A stretch of 64,000 nucleotides of DNA from Lentisphaerae bacterium GWF2_57_35 (GTDB lineage: Bacteria > Verrucomicrobiota > Kiritimatiellia > CAIQIC01 > GWF2-57-35). The notes under the pieces were generated by a model, which saw nothing but the letters and a program-made list of their open reading frames with translations, had not been told where the DNA came from and did not search any database. Below are positions 1 to 64,000 of this stretch, piece by piece. The translations under genes and the position numbers were made by a program. The stretch is taken from positions 62,001 to 126,000 of the forward strand of contig MHBK01000022.1 in assembly GCA_001804865.1 (NCBI GenBank), in the 5' to 3' direction. Each line of letters starts with the position of its first letter. Within the stretch, counting starts at the first letter, position 1.

Positions 1-470
1 GCCTTGCCCTCGATCATGTAACACGCAAGGGTAAACGGCGCGCCCGAAAAGCCGATCAGCGGCGCTTTCCCGTCGAGTGCCTTTCGAGCCTGCCGGATGG
101 CGTCCATCGTAAAGTCCAGGCCTTCCTCCGGCGAACGGACGGCCAGCTTGTCGATGTCCTGCCCGGATCGGAGCGGATTCAAAAAAGCCGGGCCTTCTCC
201 TTCGGTAAATTTCAGCTCGAGCCCCATGCTTTCCGGCAAGGTGAGGATGTCGGCAAAGACGATCGCGGCGTCCACCTCGAACGCCTCGACCGGTTGAAGG
301 GTGACCTGTGCGGCCAGTTCGGGCGTCTTCACCAGTTCGAGGAGCGAATGCTTCTTCCGCAGCGCCTGGTATTCGGGCATGTAGCGTCCGGCCTGTCGCA
401 TCAGCCAGATGGGCGTCGCATCCACGGCTTCGCGCCGGCACGCTTTAAGAAATCGGTCTGCTCGCGACAC
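1..470 (-). CDS. hemE: Uroporphyrinogen decarboxylase, N-terminal part
   Basis: This gene runs off the left edge, so only about 156 N-terminal residues are visible. The product decarboxylates the four acetate side chains of uroporphyrinogen III to give coproporphyrinogen III in the cytoplasm. Visible family signatures are [13 protein letters not shown] near residue 25, which carries substrate-binding arginines, then VFADIL, and [12 protein letters not shown] near the window edge. The start is a GTG at 468-470 with AGGAG seven bases upstream. It lies 12 bp after the hemL stop and is the last visible gene of a hemCD-hemB-hemL-hemE run, so co-transcription is likely. The GTG start may lower translation relative to its neighbours. 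Identification is firm. Confidence 0.95.
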
Positions 471-482
471 GTTTACTCCTTG

Positions 483-1766
483 TTAGATTTGTTCGGCGAC
501 GGCCGTCAGTGCCCACTCGAACGCCGTTGCCGCTTTGCGCAGAATCCGATCGTCATGAGCCGTCGACATAAAGGAAACTTCGAAAGGCGACGGAGGAATA
601 TATACTCCATCCCGAAGCAATTGCTTGAACAAAACGGCGAAACACCGGGTATCGCACCGCTGCACATCCTCGAACGAGCGAATGTCCTGCTCGCAGAAAA
701 AGAAACTGAACAAGCTGCCATAATACGGGATTTGCAAAGGCAGTTCGAGGGTTGCGGCCATGCCGAATAGGCTCTTCGCAAAGAGCTCGGTGGTCCGGGC
801 CAGTGCGGCGTACGGTTGATCTTTCTTCAGCCGTTTCAGGGTGGCGAGCCCCGCTGCCACGGAGACGGGGTTTCCACTCAAGGTGCCGGCCTGATAAACC
901 GGCCCGAGTGGAGCCAACGATTCCATGATGGCGATGCGGCCTCCCACGGCGCCAATGGGCATGCCGCCGCCGATGACCTTGCCGAGGCAGGTCAGGTCCG
1001 GCGTGACCCCGCAGAGTTTTTGATATCCCCCAAACGTCAGCCGAAAGCCGGTGATCACTTCATCGAAAATCAACAAGGCCCCGCATGCATCCGCCTGCTC
1101 GCGCAAATGCTGCAGGAAATCCGGCATCGGCAGAACTAACCCCATATTCGCCGCGATCGGCTCCACAATGATCGCCGCCAGGTTCTTGCCGTGCCGTTTC
1201 ACAAGGCGGGTCACGGCCTCGGCATCGTTATATTTGGCCACCAGAGTTTCTTTCGCGAACGAATCCGGTACGCCGGCGGAAGAAGCGCTGGCGATCCCGG
1301 CAACTCCGCTGCCCGCCTGGACGAGCATGCTGTCGGCATGACCATGATAGCATCCGCCGAACTTGAGAATTTTCGAGCGTCGGGTGAAACCCCGAGCCAG
1401 GCGAAGAGCCGTCATCACAGCCTCTGTTCCGGAACTCACCAGCCGAATGCGCTCCATGCTGGGGATGGCCGAACGGATCAATTCCGCCAGCTCGATCTCG
1501 CGTGGGGTAGTGACGGCAAAACTGGCGCCCTTAGCCGCGGTTTCGGCGATGGCCTTCACGACCTCCGGATGCGCGTGCCCGAGAATCAAAGGTCCGAACG
1601 ACATGCAAAAATCGATCAGCTTGCGTCCGTCTTCGGTTTTAAGGACCGCGCCGTTGGCCGACTTGGCAAAAATGGGATCGCCCCCCACGGACCGAAACGC
1701 CCTTACAGGACTATTCACGCCGCCAGGCATCGCCGCTTCCGCTCGTTGCTTCAGTGTCTTTTTCAT
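483..1766 (-). CDS. hemL: Glutamate-1-semialdehyde 2,1-aminomutase
   Basis: A 427-residue PLP enzyme that converts glutamate-1-semialdehyde to 5-aminolevulinate, the last step of the C5 route. The length is normal for the family. Family marks are the N-terminal MPGGVNSPVRAF, the PLP region FDEVITGFR, and the Schiff-base lysine in CLGKVIGGGMPIGA. The C-terminal GVYIPPSPFE is also typical. It belongs to the heme gene run, lying 12 bp before hemE and about 266 bp after hemB. That unusually long gap is filled by palindromic repeats. Use of HemL implies that ALA is made from glutamyl-tRNA, so a hemA is expected elsewhere; none is visible here. Confidence 0.96.
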   Translation of the reverse strand: MKKTLKQRAEAAMPGGVNSPVRAFRSVGGDPIFAKSANGAVLKTEDGRKLIDFCMSFGPLILGHAHPEVVKAIAETAAKGASFAVTTPREIELAELIRSAIPSMERIRLVSSGTEAVMTALRLARGFTRRSKILKFGGCYHGHADSMLVQAGSGVAGIASASSAGVPDSFAKETLVAKYNDAEAVTRLVKRHGKNLAAIIVEPIAANMGLVLPMPDFLQHLREQADACGALLIFDEVITGFRLTFGGYQKLCGVTPDLTCLGKVIGGGMPIGAVGGRIAIMESLAPLGPVYQAGTLSGNPVSVAAGLATLKRLKKDQPYAALARTTELFAKSLFGMAATLELPLQIPYYGSLFSFFFCEQDIRSFEDVQRCDTRCFAVLFKQLLRDGVYIPPSPFEVSFMSTAHDDRILRKAATAFEWALTAVAEQI

Positions 1767-2032
1767 AAGGACCTTTGGTGATGATGCATATCTTGTGAAT
1801 ATTGCTCTTGAGATGGGAAAAAACGCGAGACTATTTCCTGATCGATCGTTGGAGCCGGGACGACCTCGTCCCGGCCTTTTCCACCCCTGAAATCACCCAT
1901 TCAAAAAAAGACGCTAAGCGCCGCCTGCGGCGCTATGCTCAGCATTGCGGGCAGGGAGTGAGCGCCCTGCCAACGGCGAAGAGCGGTAGGGCGGCCACTC
2001 AGCTGGCCGTTTCTTTGCCGGCGATGTCGATC
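1767..2032. repeat. Repeat-filled gap inside the heme gene run
   Basis: No gene is supported in this 266-bp gap between hemB and hemL. At 1850-1880 there is a GGAGCCGG-GACGACCTCGTC-CCGG hairpin followed by CCTTTT, matching hairpins near 11907, 37237 and 48297. At about 1919-2016 there are further short palindromes, including AGCGCCGCCTGCGGCGCT and a GAGTGAGCGCCCT segment that recurs near 4515 and 7657. They may attenuate or process the hemCD-hemB-hemL transcript, but this is inference from position only. Confidence 0.6.
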
Positions 2033-3013
2033 TTATTTTTCCCCCAGCCAGTCCAGCACCTGCGGCGCGAAATAGGTGATGAGGATGTCGGCGCCGGCGC
2101 GGCGGATTCCAGCGAGCGATTCCATGACGGCTTTTTGCAGATCGAAGGCGCCGGCCGCGGCGGCGTGGTGGAGCATGGCGTACTCGCCCGAGACTTGGTA
2201 GGCCGCGACGGGAACGCGTACGAGATTTTTCACATCGCGGACGATGTCGAGGTAGGGGCCGGCGGGTTTGACCATGACGAAATCGGCGCCTTCGCTCACG
2301 TCGCGTTCGACGGCGCGCAGGGCGAGGCCTCGCGCGGACGGCGGAAGCTGGTAGGCTTGGCGGTCGCCGAAGGCGGGCTTGCACTGGGCGGCGTCGCGGA
2401 AGGGGCCGTAAAAACAGGAAGCGAATTTGGCGGCATAACTCATTACGGCGACTTGGGGACCATTCATCTGGCTGTTTAAGGCCGCTTTGATGGCGCCGAC
2501 TCGTCCGTCCATCATGTCGGAGGGCGCGACCACGTGAGCGCCGGCGCGGGCATAAGCGACCGCCACTTCGGCGAGCCGTTGGGTGCTGGCGTCATTATCG
2601 ATGGCGCCGTCCGGTCGAAGCAGGCCGCAATGGCCGTGGTCGGTGTATTCGCACAGGCAGACGTCGGCGATCAGCAGCAGCTCGGAAAAATTCTTTCGCA
2701 AGATGGGCAATGCTTGCAGGACGGGATTGTCGTCGCGGTCGGCGCTGGAGCCTCGATGATCTTTGCTGCCCAAGGGCACTCCAAAGAGCAAAACGGATCG
2801 CAGTCCTTTTTGAACCAGCGGTTCGAGCAACTCGCCGAGACGGTCGGGCGACCATCGGTGCTGACCGGGCATGGAGGGAATCGCCTCTTTCGTGCCGGCT
2901 CCGTCGGCGACGAAGACCGGATAGACGAGCCGGTGTTTTTCGACGGACCCTTCCGCCTGCCAGAGGCGGAGAACGGGATGGCCATAGCCGGAATGGAGAC
3001 GGTTAGTGTTCAT
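2033..3013 (-). CDS. hemB: Delta-aminolevulinic acid dehydratase (porphobilinogen synthase)
   Basis: A 326-residue enzyme that condenses two 5-aminolevulinate molecules to porphobilinogen, normal in length. The metal site [14 protein letters not shown] has the three-cysteine zinc pattern. Both active-site lysines are recognisable, in SYAAKFAS and in [11 protein letters not shown]. The ATG overlaps the end of the upstream hemCD gene by 11 bp, which points to translational coupling. The product supplies the substrate of the HemC domain encoded just upstream. The downstream neighbour hemL is separated by a repeat-filled gap. Identification is firm. Confidence 0.97.
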
Positions 3014-4376
3014 CGATCGTCACTCCTTGTAATCCTTTCACGCGGAGGGCTTCCTGGGTGGAGGGGCCGACCGCCAGCCATTCGCGGGCGTGATGGATTT
3101 CGTCGGGATAATTAAAAAAGTACGCTTCCACGGCGCTGGGGCTTGTGAAAAGAACGCGGTGGAAGGGCTCGCGCGGCAGGGGGCCGGGCGAACGCGTCCG
3201 GTTTTCGTAGAAGATGCGCGGCAGCAGTTCCAGGCCGCGTTTCAGCGCCTCCTCTACGCGAAGGCTGGCGGGTGCGGCGGAGGAACAGGGATAGAGATAG
3301 CGGCCCGCATACGAGTTGTCCAAGGTCTCGAGAAGTGATGCTACTCCATCGAAGCCGGCGGGCGCGGCGGCGGCTTGAAATCCCATTTGCTCGATTTCGT
3401 ACGCCGTGGCGGGCCCCACCGCTAGCAACGTTTTTCCGTGCAGGGCTCGGCCGTCTTGCCAATGGATCAAGGCGTCCATAAAACATCGGACCGCGAAGGG
3501 AGATGTGAGCAATACCCCTCGAACGTCCTTTAGCGTGGTTTCGAGCGCGGTCATACGCTCCTCGCGCGGTGCAGGGCTCAATTCGATCGTCGGCCAGTGA
3601 ATCAGGGGGGCGAAGCGTTGGAAGCGGTTTGTATTCGTTCCGACAAACAGCGTCACCGGGTCGCCTGAAGTTTTTGCCGCCGCCGGTTGTGAGCCGGCTG
3701 CCGGCTTCGCGTTGTCGAAAAGCCGAAGTCGAAAATCCAATGTCTTGAGCCGGGCGATGAGCTCTTCCACATCGTCTTTCACCGTGAGCGCAAGCCGTCC
3801 TTGCAGGGGCGTCGTTTCGTAGGACAGATATCGATGGATGCGGCGCGCAAGTCCCAGTCGTTCGAGCGCGCAAGCGGCGACGATGACGGCGTCGAAGGCG
3901 CCCTGATCGAGCTGGGCCAGTCGTTCGTCGATCGTTCCCCGGAGCGGCTTGATCCGCGCGCCGGGAAAAAGCTTTTCGATTTCCTCGGACCTGCGCGGAC
4001 TGCTGGCGCCGATCGTTTGGGGTTGCAACAAGCCTGAACGACAGACCAGCGCGTCGCGCGGATCTTTGCCCGGGAGCAGCGTGGCCACCGCGAGGCCTTT
4101 GGGCTGTATTTTCGGTAAATCTTTTGCCGAATGGACCGCCAGCTCCGCCTTGTTTCGAAGCAGGGCTTGATCGAGGTCGCGGGTAAAAAAATCGTCGGGA
4201 ACGGAGGGGTCCGTCAGGGGCGTTTGTTTATCGCGATCGCCCGGCGTATCGAGCGGCATAACCTGGAACCGCGTGTCTGGGGGGAATAAAGGGCGGAGGA
4301 CTCCGATCGTTTCCTCGGCTTGGGCGAGCGACAGGCGACTGCCGCGACAAGCTAATCTTATGACCTGAGCGACCAT
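3003..4376 (-). CDS. hemCD: Fused hydroxymethylbilane synthase (short) - uroporphyrinogen III synthase
   Basis: A 457-residue fusion. Residues 1-221 are Hem[18 protein letters not shown] with the catalytic aspartate (about D86), GASSPRR and [10 protein letters not shown]. Residues from about 240 on are HemD, beginning PVTLFVG and including the LLTSPFAV and [11 protein letters not shown] turns. The HemC part stops just after [18 protein letters not shown]. The usual third domain, with the EGGC cysteine that anchors the dipyrromethane cofactor, is absent. The reading frame is uninterrupted, so this does not look like a sequencing break. The ATG at 4374-4376 was chosen because family similarity begins there; an upstream in-frame start would add 18 unlikely residues. 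The fusion would turn porphobilinogen into uroporphyrinogen III. How the short HemC holds its cofactor is unclear. Confidence 0.88.
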
Positions 4377-4508
4377 GACCGTACCCTTTTTCTTGTGACC
4401 CAAATGAATTCGTAGAGTAGGCGATCTCAAACAGCGTGTGAAGCGTGAAAAGAGCGGATTGTGCTTCAGCGTTCATTCGGACACTGCCGCAAGTTTGACA
4501 GGAAAACA

Positions 4509-4648
4509 CGGCGCTCAGCGGAGTGAGCGCCCTACCCACGGCAAAAAATGTCGGGACCCCGATCCGGATCGGGGTCGCCGTCCGCTTTTTGGAGGGTCGC
4601 GCTCCGTCGCGACCGGAAAAAGAAGGTTCCGACAGAGCGGAACCCTCC
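4509..4648. repeat. Dispersed palindromic repeat between trkH and hemCD
   Basis: This sits in the 318-bp gap upstream of hemCD. It starts with GGCGCTCAGCGGAGTGAGCGCCCTACC, a hairpin related to the one near 7650, and a GATCCGGATC palindrome follows. The best-conserved part is 4591-4648: GGAGGGTCGCGCTCCGTCG, then GCGACC, and GGTTCCGACAGAGCGGAACC ending in CTCC. The same unit recurs near 12728, 18654, 24966 (inverted), 37346 and 48045. Outer GGAGGG/CCCTCC arms enclose two inner hairpins. No gene is supported in this gap. Confidence 0.85.
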
Positions 4649-4694
4649 AGAAATCTTTGAGATCGCGCTTACGTCGACGGTTACGTACGGTTCG

Positions 4695-6143
4695 TCACTT
4701 TCTCCAGAACCCCGGGGAGCAAAGAACCAGGAGGGTATAGAACTCCAGCCGACCCAAAAGCATGCAAAAGATCAGCATGATTTTTCCCGGGCTCGCGACA
4801 AAGCCGTAATTCTGGATCGGGCCCACGGCGGACAGGCCCGGGCCCACGCCGCCCATGGTGGCGATTACGGCGCTGAAGGACGACATGATGTCCGGCATGT
4901 AGGGATTCAGGGCCAGCGACATGGCGACGATAGTGGCCAGATACAGGAGAAAAAAGGTGAGCATGCTGCGATTGACTTCTTCCCCGATGACGTGCCGGTC
5001 GATTTTGATGGAAATCACCGCATTGGGATGCGTAAACAGCTTCAATTCCCTGTAGATATTTTTGATGACGGCGACCACGCGAATTTGTTTGATGCCGCCC
5101 GCCGTGGACCCGGCGCAGCCGCCCATGACCATCAGCAGCAGGAGCACCAGCTTGGAGGCGATGGGCCATCGGTCGAAATCCACCGTACAGAAGCCCGTGG
5201 TAGTGAAAAGCGAGGTCATGGAAAAAAAGGAATGGTGAATGGCTTCGTGGATCTCGGGATAAACCGTGCGCCATATATTCCAGGCAATGAAGAGTCCGGA
5301 CGCCAGCCAGATCGACAGGTAGCATCTCCATTCGCTGTCGCGGAAGTAGGCGAGCACATTGCCGCGCAATGCGGCCAAGTGCAGATTAAAGTTGATGGCT
5401 CCCAGCAGCATGAACACGATGACGACGATTTCAATATATACACTGTTGAAGGCTGCGATGCTGGACGTCCGGGTGGAGAAACCTCCGGTGGCCACGGTGG
5501 CGAACGAATGGCAAACCGCATCGAACCAGGTCATTCCACCCCATTTGAGCAAGAGCGTCTCGATGACGCACAGGAGCGTGTAGATTCCCCACAGCAGCTT
5601 GGCGGTATTGGCAATGCGCGGCGTCAGGCGGTCCCGGGTGGGCCCGGTCATTTCCGCGCGAAAAATCTGCATGCCGCCGGTTCGAATGAAAGGCAGAATG
5701 GCCACGCAGAGCACCAGTACGCCCATGCCGCCGAGAAAATGCGTCAGTGCGCGCCAGAACAAAATGCCCTTGGGCAGCGGATCGATGACCGCCAGCACCG
5801 ACGCGCCCGTGGTGGTGAAGCCGGAGACCGTCTCGAATACCGCGCCGACCGGATCGGGGATGACGCCGGATAAGACATAGGGCAGGGCGCCGAACAAGCA
5901 GGCAATAAACCAGCCGATGGTCACGACCAGGATGCCGTCCCGACGGGACAACTCGGTTTCGGAATGCGACAGCCGGGCCATGAGCGCCCCCACGGCCAGG
6001 CTGAGCAGCGCCGAGGCCCCCAGCGCCTTCCGCGCGGGCAAGGGGTCGCCGTAAAGCATGGAGACTCCAAAACTGGCCGCCATGGCCAGCCCAAGCACCA
6101 TCAGCATGAAGGCTACGGCATGAAGTATGGGACGAAGGTTCAT
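4695..6143 (-). CDS. trkH: Trk potassium uptake system membrane subunit TrkH
   Basis: A 482-residue inner-membrane protein of the TrkH/KtrB superfamily, which forms the potassium pore gated by TrkA. Many hydrophobic segments are visible, with pore-loop motifs such as SGFTTTGASV, VATGGFSTR, TSLFTTTGFCTVD and ATMGGVGPGL, one per repeat unit as expected. Length is normal. It starts 18 bp after trkA ends on the same strand, so the two form an operon with the regulatory subunit first. Identification is firm. Confidence 0.96.
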   Translation of the reverse strand: MNLRPILHAVAFMLMVLGLAMAASFGVSMLYGDPLPARKALGASALLSLAVGALMARLSHSETELSRRDGILVVTIGWFIACLFGALPYVLSGVIPDPVGAVFETVSGFTTTGASVLAVIDPLPKGILFWRALTHFLGGMGVLVLCVAILPFIRTGGMQIFRAEMTGPTRDRLTPRIANTAKLLWGIYTLLCVIETLLLKWGGMTWFDAVCHSFATVATGGFSTRTSSIAAFNSVYIEIVVIVFMLLGAINFNLHLAALRGNVLAYFRDSEWRCYLSIWLASGLFIAWNIWRTVYPEIHEAIHHSFFSMTSLFTTTGFCTVDFDRWPIASKLVLLLLMVMGGCAGSTAGGIKQIRVVAVIKNIYRELKLFTHPNAVISIKIDRHVIGEEVNRSMLTFFLLYLATIVAMSLALNPYMPDIMSSFSAVIATMGGVGPGLSAVGPIQNYGFVASPGKIMLIFCMLLGRLEFYTLLVLCSPGFWRK

Positions 6144-6161
6144 CGGATGCGCTCTGCAAAC

Positions 6162-7508
6162 TTATTTTTTGAACAGCGAGTCCAGCTTCCCGGCGGCTTT
6201 GGGCGCACAGTAAATGACGACCCGGTCGCCGGCGGTGAACTCCAGGTCGCCGGTGGCGGCGCAGACGACCTTGTCCCGCAGGACGGTGGCGATGACGACG
6301 CCGTCGGGGAAGGTAATGTCCTTGATCGCTTTGCCCGTCCACTTGCCCTTTTCGGGGATGACCACTTCGAGCAGTTCGCCCGGCAGTTCGCGCAGGACGG
6401 CGGCGGCTTTCACGTTCTTGCCGCGCACGAAGTGCAGAATCGCGCTCATCATGGAGAGGTGCGGATTTACCGCGCGATCAAGCAGGCTGAGGTTGTTGAT
6501 GATGGGCACATACTCGGGTTTGTTGACCTGCGCGGCCGTGAAGGAGGCCCCGAGTTTGCCGGCGACCAGGCAGCCGATAATATTGTTTTCGTCGTTGCCG
6601 GTGACCGCCACGTAGGCCGTGGTGTTCACGATGCCGACATTTTCGATGGTTTCCTGGTCCAGCGCGTTTCCACGAATCACCATGGTCTTGTTCAGAATCC
6701 CCGAACAGTAATTGGCCCGGTCCTCGTCGCTCTCGATCAAAATAATCTGGGACTCCGTCTTCTCCAGAAGAGCGGCCAGGTGAATGCCGAGGTTTCCTCC
6801 GCCGGCGACGATCACTTTTTGGAAGATCGACCGCTCGGGCCAGGCCCAATTGATAAACGGGGTGATGTCTTCGGGGCGTCCGACAAAGTAAATGTCGTCG
6901 CCGATCATGAATTGAGTGTCGCCCCTCGGCACGATGATTTCTTTGCCGCGAATTACCGCGATGAAGCGGATGACGCTCAGCCAGCGCGAGTCTGGGAAGC
7001 CCTTGAGCGAGCCCATCAGCAGAGGGCTGTCCATATGAACCTTCAAACCGACGGCCAGCACCTTGCCGTCCAGCATGTCCGCCGTTTCGACCGCGCCCGG
7101 CATACGCAGGATGTTGAAAAGATCCTGGGCGCATTCTTCCTTTTGATTGATGATCAGATCCACGCCAAGTGCTTTGAGATCGAATTGCGTATGATGAATA
7201 TAATCGGCGTTGGATACCCGGGCCACCTTGTGCTCGACGCCTGCCGCGCGGGCAAAAACACAGGCCAAAATATTCACTTCATCGCTGTCGGTCACAGCGA
7301 CCAGCATGTCGGATTTTGAAATGCCGGCATCCTCCAGCAGGCGGGGATTGGCGCCCTCGCCCTGGATGGTCAGCACATCGAGTTGAGCCTCCAACTCCTG
7401 CAAAGGCTCCGCCTTGACGTCCACTACCACCACGTCATGACGCTCTTCGCAAAATTTGATGGCGAGATTGCGTCCTGTATTTCCGGCTCCTATGATGAGT
7501 ATTCGCAT
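6162..7508 (-). CDS. trkA: Trk potassium uptake system NAD-binding subunit TrkA
   Basis: A 448-residue cytoplasmic regulator with two RCK halves. The first begins MRILIIGAGNTGRNLA, a Rossmann dinucleotide site. The second repeats the pattern at KVIVAGGGNLGIHLA. Each half is followed by a TrkA_C domain; EKGKWTGKAIKDI marks the second. It gates the TrkH channel in response to nucleotide binding. The ATG at 7506-7508 was chosen because the Rossmann strand starts there; the longer in-frame start would add eight non-conserved residues. It is co-transcribed with trkH. Confidence 0.96.
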   Translation of the reverse strand: MRILIIGAGNTGRNLAIKFCEERHDVVVVDVKAEPLQELEAQLDVLTIQGEGANPRLLEDAGISKSDMLVAVTDSDEVNILACVFARAAGVEHKVARVSNADYIHHTQFDLKALGVDLIINQKEECAQDLFNILRMPGAVETADMLDGKVLAVGLKVHMDSPLLMGSLKGFPDSRWLSVIRFIAVIRGKEIIVPRGDTQFMIGDDIYFVGRPEDITPFINWAWPERSIFQKVIVAGGGNLGIHLAALLEKTESQIILIESDEDRANYCSGILNKTMVIRGNALDQETIENVGIVNTTAYVAVTGNDENNIIGCLVAGKLGASFTAAQVNKPEYVPIINNLSLLDRAVNPHLSMMSAILHFVRGKNVKAAAVLRELPGELLEVVIPEKGKWTGKAIKDITFPDGVVIATVLRDKVVCAATGDLEFTAGDRVVIYCAPKAAGKLDSLFKK

Positions 7509-7612
7509 ATAAGCAAAAGCGCCTGATTTCATTGCACGGGCGCAAAAGCGGCTAAGAATCTATGTTAGACGGATTTCCTAATCAAGCTATCATTTTTAAC
7601 TCACAGGAGGAT

Positions 7613-7749
7613 GGGTGCATCCCGACACGTCCGCAGGTCGTATGGGGAAAAGAAGGCGCTCAGCGGAGTGAGCGCCCTACCCACAGCAAAGAAAGGTAGG
7701 GACGGCGCTCCGTCGCTGTCCGCTGTTGCGGAAGTATCCGGATGCACCC
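7613..7749. repeat. Short element bounded by GGGTGCATCC inverted repeats
   Basis: A 137-bp stretch upstream of trkA is bounded by GGGTGCATCC and GGATGCACCC. These ends resemble the termini of the 134-bp elements at 29142 and 39790, but the interior differs. It holds GGCGCTCAGCGGAGTGAGCGCC and GGCGCTCCGTCGCTGTCC hairpins like those near 4509. It may be a relative of that terminal-repeat family or a chance coincidence of ends. The whole gap between trkA and the next gene (7509-7762) has no supported CDS. Confidence 0.5.
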
Positions 7750-7762
7750 CAGTAGGATGCGC

Positions 7763-8329
7763 TCATTGATCTTTCCACTTAATACTGCAACCCAGCGGAT
7801 TGGTTCGCGGCGTTCTGACCGGTTGACCGGCCAGCAGCTCGTCCAGCGCATGCTTCAAATCGTGCGATTTGACGGCGGATAAATCTTTCCAGTTGTCGTC
7901 GATGCGGCCTTCATAAGCCAGATTACGCTCGGCGTTCAGCACGAAGAGGTGAGGCGTGCAGACGGCGCCGAAAGCCTTGGCCACTTCCTGCGATTCGTCG
8001 CGCAAATACGGGAATGGAAATTTCCGTTGAGCGGCGCGTTCCTTCATTTTTTCAAAGCTATCGTCCGGATAAGCTTCGGCATCGTTGGAATTGATGGCGA
8101 TGAACGCGATGCCCTTGGGTTGATATTCTTTGGCCAGGGTGATGAATCGCGCCTCATAGGCCTGAGCGTACGGGCAGTGATTGCAGGTAAAGGAAATTGC
8201 GACGATGGGATGATCCTTGAATGAATCCAGGCTGTACGTTTTGCCGTCGGTTCCGGACAAATCTTTGAAGGTAGGCGCGCGCTTGCCAATGTTTAGCGTT
8301 TCAGCTCCGCTCTGTGTAATTAGAACCAT
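7763..8329 (-). CDS. Thioredoxin-fold (AhpC/TSA/redoxin-like) protein
   Basis: A 188-residue cytoplasmic protein with no signal peptide. The N-terminal IGKRAPTFKDL is the usual opening of redoxin/AhpC-TSA domains. The active-site region is SFTCNHCPYAQAY, a CxxC followed by a proline, near residue 50. VCTPHLFVLN supplies the cis-proline loop. This CNHCPYA subgroup is widespread and is usually annotated only as a thioredoxin family or redoxin domain protein; its substrate is unknown. The ATG has AGGAGG at good spacing. It appears to be a single-gene unit, and there is no partner to suggest a specific role. Confidence 0.85.
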   Translation of the reverse strand: MVLITQSGAETLNIGKRAPTFKDLSGTDGKTYSLDSFKDHPIVAISFTCNHCPYAQAYEARFITLAKEYQPKGIAFIAINSNDAEAYPDDSFEKMKERAAQRKFPFPYLRDESQEVAKAFGAVCTPHLFVLNAERNLAYEGRIDDNWKDLSAVKSHDLKHALDELLAGQPVRTPRTNPLGCSIKWKDQ

Positions 8330-8442
8330 GGGGACGAATCCTCCTGTATATGAGTATTTTCATGTAGAACTATAGAGTGGAAGGATACTCTTTTCAAGAG
8401 ACGCAGGCAGGTGGTATCCGATCTTCTCCAGGAAATCCGCGG

Positions 8443-8488
8443 TCCGCGCACATGATCACACTTTGCAAAGTGTGATCATGTGCGCGGA
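8443..8488. repeat. Perfect 46-bp palindrome
   Basis: The sequence is exactly self-complementary around the 8465/8466 boundary. The left half runs TCCGCGCACATGATCACAC then TTTG. It lies in the 298-bp gap between the divergently transcribed thioredoxin-fold gene and the lipoprotein gene, about 140 bp from each start. There is no U-tract, so it is not a conventional terminator. A large operator, a cruciform or a repeat-family member are all possible. Confidence 0.9.
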
Positions 8489-8627
8489 GGGGGGAAGCAG
8501 CCTTCTTGCAGGAGCGGGCAAAAACGCAGAATGCGCTCCTCCAAGCCATTATTTTATGATGGACTGATGACGCCCAGCCCAGGCCGGGGTACACATAAAA
8601 ACCGTAAGATAAAAAAAGGAGGATTCC

Positions 8628-9014
8628 ATGCAGATTCGCAAGTCGATAGCCGCTGTCTCCGTGTTGCTTTTGGCCGCTTCATTCCTATTTGCGGGATGTG
8701 AAGGCGGCGGCAGTGAAGACGCTACGGTGAATGTATCGGGAAGCTGGAGCGGGACCACCACCGGCGGAACCATGTCCATGGTGTTGGTTCAAACCGGCAA
8801 CAGCGCTTCAGGTTCCATCACGTGGAACGGAACCTACATTTCCGGCACGGCCACCTTCGAAGGCGAGGTTCATGGCAACGAACTGACCGGCACGTACGTC
8901 CGTCCCAACGGCATGACCGGCTCCATCGCCGTAACGGTAACGGAAAATTCCATTTCCGGCGAATGGACGCAGTCCAACGGCTTGCATGGATCGATCCATA
9001 TTTCCAAAGGGTGA
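8628..9014 (+). CDS. Small lipoprotein of unknown function
   Basis: A 128-residue protein with a lipoprotein signal peptide: basic MQIRKS, a hydrophobic stretch, then the lipobox LFAGC with the lipidated cysteine near residue 24. The mature part is rich in Gly, Ser and Thr and in alternating hydrophobic residues (SGSWSGTTTGGTMSMVLVQ, ITWNGTYISGTATFEG). It looks like a small beta-barrel or beta-sandwich. No family is recognised with confidence. The start has a strong AAGGAGG. It is transcribed alone and converges on the mpg gene, with a shared hairpin between them. Confidence 0.8.
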   Translation: MQIRKSIAAVSVLLLAASFLFAGCEGGGSEDATVNVSGSWSGTTTGGTMSMVLVQTGNSASGSITWNGTYISGTATFEGEVHGNELTGTYVRPNGMTGSIAVTVTENSISGEWTQSNGLHGSIHISKG

Positions 9015-9027
9015 GTTTTCTTGTTCG

Positions 9028-9062
9028 GGTAGGGCGACGCCTTCGGCGGAGCCCTACCTTTT
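9028..9062. terminator. Hairpin between convergent genes
   Basis: GGTAGGGC and GCCCTACC form the outer stem, with an inner GCCTTCGGC hairpin, followed by TTTT on the plus strand. It can end the lipoprotein transcript. Its right arm contains the stop codon of the opposing mpg gene. Confidence 0.6.
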
Positions 9063-9605
9063 AGAAACGAACGGATTTCCTTCGATATAAAATCGCAGGA
9101 GCCTCTTTGCCCAATGCTGGGCGTAATCGACCCCGATGCGCGGGCGTTTGACCAAAACGATGCGTTCTTCGCGGTCGGGCGCGGCAACGAAAAAATCGTC
9201 GCTGACCAGGTCATGGGCGTTTAGATTTTTGTCGATGTGCATCGCCTGGCAGAGCAAACCGGGGCCCTGAGTCCGGCCTTCGATGTTTTGAATCGGTTCA
9301 ACGGCCCTCAACAAAACCGCCGACGCATGCCCTTCGCGTTCGGTCACGACATTCATGCAGTAATACATGCCATAAATCATATACACATACGCATGCCCCG
9401 GCGGACCGAACATGACCCGGGTGCGCGCCGTCAGCCCGCGGGCGGAATGTGCGGCCAGATCGTGCGGCCCGAGATACGCCTCGGTTTCCACAATCCGCCC
9501 GATCCGCTCCGCGCCGTCGGAAACGTGAACCAGATATTTGCCCAACAGTTCTTGGGCTACCCGAATCGTATCGCGGTCATAAAACGAGCGGGAAAGCGTT
9601 TGCAT
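9054..9605 (-). CDS. DNA-3-methyladenine (alkyladenine) glycosylase, MPG/AAG family
   Basis: A 183-residue base-excision repair enzyme that removes alkylated purines from DNA. The family opening is RSFYDRDTIRVAQELLGKYLV. The active-site block is GRIVETEAYLGPHDLAAHSA, whose glutamate is the catalytic acid. MFGPPGHAYVYMIYGMYYC and the RTQGPGLLCQAM loop follow; all are characteristic of Pur_DNA_glyco proteins. Length is normal for bacterial members. It is a single gene on the minus strand, with its stop codon inside a hairpin shared with the convergent lipoprotein gene. Confidence 0.94.
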   Translation of the reverse strand: MQTLSRSFYDRDTIRVAQELLGKYLVHVSDGAERIGRIVETEAYLGPHDLAAHSARGLTARTRVMFGPPGHAYVYMIYGMYYCMNVVTEREGHASAVLLRAVEPIQNIEGRTQGPGLLCQAMHIDKNLNAHDLVSDDFFVAAPDREERIVLVKRPRIGVDYAQHWAKRLLRFYIEGNPFVSKR

Positions 9606-9668
9606 GCATAAAATGTGTCATCGGTCGCGGAGCAGGTCAATGGAATCCTGGACACTCCTTATGTTTAG

Positions 9669-9740
9669 GCGGCCCGGCCTCTCCCTGCCCGCAACGCTTC
9701 GCGTAGCGATGCGCAGGCGGGCGAAGACGGGCTCTCGGGA
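9669..9740. repeat. Palindromic repeat (CCCGGC...CTGCCCGCAACGC family), copy 1
   Basis: GGCCCGGCCTCTCCCTGCCC is followed by GCAACGCTTCGCGTAGCGATGC and then GCGGGCGAAGACGGGCTC. It matches the element at 22964-23073, which is complete with a 19-bp outer stem. Shorter pieces occur near 40288 and 48476. It sits just upstream of the ilvD operator array. Confidence 0.75.
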
Positions 9741-9775
9741 ACGTGGAACCGATACAACCTTGCCGCGGCTTTTCG

Positions 9776-9858
9776 ATTTTTCCAATGATTGGAAAATCGG
9801 CGCCAATTTTTTCCAATCATTGGAAAACTGTGCTACAGTTTATCCAACCATTGGAAAA
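9776..9858 (+). promoter_or_regulatory. Three phased CCAAT-N-ATTGG operator-like palindromes upstream of ilvD
   Basis: Three inverted repeats are visible: TTTTCCAATGATTGGAAAA, TTTTCCAATCATTGGAAAA and TATCCAACCATTGGAAAA. Their centres are at 9787, 9818 and 9849, exactly 31 bp apart, which is about three helical turns and puts them on one DNA face. The last ends 10 bp before the ilvD start codon and next to its GGAGGG, so binding would block transcription or translation initiation. A fourth similar site, TTTTCCAATCGTTGGAAAA, is at 56771-56789. The cognate regulator is unknown. Confidence 0.8.
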
Positions 9859-9868
9859 TCGGAGGGTT

Positions 9869-11584
9869 ATGAAAAAAGAGAGTCGGGTTGCTGCTGCTTC
9901 GAAGCCATCGCTTCATCGTCGATATTCTTCCCAAATCACCGAAGGGGTCGAGCGCGCGCCCAGCCGGGCGATGCTGCATGCGGTGGGGTTTTCTAACGCG
10001 GATTTCAAGAAATCTCAGGTGGGCATCGCGTCCACGTGGAGCATGGTAACGCCGTGCAACATGCACATCGACCAGCTCGCCCGCGAAGCGGCGGCCGGCG
10101 TCGACAAAGCCGGGGGCAAGGCGGTCATTTTCAATACGATCACGATTTCCGACGGGATTTCCATGGGGACGGAAGGCATGAAGTATTCGCTCGTCTCGCG
10201 CGAGGTCATTGCCGATTCGATCGAGACGGTTGCGGGCTGCGAACAGTTCGATGGGTTGGTGGCGATCGGCGGCTGCGATAAAAACATGCCGGGTTGCCTG
10301 ATGGCTTTCGCGCGGCTGGATCGTCCGGCGGTCTTTGTCTATGGCGGGACAATCTTGCCGGGCCGCTGCCAAGGCAAGAAGGTGGACATCGTTTCGGTTT
10401 TCGAGGCCGTAGGCGCTCAGGCCAACGGACGGATGTCGCGGCGGGAGGTTTCCGAAGTCGAAGCGTGTGCCATTCCCGGGCCGGGCTCGTGCGGAGGAAT
10501 GTATACGGCCAATACGATGGCCTCGGCGATCGAGGCCATGGGCATGAGCCTGCCGAACAGCTCGGCGCAGGCGGCGATTTCCCGGGCGAAGACTTTGGAT
10601 TGCCGGAGCGCCGGGCAGGCGGTCTTGTCCTTAATCAAACGGGGCATTCGCCCGTCGGATATTCTCTCGAAAAAATCTTTCGAGAACGCCATGACGGTGG
10701 TGATGGCCTTGGGCGGTTCGACGAATGCCGTGCTGCACTTGCTGGCCATGGCGCACTCGGCGGGCGTCAAGCTGGAGTTGGACGACTTCACGCGGATTGG
10801 ACGCCGCGTTCCGGTGCTGGCCGATTTGAAGCCCAGCGGGCAATTTCTCATGGCGGATTTGGTGAAGATTGGCGGCCTTGCGCCGCTGATGAAGATGCTG
10901 CTGGAGGAAGGCTTGCTGGACGGAAGCTGTTTGACGGTGACCGGCAAGACGCTCGCCCGGAATCTGACGAAGGTTCGTCCGTATTCGAAAAGCCAGCGCG
11001 TGATCCGTCCGTTTTCCAATCCTATCAAGAAGGAGGGGCATCTGGTCATTCTGTACGGCAACCTGGCCCCGTCCGGCGCCGTGGCAAAAATATCCGGCAA
11101 AGAAGGGGAGCGTTTCACGGGCGACGCGAAGGTCTTTGATTCCGAAGAGAGCGCGTTGAAGAGCATTCTCGACGGAACCATTCGCAAGGGGAATGTGGTT
11201 GTCATCCGTTACGAAGGCCCGCGCGGGGGCCCCGGCATGAGAGAAATGCTCGCGCCGACGTCGGCCGTGATGGGCAAGGGGCTGGGCCGCGACGTGGCTT
11301 TGATCACCGACGGTCGATTCTCCGGCGGCAGTCATGGCTTTGTCGTGGGGCACATCACGCCCGAGGCGTATTCGGGCGGTTTGCTGGCCATTGTTAAGGA
11401 TGGGGATTCGATCGCCATCGACGCCGTCGCGCGCACGATCACGCTCGAAGTTCCGGAATCGGAGATCGCAAAGCGCATGGCGAAATGGAAACCGCCGACG
11501 CCTCGCTATTGCCGCGGCGTATTGGCGAAGTATGCCCGCCTGGTCCAGCCGGCTTCGCTCGGCGCGGTCACGGATCTGGCTTAG
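9869..11584 (+). CDS. ilvD: Dihydroxy-acid dehydratase
   Basis: A 571-residue iron-sulfur dehydratase acting in valine and isoleucine synthesis, forming 2-keto acids from dihydroxy acids. Cluster and active-site motifs are GIASTWSMVTPCNMH, GGCDKNMPGCLMAF and PGPGSCGGMYTANTM, each with a conserved cysteine. Near the C-terminus are YEGPRGGPGMREML and TDGRFSGGSHGFVVGH. The ATG at 9869 was chosen because GGAGGG precedes it; a longer frame would read through the palindrome array as protein. It is followed by a large palindromic element and is separated from ilvB-ilvN by about 1.7 kb. Confidence 0.96.
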   Translation: MKKESRVAAASKPSLHRRYSSQITEGVERAPSRAMLHAVGFSNADFKKSQVGIASTWSMVTPCNMHIDQLAREAAAGVDKAGGKAVIFNTITISDGISMGTEGMKYSLVSREVIADSIETVAGCEQFDGLVAIGGCDKNMPGCLMAFARLDRPAVFVYGGTILPGRCQGKKVDIVSVFEAVGAQANGRMSRREVSEVEACAIPGPGSCGGMYTANTMASAIEAMGMSLPNSSAQAAISRAKTLDCRSAGQAVLSLIKRGIRPSDILSKKSFENAMTVVMALGGSTNAVLHLLAMAHSAGVKLELDDFTRIGRRVPVLADLKPSGQFLMADLVKIGGLAPLMKMLLEEGLLDGSCLTVTGKTLARNLTKVRPYSKSQRVIRPFSNPIKKEGHLVILYGNLAPSGAVAKISGKEGERFTGDAKVFDSEESALKSILDGTIRKGNVVVIRYEGPRGGPGMREMLAPTSAVMGKGLGRDVALITDGRFSGGSHGFVVGHITPEAYSGGLLAIVKDGDSIAIDAVARTITLEVPESEIAKRMAKWKPPTPRYCRGVLAKYARLVQPASLGAVTDLA

Positions 11585-11639
11585 CTTTGGCGTGGTGTGG
11601 AGAGGGTGGGAAGGGGCGAGAACTCCAGCGCAAGTCCCG

Positions 11640-11846
11640 CTGGTCCTTCGACCCGCTCAGGACGGGCCGCATGGGGCAAAACGGAGGCGCGCCATTTGGA
11701 TTCGTCTGCCGCGTTGTCGCAAGCCGGGCGGACAAGAGTCCCGCCCGGCTTGCGACGCCTTGCAGCCGAACCCAACTGGCGCGCCTCCGTTTTGGGGCCT
11801 TCGGCCCGACCCCATGCGCCCTGTCCTGAGCGGGTCGAAGGACCAG
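11640..11846. repeat. Long multi-stem palindromic element, copy 1
   Basis: Outer arms 11640-11663 and 11823-11846 are a perfect 24-bp inverted repeat. A second perfect 18-bp stem pairs 11677-11694 with 11777-11794. GCATGGGG at 11669-11676 pairs with CCCCATGC at 11810-11817. A central hairpin occupies 11716-11756, and a side hairpin GGGCCTTCGGCCC lies at 11795-11807. The same architecture with compensatory changes is at 47772-47984. It lies 55 bp after the ilvD stop and has no coding content that matches a known protein. Confidence 0.9.
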
Positions 11847-11972
11847 CGACAGCCACCCCATGTCACTAAAGTGAACATGGGGTTCCATTGCGGTATTGTT
11901 TTTATGGAGCCGGAGCGACCTCGCTCCGGTTTTTCGCTTTTGGAGCCGGTCTGCCCTCAGACCGGTTTAGGA
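11847..11972. repeat. Short hairpin repeats following the long palindrome
   Basis: CGACAGCCACCCCATGTCAC, then TAAAGTGAACATGGGGTTCC, forms a small hairpin (CCATGTCACT/AGTGAACATGG). TCCATTGCGGTATTG and a GGAGCGACCTCGCTCC hairpin follow. A second GGAGCCGGTCTGCCCTCAGACCGG hairpin ends near 11972. The same order recurs near 37168, 47985 and 48240. The rest of the gap up to 12069 holds nothing recognisable apart from the AAAGGAAT ribosome binding site of the next gene. Confidence 0.75.
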
Positions 11973-12069
11973 TTTTTCCTCCGCACATTGTACGGAGACA
12001 AAAACACAGTAAGTTAATGGCAGCAAATAGGGTTTTGAATAAGACGAAAATCCGAGAAAGGAATTAAAT

Positions 12070-12513
12070 ATGCCCAGCACCATCAAGCTTCATCGAGTCC
12101 TACGTGCAAAGCCCGAGAAGGTCTATCGTGCGTTTCTCGACGCAGATGCCCTGGCTAAATGGATCCCGCCGAATGGCTTTACCTGCAAGGTCCATCATAT
12201 GGATGTGAAGGTCGGCGGCGCCTACAAGATGTCCTTCACCAATTTTTCCACAGGCAACAGTCAGTCTTTTGGCGGCACTTACCTTGAATTGCTGCCGCAC
12301 GAGCGCATTCGCAACACGGATAAATTCGATGACCCGAATCTTCCAGGTCAAATGGAGACGATCGTTACGTTGAAAGCAAACTCCGTGGGAACCGAGTTGA
12401 CCATCATTCAAGAGGGCGTACCCGATGCAATTCCGGTGGAAGCTTGTTATCTCGGTTGGCAGGAATCGCTGGTGCTGCTGGGTAAACTCGTCGAAGCAGA
12501 GATTCCAGATTAA
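12070..12513 (+). CDS. SRPBCC/AHSA1-like domain protein
   Basis: A 147-residue cytoplasmic protein of the START/SRPBCC superfamily, AHSA1 (activator of Hsp90 ATPase) branch. Signatures are LHRVLRAKPEKVYRAFLDADALAKWIPPNGF at the N-terminus (only part of which is family-conserved), GGAYKMSF in the central sheet, TYLELLPHERI, and a C-terminal helix GWQESLVLLGKLVE. Members bind hydrophobic ligands in a helix-grip cavity; the ligand here cannot be inferred. It is a single gene with AAAGGAAT upstream, flanked on both sides by palindromic repeats. Confidence 0.88.
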   Translation: MPSTIKLHRVLRAKPEKVYRAFLDADALAKWIPPNGFTCKVHHMDVKVGGAYKMSFTNFSTGNSQSFGGTYLELLPHERIRNTDKFDDPNLPGQMETIVTLKANSVGTELTIIQEGVPDAIPVEACYLGWQESLVLLGKLVEAEIPD

Positions 12514-12624
12514 AGCGACAGCCCTCCCTGGCGGTGTTGCCTTTATGGAGCCGGTTTGACCCCTCCTGTCTTTATATACGCAAATTTTTCAAGAGAGTCC
12601 GGCATTCAACCGAGTCATCATTCC

Positions 12625-12710
12625 TTATCCGTGGGACGCTTTGCCATCCGTGGGGCCACTCTTTCAGGAGAAGAAGGAGCCCCACGGATGGCAAAGCGTC
12701 CCACGGATAA
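12625..12710. repeat. Perfect 32-bp inverted repeat with 22-nt loop
   Basis: The arm 12625-12656 (TTATCCGTGGGACGCTTTGC then CATCCGTGGGGC) is the exact complement of 12679-12710. The left arm alone recurs at about 48379-48425, preceded there by the same AAGAGAGTC-GGCATTCAA segment that precedes it here (12589-12609). It follows the AHSA1-like gene by about 110 bp and has no U-tract. Confidence 0.9.
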
Positions 12711-12727
12711 AAGAATATTTGTATTTT

Positions 12728-12861
12728 GGAGGGTCGCGCTCCGTCGCGACCGAAAGAAGAAGGTTCCGGCAGAGCGGAACCCTCCAGGAATCATGTACTT
12801 GGATTGCTAGAAGGTGTGCCGAACCCGTTTTGCTATCCAACAAGTTGCAGTGCACATAAAA
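12728..12861. repeat. GGAGGGTCGCGCTCC repeat plus TTGGATTGCT segment
   Basis: 12728-12785 is a copy of the unit described at 4591-4648, with minor changes. At 12796-12861 a further conserved block begins TACTTGGATTGCT and ends GTTGCAGTGCACATAAAA. The block recurs after the partial copy at 48045, and its last 20 bases recur after the copy at 18654. From 12862 to 13140 nothing gene-like is supported. Confidence 0.8.
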
Positions 12862-13179
12862 AACCGTGTTTTCCGGCGGCGGTGACTTGGACGCCAACGG
12901 CTACCGGTTATTTCTACGACACCAGCCCGACAACGAAATATCACCCCCGCCACGGCCATAGGGAATCTTTTAGCTTTTTTTTCTGTCGGTGGAATCGATG
13001 GGTTAAATATTCGCATTTTATTGTGTGTGACTCGGTGGAGATGCCAGTTGTTGGTGAAATCTGTTGAGTAATGGCTTGCGTGATGGCCTAATACTGCTTG
13101 TTTGTGTTTAAAATGTACGCATAACTTGCTAGGTAACGCTGAAACTTTTTGACTTGGCTAAAAAATGTAAAATATATAT

Positions 13180-13208
13180 TTGACTAATCTGGTTGGTATA
13201 CGTATTTT
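13180..13208 (+). promoter_or_regulatory. Candidate sigma-70 promoter of ilvB-ilvN
   Basis: TTGACT at 13180-13185 is separated by 17 bp from TATTTT at 13203-13208. An overlapping alternative is TTGACT at 13149-13154 with TATATA at 13173-13178 (18 bp). The region is much more AT-rich than its surroundings. No leader peptide or attenuator is evident before the ATG at 13249. Confidence 0.45.
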
Positions 13209-13248
13209 CATCTTAAATGTCGCTATACCCATTAGCAAAGGTGATAAT

Positions 13249-14976
13249 ATGAACAAAAATCAGCTAGAAGGCGCTCAAGCCCTCGTGAAGTGTTTGGAGC
13301 GAGAAGGAATTGAGTACATGTTTGGTCTGCCTGGCGGATCGGCTATTCCAATTTTTGACGCTTTAATCACAACTAACACCAAGATTAAATTTGTACTGGT
13401 TCGTCATGAGCAGGGCGCGGCGCACATGGCTGATGGGTATGCGCGTGCGACCGGAAAGCCGGCGGCGGTGCTGGTGACCAGTGGGCCGGGAGCGACCAAC
13501 ACCATTACGGGCATCATGACGGCCCACATGGATTCCATTCCGATGATCGCCATTACGGCCCAGTCGGTGACGTGGATGCTGGGTAAGGATGCGTTTCAGG
13601 AAGCGGACATTTACGACATCACGATGCCCGTCGTGAAGCACAGCTATCTGGTCAAAAACACCAACGACATTCCGCGCATTGTCCGGGAAGCGGCGTACAT
13701 CGCGACGACCGGCCGTCCGGGCCCGGTCTTGATCGATCTGCCGAAGAACATCAGCGCCGGTCCCTGCACGGTGGACCTTTATGCGGAAATGGATATTCCC
13801 GGTTACAAGCCGTATCCGGACAAAATCGACAAGGAAGCCATTCAGGCCATTGCCGAGGCGTTGAACAAATCGCATCGGCCGGTGATCCTGGCGGGTCACG
13901 GAGCGTTGATCTCCGACGCCGGCCCCGCCGTGAAGGAACTGGCGGAAAAATTGAACGCGCCGGTGACGAATACGCTGCTGGGCAAGGGCGTTTTTCCGGA
14001 GACGCATCCGCTGTCGCTCGGCATGTTAGGCATGCACGGCACGGCCTATGCCAACAAGGCGGTGGTGGAGTGCGATCTGATCATTTCGATCGGCTCGCGC
14101 TACGACGACCGGATCATCGGCGATCCGAAGAAATTCTGTAAAGACGCCGTCAAGATTCACATCGATGTCGATCGCGCGGAAATCGGCAAGATGATTGAAC
14201 CTGATCTCTATACCATCGGCGACGCCCGCCCGATCGTCGAAGAACTGCTCAAGCATGTGACGCGATTGGACACCGAAGAATGGATCAAGCATCTGGACGG
14301 TTACAAAAAGCAGTATCCGCTTCACTATAAAAAAGGCGGCGGCCTGAAGATGCAGCACGTCATCGACACGATCTATGAAATGACGGAAGGCAAGGCGATC
14401 GTGGTGACCGACGTGGGCCAGCACCAGATGTGGGCGGCTCAATTCTATAAGATCGACCATCGCAACAACTGGCTAAGCTCCGGGGGAGCGGGGACCATGG
14501 GCTACGCGTTTCCGGCGGCCATCGGCGCGCAGTGCGGACGGCCCAAGGATACGGTCATTGCCATTGTGGGCGACGGCGGATTCCAGATGACGCTGTGCGA
14601 GTTGGCCACGGCCTGCATTCAAAAATTGCCGATCAAGGTTTTCGTGCTGAACAACCATTACCTGGGCATGGTGCGGCAGTGGCAGACCATGTTCTATGAC
14701 GACCGCAAGAGCGGCGTGGACCTGGAAGGCAATCCGGACTTCGCCAAGTTGGCGGACGCTTACGAAGGCGCGCTGGGCCTCCGGCTCAAGCGGGTGGCCG
14801 ACATTCGCAAGATCGTTGCGCGCGCCCTGGCGCACCAGGCCGGTCCGTGCATCGTCGACGTCGAGGTGGAAAAAGAAGACAATGTGTTTCCGATGGTGCC
14901 GGCCGGCCGGCCGCTGGAAGACATGTTGACCGAACCTCCGAAACACAAAGTGGAACGTCCTACGGGCTCTACGTAA
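13249..14976 (+). CDS. ilvB: Acetolactate synthase, large catalytic subunit
   Basis: A 575-residue thiamine-diphosphate enzyme that joins two pyruvates, or pyruvate and 2-oxobutyrate, in the first common step of branched-chain amino acid synthesis. The PYR domain shows [16 protein letters not shown] and [20 protein letters not shown], with the catalytic glutamate. The central FAD-binding domain follows. The PP domain shows the GDGGFQM...[12 protein letters not shown] thiamine/magnesium motif. The ATG at 13249 follows AAAGGTGA; earlier in-frame codons add no conserved residues. It is followed after 25 bp by ilvN, its regulatory subunit. Confidence 0.97.
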
Positions 14977-15001
14977 CAATTAACTGGAAAGTGACTGACT
15001 C

Positions 15002-15508
15002 ATGCAAACGAATAACGGATTGACGACCCATACGTTGAGTGTTTACGTGGCCAACAAGCCCGGGGTGCTTGCTCGCATCGCCCAGGTGTTTTCGCGACGG
15101 GGGTTCAACATCGATTCCCTGGTTGTGTCTCCCTCCGTGGACGGAAATTTCTCGCGGATGACGATCACCACCATCGGCGAGCCCTCCGGCTTGCGCCAGA
15201 TCATCCAGCAGGTGCAGAAGCTGGTGGATGTGCTGCAATGCATCGACCACACCGGCGAGGACGCCGTGGTCAAGGAGCTGGCGCTGGTGAAAGTGGTTAT
15301 CGGCCCGGATGGCCGGTCGGAAGCGCTGCAAATCGCGGATCACTTCGGCGCCAAAACCGTGGATCTGACGGAGTCGTCGATCATTCTTCAGATTACCGGC
15401 AACTCCGACAAGCTGGACGCGATGATCAAGCTGCTGACCAAGTTCAAAGTTGTCGAGCTGGTCCGCACCGGCAAGGTGGTCATGGCCCGCGGCGAAGAGC
15501 CCACCTGA
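15002..15508 (+). CDS. ilvN: Acetolactate synthase, small regulatory subunit
   Basis: A 168-residue ACT-domain protein that binds valine and controls the IlvB catalytic subunit. The N-terminal ACT domain has the diagnostic LSVYVANKPGVLARIAQVFSRRGFNIDSL region, of which NKPGVLARI and RGFNI are the best-known parts. The C-terminal ACT-like half contains VKVVIGPDGR and the IITGNS-like LQITGNSDKLDAM. The length matches IlvN/IlvH proteins. It lies 25 bp after ilvB and is closed by a strong terminator, so ilvBN is a two-gene operon; ilvC and leu genes are not in the window. Confidence 0.96.
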   Translation: MQTNNGLTTHTLSVYVANKPGVLARIAQVFSRRGFNIDSLVVSPSVDGNFSRMTITTIGEPSGLRQIIQQVQKLVDVLQCIDHTGEDAVVKELALVKVVIGPDGRSEALQIADHFGAKTVDLTESSIILQITGNSDKLDAMIKLLTKFKVVELVRTGKVVMARGEEPT

Positions 15509-15530
15509 CGAACCATAGATCCCTTCTGGA

Positions 15531-15560
15531 GACGGGGCCGCCTGGCCCCGTCTTTTTTTT
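15531..15560 (+). terminator. Rho-independent terminator of ilvBN
   Basis: GACGGGGCC and GGCCCCGTC form a nine-base-pair stem with a GCCT loop region, followed immediately by eight T residues. Confidence 0.93.
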
Positions 15561-15633
15561 GGCCTTCTTCTTTCCCTCTGTCCCTCTGGCAAGTTGGTGA
15601 AGTTATCGTACGTTGATGCCGAAGGGAGGGCTT

Positions 15634-16158
15634 ATGAGCATCAACTGGTCGGAACTGTTTGCCTTGGATACGCCTTTTATCGAAATCTTCCTGCGCGGCA
15701 CCCTGATCTATCTGGGCCTGTTTGTGCTTTTACGGTTTGTTCTGAAACGGGAAGCCGGCGAAGTCGGGATCAGCGATTTGCTGATGATCGTCCTCTTGGC
15801 GGATGCGGCGCAAAATGCCATGGCGGACGACTACAAATCCATTCCAAGCGGGTTTCTGCTGGTGGGTACGATCGTATTCTGGAATTTTGCGCTCGATTGG
15901 CTGGGCTATCGGATTTCCTTAATCCACAAGTTTGTTCATCCGAAGCCTCTTCTCATGGTAAAAAACGGACGCCTGGTGCGCGGCAATCTGGCCAAAGAGC
16001 TGCTGACCAAAGAGGAACTTCTAGGCTTGTTGCGTGAACAGGGCATAGAGGATCTGGGTCAGGTGAAAGAAGCCCGCATGGAAAGCGACGGGCGCATCAG
16101 TGCGATTCAATTTGAACCCAAAGAACAACAGGGAAATCCTGACCGGCCTTCGGTTTGA
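15634..16158 (+). CDS. DUF421 (YetF-like) membrane protein
   Basis: A 174-residue protein with two or three hydrophobic segments at the N-terminus (FLRGTLIYLGLFVLLRFVL, SDLLMIVLLADAAQNAM, GTIVFWNFALDWLG) and a cytoplasmic C-terminal domain. The conserved KPLLMVKNGRLV and the LLTKEELLGLLREQGI stretch identify the YetF/DUF421 family. The biochemical role of the family is not settled; some members are linked to sporulation or stress. The ATG at 15634 has GGGAGGG at good spacing, so the slightly longer upstream start is less likely. It is a single gene after the ilvBN terminator. Confidence 0.87.
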   Translation: MSINWSELFALDTPFIEIFLRGTLIYLGLFVLLRFVLKREAGEVGISDLLMIVLLADAAQNAMADDYKSIPSGFLLVGTIVFWNFALDWLGYRISLIHKFVHPKPLLMVKNGRLVRGNLAKELLTKEELLGLLREQGIEDLGQVKEARMESDGRISAIQFEPKEQQGNPDRPSV

Positions 16159-16241
16159 AGGGCATGCCGAAGAGCGGGCGCCCCAGGTCTCCAGTCGGGC
16201 CGGGTCTGTGACCCGGCGCGCTGCATCAAAAGGATTGTTCT

Positions 16242-16270
16242 AAAAAAAAACGCGGGCAGGAATGCCCGCG
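16242..16270 (-). terminator. Terminator of the oxidoreductase transcript
   Basis: On the minus strand CGCGGGCA and TGCCCGCG pair around a TTCC loop and are followed by nine T residues. It lies six bases beyond the stop codon of the gene at 16276. Confidence 0.9.
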
Positions 16271-16275
16271 CTCCT

Positions 16276-17445
16276 TCATTGGGTCGGCGATTCGGTGTGT
16301 ACCAGTTTGGGCGGTGCGGCCTTGGGCTGTTGGATTTCCTGCGCCTTGGACGGTCGTTGATCGATTTGGATGGCTTCCACAACGGCCGGTTGCCGCGAGG
16401 CGAGGGAGCGATGCAAGGCTTCGATGATTTTGATGTCGGCCAAACCTTCCTCTCCGGACGGTTCCGGCTTAATGTCCTTCAAAATGCAGTCGGAAAAATA
16501 CAGCAATTCCGGTCCGAACTGATCGCGCGGCTTATACGTTTTTTCCTTGTGCTTTCCATTAATAACGCTTCGGGCGGTGAGTTCCTCCGCATATTCGTAG
16601 GCGGGGTCCAGGATCAGTTGGCCCTGGGCGCCTACGATACGATACGCCGCCGTCGACGCGGCGCCGAAGCTGGTCACAAAAGTTGCCAGTTTGTCGTTAG
16701 GGAACTTCATGATCGCGCAGGTGGCTTCGTCCACTTCCTTGAAGCGAGGATCGGAACCCTGAATGCTCCAGGCAAATACCTCCAGCGGTTCCTCCCGGAA
16801 GAGGTATCGCGCGGCGTTGATGCAATACACGCCCATGTCGTACAAAGTGCCGCCGCCTTTTTCGCGGATGAGCCGGATGTTGTCTTCCTTGGCCTGCATG
16901 CAGAAGACGGAATTGAACAAGCGCAGGTTGCCCAGTTTGCCCGATTGCGCCAATTCAATGGCTTCCAGGTTCGCCTGCTCGAAATGCAGGCGATAGGCAA
17001 TCATCAGTTTCACATCATGTTGCGCTGCCGCTTCGATCATTTCACGGCATTCCTGCTCATGGATGGCCATGGGCTTTTCGCAGAGCACATGAATGCCGGC
17101 TTCGGCTGCGCGGACGGCGTAATCGCGATGCATATGATTGGGCAGGGCGATATAGACCGCATCGATTTCTCCACTGCGCAGGAACTCCTCGTAGCGGTCG
17201 TAGTTGTATATGAACTTGACGTCGTATTTGCGGCTCAAGGTTTGCAGCTTTACCGGATCGTCCGAGATCAGGGCAACCAATCGGGAGTTCTTCCTGGCAT
17301 GCGCAAATGCCGGCAAAACGGCGGACTGAGCGATGTGTCCGAGGCCAATCACGGCATAACGAACGGTTTTCTTGACGCTCGCCGACCGTCGTTGAAGTGC
17401 GGGCGAACGCAGGGCCTGGTGCAGGTCTGAACGAGTGGTAATCAT
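16276..17445 (-). CDS. Gfo/Idh/MocA family oxidoreductase
   Basis: A 389-residue NAD(P)-dependent dehydrogenase, similar in layout to glucose-fructose oxidoreductases. The Rossmann motif is VIGLGHIAQSAVLPAF near residue 33. The characteristic CEKPMA follows near residue 120, with its lysine in the active site, and YDMGVYCINAARYLF lies in the C-terminal alpha/beta domain. No twin-arginine signal is seen. The first 25 residues and the proline-rich last 25 are non-conserved extensions. It lies nine bp after a small basic protein gene and downstream of a sugar isomerase-like gene on the same strand. A role in sugar or inositol metabolism is likely, but the substrate is unknown. Confidence 0.88.
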   Translation of the reverse strand: MITTRSDLHQALRSPALQRRSASVKKTVRYAVIGLGHIAQSAVLPAFAHARKNSRLVALISDDPVKLQTLSRKYDVKFIYNYDRYEEFLRSGEIDAVYIALPNHMHRDYAVRAAEAGIHVLCEKPMAIHEQECREMIEAAAQHDVKLMIAYRLHFEQANLEAIELAQSGKLGNLRLFNSVFCMQAKEDNIRLIREKGGGTLYDMGVYCINAARYLFREEPLEVFAWSIQGSDPRFKEVDEATCAIMKFPNDKLATFVTSFGAASTAAYRIVGAQGQLILDPAYEYAEELTARSVINGKHKEKTYKPRDQFGPELLYFSDCILKDIKPEPSGEEGLADIKIIEALHRSLASRQPAVVEAIQIDQRPSKAQEIQQPKAAPPKLVHTESPTQ

Positions 17446-17454
17446 AAGGCCATC

Positions 17455-17637
17455 CTATTTATGTTTTTTCGAGGCTGCGCCGCCTTTTTTGCCGCCCCCG
17501 CTGGTCTTATTAACCGTGGCCCAGGCTCGCTTCCCGGCTTCCTGTTCCGGCACGCCTTTTTTTTCGTATCCTTCTTCGATGTGTTCGGCCTGCCGTTTTT
17601 GCTTATCGGTGTATTTCGACTTGTCGCCACGCGTCAT
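17455..17637 (-). CDS. Small basic conserved protein (KSKYTDKQKRQAEHIEEGY type)
   Basis: A 60-residue, highly charged, lysine-rich soluble protein. The core SKYTDKQKRQAEHIEEGYEK and the RAWATVNKTSGGGKK tail match a small conserved family found across many bacteria. That family is sometimes labelled a plasmid-stabilisation protein without clear evidence, and its function is unknown. The ATG at 17637 has AGGAGAAG upstream and matches the family start. It lies nine bp before the oxidoreductase gene, so the two are probably co-transcribed. Confidence 0.8.
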   Translation of the reverse strand: MTRGDKSKYTDKQKRQAEHIEEGYEKKGVPEQEAGKRAWATVNKTSGGGKKGGAASKKHK

Positions 17638-17756
17638 GTTGTTGCTTCTCCTGCTGATGCCTATTCTGCATGGAAATCTAATGGGCGGAACTTGACCGCT
17701 CAATAAGGCAGGGTCTTATTCGCAGTGGGAAAAAGCCTTAGAGCCTGATTAGGCTC

Positions 17757-18512
17757 TTAAGCGATTTGAATCTTATGGGCCTCAAGCCACTTGAGCGAGC
17801 CTTCGAGATCTCTGGTCTCCAAGGACCAGGTGGCCTGGGGGGAATGCTTGGACAACAACTCCATGACGTCCTTCATGTTCAGGGTGCCGTCCGAAAGGCC
17901 GCTGTGATCGTCACAGATGCCGCCATTGTTGTGCAGGTGGACATGTCGTATCCGGTCGTTCAACATCTCTGTCCATTCTTGTATGGGGCGCGTCGAGTTG
18001 GCGTTGACATGCCCGACATCCAGGCAAACAGATACCTGGGGGGTGTTTAACGCGTCGATCAACCGGGCCAGAATGCCGGGATCGTCTTCATAGACGTTTT
18101 CGATGTGAAAGTGGATGTCGTCCTTAATGTCTCGAAGAAAGTTCTGCCAAAAGGCGACGGTGTTTTTATGCCAGACATCCGGCGCGTAGGTCTTAGGCAT
18201 GAAGCCCGAATGAAGAACCACCCGTTGGGCTCCCAAGGCGACCGCAACCTCATGGGCCTGGCGAAATCGCAGGCGGGTCGCTTCGACGATCAACGGATCA
18301 CGACTGGCCGGAGCCAAGTCGGAAAACGATCCGTGAATGGATAAGCTTGGAAGACCGGCCAGCTTGGCCTTCAAAGAAGGCAGGACGTTTTGCCGGTTAT
18401 CAAGCTGCTGGGGGTCGCAAAAAGTCTGGATTTCGAATCCGAGCGATAATTCCTTGGCTTTTGCCAAATGGCGTTCCAGATTGCCGAATTCCGATATGCA
18501 GAATTTTGTCAT
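17757..18512 (-). CDS. Sugar phosphate isomerase/epimerase-like TIM-barrel protein
   Basis: A 251-residue protein of the xylose isomerase-like TIM-barrel superfamily (AP endonuclease 2 family). Barrel-strand motifs with metal-ligand candidates are LSIHGSFSDL, RVVLHSGF, HIENVYEDDP, VCLDVGHVN and HVHLHNNGG, then WSLETRD near the C-terminus. The His, Glu and Asp residues at strand ends fit a divalent-metal site. The substrate is unknown. It lies about 120 bp upstream of the small basic protein and oxidoreductase genes on the same strand, a pairing often seen in sugar or inositol catabolism. Confidence 0.82.
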   Translation of the reverse strand: MTKFCISEFGNLERHLAKAKELSLGFEIQTFCDPQQLDNRQNVLPSLKAKLAGLPSLSIHGSFSDLAPASRDPLIVEATRLRFRQAHEVAVALGAQRVVLHSGFMPKTYAPDVWHKNTVAFWQNFLRDIKDDIHFHIENVYEDDPGILARLIDALNTPQVSVCLDVGHVNANSTRPIQEWTEMLNDRIRHVHLHNNGGICDDHSGLSDGTLNMKDVMELLSKHSPQATWSLETRDLEGSLKWLEAHKIQIA

Positions 18513-18653
18513 GACGGCCTCTCAAAAAGCTTTTCCTGTTACATTTTGAGTATTATCGGCGACCTGACGGCTGGCAGCAAGTTGTTTAACCCGCGTGCAG
18601 GCAATTCTCCACGGAAACGATAACATGCCGATTTAACGATAGATCCGTATTTT

Positions 18654-18851
18654 GGAGGGTCGCGCTCCGTCGCGACCGGAAGAAGAAGGTTCCGACAGAG
18701 CGGAACCCTCCAGGAATCATGTTGCAGTGCACATAAAAAGACCATGGACAATTCTCGTTATGGCCTCTTTCGATCGGTTATGGACGGCGAGGCCGCCGTC
18801 CCTCCCGGCTAAAATACCTGCTGCCAGCATTGGGAGGGGCCGCGGCCTCGC
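18654..18851. repeat. Two palindromic repeats upstream of the YadA-head-like gene
   Basis: 18654-18711 is a complete copy of the GGAGGGTCGCGCTCC unit, followed by GTTGCAGTGCACATAAAA as in the copy near 12860. 18788-18851 is a second repeat whose arms CGAGGCCGCCGTCCCTCCC and GGGAGGGGCCGCGGCCTCG pair imperfectly; a relative is at 39924-39982. The remainder of the 439-bp gap 18513-18951 shows no gene. GGAGGAGAAAG just before 18952 is the ribosome binding site. Confidence 0.8.
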
Positions 18852-18951
18852 GATCCTTCTGCAAAGATTTCCGACGAAATTTCCGTCTGCCACGACTGTT
18901 CTTCGTAGCGGTTGCAGGGTGTCGCGTCAATTTCTCGGAGGAGAAAGCACT

Positions 18952-21900
18952 ATGAAAATTTATGGCCTCTTGGTGGTTATCGTCGGGATGATCGGAATGC
19001 AAACGGTTATGGCGGAATTACCGAACACGGTGATGTATCAGGGACGGCTGGTTGAAAACAACGGCCCCGTGAACGGCGCGCGAAGCGTGCGGTTCGATAT
19101 TTATAACGATCCCACGGCCGGGCAGTTGTTGTATACGGAAACGGATTCCGTCACCTGTAACGATGGTCTTTTCAGCACTACAATGGGCGATGCCGATCCG
19201 ACCGCTTTTGCGCGAAGCCTGGGCAGCAATGGAGTCGCCTGGCTTCAAGTGCGCGTGAACCTGAATCCGATGGGCGGTCGCCAACGCTTGCTGGCCGTTC
19301 CGTTTGCCGTGCACGCCGGCCAGGCTCGGGAGTTGTCCAATCAAGGCATGATCGGCGCTCGCATTGAGGCGATGACCTCATCGGGCCAGCCGAGGCCGGC
19401 GGTTATGTTGGGCGCCACCAACAATACGATCGGTGAAGGATCTTCCGGCGCTTCGATCGGGGGCGGGGCGAATAACGTCATCGGAACCAATGCTTCCTAT
19501 TCCCGGGTCGCGGGCGGCGCTAATAACAACATCGGCCATAATTCGGCCTTTTCGTCGGTGGGGGGCGGTTACGACAACGATATCGACGCCGAGGCCGATT
19601 ATTCGTTCGTCGGAGGGGGCAACTACAATGACATCGGCGACCAATCCAGTTACTCCGTCGTGAGCGGCGGGGCGCTCAACGACATTGGAACGAATGCGAA
19701 TTATTCCGTCATTCTGGGCGGGAACATTTGTGCGGTCGCCGATAATGCGGCCTATGCCCTGGCGGCGGGCCGGCGCGCCAAAGCCAATCATCCCGGCGCG
19801 TTTGTGTTGGCCGATGCGCAGAATGCCGATTTTGCCAGCGGGACGTCCAATTCGTTCAATGCGCGTTTTTTGGGCGGCTACCATTTGAGCGGCGGCGCCA
19901 TCAAGGGCGACGGATCGGCCTTGAGCAATCTGGCTGCCGCGACGCTGTCCGAGCAGGGGATCGTCGGTGCAAGAATCCTGCCCCTGTCTTTCCTGGGCGA
20001 ACCCTTGCCCGTGCTGGTGTTGGGATCTTCCAATAATCAAGTGGGGGCATGGTCGTATGGCTCCGTCATCGGCGGCGGCGCCTACAACAGCATCGGTGCG
20101 GATGTTCTGTACGGCACGGTCGCCGGCGGTATGAATGGGGACATCGGCGCGAACTCCTCCTACGCCACCATCGCCGGCGGCTCGGGCAACAGCATCGGAA
20201 CCAATGCCATCGGCTCCACCGTGGCGGGCGGCTATAATTGCGACATCTCCGATAACGCTCAATACGCCTATGTCGCCGGGCGCCGCGCCAAGGCTCATCA
20301 CACAGGCGCATGGGTCTTGTCGGACAGTCAAAACGCCGACTTCGCCAGCGTCACGACCAATTCTTTCAATGCGCGTTTTTCCGGCGGTTATTATCTTCGA
20401 GGCGGCGTTGTGTACGCGAACGGCTCGGGCGTGAGCAACGTGATCGCCGCAGGCGTGAGCGATCAAGGGATGCTGGGCGTGAGGGTTCAGGCCATGACTT
20501 TGGGGATCATCCCGAAGCCCTCCATTCTTTTGGGCGCAACGAACAACAGCATCGGCGCCGGTTCTTATGGTTCGGCTATTGGCGGCGGCTCGTTCAACGA
20601 AATCGGAACTAACTCCTTCTATTCCACCGTCCCCGGCGGACAATATTGCGAAGTGGGCCACAATGCGCGATATGCCTTTGCCGCCGGGCGCAGCGCCAAG
20701 GCCCTTCACTCCGGCTCGTTTGTGTTGTCGGACAGCCAGAACACCGATTATTCCAGCGCGGCGTCCAACTCCTTCAATGCTCGCTTTGCCGGCGGCTATC
20801 GTCTCGCAGGGGGCGTCATCACAGGAAACGGCGCTGGGTTAAGCAACACGAGTGCGCGCATAATGGAGGCTCAGGGAATGATCGCCGGACGTGTGATGCC
20901 TATGGACTCCTCCTATGGTTATGAAGCGCCCATTGTTATTTTCGGCTCCATCGAAAACACCGTTGTCAGCAATGCTGACGGCGCCACGATTTCAGGGGGC
21001 GTCGGCAACGATATCGGCTCCAATTCGTCTTCTGCCGTCATTGCCGGCGGCTCGATTAATTCTATTGGGAACGATTCGAAAGGAGCTTCGATTTTGGGAG
21101 GAAATCATAACATGATTCTTAACGATTGCTTTGATTCGGTTATTGGCGGCGGTTATAGCAGTTATATAGAGGACGGCTCCTCATACTGCGCGATCGGCGG
21201 AGGCCAGGATAATGGGATTGGAACCAACGCATCCTGCTCGACCATCCCGGGTGGGGCTTGGTGTACGATTGGAGACAACGTGGACTATTCCTTTGCCGCG
21301 GGGTGCGGCGCTTATGCAAAGCATAGCAGCACGTTCGTCTGGTCGGATTTTGGGATAATCGACAGCTTCACATCCACCGGCCCCAAACAATTTCTCGTCA
21401 AGGCCTCGGGCGGCGTCGGACTGGGCACGGCTGATCCGCTTACGCAGCTCACCGTCGAACGGAATGTCAACGCGTCGGGCACGCCGGAGAACCATGTAGC
21501 CCTGATCCGCAATTCGTCGACGGGCTCCAACGGCGACATCCTGGCCTTGCGTTCCGGCTATGTCTCTAATCCGGGTGGTTCCATCAATTACGTTTCCTTC
21601 TTCAAAGGCGACGACGCGCTGATCGGCGAGATTCAGGGCAACGGGAGCGGGGGCGTCAGCTATAACACCACCGGCGCCGATTACGCGGAATACGTCCCGC
21701 TGGCCGATGGCGCGACGCGGCCGGAAGCCGGAACGATCGTGGGCATTGCCGGCGGGCGAGTCGTAACGGAAACAGAAACAGCTTCGCGATTCATGGTGGT
21801 GTCCGATCGCGCGGCGGTGGTCGGCAATGTGCCCGGCGAGGATACGGACGGCTACGCCTTGATTTGCTTCATCGGTCAGGTGCCGGTGTGGGTGAGGGGC

Positions 21901-22167
21901 CCTGTGCAGGCGGGCGACTATGTTGTGACCGGTGCGGACGGCATCGGCGTGGCCGTCGCCGCGGAACAAGTTCGCGAAGCGGATCTGGGGCGCATCGTCG
22001 GCCAAGCCTGGGAATCGCATGACGGAACGGAACCCCGCCGCATCAATACGGCCATCGGCTTGGACCAGACGGCGGCCTGCCGACAGGTCCTGCAAAACGA
22101 ACTGAAAGAGGTGCGGGATCTCGTCGCCGGATTGAGCCAGCGCGTTCGCGAGCTGGAGGCCCGGTAA
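18952..22167 (+). CDS. Secreted YadA-head-like repeat protein with tail-fibre-type C-terminus
   Basis: A 1,071-residue protein with a signal peptide (cut probably after VMA, residue 21). An N-terminal domain (MYQGRLVENNGPVNGARSV, RLLAVPFAVHAG) resembles domains of PVC secreted proteins. About 650 residues of repeats follow in four blocks. Each block opens QG-IGAR and LG-NN-IG, has several turns of the type IGGG-N-IGTN-S, and blocks 1-3 include AYALAAGRRAKA then NSFNARF-GGY. The turns resemble the left-handed beta-roll of YadA head domains. The C-terminal 270 residues contain GADYAEYVPL and a short coiled coil, reminiscent of self-cleaving or chaperone tail-fibre ends (Peptidase_G2-like). There is no outer-membrane anchor domain. 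It is followed after two bases by a second secreted protein gene. Confidence 0.8.
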   Translation: MKIYGLLVVIVGMIGMQTVMAELPNTVMYQGRLVENNGPVNGARSVRFDIYNDPTAGQLLYTETDSVTCNDGLFSTTMGDADPTAFARSLGSNGVAWLQVRVNLNPMGGRQRLLAVPFAVHAGQARELSNQGMIGARIEAMTSSGQPRPAVMLGATNNTIGEGSSGASIGGGANNVIGTNASYSRVAGGANNNIGHNSAFSSVGGGYDNDIDAEADYSFVGGGNYNDIGDQSSYSVVSGGALNDIGTNANYSVILGGNICAVADNAAYALAAGRRAKANHPGAFVLADAQNADFASGTSNSFNARFLGGYHLSGGAIKGDGSALSNLAAATLSEQGIVGARILPLSFLGEPLPVLVLGSSNNQVGAWSYGSVIGGGAYNSIGADVLYGTVAGGMNGDIGANSSYATIAGGSGNSIGTNAIGSTVAGGYNCDISDNAQYAYVAGRRAKAHHTGAWVLSDSQNADFASVTTNSFNARFSGGYYLRGGVVYANGSGVSNVIAAGVSDQGMLGVRVQAMTLGIIPKPSILLGATNNSIGAGSYGSAIGGGSFNEIGTNSFYSTVPGGQYCEVGHNARYAFAAGRSAKALHSGSFVLSDSQNTDYSSAASNSFNARFAGGYRLAGGVITGNGAGLSNTSARIMEAQGMIAGRVMPMDSSYGYEAPIVIFGSIENTVVSNADGATISGGVGNDIGSNSSSAVIAGGSINSIGNDSKGASILGGNHNMILNDCFDSVIGGGYSSYIEDGSSYCAIGGGQDNGIGTNASCSTIPGGAWCTIGDNVDYSFAAGCGAYAKHSSTFVWSDFGIIDSFTSTGPKQFLVKASGGVGLGTADPLTQLTVERNVNASGTPENHVALIRNSSTGSNGDILALRSGYVSNPGGSINYVSFFKGDDALIGEIQGNGSGGVSYNTTGADYAEYVPLADGATRPEAGTIVGIAGGRVVTETETASRFMVVSDRAAVVGNVPGEDTDGYALICFIGQVPVWVRGPVQAGDYVVTGADGIGVAVAAEQVREADLGRIVGQAWESHDGTEPRRINTAIGLDQTAACRQVLQNELKEVRDLVAGLSQRVRELEAR

Positions 22168-22169
22168 TC

Positions 22170-22844
22170 ATGAAAGCAAAAGTGCTTATCGTGGGACTCC
22201 TGTTCTCCTCGTCCGTCTGGGCGGAAACCAATCTCACGGCCTGGACGCTGGATGCCGGGACTTTCTTTCAGAGCGGGGGAGCCACCTCGCTGTACTCGTC
22301 CATCGCCCAGGGCCAGCCGGATGCCGCGCTGTACTCTTCGAACCAAGTCCTTTATCAGGGCTTTCTAGCCGGAGGCGTTTTGTTTCCATCCTTGGACACG
22401 GACAACGACGGACAACCGGACGAAACGGACATCGATAACGACGGCGACATCCTGCTGGACCTCGTGGAGTTAAGCGGCGAACGCTTTTCGCCCATCACCG
22501 CCACGGCGGTGAATGTGCCCGACTCCGACGGCGACGGCGCCACGGACGCCGAGGAATCCGTCATGTGGAGCAATCCTTGGGACCCGGATAGCTGCCTGCG
22601 GATTGTCGAAGCGCGGAGATACCGCGAAAATATGATGGTGATCTGGCAAGCCCGCGCCGGGAAGACCTACGAACTGAAATGGACCTCAAACCTGCAACAA
22701 GGCCCGCCGACCAACGGGTCGGGCCCCGTGCTCACCGCGCAAGCAGGCGGGGCGGCCCCCTGGCATCAAGTCCAATCCACCGCCACCGTGGCCTTCGCCG
22801 AAGACGCCTGGGAAATTTTCGCCGTCGGAAAAACGGCCGAATAG
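22170..22844 (+). CDS. Secreted protein with calcium-binding-type Asp/Asn repeats
   Basis: A 224-residue protein with a signal peptide (cut after VWA, residue 18). Two aspartate-rich loops of thrombospondin type 3/dockerin-like character are visible: DTDNDGQPDETDIDNDGD and DSDGDGATDAEE. These are expected to bind calcium and act as stiff spacers. The C-terminal part, IWQARAGKTYELKWTSNL, is the common verrucomicrobial secreted-protein tail domain. The ATG is two bases after the stop of the YadA-head-like gene, so the two are translationally linked and probably act at the same surface or extracellular site. Function unknown. Confidence 0.8.
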   Translation: MKAKVLIVGLLFSSSVWAETNLTAWTLDAGTFFQSGGATSLYSSIAQGQPDAALYSSNQVLYQGFLAGGVLFPSLDTDNDGQPDETDIDNDGDILLDLVELSGERFSPITATAVNVPDSDGDGATDAEESVMWSNPWDPDSCLRIVEARRYRENMMVIWQARAGKTYELKWTSNLQQGPPTNGSGPVLTAQAGGAAPWHQVQSTATVAFAEDAWEIFAVGKTAE

Positions 22845-22963
22845 GGGAATTCGTTTCGCGGACCGATAACAGAGAAAGACAAAGATTTTGCGCACGGATA
22901 ACAGAGCAGAGCTGTTTATGAAGAAGCCTTACTCTTTTCCCTTTTTCCGTATATATACTTTCG

Positions 22964-23073
22964 AAGGTGGCCCGGCTTCTCCCTGCCCGCAACGCTTCGC
23001 GGAGCGATGCGCAGGCGGGCGAACGCGATTTGAAGTAAAAAAGAGCCCGTCTTCGGAGAAGCCGGGCCACCTT
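22964..23073. repeat. Palindromic repeat with perfect 19-bp outer stem
   Basis: AAGGTGGCCCGGCTTCTCC at 22964-22982 is the exact complement of 23055-23073. An inner imperfect hairpin lies between, CTGCCCGCAACGC... paired with GCGCAGGCGGGC. Copy 1 of the family is at 9669. It occupies the middle of the 465-bp gap between the secreted protein gene and tRNA-Leu. The rest of the gap shows only a CATAATTACAATTGC segment at 23080 that recurs near 48207. Confidence 0.88.
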
Positions 23074-23309
23074 TTGGTTCATAATTACAATTGCTGGTTC
23101 CCAATTTCTCGATAATCAAAGTGGAAGTATTCCGGTTTTCCCCTGCACACGTTGTCCATCGTGCCGCGACGGACGAATACGGAGAAGAAGCCGAAAGACT
23201 TGGGTTACTGGTGCATGCCGAGTGCTTTGACGACGACAAAAGCGCGTTAGGTCGCGAGAAATGGTTGAAAATGAGCGTGGGTCGTGCTTTCCTCAGGACC
23301 GTTCTTTCC

Positions 23310-23395
<86 letters not shown>

Positions 23396-23531
23396 GTTTC
23401 AAAGCATCATTTAACAGAGTCGGAAAATCTCTCCTCCTTTCATGAAAATATGCCGCATAGTACGGGTGAACTGAATCCGTGATCTTGGCCCGGGCGCGGG
23501 CATTCGCTTCCGCCGGGTTTTGGAGGAACAA

Positions 23532-24170
23532 ATGAGAAAAGCTTTGATCAACACGGTTATGCTGGCCTTTACCTCGTGGTCGTCGGCCCAGGATATTTCG
23601 TTGCCGGAGCCCCGGATGGAAGGCGGCAAGCCGCTCTTGGAGGTACTGAAGAATCGGCAGTCGTCGCGGGAGTTCAGTCCGGAAAAGATTCCGCAGCAAA
23701 CCTTGTCCGATCTTCTGTGGGCGGCGGCGGGCATCAATCGTCCGGCTTCCGGTCAGCGCACGGCGCCTTCGGCGCGGAATTGGCAGGAGGTTGAGGTGTA
23801 TGCCGTCATGGAAGAAGGCGCTTACCTCTACGATGCCAAGGCCCATCGATTGAAAGCTGTTGGCGAGGGCGACCTGCGACCCTTGACCGGGAAGCAGGAT
23901 TTTGTCGCTACGGCTCCGTTGAATCTGGTGTATGTGGCGGACACGAAGAAGATGAAAGGGGTGTCGTCAGAGGATCAGCCCTTGTATTCCGGAGCGGATA
24001 CCGGCTTCATCAGTCAGAACGTCTATCTCTTCTGCGCGTCGGAAGGGTTGGCTACGGTGGTGAGGGGGATGGTGGATCGGGAGGCGCTTGGGGCGGCGCT
24101 AAAGCTTTCCAAATCGAAGAAGATCACCCTCGTTCAGAGCGTGGGCTATCCCAAGAGTGCAGGGAAATAA
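23532..24170 (+). CDS. Secreted nitroreductase-family (SagB-like) protein
   Basis: A 212-residue protein with a predicted signal peptide (MRKALINTVMLAFTSWSSAQ). The rest is a compact nitroreductase fold: NRQSSREFSPEKIPQQTLSDLLWAAAGINRPASG near the N-terminus carries FMN-phosphate-contacting arginine and serine residues. DTGFISQNVYLFCASEGLATV then forms the dimer and flavin contact helix. The arrangement resembles the SagB-type dehydrogenase branch, whose secreted members have unknown substrates. The ATG at 23532 has GGAGG upstream; an upstream TTG is less likely. It stands alone and converges on metW. Confidence 0.86.
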   Translation: MRKALINTVMLAFTSWSSAQDISLPEPRMEGGKPLLEVLKNRQSSREFSPEKIPQQTLSDLLWAAAGINRPASGQRTAPSARNWQEVEVYAVMEEGAYLYDAKAHRLKAVGEGDLRPLTGKQDFVATAPLNLVYVADTKKMKGVSSEDQPLYSGADTGFISQNVYLFCASEGLATVVRGMVDREALGAALKLSKSKKITLVQSVGYPKSAGK

Positions 24171-24222
24171 GGCGTTCAAAGCGGTTCGTTGTTTTCCTTA
24201 GACAAAATGAGAACGGCTGCTC

Positions 24223-24795
24223 TTACCTCGACAGCACGAAAATGGCGTTGGTCGCGCGGAGGGCGGGCTGGGATTGGACAATGTTGGAGCCGGAGAGGAA
24301 CACGGCTTTTTCGATATGGGCGCCGAGCTGGCGGCTGAAGATGCCGAATTGGTTCAGGGTAATGGCGCGCTGGCGCGGTTCGTGGGAGACCAGCGTGCTG
24401 CCGTTGCCTTCGCCGAGAATGGACCGCAGACGCTGCTTCCAGTGGCCGGCATTTTCGAAGGAGATGACGGCGTAATGGCCGACGCGAAGCATTTCGTTGA
24501 CGACCTGGCTGGGGTGGTCCAGATACGCGAGGGTCTGGCTGAGAATCACGTAATCGAAGGCGTCTTCCCGGTAATCGGCGAGGCCTTCCTCAATGTTGCC
24601 GTGCCGAACCGACAGGCCTCGCGCAATGCTGGCCCGTACGTTGTCTTCGCTGAGTTCGACGCCCCGCGCAATCACTTGCCGGGAGGTGACCAATTGGGCC
24701 AGCAGGGTGCCGTCCCCGCACCCCAAGTCGAGCACTCGGGCGCCTTCGGGAACCAGACCTACAATTGTTTCCAAATCGAGACGATACGTATTCAC
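24223..24795 (-). CDS. metW: Methionine biosynthesis protein MetW
   Basis: A 190-residue SAM-dependent methyltransferase-fold protein. The nucleotide site is VLDLGCGDGTLLAQL near residue 22. Family-typical stretches are RGVELSEDNV, YVILSQTLAYLDHP and VISFENAGHWKQR. In other bacteria MetW is encoded beside MetX and supports homoserine acyltransferase function; its exact action is not settled. The start is a GTG at 24793-24795 with GAAGG upstream. It lies about 300 bp downstream of metX, separated by an inserted-looking repeat, and converges on the nitroreductase gene. Confidence 0.93.
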   Translation of the reverse strand: MNTYRLDLETIVGLVPEGARVLDLGCGDGTLLAQLVTSRQVIARGVELSEDNVRASIARGLSVRHGNIEEGLADYREDAFDYVILSQTLAYLDHPSQVVNEMLRVGHYAVISFENAGHWKQRLRSILGEGNGSTLVSHEPRQRAITLNQFGIFSRQLGAHIEKAVFLSGSNIVQSQPALRATNAIFVLSR

Positions 24796-24965
24796 TAATA
24801 ACCTTCGTTAGAGAAAAATGTGATGAAACAATACGGAATGCCGCGCAAAGGTCAAACAGGATTTATGCCGAGGAGATCTATTACGCGATCGGCGGGGGAC
24901 AGGCGAGGGGGGGATTGGAGTGTTGGAAGGAGGAAGAATTCGCCAAAAAAGATCGCAACGATTTT

Positions 24966-25097
24966 GGAGGGTTCCGCTCTGTCGGAACCTTTTTCTACCG
25001 GTCGCGACGGAGCGCGCCCCTCCAAAATACAAACTTTCTTGGCCCAGCTCTACATGAAGAAGAATTTACGCATAAAAGACAGGGCTTATGCCGGCGG
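24966..25097. repeat. Inverted copy of the GGAGGGTCGCGCTCC unit plus flanking repeat pieces
   Basis: 24966-25023 is the reverse complement of the unit found near 4591 and 37346, with an irregular middle. ACTTTCTTGGCCCAGCTCTAC follows (complement of a segment near 37289), then GCTTATGCCGGCGGCTACG, resembling the core of the 134-bp element at 39790. The 302-bp gap 24796-25097 between metX and metW is thus built largely of repeat pieces; no gene is supported. Confidence 0.75.
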
Positions 25098-26264
25098 CTA
25101 CGAAGTCGCTTTTTCCTTGTGCCGGCCCATGACGAGATGCGTGGGATGGTGCGGTTGGCCGTCGTGCTGAACGCGGGCGAGGAAATCGTGCGTTAATTCG
25201 GCCAGCCGGTCGACTTCGAGCAGAAAGGCGTCGTGGCCGTAATCGCTTTTGATTTCGACGTAGGTGGTATCGATGCCGTTGTGCAGCAGGGCCCGGACCA
25301 GTTCCTTGGATTCGGCCGGCGGATAGAGCCAGTCGGAGCTGTAGCTGACGACCAGCATCTTGGCGGTGACCGCTTCGAAGGCATGGGCGAGGCTGGGGTG
25401 GCCGTAGGACAGGTCGAAATAGTCGATGGCCTTGGTGATGTACAAAAAGGTGTTGGCGTCGAAGCGCTTGGTAAAGGTGTCGCCCTGATGCTTGAGATAA
25501 TTCTCCACACGGAATTCCGTGGCGAAATCGTAGCCGTAGTGCTCGCGCTGCTGGAGCCGGCGGCCAAATTTCGCCCGCATGGACGCCTCGCTAAGATAGG
25601 TGATGTGGCCGATCATCCGGGCCAGCGCCAGACCCGAATTGGGCCGGTCGTTGTCGTAGTAATCGCCCTTGTTCCAGTTGGGATCGGCGTAGATCGCCTG
25701 CCGGGCGACCTCGTTGAGCGCGATGCTCTGCGCGGAAACCCGCGCGGTCGAGGCCAGCACGATGGCGCTGCGCACCCGGTTCGGGAAGGCCGCGGCCCAT
25801 TGGATGGCTTGCATGCCGCCCATGCTCCCTCCAACGACCGTCAGGAGTTTTTCGATGCCGAGATGATCGAGCAATAACCGCTGCGCGTTGACCATGTCGG
25901 CCACGGTGATGACGGGAAAGGTCAAACCATAGCGCCGCTCCGTGTGAGGATTGATGGAGGCGGGTCCGGTGCTGCCCTGGCAGCCGCCGATGACGTTGGA
26001 GCAAATGACGAAATATTTATCCGTGTCGAAGGTCTTGCCGGGGCCGATGGCTTCATCCCACCAGCCGGATTTGGAATCCGTGGGGCTGTGCTTGCCGGCC
26101 GCATGGGCGTCGCCGGACAATGCGTGCAAGAGCAGGATGCCATTGCTGTGGGCTTCGTTCAATTGGCCGTAGGTTTCATACGCCAGCGTGACGGGGCCGA
26201 ACTTGGCCCCGCTTTGCAGAGAAACCTCCACGTCGAACGTTACATACTGCGTTTTGACAATCAT
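25098..26264 (-). CDS. metX: Homoserine O-acetyltransferase
   Basis: A 388-residue alpha/beta hydrolase that acylates L-homoserine for methionine synthesis. The nucleophile elbow GGSMGGMQ carries the catalytic serine. SDWLYPP supplies the aspartate, and the histidine is in DYGHDAFLLE. GPASINPHTERRYG and NVIGGCQGSTGP are family-typical. The ATG at 26262-26264 has GGAGAG at good spacing; an ATG four codons earlier is possible. It follows metY by 22 bp. Its last codons and TAG stop fall where sequence resembling the core of the 134-bp repeat begins. MetY downstream of acetylhomoserine favours acetyl over succinyl transfer. Confidence 0.95.
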   Translation of the reverse strand: MIVKTQYVTFDVEVSLQSGAKFGPVTLAYETYGQLNEAHSNGILLLHALSGDAHAAGKHSPTDSKSGWWDEAIGPGKTFDTDKYFVICSNVIGGCQGSTGPASINPHTERRYGLTFPVITVADMVNAQRLLLDHLGIEKLLTVVGGSMGGMQAIQWAAAFPNRVRSAIVLASTARVSAQSIALNEVARQAIYADPNWNKGDYYDNDRPNSGLALARMIGHITYLSEASMRAKFGRRLQQREHYGYDFATEFRVENYLKHQGDTFTKRFDANTFLYITKAIDYFDLSYGHPSLAHAFEAVTAKMLVVSYSSDWLYPPAESKELVRALLHNGIDTTYVEIKSDYGHDAFLLEVDRLAELTHDFLARVQHDGQPHHPTHLVMGRHKEKATS

Positions 26265-26286
26265 ATCGCTCTCCATGCCCTTGTCT

Positions 26287-27591
26287 CTACTTTCCGCCGC
26301 TTCCGGCGGCCTGCGCCAGCGCCTGGTCGAGATCCCAAATCAGGTCCCGCGCGTCTTCCAGCCCGATGCTCAGGCGGATGAAATCCTCCGTGACGCCGGT
26401 GCTGACGCATTCTTCCGGCGTAAGCTGGGAATGCGTGGTCGTGGCCGGATGAATGGCCAACGATTTCGCATCGCCAATATTGGCAACATGCGAGAAGAGT
26501 TTCAAGCGATCGATGAAGGTTTGGCCCGCTTTCAGGCCGCCCTGGATGCCGAAGCCGATCAGCGCCGTCAAGCCGCGCGGCGCGATCCGGGCGGCGTCCG
26601 CCTTTTGCGGATAGGTCGGCAGGCTGGGGTGGACGATCCAGCTAACATAGGGACTGGACGCCAGATGCGCGGCCACGGCTTGGGCGTTGGCGATGTGGCG
26701 CTCCATACGGACGGGCAACGTTTCCAAGCCTTGAATGTTGAGGAACGAGTTAAACGGCGACTGCGCCGCGCCGGTGTCGCGCAGCAATTCCACACGGGCT
26801 CTGACGATGAAGGCGGCCGGGCCAAAGGCGTCCGTAAAGACGATGCCGTGGTAACTCGCATCCGGCTGGGCGAATTCGCGATGCCGGGGGCTGCCGGCCC
26901 AGGCGAAGCGGCCGCTGTCGACGATGGCGCCGCCCAACGTGGTTCCGTGCCCGTTCAAATACTTGGTGGTCGAATAGATCACGAGGTCCGCGCCCCATTC
27001 GATGGGCCGAACCAGATAGGGCGTGGCAACCGTGTTGTCGACGATTAATGGAAGGCTGTTCTCGTGCGCGATTTTCGCCGCGGCTTCGAAGGGGAACAAA
27101 TCCAGCCGGGGATTGCCGACGGTTTCGCCGTAGATCGCCTTGGTGTTCGGACGGATCGCCTTCCGCAGGTTTTCGGGATCGGACGTGTCCACAAAGGTCA
27201 CTTCGATGCCGAAGCGGGGCAGGGTGTGTTGAAACAGGTTGTAGGTGCCTCCGTACAACGACGAGGAGCTGACGATATGATCGCCCGCCCGCGCCAGGTT
27301 CAAGATGGCCAGGGTGACGGCCGCCGAGCCCGAGGCGGTGACCAAAGCGGCGACGCCGCCATCGAGCGCCGTCAGGCGTTTTTCCACCACGTCGTTGGTG
27401 GGGTTCATCAGGCGGGTATAGATGTTGCCGGCTTCCTTTAGAGCGAAAAGGCGTGCGGCTTGCTCGGTGCTGGTGAACTGATACGACGTGGTCTGGTAAA
27501 TCGGCGCCGCCCGGGCCCCCGTGACCGGGTCTGCCTCGGTCCCCGCGTGAAGCGCCAGCGTGTCGAAATGGAATGTGCGTTCCTGTTTCAT
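26287..27591 (-). CDS. metY: O-acetylhomoserine sulfhydrylase (Cys/Met metabolism PLP enzyme)
   Basis: A 434-residue PLP enzyme that converts O-acetylhomoserine and sulfide to homocysteine. Motifs are LHAGTEADPVTGARAAPIYQTTSY at the N-terminus, YTRLMNPTNDVVEKRLTALDGG, the PLP lysine in YSTTKYLNGHG, and the C-terminal RLSIGLED. The length of about 430 residues fits the sulfhydrylase branch, longer than gamma-synthases. The ATG at 27589-27591 has AAGGAGTT eight bases upstream. It is first of the metY-metX-metW group, which together give direct sulfhydrylation of homoserine. Confidence 0.95.
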   Translation of the reverse strand: MKQERTFHFDTLALHAGTEADPVTGARAAPIYQTTSYQFTSTEQAARLFALKEAGNIYTRLMNPTNDVVEKRLTALDGGVAALVTASGSAAVTLAILNLARAGDHIVSSSSLYGGTYNLFQHTLPRFGIEVTFVDTSDPENLRKAIRPNTKAIYGETVGNPRLDLFPFEAAAKIAHENSLPLIVDNTVATPYLVRPIEWGADLVIYSTTKYLNGHGTTLGGAIVDSGRFAWAGSPRHREFAQPDASYHGIVFTDAFGPAAFIVRARVELLRDTGAAQSPFNSFLNIQGLETLPVRMERHIANAQAVAAHLASSPYVSWIVHPSLPTYPQKADAARIAPRGLTALIGFGIQGGLKAGQTFIDRLKLFSHVANIGDAKSLAIHPATTTHSQLTPEECVSTGVTEDFIRLSIGLEDARDLIWDLDQALAQAAGSGGK

Positions 27592-27720
27592 TAACTTAAC
27601 AACTCCTTTTACTTGGGCGCCAGAGGGCTCTGCCTTCCGACGACCCGGTTTGACCTTACCACTGTTGACCGGCATCAAACAATAAATATGGCGGCGGGAG
27701 CAAAGGGATTCCGGCGTTAT
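27592..27720 (-). promoter_or_regulatory. Possible structured 5' leader of metY
   Basis: Reading toward metY, CCGGTCAACAGTGGTAAGG then TCAAACCGG can pair its ends (CCGGT/ACCGG). Next, GCAGAGCCCTCTGGC can form a small hairpin shortly before the AAGGAGTT. I do not recognise a SAM, SAH or other known riboswitch. The rest of the gap to 28098 holds a GCGATTTGCGATTTGC tandem near 27743, a CGCAAAGTTCGCGAAGG fragment near 27832 and nothing gene-like. Confidence 0.25.
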
Positions 27721-28098
27721 GACACAGAGGCAGTTACAATTTGCGATTTGCGATTTGCAATTGAGGGCAGTGCTTTTCCGTGCTGGCGTGGCTCTGAACG
27801 ACCAACAAAAAGAACATCAAAGAGTTTAACGCAAAGTTCGCGAAGGCAGTTTAGGAAGAGGTCCCCGTCCCCGTAGGAGCCGCACCCCCGTGCGGCGATT
27901 CTGTGTTCCCCAATTCGGCAATCGGCCATGTTTGCCTCTTGGCTTTCATTGCTAAATTTCATATAAACTCCCTCGTTCAAGGCGGCTTATGAATTCAACC
28001 GTTGGGAGAAAGCAAAGACTTAAATGAATGAGCATGAGCATGGGCAGGTCGAAATCAACCGAAAATCGGCTCTACGAGAAACAAAGGAGGGGCCGCAA

Positions 28099-28974
28099 AT
28101 GAAATGGATCACAGGGGTCTGGCTGATCAGTATTCTTCTCTGTGGGTTGTTGATGGATCTTGCCTTGGGCGCCAGCTTGGAAGTGACGCTTGGCGAAACC
28201 CATGTGGTCACGACCGGGCAGGTGTATGATGCGGCGGTGGTGCATAATGGCGGCGTACTGATCCTTGACGGCGGCATCATCGGCACCAATGCATTCCCTA
28301 GCATCACCGTTGAGGAGGGAGGACGGTTTGTCTTTAATGCGGGCCTCATCCGCTACTTTGAAAATTCCGGAGTCACGGAGCTTTACGGAGGGCGTCAGGC
28401 CACCGATTCCTCGGTCAACCGCGGCTACCTGAAGCTGGCCGGAGGCGATCCGGGCATTCAGATCATTCATAACGAGGGCACGCTGGATGTATATTACACG
28501 GCCACCAACCGCACGGCCTGGGAGATCGATTCTCCGAGCACGAGCACGGCGCCCGCGATTCGGTTTTTCAGCCTGACCAACTCTCTATCGACGGGTTCAT
28601 ATACCTACGGCACGCTCACGCCCGCCTCCTATTATGCCTTCGGAAAAGTCTATCATAGCACCGGCGCCTTCTGGGCGGTGGGAGCCCCGATGGTCGCGCG
28701 CATCGACATCTCCGTTTGGTCCAACTGGCAGGGGCGGGTATGGTCATACGGTTATACCGCACCCGTCGCCTTCACGTCCACCGTGCGCACAGCCGTGGAA
28801 ATTGCCTGGAATGCCGTCTCGGGCCGAACCTATCAGGTGCAATACACCACCAATCTGTTGGCCAATGCCTGGCAGAATCTTGGCTTGCCCGTCCAAGCCC
28901 GGAGCGTGACCGGCTCGGTCTGCGACACCGCGTACATAACCAACAAGACCTATCGCGTTCTCGTGCGGCACTAA
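28099..28974 (+). CDS. Secreted beta-rich protein of unknown function
   Basis: A 291-residue protein with a signal peptide (MKWITGVWLISILLCGLLM, cut probably after ALG or GAS). The first part (VYDAAVVHNGGVLILDGGII) reads as regular short beta strands, like a small beta-helix. The C-terminal part, AWNAVSGRTYQVQYTTNL with a following W, is the domain repeatedly found at the end of verrucomicrobial secreted proteins and also in the products at 22170 and 51097. The ATG at 28099 has GGAGGGG upstream. It is a single gene with no enzyme motif; function unknown. Confidence 0.75.
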   Translation: MKWITGVWLISILLCGLLMDLALGASLEVTLGETHVVTTGQVYDAAVVHNGGVLILDGGIIGTNAFPSITVEEGGRFVFNAGLIRYFENSGVTELYGGRQATDSSVNRGYLKLAGGDPGIQIIHNEGTLDVYYTATNRTAWEIDSPSTSTAPAIRFFSLTNSLSTGSYTYGTLTPASYYAFGKVYHSTGAFWAVGAPMVARIDISVWSNWQGRVWSYGYTAPVAFTSTVRTAVEIAWNAVSGRTYQVQYTTNLLANAWQNLGLPVQARSVTGSVCDTAYITNKTYRVLVRH

Positions 28975-29141
28975 TAAGATTTATTTTTGCCGACGCTTCT
29001 CGTCGACAATATGTTCTAGCCCTTTTGCTTGCGCATATTATGATGCGTTTATTGAGGCTTGGGCTTACATTCCGCACTTATTGAAGGCGATTGTTTTCCT
29101 GTCAAACATGCGGTCGTGTCAAGATGCCCCCTTGTCCCGGG

Positions 29142-29275
29142 GGGTGCATCTTCACTGCCCCCGCGCATACGAATAAGAACCCACGTCCTTACGGACGCGG
29201 CTACGTAGCCGCCGGCGTAAGCCGGTGGTTTCTTTCCAGTGCCAGACGTTGAGGAGGGGCAGTCAAGATGCACCC
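29142..29275. repeat. 134-bp element with terminal inverted repeats, copy A
   Basis: The ends GGGTGCATCTTCACTGCCC and GGGCAGTCAAGATGCACCC are inverted with one mismatch. The interior contains GTCCTTACGGAC, GCGGCTACGTAGCCGC and CCGGCGTAAGCCGG palindromes. It matches, in opposite orientation and at identical length, the copy at 39790-39923. It encodes no protein and lies upstream of clpB. A GATGCCCCC...GGGGTGCATC hairpin precedes it. The remainder of the gap 28975-29366 holds the clpB promoter candidate. Confidence 0.88.
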
Positions 29276-29302
29276 GTCCCGGGTGCGCCCTATTCCTCCT
29301 TC

Positions 29303-29330
29303 TTGACATGCCCCGGCCAGTGAGTAACCT
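29303..29330 (+). promoter_or_regulatory. Candidate clpB promoter
   Basis: TTGACA at 29303-29308 is followed after 16 bp by TAACCT. The -35 box is perfect and the -10 is weak. No CIRCE element (TTAGCACTC inverted repeat) and no clear sigma-32 CCCCAT box at the right spacing is seen, so heat control cannot be read from this sequence. Confidence 0.35.
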
Positions 29331-29366
29331 TGAGGGATCGTGTGAGAAGGGAAAGGAGTGATTTGG

Positions 29367-32003
29367 ATGCAATTAGACCGACTTACCATCAAATCGCAGG
29401 AAGCCCTGCATCATGCCCAACGTCTTTGCGAGCAATACAATAATAGCGAAATCGATGTGGAACATCTGGTTTTGGCCCTGATCGACCAGGACGAGGGGGT
29501 CGTTCCGCCTTTGCTCCAACGTTTGGGCGTTTCGCGCGACGTATTCCGGCAACAATTGGAGGAGGTGTTGCGCGCCCGTCCGGTCGTCGAGGGGGCTTCG
29601 ACCGAGCGGTACATGTCCCGTCCGTTGCGCCACGTCATGGACGAGGCCTTTAAGCTCGCGGAGAAGATGAAAGACGAATACGTGAGCGCCGAGCATCTCT
29701 TCATGGCCGCGATCCAGCAGAAGAATTCCGAGGTGGGCAAAATTGCCGCCCGCCTGGGGGTAGACTCCGAGGCGCTGTTGAAGGCCTTGCAGGCGGTTCG
29801 CGGCAAGCAACGCGTCACCGATCCCGATCCGGAAGACAAATACGAGACGACCAAGAAGTACGGCCGGGATTTGACGGAAGCCGCCCGGAAAGGGAAGCTC
29901 GACCCGGTGATCGGACGCGACAATGAAATCCGCCGGGTGATCCAGGTCTTGTCCCGCCGCACGAAGAACAATCCGGTGCTCATCGGCGAGCCGGGCGTAG
30001 GCAAAACCGCCATTGCGGAAGGCTTGGCCCAACGCATCGTGGCCGGGGATGTTCCCGAAGGATTGAAAAACAAGAAGGTCATTTCGTTGGATCTGGGCGC
30101 CATGCTGGCCGGGGCGAAATATCGCGGCGAATTCGAGGATCGGTTCAAGGCGTTCATCAAGGAAGTCATCGACGCGCAGGGGCAGATCGTTTTGTTTATC
30201 GACGAGTTGCACACTCTCGTGGGAGCGGGGAAGGCCGAAGGGGCTGTGGACGCCTCGAACATGATCAAGCCTTCTCTGGCGCGCGGTGAACTGCGGTGCG
30301 TCGGCGCTACTACGCTGGACGAATACCGGAAATACATCGAAAAGGACGCCGCGCTGGAGCGCCGTTTCCAGCCTATCATGGTCGAGGAGCCGTCCGTCGA
30401 GGCTGCCATCGCCATCCTGCGCGGCTTGAAAGAGCGTTACGAGGCTCATCATCATATCCGCATTCAGGATGCCGCCTTGGTCGAGGCCGCCAAGCTTTCT
30501 TCCCGCTACATCACCGATCGTTTCCTGCCGGATAAGGCCATCGATTTGATCGACGAAGCCGCCAGCCGGTTGCGCATGGAAATCGACAGCATGCCCACCG
30601 AGATCGACGAAGTGGAGCGGCGCATTATGCAGTTGGACATCGAGCGGCAGGCCCTGCGCAAGGAAAAGGACGAAGCCTCCCTCGAGCGGCTGGCCAAGCT
30701 CGAGACCGAGCTGAGCGCCTTGCGCGAGCAGAGCAAGGTGATGAAGCTGCACTGGCAGCGGGAAAAGGAACTGATCGCCGACATTGGGCGCCATACCGAA
30801 GCGCTCGACGCCTTGCGCGGCGAGGAAGAGGCGGCCAAGCGGGAAGGTAATTTGCAAAAAGCCGCCGAAATCATGTACAGCCGTATTCCCGCCGCCGATC
30901 AGCAGATCAAGGAAGCCCAAGCCAAACTGGCGGCGCTGCAAAAGACTAAGCGCATGTTGAAGGAAGAGGTCGATCCCGAGGATATTGCCGACGTAGTTTC
31001 CTCCTGGACCCATATCCCGGTCAGCCGCCTCCTGGAAAGCGAAAAGAGCAAGCTGTTGGGCATGGATGAGCGTTTGCGCAAACGAGTTGTGGGGCAGGAT
31101 GAGGCCATTGCGGCGGTATCCAATGCCGTCCGACGCGCCCGTTCGGGCTTGCAGGATCCCAACCGCCCGATCGGATCGTTCATTTTCCTGGGCCCCACCG
31201 GCGTGGGCAAAACCGAATTGACGCGCGCCCTGGCCGAATTCCTTTTCGACGACGAGCATGCGATGATCCGCATCGACATGTCGGAATTCATGGAGAAGCA
31301 TGCCGTCAGCCGGCTGATTGGCGCCCCTCCGGGCTATGTCGGCTACGAGGAAGGCGGCTATCTGACCGAGCACGTCCGGCGAAAGCCTTACTCCGTCATC
31401 CTGTTCGACGAAATCGAAAAGGCTCATGGCGATGTATTCAATGTCATGCTTCAGATCCTCGACGACGGGCGCCTGACGGATGGGCAGGGGCGCACGGTGG
31501 ATTTCAAGAATACGCTGATTGTCATGACCTCGAACATCGGCGGCGATATCATCCACGAAACGTTGGAGCTGTTTCCCGACATTAGCCGGGACGATTCGGC
31601 TTACGAGCAAATGGAAGCCCGCGTCACGGAACGCCTGCGGGCACATTTCCGGCCCGAATTCCTGAATCGCATCGATGAAGTCATCATCTTTCACAGCCTG
31701 AGTCGCGAGCAGATCACGAAAATCGTCGACATTCATCTGGAACGTATCCGGAAGAACCTGGAGGAGCGAAAGATCCTGCTGGAGCTTACAGAGGCGGCGA
31801 AGACCATGATTGCGCAGGAAGGCTACGATCCGGCCTTTGGCGCGCGGCCTCTCAAGCGCGTCTTCCAGCGAAAGGTGCTCGATGCCCTGGCCTCCGCCAT
31901 TCTTCAAGGGACTGTGGTCGAGGGCGATCGGGTCGTGGCCGACGTGGATACGGCCGATCCCGAGGCCATCCGATTCCGCTCGTCGAAGACGAAAACGGAA
32001 TAG
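29367..32003 (+). CDS. clpB: ATP-dependent disaggregase ClpB
   Basis: An 878-residue AAA+ chaperone that, with DnaK, resolubilises aggregated proteins. The N-terminal Clp_N repeats (residues 1-145) are followed by nucleotide domain 1, with Walker [10 protein letters not shown] and Walker [16 protein letters not shown] long coiled-coil middle domain spans about residues 400-530. Nucleotide domain 2 has GPTGVGKTE and [10 protein letters not shown]. The middle domain distinguishes ClpB from ClpA and ClpC. The ATG at 29367 has AAAGGAG upstream; an in-frame start three codons earlier is less well placed. Length is normal. Confidence 0.97.
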
Positions 32004-32066
32004 GAGCCGTCCGCCACTTGATGTGTGGCCGGGTTGGCCATAGAATAAGCATATGGAGTCATTGGA

Positions 32067-32141
32067 ATGGAAACAGTTCTTTCAGCCATCATGATTATTG
32101 GAATTTTTTATGCGGTGTATTACATCACAAAGGGAATGTGA
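32067..32141 (+). CDS. Possible 24-residue membrane peptide
   Basis: ATG at 32067 opens METVLSAIMIIGIFYAVYYI, continuing TKGM to a TGA at 32139. The peptide is one hydrophobic segment with a lysine near the end. A GGAG lies eight bases upstream. It sits in the 161-bp space between clpB and the nuclease gene, on the same strand. Small single-span peptides like this are easily missed, but chance is a real alternative at this length. Confidence 0.3.
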   Translation: METVLSAIMIIGIFYAVYYITKGM

Positions 32142-32164
32142 TGCCGGGGTGGGAGTGAGGCGAT

Positions 32165-32674
32165 ATGCAAAAAGACATACAAGTCGATGTGAAGGGTCTG
32201 GTGCCCACGCCGACCGGTTGCGGAATTTTTCTTGGCGATGGGAAAAAGGTCATCGCTATTTTTGTCGATCATAGTGTGGCGGCGGCCATTACCATGTTCC
32301 TGCACGGCATTAAGAAACCCCGCCCGCTGACGCACGATTTGATTGCCTCCATCCTCGCCGGATTGGGGGTTGCCGTGCAAAAGGTGGTCGTCAACGACTT
32401 GAAGGACGATACTTTCTTTGCGCGCATGTCCCTCGCCCAGGAAAACGAGTTGGGGCGTAATTTGGTTGAAATCGATTCTCGTCCGAGCGATGCCATTGCC
32501 ATCGCGCTTCAGCAGGAATGTCCCATTTATGTCAGTCCGAAAGTTTGGGAAAAGGCTGAAGATATGACTTGGGCCTTGGAGCAAGCCGCCGCCAATATGA
32601 CGGAGTCCGAGGACTCGAAGCCGGAAGACGACGAGGACGACGGCCCCGCCGGCGGCTCGTTTCCAGGAAAATGA
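32165..32674 (+). CDS. Bifunctional nuclease domain (BFN/DUF151) protein
   Basis: A 169-residue soluble protein. The family core is PTGCGIFLGDGKKVIAIFVD, then HDLIASILAGLGVAVQKVVV, and the diagnostic EIDSRPSDAIAIALQ near residue 105. The founding plant member of the family has DNase and RNase activity; bacterial members, such as one near the hyperthermophile structures, are little studied. The C-terminal 30 residues are an acidic, disordered-looking tail. It lies about 160 bp after clpB on the same strand and may share its transcript. Confidence 0.9.
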   Translation: MQKDIQVDVKGLVPTPTGCGIFLGDGKKVIAIFVDHSVAAAITMFLHGIKKPRPLTHDLIASILAGLGVAVQKVVVNDLKDDTFFARMSLAQENELGRNLVEIDSRPSDAIAIALQQECPIYVSPKVWEKAEDMTWALEQAAANMTESEDSKPEDDEDDGPAGGSFPGK

Positions 32675-32839
32675 TAAATAACGCCTGGCCTGGTTTTCCT
32701 CTCGCCCGCAGCGGGGTAGGCGCCCTTTAAACGGGTATTTCCGGCATCCAAACGAGTCCGAATTCCTTATCCATTGAGTACATTTTGGGCCGGTGCAGGC
32801 GGCGTAACAAGGAAATGGCACGGAAATAGAGCGGTAAGC

Positions 32840-32855
32840 AGTAAAACGTTTTACT
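32840..32855 (+). promoter_or_regulatory. LacI-type operator palindrome upstream of the GH31 gene
   Basis: AGTAAAACGTTTTACT is a perfect 16-bp palindrome centred on CG, the form bound by LacI/GalR-family sugar repressors. It lies 47 bp before the ATG at 32902. No LacI-family gene is in the window. The rest of the gap 32675-32901 shows nothing else definite. Confidence 0.6.
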
Positions 32856-32901
32856 TCATGCGGTATTTGGGATACTTTTGGAGTATCTGGAGAATTACCG
32901 A

Positions 32902-35900
32902 ATGATAACAATCAAACGCAACGCATCGAAGTGGATCATCGTGCTGGGCTGTCTTCTTGGGCTGGGGAGTCTTCCTGCTTGGGCGGCGGTGGTGTCGGTG
33001 GGGAATGTTACAGGGGTAACGGTCAGCACGAATGCGGGGACGGGAAATATCACGGCCTCGTTTGCCCTGAGTACGGGCGGATCGGTTGAAATTACGCCTT
33101 TTGCGCCGGACGTCGTCCGCGTCGATTTTCATTGGGTGGGGGTGTTTGAGACGGATCAGCCGATGATCGCGAAGTCCTTTACGAACTGGCCTGCGGTGGC
33201 GGCGACGGTATCCGATTTGGGCTCGACTTTTGTGATTCAGACCGCGCAGTTGGATGTGGAGCTTGTGAAGTCGCCGTGCAAGGTGCATTTCAAGGACAAG
33301 AACGGCTTTTATCTTTTGCAGGACGATCGCATGGAGTTCGATTCCGCGTATAACTTCACAGGCCAGCGCGGGACCAGTTCGTCCAAGCTGAAGTGTCAGA
33401 AAGTCATGCCTGCCAATCAGGCGTATTTTGGTTTGGGCGAGTATGGCGGACCGATGAACCGTCGCGGCAAAGAGATCGATTGCTGGAACACCGGCACGTA
33501 CAACTGGAGCGAGTACCAGAATCCGACGTACCTGAACATTCCGTTCTTCTACGGCGTTCAGCCGGCGAATGGGGGTATTCCGGCCTTCGTGTATGGTTTG
33601 TTCTTCAACAATCCCTGCCGTCCGCTGTTCAAGTTTGGCACGCAGGCGGGCGACAAGTATTCGTTCGAAGCGGGCGATGGCCGCCTGGATTATTTTTTCA
33701 TCGGGGGCGGGGCCGGGCACACGATGGCGAAAGTCATTGACCGCTATTCCGAATTGATCGGACGTCCGACCATGCTGCCGAAGTGGGGTTTGGGGCATCA
33801 TCTGTCGCGGTTCAGCTACGACAGCCAGTCGTGGATCGAATACATCGCCAATCAGGCCACGGTGGACGACTTTCCGTTGGATGCGGTTTACATGGACATC
33901 GATTACATGGACGCGGATGCCGACGGCGATTTCGCGGACGGCCAGTTGCACCAGCTCACGGTGAATTCCCGATTCGCCAATCCCGCCGGGATGATCAGCT
34001 ACTGCAATACGCGCGGCGTGAAGGTGGTGCCGCTCATCGAGCCGTGGCTGGAGCCGGGCGATACGACTCATTACACCGAGGCCAACAGCAACCTGCATTT
34101 CATCAAGGAAAACAGCGGCGCCACGGTCACCCGCAACATCTATGTCGGCGCCGTCTCGTGGTTCGACTACAGCAGCGCCGCCATGAACACCTGGTGGCAG
34201 GACCGCATTGTGAACTGGTTCAATAACGTAGGCTTTTCCGGGATCTGGAACGACCTCACGGAACCCGAAGGCGGCGATCAAATCCCGCATGACGCGCTGC
34301 TGTGGATCGACGGTAAATTCGGAACCTCGACCACCGACTCGCGGCGCTTCTGGTCCAATGAACGAAATTACTTCGGGCTCCGCTGCGCCCGGCAGAGCTA
34401 CAACACCATGCTGGCAAAAGATGCCAACAAGCGGCCCTTCGTTCTCAGCCGCTCCGGCAACGCAGGCCTCCAGCGCTTCGGCGTGAGCTGGAGCGGCGAC
34501 ACGCGCGCGAACTGGTTCTACCAGCGCGCGACGATTCGTTTCGGCATGGGCGCGATGATCTCGGGCGCGGCGTGGTACGGCAACGACGTCGGCGGGTTTG
34601 CGGGTACGCCCTCCTCCGAACTGATGGTGCGCTCCACCGAATACAATTGCCTGGCGCCGTATTTCCGCAATCACGCCGACAAGGCCGCCGCCGACCGGGA
34701 GCCCTGGCGTTTCAGCGAGCCGTACAAGAGCCAGATGCGCGACCTGATCAAGATGCGCTACCGGCTTATGCCGTATTTGTACACCCTGGCCTACGACTCC
34801 ACGCAGACCGGCGAACCGATGAACGTGCCGCCTGTGTTCGATTACTTCGGCGATGCCAATACGCACAGCCAGAGCGACTATGATTTCCTGGTCGGCGACT
34901 TCATCCTGGCCGCCCCGGTCTACAACGAAGGTGCGACCACGCGAACGACGTATCTGCCCTATGCCGACGGCGTGGAGTGGTATTACTGGCCGTCCGCCCA
35001 GCCCTCGTCCCAACCGTCCGGCGACAAGTACGGCGGCGGGCAGCAAGTCACGGTCAGCGCGCCGTTGGGCAAGATGCCGATGTTCGTCCGTTCGGGCGCG
35101 ATCATTCCCATGGGCCCTTCAATGCAGTACGCGAACCAAACCCAGGCCGCCTGGATGGACATCAACTGCTGGCCGCACGGCGACAGCGAGTTCACGCTGC
35201 ACGAAGACGATGGCGAGACCTGGGACTACCTGGGCGGCGAATATGCGCAGCGGCGCATGGTGAGCCATCGCACGTCGAGCGCCTGGGAATTTACCATCGA
35301 GGCCAAGCAGGGGACTTATAACACCGGCGCCCGAGATTTTTACGTCTACTGTTTCAATCCGGGCACCTCGACGGTGCGCGGCGTGACGCTCAACGGCTCT
35401 TCGCTCAGCCAGTTGGCCAACTTCGACGCGGGGCCGCAGGGCTGGATGTTTACGGCGGAAGGGCGTCTGGGCATCAAGCTGCCCGATACGGGAGCCGTTG
35501 CGGCGCTGCGGATCAACTTTGCCGACGTCAACGATACCGTGCAATTCACGTCCGCGACCAACAGCGCGGTTGAAAACAGCGGCAGCGTGCGGCTCTATGT
35601 GAGCCGCAGCGGTTCCGCAACGGGGGCCGTCAGCGTCAGCTACGCCACGGCAAACGGCACGGCGACGGCGGGAACGGATTACACCGCGACCAACGGGACG
35701 CTCTCCTGGATAGCCGGCGATCTGGCGAATAAATTCTTCGATGTCCTGCTCGCGGACGATGCTGCATACGAAGTCAGCGAGACCTTCTCGGCCAGCCTCA
35801 GCGCGGCAGCCGGCGCGGATCTTGGAACGCCCGCGCAGACGATTGTGACGATCACGGACGACGAACCCCTGCCGCCGGATCTATTGGTTACCAATCCGCC

Positions 35901-37164
35901 GGGAGCGATTCTTGTCAGCGAGGCCACGACCAACTACAACATCCTCGGCGTCGCGAATTCGTTCAACTGGTCGGGCCTGACGTGGAGCAACGGCCTGACG
36001 GGCAGTTCCGGGCAGTTTCCGATAGGCTTCACGTGGGCGCTCGATGGGGTTGGCCTTGGCATTGGCACCAACCTCATCACCATCACCGCGACCAACGTGG
36101 GCGGACCCATTGCCTATGACAACGGCGCGGATGCCGCCTACAGCGATGGGTGGGAGACCAACGATCACGGCGGTTATGGCTGGGGCGATTGGCAGTTTTA
36201 CACCAGCTCCGCGAACCCTAGCGAAAATGGCCGCTTTATGGCCAACAGCGCATCCGTGAACATCGGCGCGCCGGCTTGGGGGCTTTACGCCAACAACGGC
36301 AGCCTTTCCGAAGCCAAGCGGCTTTTACCCGGAGCCTTGCAGGTGGGCCAAATCCTGTCCGTGCGCATGGATAATGGATTCATCAACGCCGGCAGCGGAG
36401 TGGGCGTTGCCATGCAGAACGCTTCCGGCACCACGCTCTGGGAATTCTTCTTCAATGGCGGCGACACGTTTTACAGCATGAGCGGAACGACCACCGATGT
36501 GGGCTGGACCAGCAGCGGCATCGATGTCGAGTTCACGCTGACCAGTCCGACGACGTATCGTACGCGCGTCACTCCCATGGGCGGGAACACCCGCACGAAC
36601 GTGGGTAATTTGATCACGGCGGCCGACACGAACATCACCGTTTTCCGCGCGTGGAATTATAATGCCGGAATTGGCTCGGACTACGACTGCTTCTTCAACG
36701 ATCTCGTCTTGAGCGGCGCCGGCAGCTCCGGCTTGTCCACCAGCGTCGTCGTGCAAATTGTCCGCGCCGGAACCATCCGGCAGATTCCGCAAGCCTGGAT
36801 CGATCTTTATCAGCTTACGGGCCCGAATTCGGGCGACGACGAAAATGCCGATGGCGACGGGCTCAGCAATCTGCAGGAATACTGGGCCGATACGAATCCG
36901 ACCAATGCCAATTCACGTTTCGCTGCCGCCGTGATCCAGTCCTCGAACACCGTGGTTGGCTCGACCATCAACATCGTAGTGTCGCCGCCGACCACGAACA
37001 GCCGCCTGTATGACGTATCCTATGGCAGCAACCTGACGGATGGGCTGTGGACGCCGCTGGGCCGCAACTTTCCCGGGCGCGCCGATGGCGGAGGCTTGAC
37101 GTTCACCATTACCAACCACGTCGATTCGCAGTTGTATTTTCGGACGCGGGTGTTCATGCCGTAG
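32902..37164 (+). CDS. Secreted multidomain glycoside hydrolase family 31 enzyme
   Basis: A 1,420-residue protein with a signal peptide (cut near PAWA, about residue 31). The GH31 catalytic part spans about residues 60-830: LPKWGLGHHLSRFSYDS, the nucleophile aspartate (about D451) in GIWNDLTEPEG, and the acid/base aspartate (about D533) in WSGDTRANW. GH31 enzymes cleave alpha-glucosides, alpha-xylosides or alpha-galactosides; the exact substrate is unclear. A Calx-beta domain follows (SYATANGTATAGTDYTA). After it come a NGLTGSSGQFPIGFTW module, a jelly-roll-like region, a GDDENADGDGLSNLQEYW spacer and a terminal VSYGSNLTDGLWTPLG domain. The ATG at 32902 has GGAGAA upstream. A LacI-type operator precedes it, suggesting sugar induction. 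Confidence 0.9.
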   Translation: MITIKRNASKWIIVLGCLLGLGSLPAWAAVVSVGNVTGVTVSTNAGTGNITASFALSTGGSVEITPFAPDVVRVDFHWVGVFETDQPMIAKSFTNWPAVAATVSDLGSTFVIQTAQLDVELVKSPCKVHFKDKNGFYLLQDDRMEFDSAYNFTGQRGTSSSKLKCQKVMPANQAYFGLGEYGGPMNRRGKEIDCWNTGTYNWSEYQNPTYLNIPFFYGVQPANGGIPAFVYGLFFNNPCRPLFKFGTQAGDKYSFEAGDGRLDYFFIGGGAGHTMAKVIDRYSELIGRPTMLPKWGLGHHLSRFSYDSQSWIEYIANQATVDDFPLDAVYMDIDYMDADADGDFADGQLHQLTVNSRFANPAGMISYCNTRGVKVVPLIEPWLEPGDTTHYTEANSNLHFIKENSGATVTRNIYVGAVSWFDYSSAAMNTWWQDRIVNWFNNVGFSGIWNDLTEPEGGDQIPHDALLWIDGKFGTSTTDSRRFWSNERNYFGLRCARQSYNTMLAKDANKRPFVLSRSGNAGLQRFGVSWSGDTRANWFYQRATIRFGMGAMISGAAWYGNDVGGFAGTPSSELMVRSTEYNCLAPYFRNHADKAAADREPWRFSEPYKSQMRDLIKMRYRLMPYLYTLAYDSTQTGEPMNVPPVFDYFGDANTHSQSDYDFLVGDFILAAPVYNEGATTRTTYLPYADGVEWYYWPSAQPSSQPSGDKYGGGQQVTVSAPLGKMPMFVRSGAIIPMGPSMQYANQTQAAWMDINCWPHGDSEFTLHEDDGETWDYLGGEYAQRRMVSHRTSSAWEFTIEAKQGTYNTGARDFYVYCFNPGTSTVRGVTLNGSSLSQLANFDAGPQGWMFTAEGRLGIKLPDTGAVAALRINFADVNDTVQFTSATNSAVENSGSVRLYVSRSGSATGAVSVSYATANGTATAGTDYTATNGTLSWIAGDLANKFFDVLLADDAAYEVSETFSASLSAAAGADLGTPAQTIVTITDDEPLPPDLLVTNPPGAILVSEATTNYNILGVANSFNWSGLTWSNGLTGSSGQFPIGFTWALDGVGLGIGTNLITITATNVGGPIAYDNGADAAYSDGWETNDHGGYGWGDWQFYTSSANPSENGRFMANSASVNIGAPAWGLYANNGSLSEAKRLLPGALQVGQILSVRMDNGFINAGSGVGVAMQNASGTTLWEFFFNGGDTFYSMSGTTTDVGWTSSGIDVEFTLTSPTTYRTRVTPMGGNTRTNVGNLITAADTNITVFRAWNYNAGIGSDYDCFFNDLVLSGAGSSGLSTSVVVQIVRAGTIRQIPQAWIDLYQLTGPNSGDDENADGDGLSNLQEYWADTNPTNANSRFAAAVIQSSNTVVGSTINIVVSPPTTNSRLYDVSYGSNLTDGLWTPLGRNFPGRADGGGLTFTITNHVDSQLYFRTRVFMP

Positions 37165-37403
37165 GGAAGGGCCAAGCGACAGCCACTCCATGCCAGTAAA
37201 CTGGACATGGGGTTCCATTGCGGTAGTTGTTTTCTTGGAGCCGGGGCGACCTCGCCCCGGTCTTTTATACACAAATTTTCTTCCTGTAGAGCTGGGCCAA
37301 AAAGATCGCCGCAAAGAGTTGCGGCTGCAAGAAGGTTTGTATTTTGGAGGGTCGCGCTCCGTCGCGACCGGAAGAAGAAGGTTCCGACAGAGCGGAACCC
37401 TCC
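37165..37403. repeat. Composite repeat island after the GH31 gene
   Basis: The order is: GGCCAAGCGACAGCCACTCC, a CCATGCCAGTAAACTGGACATGG hairpin, TCCATTGCGGTAGTTG, a GGGGCGACCTCGCCCC hairpin, a GATCGCCGCAAAGAGTTGCGG segment, and a complete GGAGGGTCGCGCTCC unit at 37346-37403. The same series, in part or whole, occurs near 11847, 47985 and 48240. The rest of the gap to 37612 has no gene. Confidence 0.82.
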
Positions 37404-37612
37404 AAAAGCTTAGAGAATGTTGTTTTGTACTTGGTGTTCGACTGGCCTTAAATCGCCGGTTGTTCTCGGGAGGGTCGGGGGCCTCGCCGTCCTGATTTTT
37501 TAACTTGTTGCAACGCGCAACAAAACAGTGGCCGTGCTTGCCTAGGCGCGGTAAGCTCGGTCATCTGCGGGCTGTCGCCCTCGGCTACGAAAGCATGGAA
37601 TAAGGTCAACCT

Positions 37613-38053
37613 ATGAAGCGCTCGAAGCTTGCGGTCATCTTGGTTTTTATCGGTGCGGTTCTGCTCGCGATGCTGGTTCTGTTCACCTCTCGCGAACGCG
37701 TCGAAGTCATGCCTCTGGATGAAACGACGCTGGAGCAATTCCAGGAGGCGAGCAGTCGCGCCATGAGTCAATCGAATGGCTTGCCGTATGCCGTGGCTGC
37801 ATCGGCCAGCCTGCGCATGGCGATGGCAGAACTTGGTCACGATCCGGACAAGACGCTGCTCTACTGGATGTCGCCGCGGTTTCAGAAGGATTTGGCCAAT
37901 CGGCCGGAGGCCATGTCCATCTCGAGATCCACCGCAAATCTGCTTTCGCTCGCTCTGGGCGATCAGGCCGGCGATGAGGACTTCGCCCTCATCCTCAAGC
38001 AACTTTCAACAGAAGTCAGGGCCGCCGCGATCGAGCGGAGAAGCAAAGAATAG
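37613..38053 (+). CDS. Hypothetical single-span membrane protein
   Basis: A 146-residue protein with an N-terminal uncleaved membrane anchor (MKRSKLAVILVFIGAVLLAM, basic before hydrophobic). The remainder, about 115 residues, is predicted helical and outside the cytoplasm, for example EQFQEASSRAMSQ and FALILKQLSTEVRAAAIE. No family is recognised. AAGG precedes the ATG. It is followed by an independent cupin gene with its own promoter, so it is probably monocistronic. Confidence 0.65.
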   Translation: MKRSKLAVILVFIGAVLLAMLVLFTSRERVEVMPLDETTLEQFQEASSRAMSQSNGLPYAVAASASLRMAMAELGHDPDKTLLYWMSPRFQKDLANRPEAMSISRSTANLLSLALGDQAGDEDFALILKQLSTEVRAAAIERRSKE

Positions 38054-38125
38054 CAAGTTGTCTTGTGTCGTCTTAACACATTGTAATTTAGAAGTTTATA
38101 CGAACAATTGCCTTGAGTTTTCCTT

Positions 38126-38153
38126 TTGACATAGCAACCTTCAGGACTATGTT
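38126..38153 (+). promoter_or_regulatory. Candidate sigma-70 promoter of the cupin gene
   Basis: TTGACA at 38126-38131, a 16-bp spacer, and TATGTT at 38148-38153, about 26 bp before the ATG. The surrounding sequence is AT-rich. Confidence 0.5.
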
Positions 38154-38179
38154 TATTCATAGGAAGAAGGGAATGTGTC

Positions 38180-38551
38180 ATGAATATTACCATGAGTAGA
38201 ATTGAGCATAAAAGCTTCACGACTCCCGACGAAGTTCGAACGTTCGAAAAGGGAAAACTCGAACTGTTGAATACGGAAAATGGCATGGTAGGACGTTTAA
38301 CGTTGGAACCGGGTTGGAAATGGTCTCAACACGTCAAACCCATTGCCGGAACGTCGTGGTGTGAAGCGCCTCATTTTCAGTATCATGTTTCGGGCCGCAT
38401 CCATATCCTGATGGCGGACGGAACGGAATTTGAAGCCGGACCGGGCGAAATCACCAGCCTGCCGTCCGGACACGACGCCTGGGTCGTTGGAAATGAGCCG
38501 GTCGTTCTCGTCGATTGGTATGGCGCCATTCATTACGCTGAAAGAGGATAA
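38180..38551 (+). CDS. Cupin-domain protein
   Basis: A 123-residue single-domain cupin. The beta-barrel is visible from RLTLEPGWKWSQHVKP, through the metal-site stretch APHFQYHVSGRIHILMADG (only one clear histidine pair), to GEITSLPSGHDAWVVG with a further histidine. This arrangement fits small cupin_2-like proteins that bind a metal or small ligand; no enzyme activity can be assigned. It is transcribed alone, convergent with the SHD1 protein gene 45 bp away. Confidence 0.78.
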   Translation: MNITMSRIEHKSFTTPDEVRTFEKGKLELLNTENGMVGRLTLEPGWKWSQHVKPIAGTSWCEAPHFQYHVSGRIHILMADGTEFEAGPGEITSLPSGHDAWVVGNEPVVLVDWYGAIHYAERG

Positions 38552-38596
38552 GCCAGATGGAGACGGGGCCGCCTGTCTTCAAAAAAGTATTTGTGG

Positions 38597-39286
38597 TTAT
38601 GGAGTTCGCGGAGCGGCGGACAGATGTCGGGCCAGGACCTGATCGCCCGGGCATAGCTTGCTAATGTGAATTTGCAGGGTGGTTCCGTCGGGTTTTGTCA
38701 GAACCACCATGTCCTGTTGAAGTTGGGAGAACTGGCCTTCGAGCGTCTTTCCGCTGGCGCTCGTCCAGGTCCTCATGGCTGGCGCTGCTGCTCCGCCTGT
38801 GGGTTGGGCGATGCCGATGGAGGCTTGCTCTTTTGCTTTTTGCCACGCCGAAATGGCCATCTTGGCTTTGGTGCATCGCGCTTTCCGTTCCTGTTCGGAG
38901 GCATAAGGAATCATGGCAATGATTTCCTTTAAATCGGCATCCACGACGATCGTCTTGGGAATGAACTGGCCGCTATCTGGGGATTTCAGCGCCTCTTGAA
39001 CGAACGACGGGATGAAGCCTCCTTCATTGTTGGAGTTCACATAGACCACGACGGTTTTGCTGTCCATGGCGTCGATGACATCCAGTGCGGCTTGGGTGGC
39101 CAGGCCGCATTTCGAATCGGCATCCGTGTACAGAAGACAGATCGCCCGGTTCTTTGCGCGTGCTTCATCCTGCGCCGCTTGAAGGTTCTGCACCCGATAG
39201 ATGCTCTTCGTAAGCCGAAAGCCGGCGGACGCGCTGATCGTTCCCATCAGCAGCCCGAGAGCTATGACGATGTATGTTTTTTTCAT
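38597..39286 (-). CDS. Secreted thioredoxin-like protein with SHD1 domain
   Basis: A 229-residue protein with a signal peptide (MKKTYIVIALGLLMGTISASA). Residues about 35-150 look like a thioredoxin-like fold (KNRAICLLYTDADSKCG, VVVYVNSNNEGG, PKTIVVDADLKEI), but only one cysteine stands at the usual active-site position. The C-terminal 45 residues, RTWTSASGKTLEGQFSQL to HISKLCPGDQ, are an SLA1-homology 1 (SHD1) domain, common in secreted proteins of planctomycetes and verrucomicrobia. It is a single gene, convergent with the cupin gene. Function unknown. Confidence 0.75.
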   Translation of the reverse strand: MKKTYIVIALGLLMGTISASAGFRLTKSIYRVQNLQAAQDEARAKNRAICLLYTDADSKCGLATQAALDVIDAMDSKTVVVYVNSNNEGGFIPSFVQEALKSPDSGQFIPKTIVVDADLKEIIAMIPYASEQERKARCTKAKMAISAWQKAKEQASIGIAQPTGGAAAPAMRTWTSASGKTLEGQFSQLQQDMVVLTKPDGTTLQIHISKLCPGDQVLARHLSAAPRTP

Positions 39287-39411
39287 AGTTATTCATCCAA
39301 AAGGCCATGGTTCGGCCCATTATTTCGCTTCGTAAGCGATCTCCGCTTGGTTTGACTGTATCTCGCTCCTCAGTAGTAAAGCGATGATGGAAGTCTTCCC
39401 GCGTCTCTTCA

Positions 39412-39699
39412 TCACGGTTCTCCGATGCCGAGGAGGTATAGGATCAATCCCCCGACGACCGGCAAAAGCAGAAGGAGCCATCCACCGAAAGCCACCATGC
39501 AGCCGGGTGTGGCGCTGGTGATGGCGCCCTTTCCCAGGCCGACTCCGGTGTAACTGCCCATGGCATCGCTGAACCAGATGCATGCCATGGGGAGGATGAG
39601 CGCCATCCCAATTCGGAAGGCCGTTTCGCCCCCGTCGGCGAAGTACCCCAAGGCGATGTAAGCCAGGGCGATGATTCCGGAAATGATCCTGCTGTTCAT
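39412..39699 (-). CDS. Small hydrophobic membrane protein
   Basis: A 95-residue protein with three hydrophobic segments (IISGIIALAYIALGYF, IGMALILPMACIWF, WLLLLLPVVGGLILYLLG). A GGAG lies upstream of the ATG. No family is recognised. It is 125 bp upstream of the SHD1 gene on the same strand, so the two might share a transcript. The coding case rests on length, start site and consistent membrane segments. Confidence 0.6.
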   Translation of the reverse strand: MNSRIISGIIALAYIALGYFADGGETAFRIGMALILPMACIWFSDAMGSYTGVGLGKGAITSATPGCMVAFGGWLLLLLPVVGGLILYLLGIGEP

Positions 39700-39789
39700 C
39701 CTGTGCTCCGTTCACGTACCTCCAAGCAGACATCATGCGGTTCTCTGGGGGTAGTGGTCAAACGCAAATGCTTGGGGCAGCAATTCTCA

Positions 39790-39923
39790 GGGTGCATCTT
39801 GACGGCCCCTCCTCAACGTCAGGCACTGGAAAGAAGCCACCGGCTTACGCCGGCGGCTACGTAGCCGCGTCCGTAAGGACGTGGATTCTTATTCATATGC
39901 GCGGAGGCCGTGAAGATGCACCC
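39790..39923. repeat. 134-bp element with terminal inverted repeats, copy B
   Basis: The ends GGGTGCATCTTGACGGCC and GGCCGTGAAGATGCACCC are inverted with one mismatch. The core contains CCGGCTTACGCCGG, CGGCTACGTAGCCG and GTCCGTAAGGAC palindromes. It is the same length as copy A at 29142 and lies in the opposite orientation. It directly abuts another repeat at 39924. No protein is encoded. Confidence 0.88.
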
Positions 39924-40330
39924 AGGCCGCCGTCCCTCCCGTCAAAAAGGCCTATGGCCGACATCGGGAGGGGGCCGAGGCCAAAGAATGCGACAAAGAG
40001 TTCTAACGCAAAGATCGCAAAGCCAAGCCGCACAAAGGCCGCAAAGTAGTTCAGCCGCAGATGGGACGATAAAGAATTTGGGAACCACAAAACAAGAAGA
40101 GCCTCTTTCTCTTTGTGTTTCCTCCTGTGAAAAATCGTTGCCGTGTCTTGTTGAGGGAACGGAGGGCGTGGAGCTGGCTATTCGTCGCAAGGGGTTCCGA
40201 CTCCTACAGAAAACGCGAAGACTTTAAAGGAAACTCCAACTCTTCCTCTTCTTTGCGACCTCAGCGCGGCTTGGCTTTGCGACCTTTGCCTGCCCGCAGT
40301 GCTGCGCACAGCGCTGCAGGCGGGCGTTGA
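39924..40330. repeat. Repeat-rich stretch without genes
   Basis: 39924-39982 matches the hairpin repeat at 18788 (AGGCCGCCGTCCCTCCC... GGGAGGGGGCCGAGGCC). Near 39993 is an AACGCAAAGATCGCAAAG fragment of a degenerate type also seen near 1905 and 27830. At about 40288-40325 a CTGCCCGCAGTGCTGCGC hairpin is related to the repeat at 9669. I see no coding sequence in the 684 bp between 39700 and 40383. Confidence 0.6.
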
Positions 40331-40383
40331 AATTCTTCGTTGTGTTCTTTGGTTGCGGTTTAGTTGTGCAGATGCAAAACGCA

Positions 40384-40412
40384 AACGCCCCGTCCGGCGG
40401 GACGGGGCGTTT
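40384..40412. terminator. Terminator of the porin gene
   Basis: AACGCCCCGTC and GACGGGGCGTT pair around CGGCGG, with short A and T runs on either side. It lies 23 bp beyond the porin stop and could act in both directions. Confidence 0.8.
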
Positions 40413-40435
40413 GTCGTTCGAAACGATGGTTTCGA

Positions 40436-41203
40436 TTAGAAGCCGTAGCTGGCGGAGACGCCAACGAAGAGGCGATCGTCTTTGCCGAAGATCTCTTCGG
40501 CTCCGTCGCTAATCTTGCTGTCGGGCAAGAACGTGTACTGTAAGACGCCGGACAGCGACAGCTTTTCGGTCACCGCGTAGGACAAGCCGGCGGATCCGTT
40601 GATGTCGTTCAGAGCCAGGCTGTCTTCGGCGAAATAGTACTCGTTGTAATCTTTGCTGCCCACTCCGATCGAAGCGGCGACATCCAGCGTCAATTTTTCA
40701 ACGAGGTCGAAGCTGTGGCTGACTCCCGCTGTGCCATAAGCTCCATCGACTTCGTCGGCGTCATAATAGACGGCCAGCGTCGGAGCCGATACTACATCGA
40801 TGCTGACTTTGCCGTAAAACTCGCGGGTGTCGAGGTCATGATGTTCTTCGAAGTTGCCTTCCTTCGGGAACAGATATTCGATGACGCCGACTTCCACGCC
40901 CACGAGACCTTCGAGGGGCAGGGCATAGGAGACGGTCAGGTCGACTTCCGAGAGTTCGCCCCGGTTGTCGAATTGGTCCGTCAGATCCATATTGCCCCAG
41001 GCGTTCAGCGACAAGCCGAAATCGGTCGTCGTCGTGAAGGCCGGCTGCAGGACGGACTCGTCGTTGAGGACTTGTCCGCGCCACACGTAGGACGAGAAGT
41101 AGGCGGCGTCCAGGCTGGACTCGGCGGCTTGGACGGTTGTTAATCCCGCGATGGCGGCGGTCAATACCGCGCCCATGACTGCGTTCTTGAGTATTCTTTT
41201 CAT
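40436..41203 (-). CDS. Putative outer-membrane porin (TorF-like)
   Basis: A 255-residue protein with a signal peptide (MKRILKNAVMGAVLTAAIAG, cut after VQA near residue 27). The mature part is a run of alternating strands ending in SASYGF, with the C-terminal phenylalanine expected for BAM-dependent outer-membrane barrels. AYFSSYVWRGQVLNDESVLQPA near the start matches a porin group (Gcw_chp/TorF) that often opens this way. The ATG at 41203 has AAGGAGAG upstream. It lies downstream of amt-glnB but behind its own promoter-like sequence. The solute is unknown. Confidence 0.82.
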   Translation of the reverse strand: MKRILKNAVMGAVLTAAIAGLTTVQAAESSLDAAYFSSYVWRGQVLNDESVLQPAFTTTTDFGLSLNAWGNMDLTDQFDNRGELSEVDLTVSYALPLEGLVGVEVGVIEYLFPKEGNFEEHHDLDTREFYGKVSIDVVSAPTLAVYYDADEVDGAYGTAGVSHSFDLVEKLTLDVAASIGVGSKDYNEYYFAEDSLALNDINGSAGLSYAVTEKLSLSGVLQYTFLPDSKISDGAEEIFGKDDRLFVGVSASYGF

Positions 41204-41253
41204 TGCTGCTCTCCTTTTCGGCCGTAGTTTTCGGCCAGCTTGCGTTAGATGAT

Positions 41254-41278
41254 TCTTACATTTCCGCTTGATTGTCAA
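41254..41278 (-). promoter_or_regulatory. Candidate promoter of the porin gene
   Basis: On the minus strand TTGACA (41278-41273) is followed after 15-16 bp by AAGAAT/AGAATC. The -35 box is perfect and the -10 box poor. Confidence 0.35.
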
Positions 41279-41296
41279 TGCCTTGTTGCTATGCAC

Positions 41297-41340
41297 GGGG
41301 CCGGAGAGGCCGCGATGGTTTTTGTTGCATCGCGGCCCCG
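41297..41340. terminator. Strong hairpin between glnB and the porin gene
   Basis: GGCCGCGATG and CATCGCGGCC form a ten-base-pair stem around GTTTTTGTTG, with further GGGGCC pairing outside. There is no long U-tract, so it may reduce read-through from amt-glnB or protect the transcript end. Confidence 0.5.
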
Positions 41341-41350
41341 CTGGGCAAGG

Positions 41351-41692
41351 TTATCCGATGGCCTCCTTCCCGGTTTCGCCCGTTCGAATCCGGATGCACT
41401 CGGGCATGTCGAGAATGAAGATTTTGCCGTCGCCGATGTTGCCGGTGCGCGCGCCTTTGATGATGGCGTCGACCGTCGGTTTGACGAAGTCTTCGTTCAC
41501 CGCGATCTGCAGTTCGACTTTCTTGAGCAGGTTGATTTCCGTCGGGGCGCCGCGATAGGTTTCCTTGTAGCCCAACTGCTGGCCGCAGCCGATTACGTTC
41601 AGGGCGGTCATCTTGTGCACCTGGGCGGCGAAGAGCGCCTCTTTGACGTCGGTCAATTTCTCGGGTTGAATTACCGCGATAATCATTTTCAT
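41351..41692 (-). CDS. glnB: PII nitrogen signalling protein lacking Tyr-51
   Basis: A 113-residue PII protein. [14 protein letters not shown] and the [12 protein letters not shown] tail carry the ATP/2-oxoglutarate site signatures. The T-loop reads [15 protein letters not shown]. Tyr-46 is present, but the position of the uridylylated Tyr-51 is Thr, so GlnD-type modification at the usual site cannot occur. PII trimers sense ATP/ADP and 2-oxoglutarate and can block Amt transporters. Here glnB follows amt by 27 bp with AAAGGAG upstream. This makes it a GlnK-like partner of the channel, under the sigma-54 promoter of amt. Confidence 0.93.
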
Positions 41693-41719
41693 GGTTTGTC
41701 TCCTTTTATGGAATGGTCG

Positions 41720-43165
<1,446 letters not shown>

Positions 43166-43232
43166 TGCTTTTCTCCTTTGGTTTGCCTGTCGGGCACGTT
43201 GCTCGACATTAAAAAGCTGCTTTGCCCCCATA

Positions 43233-43247
43233 GCAACGAATGTGCCA
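43233..43247 (-). promoter_or_regulatory. Sigma-54 (-24/-12) promoter of amt-glnB
   Basis: On the minus strand the sequence is TGGCAC-ATTCG-TTGC followed by TATG. The GG and GC dinucleotides are at the required 12-bp offset, matching the TGGCAC-N5-TTGC consensus exactly. It ends 68 bp before the amt ATG. The glnA promoter at 50908 has the same TTGCTATG end. Confidence 0.85.
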
Positions 43248-43423
43248 ACTTGCGGCATTTTCTGCGGTTGTGTGGGTAAGTATCTGAAAGAAAAGTAGAT
43301 AAGATAATAAATAAAAAAGCTATTATTGTTTGCTTTTGCTTGAAGGAATACAAAAAGGTATTGCAAGACCAACGAACATACAAAAAAGTAGCATTAGGCT
43401 GATAAAAGAGAGCAAAATGTTGT

Positions 43424-43527
43424 ACAGAGAAATCGCCGCAAAGGATTGCGGCTCCTTACCGGAAAGGGACAGCTTTTTTCAAGAAAAGGCGGGTGTCATG
43501 GAGGGTTGCGAGGGAGCGCAACCCTCC
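43424..43527. repeat. Repeat pieces upstream of amt
   Basis: AATCGCCGCAAAGGATTGCGG at 43424 resembles a segment near 37302. GGAGGGTTGCGAGGGAGCGC then AACCCTCC at 43500-43527 is a hairpin related to the GGAGGGTCGCGCTCC unit. The gap 43166-43567 is otherwise AT-rich without genes; the stretch 43250-43420 could hold activator sites for the amt promoter, but no clear TGT-N10-ACA is seen. Confidence 0.6.
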
Positions 43528-43567
43528 AAAAGAGAATCTCACGAGGCGCGAATAAGGCGGGCGGTCG

Positions 43568-44137
43568 CTATTTCTTTTGCACCACCACGTCATCCATGAT
43601 GATGATATTGCTGTCCTGATAGCCTTCCACACCGATGTTGATCTCGATATGAACCTGATCGAGGTCGGGGAGTTCTTGCTGGCTGGGAATGGTGAATTTG
43701 GCAGTGATCTTTTTCCAGCCGGTGTTGTTGTCGTCGGAGGTCTCTTTCGCGCCGTTCAACACTTGAAAGGAGGTGCGATCCTTGATGGCGATGGACACAT
43801 AGGCGCTGCCGACCGATTTGGAAGTTTTTTTGATCCAGGCCGAGGCCGTGATCTTGTCGCCCCAACTAACCTTGCCGTCCAGCCGCTGCCAGACCATGCC
43901 CCATTCTTCCTGGCTGCTTTTGGCGAACTGCAGGGCGTACTGCCCCTCGTGCGCTACGTTGGGACCCGAGACGACATGGGTTTGATCTTCGATGGCGCCG
44001 AAAAATCCCCAGTCGCCGGCTTCGCCGCTTTCGAATCCGGGGTTGGCCGTAAGATTGTCTTCAGGAAGCTGGGCCAGGGCCAGCGAGCCGGTTGCGCAAA
44101 TCGCCAGGGCTATCGTCAGTCGTTTAATCGAATTCAT
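43568..44137 (-). CDS. Secreted carbohydrate-binding-like protein
   Basis: A 189-residue protein with a signal peptide (cut after LALA, about residue 22). The mature part is one jelly-roll domain of the CBM4/9-like type: LTANPGFESGEAGDWGFFGA at its start, then HEGQYALQFAKSSQEEW, TASAWIKKTSKSVGSAYVSI, and a final IIIMDDVVVQKK. Such domains bind soluble glycans, but no catalytic domain is attached. It starts 37 bp after the NifA-like regulator gene on the same strand, with AAAGGAGG upstream, so it may be co-transcribed with that regulator. Function unknown. Confidence 0.8.
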   Translation of the reverse strand: MNSIKRLTIALAICATGSLALAQLPEDNLTANPGFESGEAGDWGFFGAIEDQTHVVSGPNVAHEGQYALQFAKSSQEEWGMVWQRLDGKVSWGDKITASAWIKKTSKSVGSAYVSIAIKDRTSFQVLNGAKETSDDNNTGWKKITAKFTIPSQQELPDLDQVHIEINIGVEGYQDSNIIIMDDVVVQKK

Positions 44138-44174
44138 CGTTCCTCCTTTGGGTTGTTTTGTTTGTTGTTTCTCG

Positions 44175-45740
44175 TCAAGCGTACTGCTTCGGATCGATTT
44201 GGTAGTGCAGGATTTTATACCCCAAAATTCGTTGCGTGGAGCCCAGCGCCCGGGCGGAGGCGGCGATGTTGCCGCGCGTCGATTTCAGCGAGTCGCGGAT
44301 CAGATCGCGTTCGTAGGCGCTCACCAGCGACTTCAGGTTGCCGGTGGTGGGCGTGCCGCTGGCTTCCGCCGTCTGGAGGGTGGGGGGCAGGTGGTACGGA
44401 TGAATGACGTTGCCTTCCGCCACCAGCACGGCGCGCTCGATGCAGTTCTCCAGCTCCCGGACGTTTCCGGGCCAGTGATAGCTCATCAGCATGTCGATCA
44501 CGGCGCTGGAGAGCCGGCGCACATCCTTGCGGTTTTCCTCGGCGTACTTCTGCAGGAAATGGTCCGCGAGCTGGACGATGTCGGCCTTGCGCTTGCGCAG
44601 GGGCGGGACATAGATCGGGAACACGTGCAAGCGGTAGAACAGGTCCTCGCGGAATTTGCCCTGGTTGACCATGGCCCGCAAATCCTTGTTCGTGGCGGTG
44701 ACGAGCCGGACGTTGACCTTGATGGTCTGGGTGCCGCCGATGCGTTCGAATTCGCGCTCCTGGATGACGCGCAGGAGCTTGATCTGGATGGAGGGCGGCA
44801 CGTCGCCGATTTCGTCGAGGAAGAGACTCCCGCCGTGGGCGAGTTCGAAGCGGCCTTTGCGGTCGGCCGTGGCGCCGGTGAAGGAGCCCTTCTCGTGGCC
44901 GAAGAGTTCGCTTTCGATGACGCTTTCGGGCAGGGCGGCGCAATGCGCCTTGATGAAGGGTTTGTCGGCGCGGTCGCTGTTGTAATGAATCGCGTGGGCC
45001 ACCAGTTCCTTGCCCGTGCCGGTTTCTCCTTCGATCAGGACGGTGGCGGCGCTCTTGGACACCTGTGCAATCTGGTCGTAGACCGTCTGCATCTCGTGGG
45101 AGTTGCCGATGATGTTGGCGGGTCGGAAACGGTTGCGGAGTTCGGCGCGGAGGCGTTCGTTTTCCTCGGCCAGCCGCTCCTGTTCCTCCTGGGCGATGCG
45201 GCGGAGTTTGACCGCCTGGGCGATCATCGAGGCGATGATGGTCAGCAGTCGGACATCGTCGGACAGATCGACTTCCGGTTCAAACACCCGGTCCACGCTC
45301 AGCGCTCCAACGACTTCCTGTTCGACCTTGATCGGCACGCAAATGAAAGAGGTGTCCGGACGTTTCCCCCGTTTGGTTTTGTCGAGGAAGAGCGGCGAAT
45401 CGCTGGTGTTTTGAATCACCATGGGCTGGCCGGTCAGCACCACCTGTCCGGTGACGCCTTCGCCGAGTTTGTAGCGGCCGCGGCGGACTTGCTGGGGCGA
45501 GAGCCCGTGGGCCGCTTCGATGAGGATGTCGCCCGTTTTTCGATTGAGGAGCGTGAGGGTGGCATATTTCATGTCCATATGCTGGGCCGCGGCCTCCAGA
45601 ACCGGGCTCACGATGTCGCGCATGTCGAGACTCTGATCGAGAATGCGGCTGATTTCATAGAGCAAGGTGACGTCTTTCACCTCGCGTTCGATGGACTGGA
45701 TATTTTCCAGTGTTTGCGGATGGGTTGTTTCTTCTGGCAT
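44175..45740 (-). CDS. NifA-like sigma-54-dependent transcriptional activator
   Basis: A 521-residue enhancer-binding protein. It has an N-terminal GAF domain (about residues 25-180, with GEGVTGQVVLTGQPMVIQNT) and an AAA+ domain with Walker A GETGTGKE (residues 238-245). The sigma-54 contact loop is GSFTGA at 285-290, where GAFTGA is usual. Walker B GGSLFLDEIGD follows, and a Fis-type helix-turn-helix ends RGNIAASARALGSTQRILGYKI. The layout and the C-terminal HYQIDPKQY ending match the NifA branch. No nif genes are in the window. Nearby amt-glnB and glnA both have -24/-12 promoters, so nitrogen assimilation control is the likely role (inference). It lies 37 bp before a secreted-protein gene. 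Confidence 0.9.
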   Translation of the reverse strand: MPEETTHPQTLENIQSIEREVKDVTLLYEISRILDQSLDMRDIVSPVLEAAAQHMDMKYATLTLLNRKTGDILIEAAHGLSPQQVRRGRYKLGEGVTGQVVLTGQPMVIQNTSDSPLFLDKTKRGKRPDTSFICVPIKVEQEVVGALSVDRVFEPEVDLSDDVRLLTIIASMIAQAVKLRRIAQEEQERLAEENERLRAELRNRFRPANIIGNSHEMQTVYDQIAQVSKSAATVLIEGETGTGKELVAHAIHYNSDRADKPFIKAHCAALPESVIESELFGHEKGSFTGATADRKGRFELAHGGSLFLDEIGDVPPSIQIKLLRVIQEREFERIGGTQTIKVNVRLVTATNKDLRAMVNQGKFREDLFYRLHVFPIYVPPLRKRKADIVQLADHFLQKYAEENRKDVRRLSSAVIDMLMSYHWPGNVRELENCIERAVLVAEGNVIHPYHLPPTLQTAEASGTPTTGNLKSLVSAYERDLIRDSLKSTRGNIAASARALGSTQRILGYKILHYQIDPKQYA

Positions 45741-45780
45741 GTCTCTACTCCAGGATCCTGTTTTGCTCTCGTTGGGGACG

Positions 45781-45898
45781 CAGGGAGTGATGGATTGGTG
45801 GAATATTGGAGTATTGAAATGCGAGACGGATTAAGGGCTCCGTCGTCTTCTTTTTCAACACTCCATCGCTCCAGCACTCCATTGCTCCCTCGCTCCCT
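45781..45898. repeat. Inverted pair of degenerate short tandem repeats
   Basis: The left side has repeats of the GGAGTGATGGATTGGTGGAA type (45783-45816). The right side has the complementary AACACTCCATCGCTCCAGCA type and CACTCCATTGCTCC (45857-45898). Together they make a long imperfect hairpin between nadE and the regulator gene. The design resembles the block at 56581 with a different unit. Confidence 0.6.
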
Positions 45899-45904
45899 TC
45901 TTCT

Positions 45905-47599
45905 TCATCGGTACAAATTCGTAATCGGCATCCGGCGATCGCGTCCGAAAGCTTTCGGGGTGATCTTGATGCCGGGCGCGCCCTGGCGCCGTTTATATTC
46001 GTTTAAATCCACCAGTCGAACCACCTTGCGAACCGTCTCGGGATCGAAGCCTTCGGCAATGATGTCGGCGGCGCCCTGATCGTGCTCCACATAACGTTCC
46101 AGGATGGGGTCCAGGATCTCGTAAGGCGGCAGGCTGTCGCTGTCCTTCTGGTTGTCGCGCAATTCCGCCGTGGGCGGGCGCTCGATGGTGGAGGGCGGGA
46201 TGACCGCCCCGCCCGGCTGCCGGTTGCGCCAGCGGGCCAGCTCGAAGACCAGCGTCTTGGGTACGTCCTTGATCACGGCAAAGCCGCCGGCCATGTCGCC
46301 GTAGAGGGTGCAGTACCCCGTGGCCAATTCGCTCTTGTTGCCCGTGGTCAGCACCATCCAGCCGAATTTGTTCGAGAGCGCCATGATCAGGTTGCCGCGA
46401 ATCCGGGCCTGTAGATTTTCTTCTGCGCTGTCGGCCGGCATGCCGGCCCAGATGTCGGCCAATTGCTGCCGATAGGCGGCGAACAACTCCTGGATGGGAA
46501 GGGTGTGAAATTCGATGTTCAGGTTGTTGGCCAGTTTCATCGCGTCGCCGCGGGTGGCTTGCGAGGAAAACTGCGAGGGCATGGTCACGCCTACGACCCG
46601 CTGGGCGCCCAGGGCGTCGACGGCGATGGCGGCCACGAGGGCGGAATCGATGCCGCCGCTGAGAGCTGCCACGGTGCGTCCGAATCCGTTTTTACCCACG
46701 TAGTCGCGCAAGCCGGTCTTGAGGGCCTCGTACACTTCGGCCAGATCCTCCAGCGGCTCTTCGATGCGGACAGGAAAAGCGGTCGAGGCAGAAGCCTTGG
46801 GTTCGATCGCGCAAAGATCGACCATCGGCAGCTCGGTCGGCGAGGGGGTCGCCGCTAGATGCATCGGCAGGCTGACGTGCAGGATGTCGTCGGCGAATTG
46901 CTTGGCGCGGACGATCACTTGACCCGCGGCGTTGAGGGCCATACTGGCTCCGTCGAAAACCAGTTCGTCCTGTCCGCCGGTCAGGTTGCAGTAGAGCAGG
47001 GGCGCGCCCACGGCCAGGGCGGTCTGCCGCATGACGTTTTCGCGAACGCCCAGCTTGCCCCGATGATAGGGCGAGGCCGAGATGTTGATCAATACGTTGA
47101 GCCCCGCGGGCTTCAGAAGCGCACAGGCCGCTTCGTCGGGAAACCAGGAATCCTCGCATACGTGCAGGCCAATGCGTACGGCGCCATATTGGAGAACCAT
47201 CGCCCGGTGACCGGCCAGGAAGACCCTCTTTTCGTCGAAGACGCCGTAATTCGGCAGCAGCATCTTGTGGTAGGTCGCCGCGATTTGGCCGCCATGAAAA
47301 ACAACGGCTGCGTTATAGGTTTTGGCGTGGGCGCCGGACGGACTGCCCAGAATTACGAGCCGGTCGGCCGGCAGCTCTTTGGCCATCCGATGGAGTTGCT
47401 TCCGGCAGTCCTCCGTAAAATGCTGCTTGAGGATCAAATCCTCCGGAGGATAGCCCGACAAGACCAGCTCCGGAAAGACGAGAATATCTGCCCCGTTTTG
47501 AGCCGCCTTATGGGCCAATTGCACCATCTTATCGGCATTGGCCGCCAACGCGCCCACCGTGGTGTTGGTTTGTATCAAAGCGATGGAAAGTCCATTCAT
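45905..47599 (-). CDS. nadE: Glutamine-dependent NAD(+) synthetase
   Basis: A 564-residue two-domain enzyme that amidates deamido-NAD to NAD using glutamine. The N-terminal nitrilase-type amidohydrolase has the Glu-Lys-Cys triad in FPELVLSGYPP, TYHKMLLPNYGVFDE and GLHVCEDSWF. The C-terminal synthetase has the ATP motif LSGGIDSALVAAIA and the LTTGNKSELATGY loop. Length fits the glutamine-dependent group. The ATG at 47597-47599 is where family similarity begins; the in-frame longer form adds seven residues. Placed amid nitrogen genes, but cotranscription is not evident. Confidence 0.96.
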   Translation of the reverse strand: MNGLSIALIQTNTTVGALAANADKMVQLAHKAAQNGADILVFPELVLSGYPPEDLILKQHFTEDCRKQLHRMAKELPADRLVILGSPSGAHAKTYNAAVVFHGGQIAATYHKMLLPNYGVFDEKRVFLAGHRAMVLQYGAVRIGLHVCEDSWFPDEAACALLKPAGLNVLINISASPYHRGKLGVRENVMRQTALAVGAPLLYCNLTGGQDELVFDGASMALNAAGQVIVRAKQFADDILHVSLPMHLAATPSPTELPMVDLCAIEPKASASTAFPVRIEEPLEDLAEVYEALKTGLRDYVGKNGFGRTVAALSGGIDSALVAAIAVDALGAQRVVGVTMPSQFSSQATRGDAMKLANNLNIEFHTLPIQELFAAYRQQLADIWAGMPADSAEENLQARIRGNLIMALSNKFGWMVLTTGNKSELATGYCTLYGDMAGGFAVIKDVPKTLVFELARWRNRQPGGAVIPPSTIERPPTAELRDNQKDSDSLPPYEILDPILERYVEHDQGAADIIAEGFDPETVRKVVRLVDLNEYKRRQGAPGIKITPKAFGRDRRMPITNLYR

Positions 47600-47771
47600 G
47601 CGACAAAAATGTAGTGCCAAGGGCGCGATAATACAATGTTTAAGTGGAAGGATTCGTTAATGGGTGCGTCCGTTTTCGGTCCCTCTTACTTCTAATCATC
47701 ATCTCTCTTTGTTCTTTCGCGGGGGAACTGGGTGGGTTTTAGGGGGGGGTAGCGCTCCAACGCAAGTCCCG

Positions 47772-47984
47772 CTTGGCCCTTCGACAAGCTCAGGCCAGGC
47801 GCATGGGGCAAAACGGGGGCGCGCCAGCTTGGTCCATTGGCTGCGTTGGCGCAAGCCGGGCGGACAAAAGTCCTGCCCGGCTTGCGCCGCCTTGCCACTG
47901 AACCAAGCTGACGCGCCCCCGTTTTGGGGCCGATCGGAATCGGCCCGACCCCATGCGCCTGGCCTGGCTTGTCGAAGGGCCAAG
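47772..47984. repeat. Long multi-stem palindromic element, copy 2
   Basis: Outer arms CTTGGCCCTTCGACAAGC... (47772-47808) and ...GCTTGTCGAAGGGCCAAG (47949-47984) pair over about 36 bp with one bulge. An inner stem pairs 47809-47832 with 47902-47927. A central CGCAAGCCGGGC/GCCCGGCTTGCG hairpin and a side GGGCCGATCGGAATCGGCCC hairpin complete it. It is the same fold as 11640-11846, with paired substitutions. Confidence 0.9.
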
Positions 47985-48425
47985 CGACAGCCACCCCATG
48001 CCAGTAAACTGGACATGGGGATCCATTGCGGTAGTTGTTTTTTTGGAGGGTCGCGCTCCGTCGCGACCGGAAGAAGAAGGTTCCGATACTTGGATTGCTT
48101 GATGGTGTGCCGAAACTGTTTTGCTATCCAACAAGTTGCAGTGCGCATAAAAGACCGCAGCCATTCTTGGCTGCGATCCTGCTGCTGAGAATTCGATCTT
48201 GGAGCCATAATTACAATTGCTGCCTCTTGGCCTTTCGACAGGCCAGGCCATGCCAGTAAACTGGACATGGGGTCCCATTGCGGTAGTTGTTTTCTTTGGA
48301 GCCGGGGCGACTCGCCTGTCTTTTATCATAAATTCTCCAAGAGAGTCTGGCATTCAAAAGAGTCATAGTTTCTTATAATTTCTTATCCGTGGGACGCTTT
48401 GCCATCTGTGGGGCCACTCTTCCCA
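47985..48425. repeat. Composite repeat island between nadE and glnA
   Basis: In order: CGACAGCCACCCCATGCCAG with its ACTGGACATGG partner; a truncated GGAGGGTCGCGCTCC unit (48045-48087); the TACTTGGATTGCT...GTTGCAGTGCGCATAAAA block (48086-48158); a second partial outer arm and CCAGTAAACTGG hairpin (48232-48272); a GGAGCCGGGGCGACTCGC remnant; AAGAGAGTCTGGCATTCAA; and the left arm of the 32-bp inverted repeat (48379-48425). With copy 2 of the long palindrome, repeats fill most of the roughly 960-bp gap 47600-48558. No gene is supported. Confidence 0.8.
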
Positions 48426-48558
48426 GATCAAAGCCTGCGTCATGATGATTCTTGCTGTGGGGTGGGCGCTCACTCCCTGCCCGCAATGATGCGCGTAGCG
48501 CTGCGGGCGGACGCTGAGCGCCATTTTGAGCCTTCCCCCTCACGGCGATTTTTGCAGC

Positions 48559-48592
48559 AAAAAAACGGCTCCCGGGAAGCCCGGGAGCCGTT
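48559..48592 (-). terminator. Terminator of glnA
   Basis: On the minus strand CGGCTCCCGGG and CCCGGGAGCCG pair around a short loop and are followed by seven T residues, 26 bp beyond the glnA stop. Confidence 0.93.
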
Positions 48593-48618
48593 GTCGAGAA
48601 TCCGTTGTCGGATGCCTG

Positions 48619-50793
<2,175 letters not shown>

Positions 50794-50907
50794 CTGTCGT
50801 TTCCTTTCGTTCGGTTTATCCGTCGTCACTGTGACGTATATTCATGACTATACGAGCTGTTTTGCGTGCAGCCCGGCCTCTTGTCTAAAAAGTCGGTGAA
50901 AAACATA

Positions 50908-50922
50908 GCAACAAGTATGCCA
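50908..50922 (-). promoter_or_regulatory. Sigma-54 (-24/-12) promoter of glnA
   Basis: On the minus strand the sequence is TGGCAT-ACTTG-TTGC followed by TATG. GG and GC are 12 bp apart as required. It lies about 115 bp before the glnA ATG and shares TTGCTATG with the amt promoter. Confidence 0.82.
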
Positions 50923-51019
50923 GGTTTATGCTTGCTGACTTTAACTGTTCTTAAGTGCCATGCTGCTAAACGGTTGTAAAACAAGCGGCATATTTGCCTG
51001 TTTTCTTGTTTATTACAAT

Positions 51020-51050
51020 TATGTAGTTCAATGATTTGAAATACTACATA
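51020..51050 (-). promoter_or_regulatory. Inverted repeat placed like an upstream activator site for glnA
   Basis: TATGTAGT and ACTACATA are exact inverted arms; TTCAA and TTGAA form an inner partial pair. The centre is about 120 bp upstream of the -24/-12 element, the usual enhancer distance. It could equally belong to the 3' region of the beta-helix gene, whose stop is 51097. Confidence 0.5.
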
Positions 51051-51096
51051 ACGGTGAACTGTTCCAACCTTTAAAAACAGAAAAGCAAGCGATGTC

Positions 51097-53724
51097 TCAT
51101 CGGTAGGCCCGGATTCTGTAAAAGGTATTGCTGTGCCACATGAGCGAAAGCCAATTTAATTCGGTGGCGGTGGGCGCCGAAAACACCATTTCATAAGTCC
51201 ACTCGCAGGGCCCCGTCGGTAGATTGCTGCTGCTTTCGATGACTTGATTGGCCCATACTCCGCCCTGCCAGTCGATTCTCATGGAGTTTTCGTCGCGATG
51301 AATTCCGGTAATTTTCAGGCAACTGGAGGCGAGGTTGGGATCCGTGGCAGCCAGCCATTCGTCGCCGTCCAGGACGCCGTCGGAATCCGTATCGGAATTC
51401 GTGGGATTTGAACCTTGATTGAAATCGTCGACGAGATATCCCGTTCGCGTTTCAAAGATGGTGGGGAGCCGGTCGTTGTCCGTATCTTCGTATTCATCGA
51501 AGCCGATATCGGCCCGCCCGAAGCGAAGTTCCCCGTCGATATCGCGCAGGTACACGTCGTCGACATATTTACCGGCTCCGATGCAGGGCGAGTAGTGCGT
51601 CAGATGATAGTTGGCAAACAAATGGGGAGGGTTGGTGACGATCCCCGGTCCCGGAATGGAGTTGGGCAACAGGCAATAGCCTGCGGAAACATGGCAGAAT
51701 TCATCCGTATTGAGGGCTCCATTCCAAACGATGCTGTTGGATAGGGTCAGCGTCGTTTGACTCGCGCTGATCAGGCCGAGAATCGTACAGTCGGAAACGT
51801 CAACCTTGGCTTGGGTGAGCATGATGGAACTGTAATCGAACACGCACCCTTGAATCGTCGCATCGGATTGGGTCACGTCCACGCCCGCCCAGGAGTTGGA
51901 GAGAAAGGCCGCTCGGGAGATGTCCGCCGTGGAATTAAAGGATATGTAAACAACGTCTCCAGGTCCTTGATTCTGTTCAAAAAGCGAGGCCCATCCTGTA
52001 ACGGGGGAATAGACGGCATCGTCCGGCGGCGAAGAAATCTTGAGGTGAGAGCGACCGAAAGTCGATATGGCCGTGCCGGCTACCAGGCTCGTATTGCCGA
52101 TGAAGCGACATCGATTTGCATCCATCATGCACTCGTACATGGCGAGCGCCCCGCCCCAACTTAGGGCGGAATTGGCGGAAAAGGTGCAGCCATCGACGGT
52201 CGCGTCGCTCAACGTGTAAATGGCGCCGCCGTCATGATAAGCTCGATTTCGGTTGAGTTGGCTGTTGTTGAGCAGAAAGTGGCAGCCTTGCTCGGCATAC
52301 AAGACTCCGCCGTCATAGGCCCGATTGTAATCGGCGTTGACGTTGAACCAACTGACATGGGCGTCGTTGGTCAGATAGATCGCTCCGCCCCGGCCGATGT
52401 TGGTTCCTGCGTAATTGTACTGGAAGATCACGTTGGTATAGCTGCCCCAATGGCCGGTCCCGTTGGTAAATTCCAGGCTGGATTGGGTTGCCCAGATGGC
52501 GCCGCCATTGGCCGAGGAAGGGGTTTCCATGTCGGCCGTGTTGCCGATGAATTGCCCGCCTTGGACAAAGATCGTGGAACAGGTCGCGTAGATGCCGCCG
52601 CCGTATCCGTTCGCGTCGTTGCCGGTTCCCGGCCCGCCGCCGAAGACCGCCGTATCCAAGCTGGCGGTGCAGCTCACGAGATAAAGACCTCCTCCGTCGA
52701 TCCAGCTCCGGTTGTAGGCCACATAAAAAAGATTCGTGTCGGAGATCAGTTGCGAATTCATCAGCCAGCCGCCGCCGCCTTCGACGGTGGAGTAGTTGTC
52801 CAGGAGGTACACGCCGCGGCAGCCGATATGGGACCCCAGCGCATACAAGCCGCCGCCGTAGTCGCCGAGATTCTGATTGATCACGACGTCGCCCATCGTC
52901 ACATGACCCACGAACGACGTGCTGTCCAGCATTCCGATGCCGCCGCCGAGTTTGGCCCAGTTGTTGGAAATGCTGACGTTGCCGCCAAAATCCATGAAAG
53001 CTCCCAGGGCCGCAATGCCGCCGCCGGACGAGTCTGTTGTTTCGCCGATGGCGCGGTTGCCGTAGATGTCGCCCCCCGTCACCGTCAACCGTCCGTTCTC
53101 CACCCAGATGCCGCCGCCATAGCCGTTGCTGACCACGTTATTGTAGATGTCGCTGTCTTCGGAGAGAATGTTCAGGGCGCCCCTTACGTGAACGCCGCCG
53201 CCCCGCCAGAGGGCGATATTTTTGTGGACGGGGGAGTTTCCCGACAACCGGGCGTAGGATAGCTCGTCCACAAACAAGCCTCCTCCGTAAATCGCAACGT
53301 TGGAGTAAATGGAGGAGTCGGTGAACTCCACCCACGAGTTATTCAGCACCGCGCCCCCGCCGCAGAAAAATGTAAAGGCATTGGCGGTTCCATTCAGAAA
53401 TTGGACCTGATCTACATGGCAAGTGCTGGAGTTGAACCAGATCGCCGAGGCGCCGTCGCCGGCATTGATGCCGGTGAAGCCGCCGGGGCGGGAAGTGAAG
53501 GATTCGTCGTAGCCTCCGCTGATGTCCAGATTCTTGTTGACCAGCACCGCTTCGTAAAACATGCCGGTCGAAATCTGGATGTGGTTCCCTGCGGCCGCCG
53601 CGTCCACGGCGGCCTGAATGCCGGGATACGTCGAGCCGCCTTCAATGCGAACCGTGCCGGCCCATGCGGCTGAAAAGGAGAGAAACACGAACACGACGCA
53701 AAGCCTTAAGACGCGCTTAACCAT
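51097..53724 (-). CDS. Large secreted right-handed beta-helix protein (Pmp-like repeats)
   Basis: An 875-residue protein with a signal peptide (cut after AAWA, about residue 22). It opens with YPGIQAAVDAAAAGNHIQI, the usual start of pectate-lyase-like helices. More than a dozen turns then show GGG(I/L/V) next to N/S-rich strands (AIYGGGLFVDEL, GYGGGIWVENG, GGAIYTLSDATVDGCTF), as in chlamydial polymorphic membrane proteins. The C-terminus has a GFDEYEDTDNDRLP type calcium loop, DTDSDGVLDGDEW, and the verrucomicrobial VIESSSNLPTGPCEW domain. No autotransporter barrel is present. It is a single gene with AGGAGG upstream. A surface adhesin or polysaccharide-binding role is possible. Confidence 0.85.
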   Translation of the reverse strand: MVKRVLRLCVVFVFLSFSAAWAGTVRIEGGSTYPGIQAAVDAAAAGNHIQISTGMFYEAVLVNKNLDISGGYDESFTSRPGGFTGINAGDGASAIWFNSSTCHVDQVQFLNGTANAFTFFCGGGAVLNNSWVEFTDSSIYSNVAIYGGGLFVDELSYARLSGNSPVHKNIALWRGGGVHVRGALNILSEDSDIYNNVVSNGYGGGIWVENGRLTVTGGDIYGNRAIGETTDSSGGGIAALGAFMDFGGNVSISNNWAKLGGGIGMLDSTSFVGHVTMGDVVINQNLGDYGGGLYALGSHIGCRGVYLLDNYSTVEGGGGWLMNSQLISDTNLFYVAYNRSWIDGGGLYLVSCTASLDTAVFGGGPGTGNDANGYGGGIYATCSTIFVQGGQFIGNTADMETPSSANGGAIWATQSSLEFTNGTGHWGSYTNVIFQYNYAGTNIGRGGAIYLTNDAHVSWFNVNADYNRAYDGGVLYAEQGCHFLLNNSQLNRNRAYHDGGAIYTLSDATVDGCTFSANSALSWGGALAMYECMMDANRCRFIGNTSLVAGTAISTFGRSHLKISSPPDDAVYSPVTGWASLFEQNQGPGDVVYISFNSTADISRAAFLSNSWAGVDVTQSDATIQGCVFDYSSIMLTQAKVDVSDCTILGLISASQTTLTLSNSIVWNGALNTDEFCHVSAGYCLLPNSIPGPGIVTNPPHLFANYHLTHYSPCIGAGKYVDDVYLRDIDGELRFGRADIGFDEYEDTDNDRLPTIFETRTGYLVDDFNQGSNPTNSDTDSDGVLDGDEWLAATDPNLASSCLKITGIHRDENSMRIDWQGGVWANQVIESSSNLPTGPCEWTYEMVFSAPTATELNWLSLMWHSNTFYRIRAYR

Positions 53725-54078
53725 AGAGCCTCCTGTGAGTTGGAATGGACCGCAGCCTAAACGGTCTGAAGTCGGGAATCAAACGAATTAGAGCTTTTTG
53801 GAGCAACGACTGGACAGGCAGGGGCGATGGCGTAAAGGATCGGCGCGTCGAACCCGGTGAGCAACTTTTCAGTGACGGTCAGAATCTTCGGCTATCTCCC
53901 GATTTTTTGGGGGGGCAACCCGACAGAGGCCCAAACATTCACAACTAATCTCTTGCTCATGGGCAACAATTCGAGATTGATGGTTTTGTGTTCTCTCGAT
54001 GTAGGCAGGTGGCACGCCTCCACTTTTCGACATATCTTTAACATTCCTATTTTCAGTGGGATGGACATGCTTAGGTCA
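53725..54078. other. Gene-free stretch at the edge of the decayed restriction island
   Basis: No supported CDS in this 354-bp region. Open frames on both strands here have no start site or composition support. Base composition turns toward AT from about 53900, as in the helicase remnant that follows. Confidence 0.5.
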
Positions 54079-55719
54079 TTACTTTGCAGTTTTTTGGAAT
54101 TTGAATCCCATCTCTTCGATAAATCGCGACGGCTTTTTCGCATAACCATTGTAAGTCTGCGCCCAGCTAATGTTGAGGCTCTCTTGGACCCTCGTAATCG
54201 CTACAAAACAGTTACGCCGTTCTTCTTCCATTTCACGGCTTTCATAGCCTTTCTTCACAGCTTGGTAAGACGGAAAAATTTCGTCAGCCATTCCTATGAG
54301 AAATACATGCTTAAATTCCAGTCCCTTGGCTCCATGTACGGTGAGGCACGGTATAGAACCAGGCAATCTTGCGGCAGCTTTCGATTTCAAGTCGACTTCT
54401 TGAAGATAAAGATGAAGTGTTATATTCTCTGGCGCGTGTTCTCGCATCAGTGCACCATGCAATTCCTTCCAAGTATTCATTTCCTCTGCTTCAAGTGGGT
54501 CATCCAGCCAGTTCTGGGACCAGAACCATTCCAACAATTCAATAAACGCAAGCCTCTCAACTAGATTGTCCGTGACCCGCTTCAATAAATCCCGATAGGT
54601 TTCAGAGCCAGCCCTTTCTTGTGCCGTCTCGACCCATGCTCGCAAAAAATCTCCGCCGTTTAGTACAGCCACCGCTTCGACTTCGTTGACCTCGATTACG
54701 GTCTCTGTGAACGCTTGCCATGCCACGCTAGTTCGGCGCAGAAATTCTCGGTCATGTCGGGCATTTGCAAGTCTCAAAGCTGCATGCATCCAGCGAACTG
54801 AAGCACATTCAAACTCGTTTTTCCGCTGAGCTAGGTAAGGCTGTAGCCCTCTTTTGGTCAATTCATGCGCCGCCCGTTCAAGCAGTTTTGTTGAGCGTGC
54901 TAGTACAGCGCAATCTTCAGCATTCCACCCTGCTTCACGAATCGTTGTCGAGATTGCTGCAACTTCGGTTTCTTCGTTGTCGAATACCAGAGCCTTTAAG
55001 CCAGGATACTGCTTAGCAGACTTGCGGGCGACAAGTGGTTTCTTGTCCGCAGTTCGTGTCCTATTGTGCAAGATCAAGTTGTTTGCTAGCTGGATGATCA
55101 CGGGCGGACAACGGAAGTTTTCGGGCAATTGGACGACTTCCATGCCATAGTCTTTTCGCAACGCTTGGAGTCGTTCAGGGCTGGCACCGTTCCATTGGTA
55201 GATGATTTGGTCATCGTCTGCCACCACAAACAGGTTTGGGCGTTCTTTGGCGACGAGGAGGCGGAGAATGTCATACTGTGCTCGATTGGTATCTTGAAAC
55301 TCGTCCACACAAACGAATCGCCACGCCAACCGTGTGAGACGGGCCACGCCGGGATTATCGGCGAGAAGCTTCCTGGCAAAGTGGAGAAGACTCCCATAAT
55401 CTAAGCGATTGCTTTGCTGAAGAGTTTCGCAGTAACGCAGGAATAATTCTGGAACAAAGGCTGGTGTATTTGCCAAGCCGGTTGCTGTCGGTTCTCCATC
55501 ATATGATTCTGAAAACAAGCGATCCACGAGGACGAGAAGGTTCTTTCGATCAATAGGGATTGCAGGCGTATCGTCTTTCATCTCCTCAATCACACGCTCA
55601 AGCAAAACCACGCGATCCTCGTCTAGTGTTAAAAGTGAAAAATCTGGCTTGATGCCGACATGACTTCCGTGTTGACGCAGAATGTCGCCAGCAAACGAGT
55701 GGAAGGTGCAGAGATGGGC
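54079..55719 (-). pseudogene. UvrD/Rep-type helicase lacking its ATP-binding start
   Basis: About 546 codons of superfamily 1 helicase. Visible motifs are HLCTFHSFA (Ia), FVCVDEFQDTN (II), VVADDDQIIYQWNGA (III), PENFRCP (IV), LTVHGAKGLEFKHVF (V) and RRNCFVAITRVQESL (VI). The Q-motif and Walker A region, about 50-80 residues that should precede TFHSFA, are gone. Upstream the frame runs straight into the cut-off end of a RhuM-like gene at about 55720. A shorter product could start at the ATG at 55609-55611 but would still lack the P-loop. Composition is less GC-rich than the neighbouring genes. Most likely a deletion remnant of a defence or restriction-associated helicase. Confidence 0.85.
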
Positions 55720-55720
55720 T

Positions 55721-56017
55721 CTAGCCGACGGAGATAATGGCGTCGAGATTATAGTATTCCAGTCGTCGACTGACCTGCCGGGCGCCTTCCTGGCGAACTG
55801 TTAAGAAATCCTTAACAGTTGCCTCAGGGACCAATTCGCCCTCTTCGAAAATATTCTTGAGGTGCATGCTGACATTGGGCACGGAGGTTTGAAACAACTC
55901 AGCAATCAAGGGCTGCGTGAGCCAGACGGTTTCGTTCTCGAACCGGACGTCAATCTTGATGGAGCCGTCTTCGTTTTGATAAATGAGCAACTGGGATTTG
56001 GACGGGGCATCGCTCAT
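55721..56017 (-). pseudogene. Truncated RhuM-family protein
   Basis: A 98-residue frame with the start of a RhuM-type protein: LLIYQNEDGSIKIDVRFENE, WLTQPLIAELFQTSVPNVS and the repressor-like KDFLTVRQEGARQVSRRLEY, ending YNLDAIISVG. Intact relatives continue after ISVGYRV for another 200 or so residues. Here a TAG follows at once, exactly where the helicase remnant begins. Its ATG overlaps the HsdM remnant stop by four bases, as in intact type I restriction operons that carry rhuM between hsdM and hsdS. Probably non-functional. Confidence 0.82.
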
Positions 56018-56358
56018 GCCATGATTTTCTCCAGAATAGCCTTCAGCGCCTTGTTCGTTTCCTCCACAATTCCAGCAATCGGCCGGTACTCGTCGGCTTC
56101 ATCGGGGTTCTTTGGTTCCAACGGTAGGAAAAAGTGGATCAGTTTCTTGTCGTGCCTGACCAATTTAACGGCCTTAGTTCTTGAGCCGACTTCCTTGGCC
56201 ATACGGTTGATTTCGTCATCGAATACGTCGCAGAGTCGTTTGGTAAAGATGAGGGGAAGAATGAATTCCTTGTATTTGGGCGCATCCTTCGCTCCGTGAA
56301 TGGAACAGGCGGCATCCCAAATCCATGATTCGAGAGATTTATCAGGGGCTTCCGGCAT
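56014..56358 (-). pseudogene. Type I restriction methylase HsdM with apparent internal deletion
   Basis: A 114-residue frame. Residues 1-80 are the HsdM N-terminal helical domain (ESWIWDAACSIHGAKDAPKY, LPLIFTKRLCDVFDDEI). From about residue 84 the sequence, ADEYRPIAGIVEETNKALKA, looks instead like the extreme C-terminus of HsdM. The approximately 400-residue catalytic methyltransferase domain with NPPF is missing, yet the frame is open. The end overlaps rhuM at ATGA as an intact gene would. No hsdS or hsdR is near. The likely explanation is an in-frame deletion; I infer the C-terminal identity from pattern, not alignment. Confidence 0.7.
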
Positions 56359-56580
56359 GGGGGGGAGACTAGCGAAGAGGGCGGTGGTTGCAAAGACGAA
56401 AATCCTGGCTGGCGAGGCGCCATCAAGAGGCGCTCATAAGAACGGGGCGATTGTAATTATGACTCAAGCTTGGCTCATAGGAAGTTTCGTAAAGGACCGT
56501 GGCCATTCCTGGCCGCGATGGCGGGCAAGAAGGCCCTCCCTCCCATGAAGAGCCTCATGTCAATGCAGCTCATATCCTAT
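56359..56580. repeat. Repeat fragments upstream of the restriction remnant
   Basis: CTCATAAGAACGGGGC and TGTAATTATGACTCAAGC near 56435 recur in inverted order near 56705-56740. GGACCGTGGCCATTCCTGGCC near 56493 resembles GACCGCAGCCATTCTTGGCTGC near 48160. No gene is supported. Confidence 0.5.
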
Positions 56581-56677
56581 TCATAATCATAATCTTAATC
56601 GTAATCTTAATCTCTTTTTAGATGGAAAAATGGAGATTATGATTAAGATTAGGATTACGATTACGAGTAGGAATTAG
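56581..56677. repeat. Inverted pair of AATCTT/GATTAA hexamer-like repeats
   Basis: The left arm consists of CATAATCATAATCTTAATC followed by GTAATCTTAATCTC. The right arm is GAGATTATGATTAAGATTAG followed by GATTACGATTACGA. The two can pair as a long imperfect hairpin around TTTTTAGATGGAAAAAT. It is low complexity and non-coding. Confidence 0.7.
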
Positions 56678-56734
56678 ACTCTAATAAAATGAGCTGTTCG
56701 ACGCGACTTGAGTCATAATTGCAATGGCTCATAA

Positions 56735-56789
56735 GAACGGGGCCAGGTGGCCCCGTCTCCAAAAAAACAAATTTTCCAATCGTTGGAAA
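56735..56789. promoter_or_regulatory. Terminator-like hairpin and lone CCAAT-type palindrome
   Basis: GGGGCCAGGTGGCCCC near 56740 is a short hairpin. TTTTCCAATCGTTGGAAAA at 56771-56789 is the same type of palindrome as the three before ilvD. It lies 12 bp beyond the stop of the amylase gene, so here it is not upstream of a gene start in the usual way. Confidence 0.6.
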
Positions 56790-56800
56790 AACGATCCGGC

Positions 56801-58309
56801 TCAGGATACGCGTACGACGATGGCGCTGAACGCCGGGAGCGTTGAATCTTCCAGCATCCCCAGCAGGGGTGTCGAGCCGGAGAACCAGGCCGCTTTTTTC
56901 AGGCGGCGGGCTTTTTGGCCAAGGTTGACGGCGCAACGCACGACGCCGGTGCGGTAGTGGCGTTCGAAGGCGACTACGGTCCGGTCCTTGGGGGCCGAGG
57001 TTTCGCCTGCGTCGAGCAGGGCAAGGTCGCCGTGCAACAGTTCCGGCGTGGCATGACGCAGGTGGATCAGTTGCTGGAAAAAGGCGTAGAGAGCGGCTCG
57101 CTCGGAGGCGCTGCGCGCAAAGATATTGCCCTCGAATTCGACGCCGTCCTGGTTCCAGCATTTTTCGCCGTCGGTCAGGCGGCGGCCTTTGTCGCAGGGG
57201 CGCAGGCGGTCGTGGATGGAGGGGCGGTTCAAGGCGCCGAATTCCTGGCCGGTGAGCAGGAAGGGCAGGGTATGGGGCAGCAGGAAGAGGAGCTGGTTCA
57301 TGGCGAGTACGGCGCCTTCCCCGAAGCGGAACATGCCGCGTCCTTCGTCGTGGTTGTCGGTGTAGCGGGCGAGGAAATGCGGCTCGCTCAGGGCGTGCAG
57401 CGCCAGGCGGCAATTCTCCAGATGCTTCTCGACGGCGCCGGCGATGCCGTGGGCGAGGAAGGCTTCGTATTTGTCTTTGAAGTCGTGGTTGTGCCGGGCG
57501 TCGTCGGACAATCGGACCACGGAGGTCCCGTCCTCGCGGACGGCATAACCATAAACGCAAATCTTATAGAAGTCGTCGTCGTAGGCGGCGGTCATGCTGC
57601 GCTGGAATAAATCCAGGTTGTTGTGGAAGCCGTAGCATTCGGCCAGAAAGAGCAACTCCCGTCCCGCATGCCGCTGGCGGAGCAGGGGCAGGGCTTCGTC
57701 CCAGAAGGATCGGTCGTTGATGAAGTGCGCCATGTCGAGGCGGAAGCCATCGATGCCGTCGAGCGCGCCGGCGTCCGTGGGGCCGAGCAGGCTCAGCCAG
57801 AAATCGTAGACTTCGATCATCTCCAGGCGCAGTGCGGGGTTGGTGTAATCGAGCTTGGCCGTGTCCGACCAGTCGCAATCGAAGAAGGCGTGTCCGTTCG
57901 CTGCCTTCACATAATACTCCGGATGCTCCTTCATCCAGACGTGATCGCGGCTGGTGTGATTGGGCGTGATGTCGAAGATGACTTTGAATTTCAGTTGATG
58001 GGCGCGCCGGACAAATGCCTTGATGTCGTCCATGCTGCCGTACTCCGGTTCCACGGCCCGGAAATCCCGGCTCGCATAAGGCGAACCGATGCCCTTTCGC
58101 TTCTCGAGTCCGATCGGGTAGGGCGGCATCAGATAGAGCGTATTGACGCCCAATTTCTTGATGACGGGCAACTGTTTGGCGACATAAGCCAGCGGCGAGA
58201 GCGCCTCGGGTTCTTCCCCAGCCGCCTCGAAGGCGTTACGAGGTTCCCGAGCGGCCAGCGAGCGAAGATTGATCTGGTACAGGACAGCGGAGGAAATCCA
58301 GTTTTTCAT
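56801..58309 (-). CDS. Alpha-amylase family (GH13) glycosidase
   Basis: A 502-residue cytoplasmic GH13 enzyme with no signal peptide. Catalytic residues are in the expected strands: nucleophile D192 in GFRLDMAH, acid/base E224 in FLAECYG, and D321 in YTDNHDEG. The first conserved region is FDITPNHTS. The N-terminal SAVLYQINLRSLAA and a C-terminal beta domain complete the usual fold. The subfamily and linkage specificity cannot be fixed by eye; similar proteins are listed as alpha-amylase, trehalose-type or oligo-1,6-glucosidase. It stands alone, with a CCAAT-type palindrome just beyond its stop. Confidence 0.9.
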   Translation of the reverse strand: MKNWISSAVLYQINLRSLAAREPRNAFEAAGEEPEALSPLAYVAKQLPVIKKLGVNTLYLMPPYPIGLEKRKGIGSPYASRDFRAVEPEYGSMDDIKAFVRRAHQLKFKVIFDITPNHTSRDHVWMKEHPEYYVKAANGHAFFDCDWSDTAKLDYTNPALRLEMIEVYDFWLSLLGPTDAGALDGIDGFRLDMAHFINDRSFWDEALPLLRQRHAGRELLFLAECYGFHNNLDLFQRSMTAAYDDDFYKICVYGYAVREDGTSVVRLSDDARHNHDFKDKYEAFLAHGIAGAVEKHLENCRLALHALSEPHFLARYTDNHDEGRGMFRFGEGAVLAMNQLLFLLPHTLPFLLTGQEFGALNRPSIHDRLRPCDKGRRLTDGEKCWNQDGVEFEGNIFARSASERAALYAFFQQLIHLRHATPELLHGDLALLDAGETSAPKDRTVVAFERHYRTGVVRCAVNLGQKARRLKKAAWFSGSTPLLGMLEDSTLPAFSAIVVRVS

Positions 58310-58406
58310 AGTGCCGGTTAGTTTAGCGTTTTTCTTTGAGGATTAAAGCGAAAAGGCGAGAAATAACGAGAACCCCAATTTGTGAATACTCGTTCCTGCC
58401 GCATGG

Positions 58407-58435
58407 TTGACAATGAGGGGTCTCGACCTTACGTT
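58407..58435 (+). promoter_or_regulatory. Candidate promoter of the small cysteine-rich gene
   Basis: TTGACA at 58407-58412, 17 bp, TACGTT at 58430-58435. The ATG at 58467 has AAGGA at good spacing. Confidence 0.35.
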
Positions 58436-58466
58436 GACTTGAGGATTTACGTATAAGGATTTTATA

Positions 58467-58664
58467 ATGAACACATTGATGCTTATAGCGGTGGTGAGCG
58501 TTCTTTTTCTGCTTTGCTTTGCCGGGTTTGCCATTGGGTTGATTATCCGAAACAAGAACATGAACAACTGCGGCTGCGGACGGGCGCACGATCATAGCCG
58601 TGAGTCGGGATGTTGTTCGGATAAGGGTAAATCGGACGCCTGCTGCCAGTCTAATCGATCGTAA
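58467..58664 (+). CDS. Small cysteine-rich membrane protein, possible NqrM-like maturation factor
   Basis: A 65-residue protein with one membrane span (residues 3-27, FLLCFAGFAIGLIIRNK at its end). A short soluble tail follows, with cysteines at 35, 37, 49, 50, 59 and 60. The span-basic-CG(C/G)G order resembles NqrM, a small membrane protein needed to mature the iron site of the Nqr pump. The nqr genes and apbE lie beside it, though on the other strand. The cysteine pattern is not identical to NqrM as I know it, so a different metal-binding protein is possible. Confidence 0.6.
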   Translation: MNTLMLIAVVSVLFLLCFAGFAIGLIIRNKNMNNCGCGRAHDHSRESGCCSDKGKSDACCQSNRS

Positions 58665-58679
58665 TTTTCGCCTGGAGTC

Positions 58680-58790
58680 CGCCGGTTCGCAGAACCGGCC
58701 TACAAGAGAGGTCAAACGTTGTTGTAGGCCGACTCTGCCACGTGAGTCGCATGCTGCGACAACGTGGCTTGCGTGAGTCGGCGCTTCTTC
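58680..58790. repeat. Palindromic stretch between convergent genes
   Basis: GCCGGTTCGCAGAACCGGC is a hairpin near 58681. GCCGACTCTGCCACG and CGTGGCTTGCGTGAGTCGGC form a longer one near 58728-58782 with an inner GTCGCATGCTGCGAC hairpin. Either may end the small gene or apbE transcripts; neither has a long T-run. Confidence 0.6.
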
Positions 58791-58793
58791 CTC

Positions 58794-59891
58794 CTATGGT
58801 TCGGCCATGAATTCGCAATCGGTCATGGTTTCAAATCCGGCGCTGATTACTTGGTAAAACGTGCCGTCCGGATGGCGGAGGGTGAATAGGGCGGCGGCGC
58901 CCGGATAGTGCTCGATCCATTGTTTTCCTTTTTCCGCACCCATTACATAAAGCGTGGTGGATAAGCCGTCGGCGGTCAGGGCATTGGAGGCTACGACCGT
59001 CACGCTGGCCAGGTTGTGGATGATCGGTCGGCCCGCTTGCGGGTCGAAGATGTGAGAGTATCGCTTTCCCTTTTCGTCGGTAATGAAGTTCCGGTAGTCC
59101 CCCGAGGTGGCCACGGCCAGATCGGTCAGGTGCAGGATGGCCTCCAGTTTTTCCCCGGGCAAATGGCCGGGGCTTGGTACATCGATGCCGATCCGCCATC
59201 TTTCGCGGTTCGGATTATGACCCCTCACGACCACCTCTCCGGCGACTTCGACGAACAGGTTGGAGATCCCGAAGGATTGAATCACCCGGGCTACTTCGTC
59301 CGCGCCGTACCCATTGCCGACGGCATTTAAATTTAAACGCAGGGGCGGGATATCCTTCTGGATCTCGTTCGCGTCGGTTACCCGCAGATGCTCGCAGCCG
59401 GTGAGCATTTTGGCTTGGGCGATTTCCTCGTCGCTGGGGATTTTTTCTAGGCGACGATCGGGACCGAATCCCCAGATGTCAATCAAAGGCCCCAGCGTCG
59501 GATCGAAATCCCCTCCGGATTGCCGATTCAGGTCGAGAGCGAACCGGACCACGTTGGCCAGGGAGGCGGACACCTTGAAAGGGGCCGTGGACGAGGAGAA
59601 ATTGAATTGAGAGATTTCGCTGTCCGGCCGGTAATGGGACAGCTCCAGATCTATTTCATGCAGCCGCGTTTCCACCGCTTGCTTCAATTCGTCGAGCCGT
59701 TTTTCCGAAAGAGTGGATTGCGCCAATTTGATCGAATAGGTCGAGCCCATCGTTTTGCCGGACCACGACGGCGTGTCCGGCCCAGGGGCGGCGCGAAGGG
59801 TGGTGTAAACCAGCACCGCAATGAGCACGCCAAAGACCCATAGAGTTTTGAGAGGGTGAAATCGTCGCGGTTGAATAAGCTTCATAAACAT
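58794..59891 (-). CDS. apbE: FAD:protein FMN transferase (ApbE)
   Basis: A 365-residue enzyme that attaches FMN covalently to threonines of NqrB and NqrC. An N-terminal membrane segment (TLWVFGVLIAVLVYTTL) suggests an anchored or exported protein acting outside the cytoplasm. Motifs are KTMGSTYSIKL, SHYRPDSEISQFN, FDPTLGPLIDIWGFG, and the magnesium/FAD region DYRNFITDEKGKRYSHIFDP...TADGLSTTLYVMG (shown in parts). It is the last gene of the nqr cluster, 69 bp after nqrF with two hairpins between. Its targets are encoded just upstream. Confidence 0.94.
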   Translation of the reverse strand: MFMKLIQPRRFHPLKTLWVFGVLIAVLVYTTLRAAPGPDTPSWSGKTMGSTYSIKLAQSTLSEKRLDELKQAVETRLHEIDLELSHYRPDSEISQFNFSSSTAPFKVSASLANVVRFALDLNRQSGGDFDPTLGPLIDIWGFGPDRRLEKIPSDEEIAQAKMLTGCEHLRVTDANEIQKDIPPLRLNLNAVGNGYGADEVARVIQSFGISNLFVEVAGEVVVRGHNPNRERWRIGIDVPSPGHLPGEKLEAILHLTDLAVATSGDYRNFITDEKGKRYSHIFDPQAGRPIIHNLASVTVVASNALTADGLSTTLYVMGAEKGKQWIEHYPGAAALFTLRHPDGTFYQVISAGFETMTDCEFMAEP

Positions 59892-59904
59892 TTCATCTTA
59901 GCAG

Positions 59905-59953
59905 GGACGCGACTCCGTTCGCGTCCTGAAAGGCGGCCAGCGGAGTGGCCGCC
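59905..59953. repeat. Two hairpins between nqrF and apbE
   Basis: GGACGCGACTCCGTTCGCGTCC and GGCGGCCAGCGGAGTGGCCGCC are adjacent short palindromes. The second, with following CCACCTTTTA, resembles repeats near 1996 and 9051. They may process or partly terminate the nqr message before apbE. Confidence 0.6.
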
Positions 59954-59960
59954 CCACCTT

Positions 59961-61184
59961 TTAGAACTCGTCGTAAGCGATCATTTCCTTTTCCACGCCC
60001 AGATCGTAGAGCATCTTGTTAACGGCCGCGATCATCGGCGGGGGGCCGCACAGGTAATACTCGATTTCGCCCGGATCCTCGTGCTTCGACAGATACTGCT
60101 GCAAGACCACCGAATGAATGAAGCCCGTCGCGCCCTTCCAGTGGTCTTCGGGCATGGGCTCGCTGAGGGCCAGGATGAACGAGAAATTCGGGCACTCCTT
60201 TTCCAAGGTCCGGAAATCCTGCTCGTAGAACATTTCCCGCAGCGAACGGGCGCCGTACCAATAGCTGATTTTACGCTTGGCTTTCTTGGTCTTCAGCAGA
60301 TCGAAGAGATGGCTTCGCAACGGGGCCATGCCGGCGCCGCCGCCGATGTAGACCATTTCGCGTTGGGTGTCCTTGGCGAAGAATTCCCCGAACGGACCGC
60401 TCAACGTGACTTTGTCGCCGGGCTTCAGCGCAAACATGTACGAGGAGGCAATGCCGGGCGGCACGTCCATTTTCGGAGGAGGCGTCGCAATGCGGACATT
60501 CAGCATCACGATGTTGCCCTCGGCCGGATAATTGCCCATCGAATAGGCTCGGAAGCAGGGGTCCGGGTTGACGGCTTTGAAATCCCACAGTTTAAACTTG
60601 TCCCATGCGTCGCGGAACCGTTCGTCGATATCGAAATCCTTGTAGTCCAATTCGTAGGGAGGGATGTCGATTTGAATGTAACCGCCGGCCTTGAAATTAA
60701 GGTGCATGCCTTCCGGAAGATCGATCGACAGTTCCTTGATGAAGGTGGCCACATTTCGATTGGATCGGACCGTGCCTTCGAACTTCTTGATTTCCAGAAT
60801 TTCGGGCGGCACTTCGATTTTCAGGTCGCGTTTAACCTTGAGCTGGCAGGCCAGTCGCAGCCCTTCACGAGCTTGCTGCCGGTTGATGTGGCCGGTTTCG
60901 GTCGGCAGGATGGTTCCTCCTCCGTCCAATACCTTGCACTTGCACATCGCACAAGTTCCGCCTCCGCCGCAGGCCGAAGGCAGAAAAATTTTTTGCGTGG
61001 CCAATGAACTCAAGAGGGTGCTGCCTGCATCCACGGTGAGCAATTTGGCGCCTTCATTGACGTCGATCTTGATCGGTCCGCTGGTTACCAGTCGCTTGGA
61101 AGCGATCATCAAGCCGATGGTGAGCAAAAGGATCAGCCCGGTGAAGACCACGACGCTGGTTAAGATGACGGTTATTGAACCCAT
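59961..61184 (-). CDS. nqrF: Na(+)-translocating NADH:quinone reductase subunit F
   Basis: A 407-residue NADH-oxidising subunit. One N-terminal membrane helix is followed by a plant-type 2Fe-2S ferredoxin domain with C72, C78, C81 and C113 ([14 protein letters not shown]). The FAD domain has [14 protein letters not shown]. The NAD domain has [12 protein letters not shown] and the end YYLCGPPPM. It passes electrons from NADH via FAD and 2Fe-2S into the pump. It lies 29 bp after nqrE. Length and domain order are normal. Confidence 0.97.
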
Positions 61185-61213
61185 GATGCCTGCTTCCGAT
61201 CGTTATCCACTTC

Positions 61214-61828
61214 CTACAAACTAATTCCCGAGAAACACATAAACGCAATCGCCATCAGTCCCGTCAGAATCATCGTGATGCCCAGGCCCCGCAGGCCGGC
61301 GGGGATGTTGTTATAACGAATTTTCCGGCGTATGGCGCCCATGGCCACAATGGCCAGCGCCCAGCCCGTGCCCGAGGAAACTCCGTACACCACGGACTGG
61401 GTGAAATTATAACCGCGCTGCATCATGAACAACGACCCGCCCAGAATCGCGCAGTTGACCGTGATCAGCGGCAGATAGATGCCCAGGGTTTGATACAGCG
61501 GCGGGAAAAACTTATCCATCGTCATTTCGAGCAGTTGTACCAGGCAGGCGATCGTCGCAATGAAGCAAATGAACGTAAGAAACGACAGATCCATCTTGCT
61601 CAACGCCGTTATGCCGGTCCACGCCAGCGCACCCGGCGCCAGCAGGTAAGACTGAATCAGCCAATTGACCGGCACGGTGATCGTTTGCACAAAAATTACG
61701 GCCATGCCCAACCCGATGGCCGCCTTCATCTGCTTGGAAATGGCCAGGAAAGAGCACATCCCCAGAAAAGTAGCCAGCAGGATATTCTGAATGAATATTT
61801 GTTCGATGGCCAAGCTTAACAATTGCAT
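61214..61828 (-). CDS. nqrE: Na(+)-translocating NADH:quinone reductase subunit E
   Basis: A 204-residue integral membrane subunit with about six helices. Typical stretches are [23 protein letters not shown], in which the conserved cysteine of the intramembrane iron site lies, and [24 protein letters not shown], which contains other family residues. NqrD and NqrE are related and form an inverted pair in the pump. It lies 14 bp after nqrD and 29 bp before nqrF. Confidence 0.96.
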
Positions 61829-61842
61829 GACAGTTCCTTATT

Positions 61843-62463
61843 TCATGCCGGTTCAAAATAGCGCGACAAAGTTCGCTGTATCCATATCAACAACCCGAGC
61901 ACAATAAACGCCCCCGGCGCCAATAGCATCATGCCGTTGTTGATATAACCCGCCTGATAAAACGAAGCCGGGACCACATGCAGCCCCATCCAGGTTCCCG
62001 AGCCCAGAATTTCCCGAAAAGACGCCACGACAATCAGGACCAAGCTGTAGCCCAAGCCGTTTCCAATCCCATCCAGAAACGAGGGCAGGGGCGGATTGCT
62101 AAGCGCATAAGCTTCCAAGCGGCCCATCACGATGCAGTTGGTGATGATCAAGCCCACGAATACGCTCAGTTGCCGGCTGATGTCGTACATGTACGCCCGT
62201 AAAAATTGGTCGGCCAGAATTACCAACGTCGACACCACCGCCATCTCGACAATCATGCGGATCTTGCCGGGAATCCAATTTCTGATCAGGGAAATGACAA
62301 AATTCGAACCCGCGGTTACCAGGGTCAGGCCCATGGACATGACTAACGCCGTTTCCAGCTTCGTAGTTACCGCCAAGGCAGAGCAAACGCCAAGGATTTG
62401 AATCGTGATCGGATTCGTCTCCGATAGCGGATCGACGATAACCTTTGTATAGTTCGTTGCCAT
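61843..62463 (-). CDS. nqrD: Na(+)-translocating NADH:quinone reductase subunit D
   Basis: A 206-residue integral membrane subunit with about six helices. Family features include [19 protein letters not shown], with the cysteine of the membrane iron site, and [22 protein letters not shown], with a second conserved cysteine. [15 protein letters not shown] follows. It lies eight bp after nqrC and 14 bp before nqrE. Confidence 0.96.
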
Positions 62464-62471
62464 TTTTCGTA

Positions 62472-63176
62472 TTATCCTCTTCTAATACCCTTAAAATACT
62501 TCTCGTATTTTTCAAGGTCGGCATTCAAAAAATGATTCAAGCCATCGCCAGTCAAGGTGGCGCCGCTGATGCCGTCAACCGCGTGATCGTTGCCCGCAGG
62601 ATATTTGTCGGTCACCTTGCCTTTGACCACTTCGAGCCGCTGCAAGCTTCCATCCTTGAACACTTTTTTATCCTTGAACTGATCTTGAAACCAATCTTTG
62701 CCGACTTCGCCGCCGAGGCCGGGGGTTTCGCCGTCGCGGTAAAACGTAAGGCCGACAATCGTCTGCGCGTCTTTGTCCAAAGCCATATACCCGTAGATGG
62801 TCGACCACAGCCCCTTGCCGGAAACGGGAAAGGCGTACTTGGAGACTTCGTCGCTGTCCTTCCAAACATACAACGGAAGACGATCGTCCGCTTCCTGGTT
62901 CTGGGCATCTTCTATTAATTGCCCCGTCTTGGGATCTATGAACACTTCGGAAATATGCTCCGTGAAATATCGATTAATCTCTTCTTCGCCAAGTTTGTTG
63001 CCTTGTTCGTCGACGGTCGCGATGTCGAAGGCCTTCAGAACGTTTCTCTTGCGATCCAGTTCACTTTGGGTGTCCTGCTTTTCCTTCAACAAAACGGCCG
63101 ACGATGCCAGCAGAATGCTGCAGGCAACGCAGATAATCGCCGTAAAAACCAGGGTGTAGGTGTTACCTTTCTGCAT
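62472..63176 (-). CDS. nqrC: Na(+)-translocating NADH:quinone reductase subunit C
   Basis: A 234-residue subunit with one N-terminal membrane helix ([20 protein letters not shown]) and a periplasmic FMN-binding domain. The FMN is attached through the threonine of the SGATLT motif in [12 protein letters not shown] near the C-terminus; apbE nearby supplies the attachment enzyme. [13 protein letters not shown] and ETPGLGGEV are also typical. It overlaps nqrB by 14 bp, so translation is coupled. Confidence 0.96.
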
Positions 63177-64000
63177 AAGCCATTTTCCTTAAGTATCTTG
63201 AACGTTTATTGATATGAGTTTGAAGGACAAAGTAATCGATCATGGGTGCCATGACATTGCCAAATAGGATCGCCAGCATGCTGCCTTCCATGTAGGCCGG
63301 ATTGAACAAGCGGATGACGACGGTGATGAACCCAACCATAACTCCGAAGATCCATTTGCCGACATTCGTTGCCGTAGCCGATACCGGATCGGTGGCCATA
63401 AAGACATTACCGAATGCGGCGCCGCCTATTACCATGTGGTAGTAGAAGGGCAGTCTCATGGCCGGGTTAACATCCTGGCCCGGCAGGAAGTTGACCAAGA
63501 TTCCAGTGCCGGCCATGCCCAGGAAACATCCGGCCATGATGCGCCAGGAGCCGACCCCGGTTGCGATGAGGATCAAGGCCCCGATGGCGATGGCAATAAA
63601 CGAGGTTTCTCCGATACTGCCCGGTATAAAGCCATCGGTCATATTTTTTAGAGTGTATCCAGCTTGATGAAGCAGCTCCACGACATTGGATTGGTCCGGG
63701 GCGCTTTGCAGTACCGCCAGCGGCGTAGCGCCCGTGAACCCTTCGATCGTCTTCGACGGATCGGTCACCGCCGTCCACACGCGGTCGCCGGATATCTGGG
63801 CGGGATAAGCAAAATACAGGAAGCAGCGGGCGGTCAAGGCCGGGTTCAATACGTTAAACCCGGTGCCGCCGAAGATTTCCTTGCCGATCACAACGCCAAA
63901 CGAAATGCCCAAGGCCACCTGCCACAAGGGAATGTCTGGCGGCAGGGTCAGCGGAAACAACAACCCGGTAACCAGGAATCCCTCGTTGATCTCGTGCTTC
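63163..64000 (-). CDS. nqrB: Na(+)-translocating NADH:quinone reductase subunit B, C-terminal part
   Basis: The gene runs off the right edge; about 278 C-terminal residues are visible. The frame continues to base 64000 with [23 protein letters not shown] is attached at the threonine of GFTGATPLA. Other family parts are [28 protein letters not shown] and [13 protein letters not shown]. The protein is an integral membrane subunit with the sodium path and riboflavin. It overlaps nqrC by 14 bp and is upstream of it; nqrA is expected beyond the window. Confidence 0.96.

Follow-up and report, generated by a model that had tools for sequence, protein, structure and literature searches.

A repeat unit shared by two loci of the window

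The window analysed here, a stretch of 64,000 nucleotides taken at its full length, carries two copies of a long palindromic repeat. Copy 1 occupies positions 11623–11909 (+) between ilvD (9743–11584, +) and a gene with an AHSA1 domain (12070–12513, +). Copy 2 is found at 47755–48048 (+), with its 5' side facing the start of a nadE-type gene (45905–47620, −); in both cases the neighbouring genes were assigned by Pfam. The two copies can be aligned over about 290 nt, from a CTCCA at the left end (11623 and 47755) to a GGAG at the right end (11909 and 48048), and this alignment defines the whole unit. The sequence-only reading had described an element of about 210 nt. That element is real, but according to the alignment, which takes in a second hairpin, the unit is larger.

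An outer stem, a long core hairpin whose 3' arm bears a side hairpin, and a small second hairpin make up the unit. The core hairpin, which is the span of the covariance model, extends over 11667–11819 (+) in copy 1 and 47799–47958 (+) in copy 2, with R1 matches of 158.4 and 176.5 bits, respectively; its length ranged from 136 to 194 nt in 24 copies. Within the core of copy 1, a conserved internal loop reads NGYGTT on the 5' side (11710–11715, +) and GCCTT on the 3' side (11757–11761, +). The outer stem of this copy contains an optional module, CCTTCGACCCGCTCAGG, whose left arm (11645–11661, +) has its partner in the right arm at 11825–11841 (−). The small second hairpin, CCCCATG...CATGGGG, is located at 11856–11882 (+) in copy 1 and at 47994–48020 (+) in copy 2. 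A GGAG-tagged REP-like hairpin follows the unit in copy 1 and in many others; in copy 1 it abuts the right end (11906–11929, +), the GGAG being common to both. Among 14 copies from this genome, nine have a GGAG within 120 nt to the right of the element.

The outer and inner stems named in the earlier reading are present in both copies, and the pairs that it quoted, ACCCGCTCAGGAC/GTCCTGAGCGGGT, GGAGGCG/CGCCTCC and GGGGGCG/CGCCCCC, were verified in the two sequences. In copy 1 the outer arms (11638–11676 and 11810–11848) are 95% complementary and the inner arms (11660–11709 and 11762–11811) 82%. The predicted fold of 11600–11950 had an energy of −246.8 kcal/mol compared with a mean of −149.8 for shuffled sequences (z = −16.6), and none of 100 shuffles folded as low.

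The right end of the unit also occurs by itself. Solitary modules made up of the second hairpin and the GGAG end, without a core, were located at 37166–37240 (+; BLAST hit C22:99166–99241) and, about 180 nt past copy 2, at 48226–48300 (+; BLAST hit C22:110236–110302), both belonging to repeat family D2. Other repeats are present in the window as well. A BIME-like repeat, TTTTGGAGGGTCGCGCTCCGTCGCGACC...GGTTCCGACAGAGCGGAACCCTCCA, consists of two hairpins, bounded on the outside by GGAG and CTCC, and occurs in both orientations, at 4587–4652, 12724–12786, 18650–18712, 24962–25040 and 37342–37404. A near-perfect hairpin of 41 nt (TTATCCGTGGGACGCTTTGCCATCCGTGGGGCC...) lies at 12625–12710 with a related single arm at 48375–48421, and similar sequence also follows two copies of the present repeat (L006 and L008). 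Two inverted repeats of 134 nt (29142–29275 and 39790–39923), 95% complementary and 10.5 kb apart, each contain a palindrome of their own.

Distribution of the repeat and conservation of its fold

The two copies first seen are members of a repeat with about 20 copies in the genome; the initial observation, which is confirmed, had understated it. A first covariance model was built from 22 copies. Collecting genome copies by covariance model, as the sequence-only reading had proposed, recovered 18 full cores of consistent strand in the own genome plus one cut by a contig end, and showed that the family reaches the class level. BLAST in the same genome returned 45 raw hits, many of which represent the palindrome matching itself. 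The copies sit at dispersed, unrelated loci, and some are truncated or partly decayed.

A DNA search of 38 genomes detected the repeat in the own genome and two others. Of 28 genomes in the order, 8 gave covariance-model matches, three with one weak match each. In the class, matches came from 42 of 288 genomes, representing 30 of 113 genera; the copy counts at class level are to be read as "at least", since ten candidates were scored per genome. A second model matched 27 of 387 phylum genomes, each being the own genome or one of the same class, in a set for which the number of genomes from other classes is not shown. Viral spread was set aside, the exact core pattern giving no match in viral contigs.

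Rfam searches of the stretches scanned around the copies, using the gathering score as well as lax E-values, assigned no family to the repeat. Known RNA families were rejected, as over the copies only miRNA-type hairpin families and two sRNA families were returned, all far under their gathering scores. A near-threshold match to group II intron D1-D4-3 (30.9 bits; gathering score 32) lies at L129:296–462, about 1 kb from a copy. In the titles and abstract openings of open-licence literature on Kiritimatiellae, Kiritimatiellota or Kiritimatiellaeota we found no description of the repeat.

The idea that the model acts as a generic hairpin detector was discarded: of 34 matches inspected at class and order level, 20 carry GYGTT followed by GCCTT. 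The other 14 are without this loop and include five weak matches from G008, G016, G018 and G019. The last of these genomes contains 11 weak matches (e.g. L062 and L074) showing strong hairpins and the tip bulge with a different internal loop; these are possibly a divergent branch, their membership being uncertain with scores near the cut-off.

Covariation was analysed in 49 distinct copies aligned to the model. In this alignment, which was fitted to the structure and thereby favours covariation, and which contained no reverse-strand rows, 52 of the 56 pairs showed changes on both sides. Two-sided changes were counted in 689 cells compared with 198 after shuffling, and 91.7% of cells were paired, compared with 65.3% after shuffling and 45.7% at most when partners were slid. 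The covariation score was 0.649 as against 0.180 (shuffled) and 0.116 at most (partners slid); none of 500 shuffles reached the observed value. In a plain MAFFT alignment of 22 copies, 32 of the 56 pairs already had two-sided changes. Both the selection on the fold that had been proposed from two copies and the significance of the covariation, suggested at the time as a check, are thus supported. From alignment A5, 15 of 120 rows were left out, these being reverse-strand matches of the same palindrome. The 100-source search was carried out without eleven copies (L012, L014, L016, L020, L078, L119, L120, L122, L159, L160 and L186) and without the weak matches from G008, G016, G018 and G019.

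The loops and the bulge are much less variable than the stems. Of 50 non-redundant copies, 36 have both sides of the GYGTT/GCCTT loop intact, 40 retain an AT/CT loop with a T.C mismatch, and all 50 show a one-base bulge near the tip; a further T.C mismatch is kept in 28 of 49 copies only. In two copies (L022 and L024) a second palindrome, TCCGGCTTCGTCCCGTAGCGGGACTACGCCGGA, is nested in one core arm, the right one.

The outer module shows a different kind of regularity. Of 18 own copies, 12 have it in both arms, five lack it and a single one (L014) has it in one arm only; where both modules exist the outer-stem variants match between the arms. This pattern suggests that a module is gained or lost in one arm and that the change then passes to the other. 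Arm-to-arm transfer hence seems to occur. Hairpin-templated repair, which the sequence-only reading had offered as an alternative to selection, is to this extent retained. Its pure form is argued against by the two largely kept internal loops and the constant tip bulge, which arm-to-arm repair alone does not explain.

Orientation of the copies and nature of the folded strand

The strand of each copy was compared with GC skew over stretches of up to 20 kb. It agreed with positive skew for 71 of 90 copies, for 57 of 65 where |skew| was ≥0.02, and for 57 of 72 when third-position skew corrected for gene direction was used. Counted per locus, agreement versus disagreement was 62 to 13 (2 ties) overall and 51 to 6 (1 tie) at |skew| ≥0.02, and at |skew| ≥0.05 all 40 loci agreed (40 to 0). 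The eight exceptions among the 65 copies came from G079 (2 of 2), G202 (2 of 5) and, with one each, from G052, G078, G047 and G028; genomes with weak skew gave mixed signs. From the first set, 20 of 68 matches were excluded from this test (18 reverse-strand self-matches and 2 duplicates in the overlapping L271 and L276), and all 42 matches of the second set were used.

As a control, 443 of 807 genes (55%) lay on the positive-skew strand at loci with |skew| ≥0.02, as judged from simple codon-usage calls and not from annotation. At the same threshold, the bias of the copies was alike at the stop (32 of 36) and at the start (24 of 28) of the adjoining gene. Because the agreement with skew holds regardless of the direction of the adjoining gene, the copies are apparently set by the direction of replication and not by transcription, provided that skew, from which replication direction was deduced in these draft genomes, marks it correctly. 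The gene rpoB usually lies on the leading strand. All of the 9 genomes tested have it on the positive-skew strand, G038 by a margin of only 0.003; third-position skew near rpoB, split by gene direction, was mixed in G038 and G202.

In the own genome, the 5' side of the copies faces a stop codon in 17 of 19 cases, as a transcribed 3' element would, and a cis-acting 3' UTR element was considered on this ground. Compared across genomes, the 5' side is turned mostly to the stop in G000 and G135, but to the start in G052 (8 of 10) and G078 (5 of 7). This reading was therefore dropped.

RNA and DNA were told apart by means of mismatches. Our reasoning was that folded RNA tolerates G.U but not A.C, whereas DNA arms that are free from RNA selection should contain both alike. 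Counts were made over pairs that are mostly Watson-Crick, with one column pair excluded that is U.G in 45 of 50 copies. On the strand reported here, the G.U:A.C ratio in 50 non-redundant copies was 39:95, and 24:55 and 19:28 at stricter pair-quality cut-offs; a separate MAFFT/RNAalifold run gave 38:67, 27:39 and 15:17. As a control, RNase P of 24 class genomes, counted on its RNAalifold structure, gave 151:29, 43:8 and 15:2. The 14 own copies by themselves have the opposite lean (G.U 6, A.C 3), these copies being too alike to provide much power. The arms of the element consist almost only of Watson-Crick pairs. With 39:95 set against 151:29 in RNase P, the reported strand does not have the appearance of being selected as RNA, and judged by sequence such an RNA is disfavoured. 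The structured RNA among the candidates of the sequence-only reading is thereby weakened for the given strand, by the mismatch test with its RNase P control and by the orientation to skew.

On the opposite strand the ratio of wobble to A.C becomes 95:39, decreasing to 28:19 in the best-paired columns; in an alignment of its own with an RNAalifold structure it was 140:44, 49:26 and 19:14. Of 50 copies, 41 have the lower folding energy on this strand when RNA parameters are used and 47 when DNA parameters are used, and mononucleotide shuffles account for about 2 of the 8 kcal/mol by which the strands differ. For RNase P, the sense strand folds lower in 24 of 24 genomes, the mean difference being 21 kcal/mol. 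In folded DNA, G.T is a well-tolerated mismatch. The mild wobble excess and the better fold of the opposite strand fit folded DNA; an RNA made from this strand would show the same excess.

The first alternative is a structured RNA transcribed from the opposite strand, either a multi-copy small RNA or part of a transcript, in which covariation serves RNA folding. We regard it as unlikely, though worth serious attention. In its favour are the better fold in 41 of 50 copies, the surplus of wobble pairs, seen again in the separately structured alignment, and internal loops that are purine-rich when read on this strand. The 17 of 19 own copies that face a stop with their 5' side are a count we hold against a mobile element. 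However, the wobble excess amounts to about 2.4:1 where RNase P has 5:1, and to about 1.5:1 in the best-paired columns. The relation to neighbouring genes is not fixed across genomes, as the counts of stops and starts given above show, orientation tracking GC skew instead; Rfam names no family in the stretches scanned, and no common promoter or terminator was seen by eye.

Probable mobility, remaining alternatives and relation to known systems

Presence and absence of the element were compared at a single orthologous locus, the spacer between two genes that we take to be surA and pdxA from their recognisable sequence. Of five genomes of one genus, G078 alone contains the element at this locus, in a spacer of 288 nt; the four spacers without it (G047, G069, G096 and G105) measure, in order of length, 44, 63, 110 and 151 nt. 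A model search of all 15 pdxA loci fetched likewise found the core in the G078 locus alone. Neither a target duplication nor an exact insertion junction was found, the spacers of the relatives being too divergent. The pdxA genes of L362 (G069), L363 (G096) and L361 (G105) have in-frame insertions after about residue 80–90 with REP-like hairpins; by eye, those of G096 and G105 resemble window family D3 (9667, 22965, 40272 and 48459). Elsewhere in the class, G052 contains inverted pairs, of which two have spacers that look similar by eye, and tandem runs of two and three copies occur in G079. Of the three candidates put forward earlier, a mobile hairpin fits best.

Of the 288 class genomes, 246 have Y1_Tnp genes. 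Two carriers of the element, G074 and G105, have none, and G202 does not appear in the matching rows. In the own genome, none of seven Y1_Tnp loci had a credible copy within 1.5 kb flanks (one chance-level match, E 0.92). With no credible copy beside these loci and some carriers lacking Y1_Tnp, RAYT as the proven enzyme is unsupported; an HUH/Y1 transposase of RAYT-like type is our leading guess for a candidate.

A fold that is kept while its letters change, combined with a nearly constant orientation to GC skew, makes it likely that the repeat is a mobile single-stranded DNA element and not an RNA gene. Our preferred explanation, to which we give somewhat better than even chances, is that of a non-autonomous mobile DNA hairpin which acts as a folded single strand, is inserted or retained in connection with replication forks and probably obtains its transposase in trans. 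The folded single strand of such a miniature element would be read by the enzyme via the conserved loops and the bulge, the loops presumably being the recognition site, and copies would move by means of a transposase probably supplied from elsewhere. Insertion at forks into the lagging-strand template, or retention away from that side, might fix their orientation. If the reported strand is the active one, its sequence would be that of the lagging-strand template, as after an IS608-like insertion. If it is the opposite strand, the better fold would lie on the leading-strand template, like the attC bottom strands in most sedentary integrons.

The near-absolute polarity where skew is strong might also be that of a chromosome-organising or replication-related DNA site, folded or cruciform and bound by a host protein, with its orientation selected as in polar replication motifs. 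Conserved loops would suit recognition by a protein, but we consider such a site improbable in view of the patchy distribution (42 of 288 class genomes), the number of about 20 own copies, the presence at surA-pdxA in one of five genomes of a genus, and the truncated or partly decayed copies. A neutral palindrome, its arms equalised by template switching or mismatch repair within the hairpin and its fold free from selection, agrees with the outer module of the own copies (both arms 12, neither 5, one arm in L014, variants matching), yet is very improbable and largely contradicted by loop conservation, since repair would tend to erase an asymmetric loop kept in 36 of 50 copies and a tip bulge kept in 50 of 50 amid replaced stems, and it leaves the spread over 30 genera and the orientation unexplained.

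A wider proposal can be made. Structured single-stranded DNA may form a family throughout the class, its dispersed elements evolving in the manner of a noncoding RNA, with conserved loops and freely covarying stems, but working as folded DNA and being placed in the chromosome in one orientation to replication by a hairpin-reading enzyme; we put this forward tentatively, rating its chances at clearly less than even. Covariation is usually read as proving that an RNA is functional. The present family shows textbook covariation but does not pass, on the reported strand, a wobble test that RNase P of the same class passes, and where skew is strong its orientation agrees with GC skew almost without exception. 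It may thus serve as a test case for distinguishing between folded DNA and folded RNA from sequence alone, and it points to a putative hairpin-reading enzyme in a little-studied class.

Several known systems invite comparison. ERIC-like repeats are long intergenic imperfect palindromes, group IIC introns are found 3' of genes, and HEARO/omega are IS-linked RNAs; no such Rfam match was obtained over the scanned copies, and no ORF was seen within copies. The attC sites of integrons are characterised by R''/R' boxes with the consensus RYYYAAC and GTTRRRY. When 60 nt of left and 120 nt of right flank were scanned on one strand, GTTRRRY was found in the left and right flanks of 0 and 1 of 14 own copies and of 2 and 4 of 91 others, and RYYYAAC in 0 and 0 of 14 and in 3 and 4 of 91. 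Like attC, the element maintains structure over sequence, and its better-folding strand would lie on the leading-strand template; it differs in its many conserved bases and its dispersed loci. According to PMC5371416, attC sites share three conserved bases, and the recombining strand is on the leading-strand template in 25 of 30 sedentary chromosomal integrons. IS200/IS605 elements such as IS608 and ISDra2 have hairpin ends that are processed as single-stranded DNA and insert into the lagging-strand template at forks (PMC6006769), whereas the present unit of about 290 nt with its multi-loop core has no room for a transposase gene in the aligned copies.

REPs, as characterised in PMC3733652 and PMC3116915, are intergenic, palindromic and multi-copy sequences, often 3' of genes, single or in inverted pairs. 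They measure 20–40 bp and mostly have a GTAG or CGTC tag. The likeness of our repeat to REP/BIME/REPIN sequences, which are mobilised by RAYT (TnpA-REP, Y1), lies in the inverted pairs of G052 and the right-side GGAG of 9 of 14 own copies. The element differs in being about 150–290 nt long and multi-looped, with a fold kept class-wide by covariation. A core of 136–194 nt in a unit of about 290 nt is far from a simple palindrome of 20–40 bp. Nor is there a constant GTAG or CGTC tag: the 14 own copies have GCGGTAG (8), GCGGTAT (5) or neither (1), and of 91 other copies 20 have GTAG and 33 CGTC within 120 nt to the right. A cognate RAYT gene flanked by the repeat was likewise not seen at any of the seven own Y1_Tnp loci. 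On our best reading, the repeat is REP- or attC-like in its behaviour, belongs to neither group and is classed here as a variant of miniature mobile hairpin DNA.
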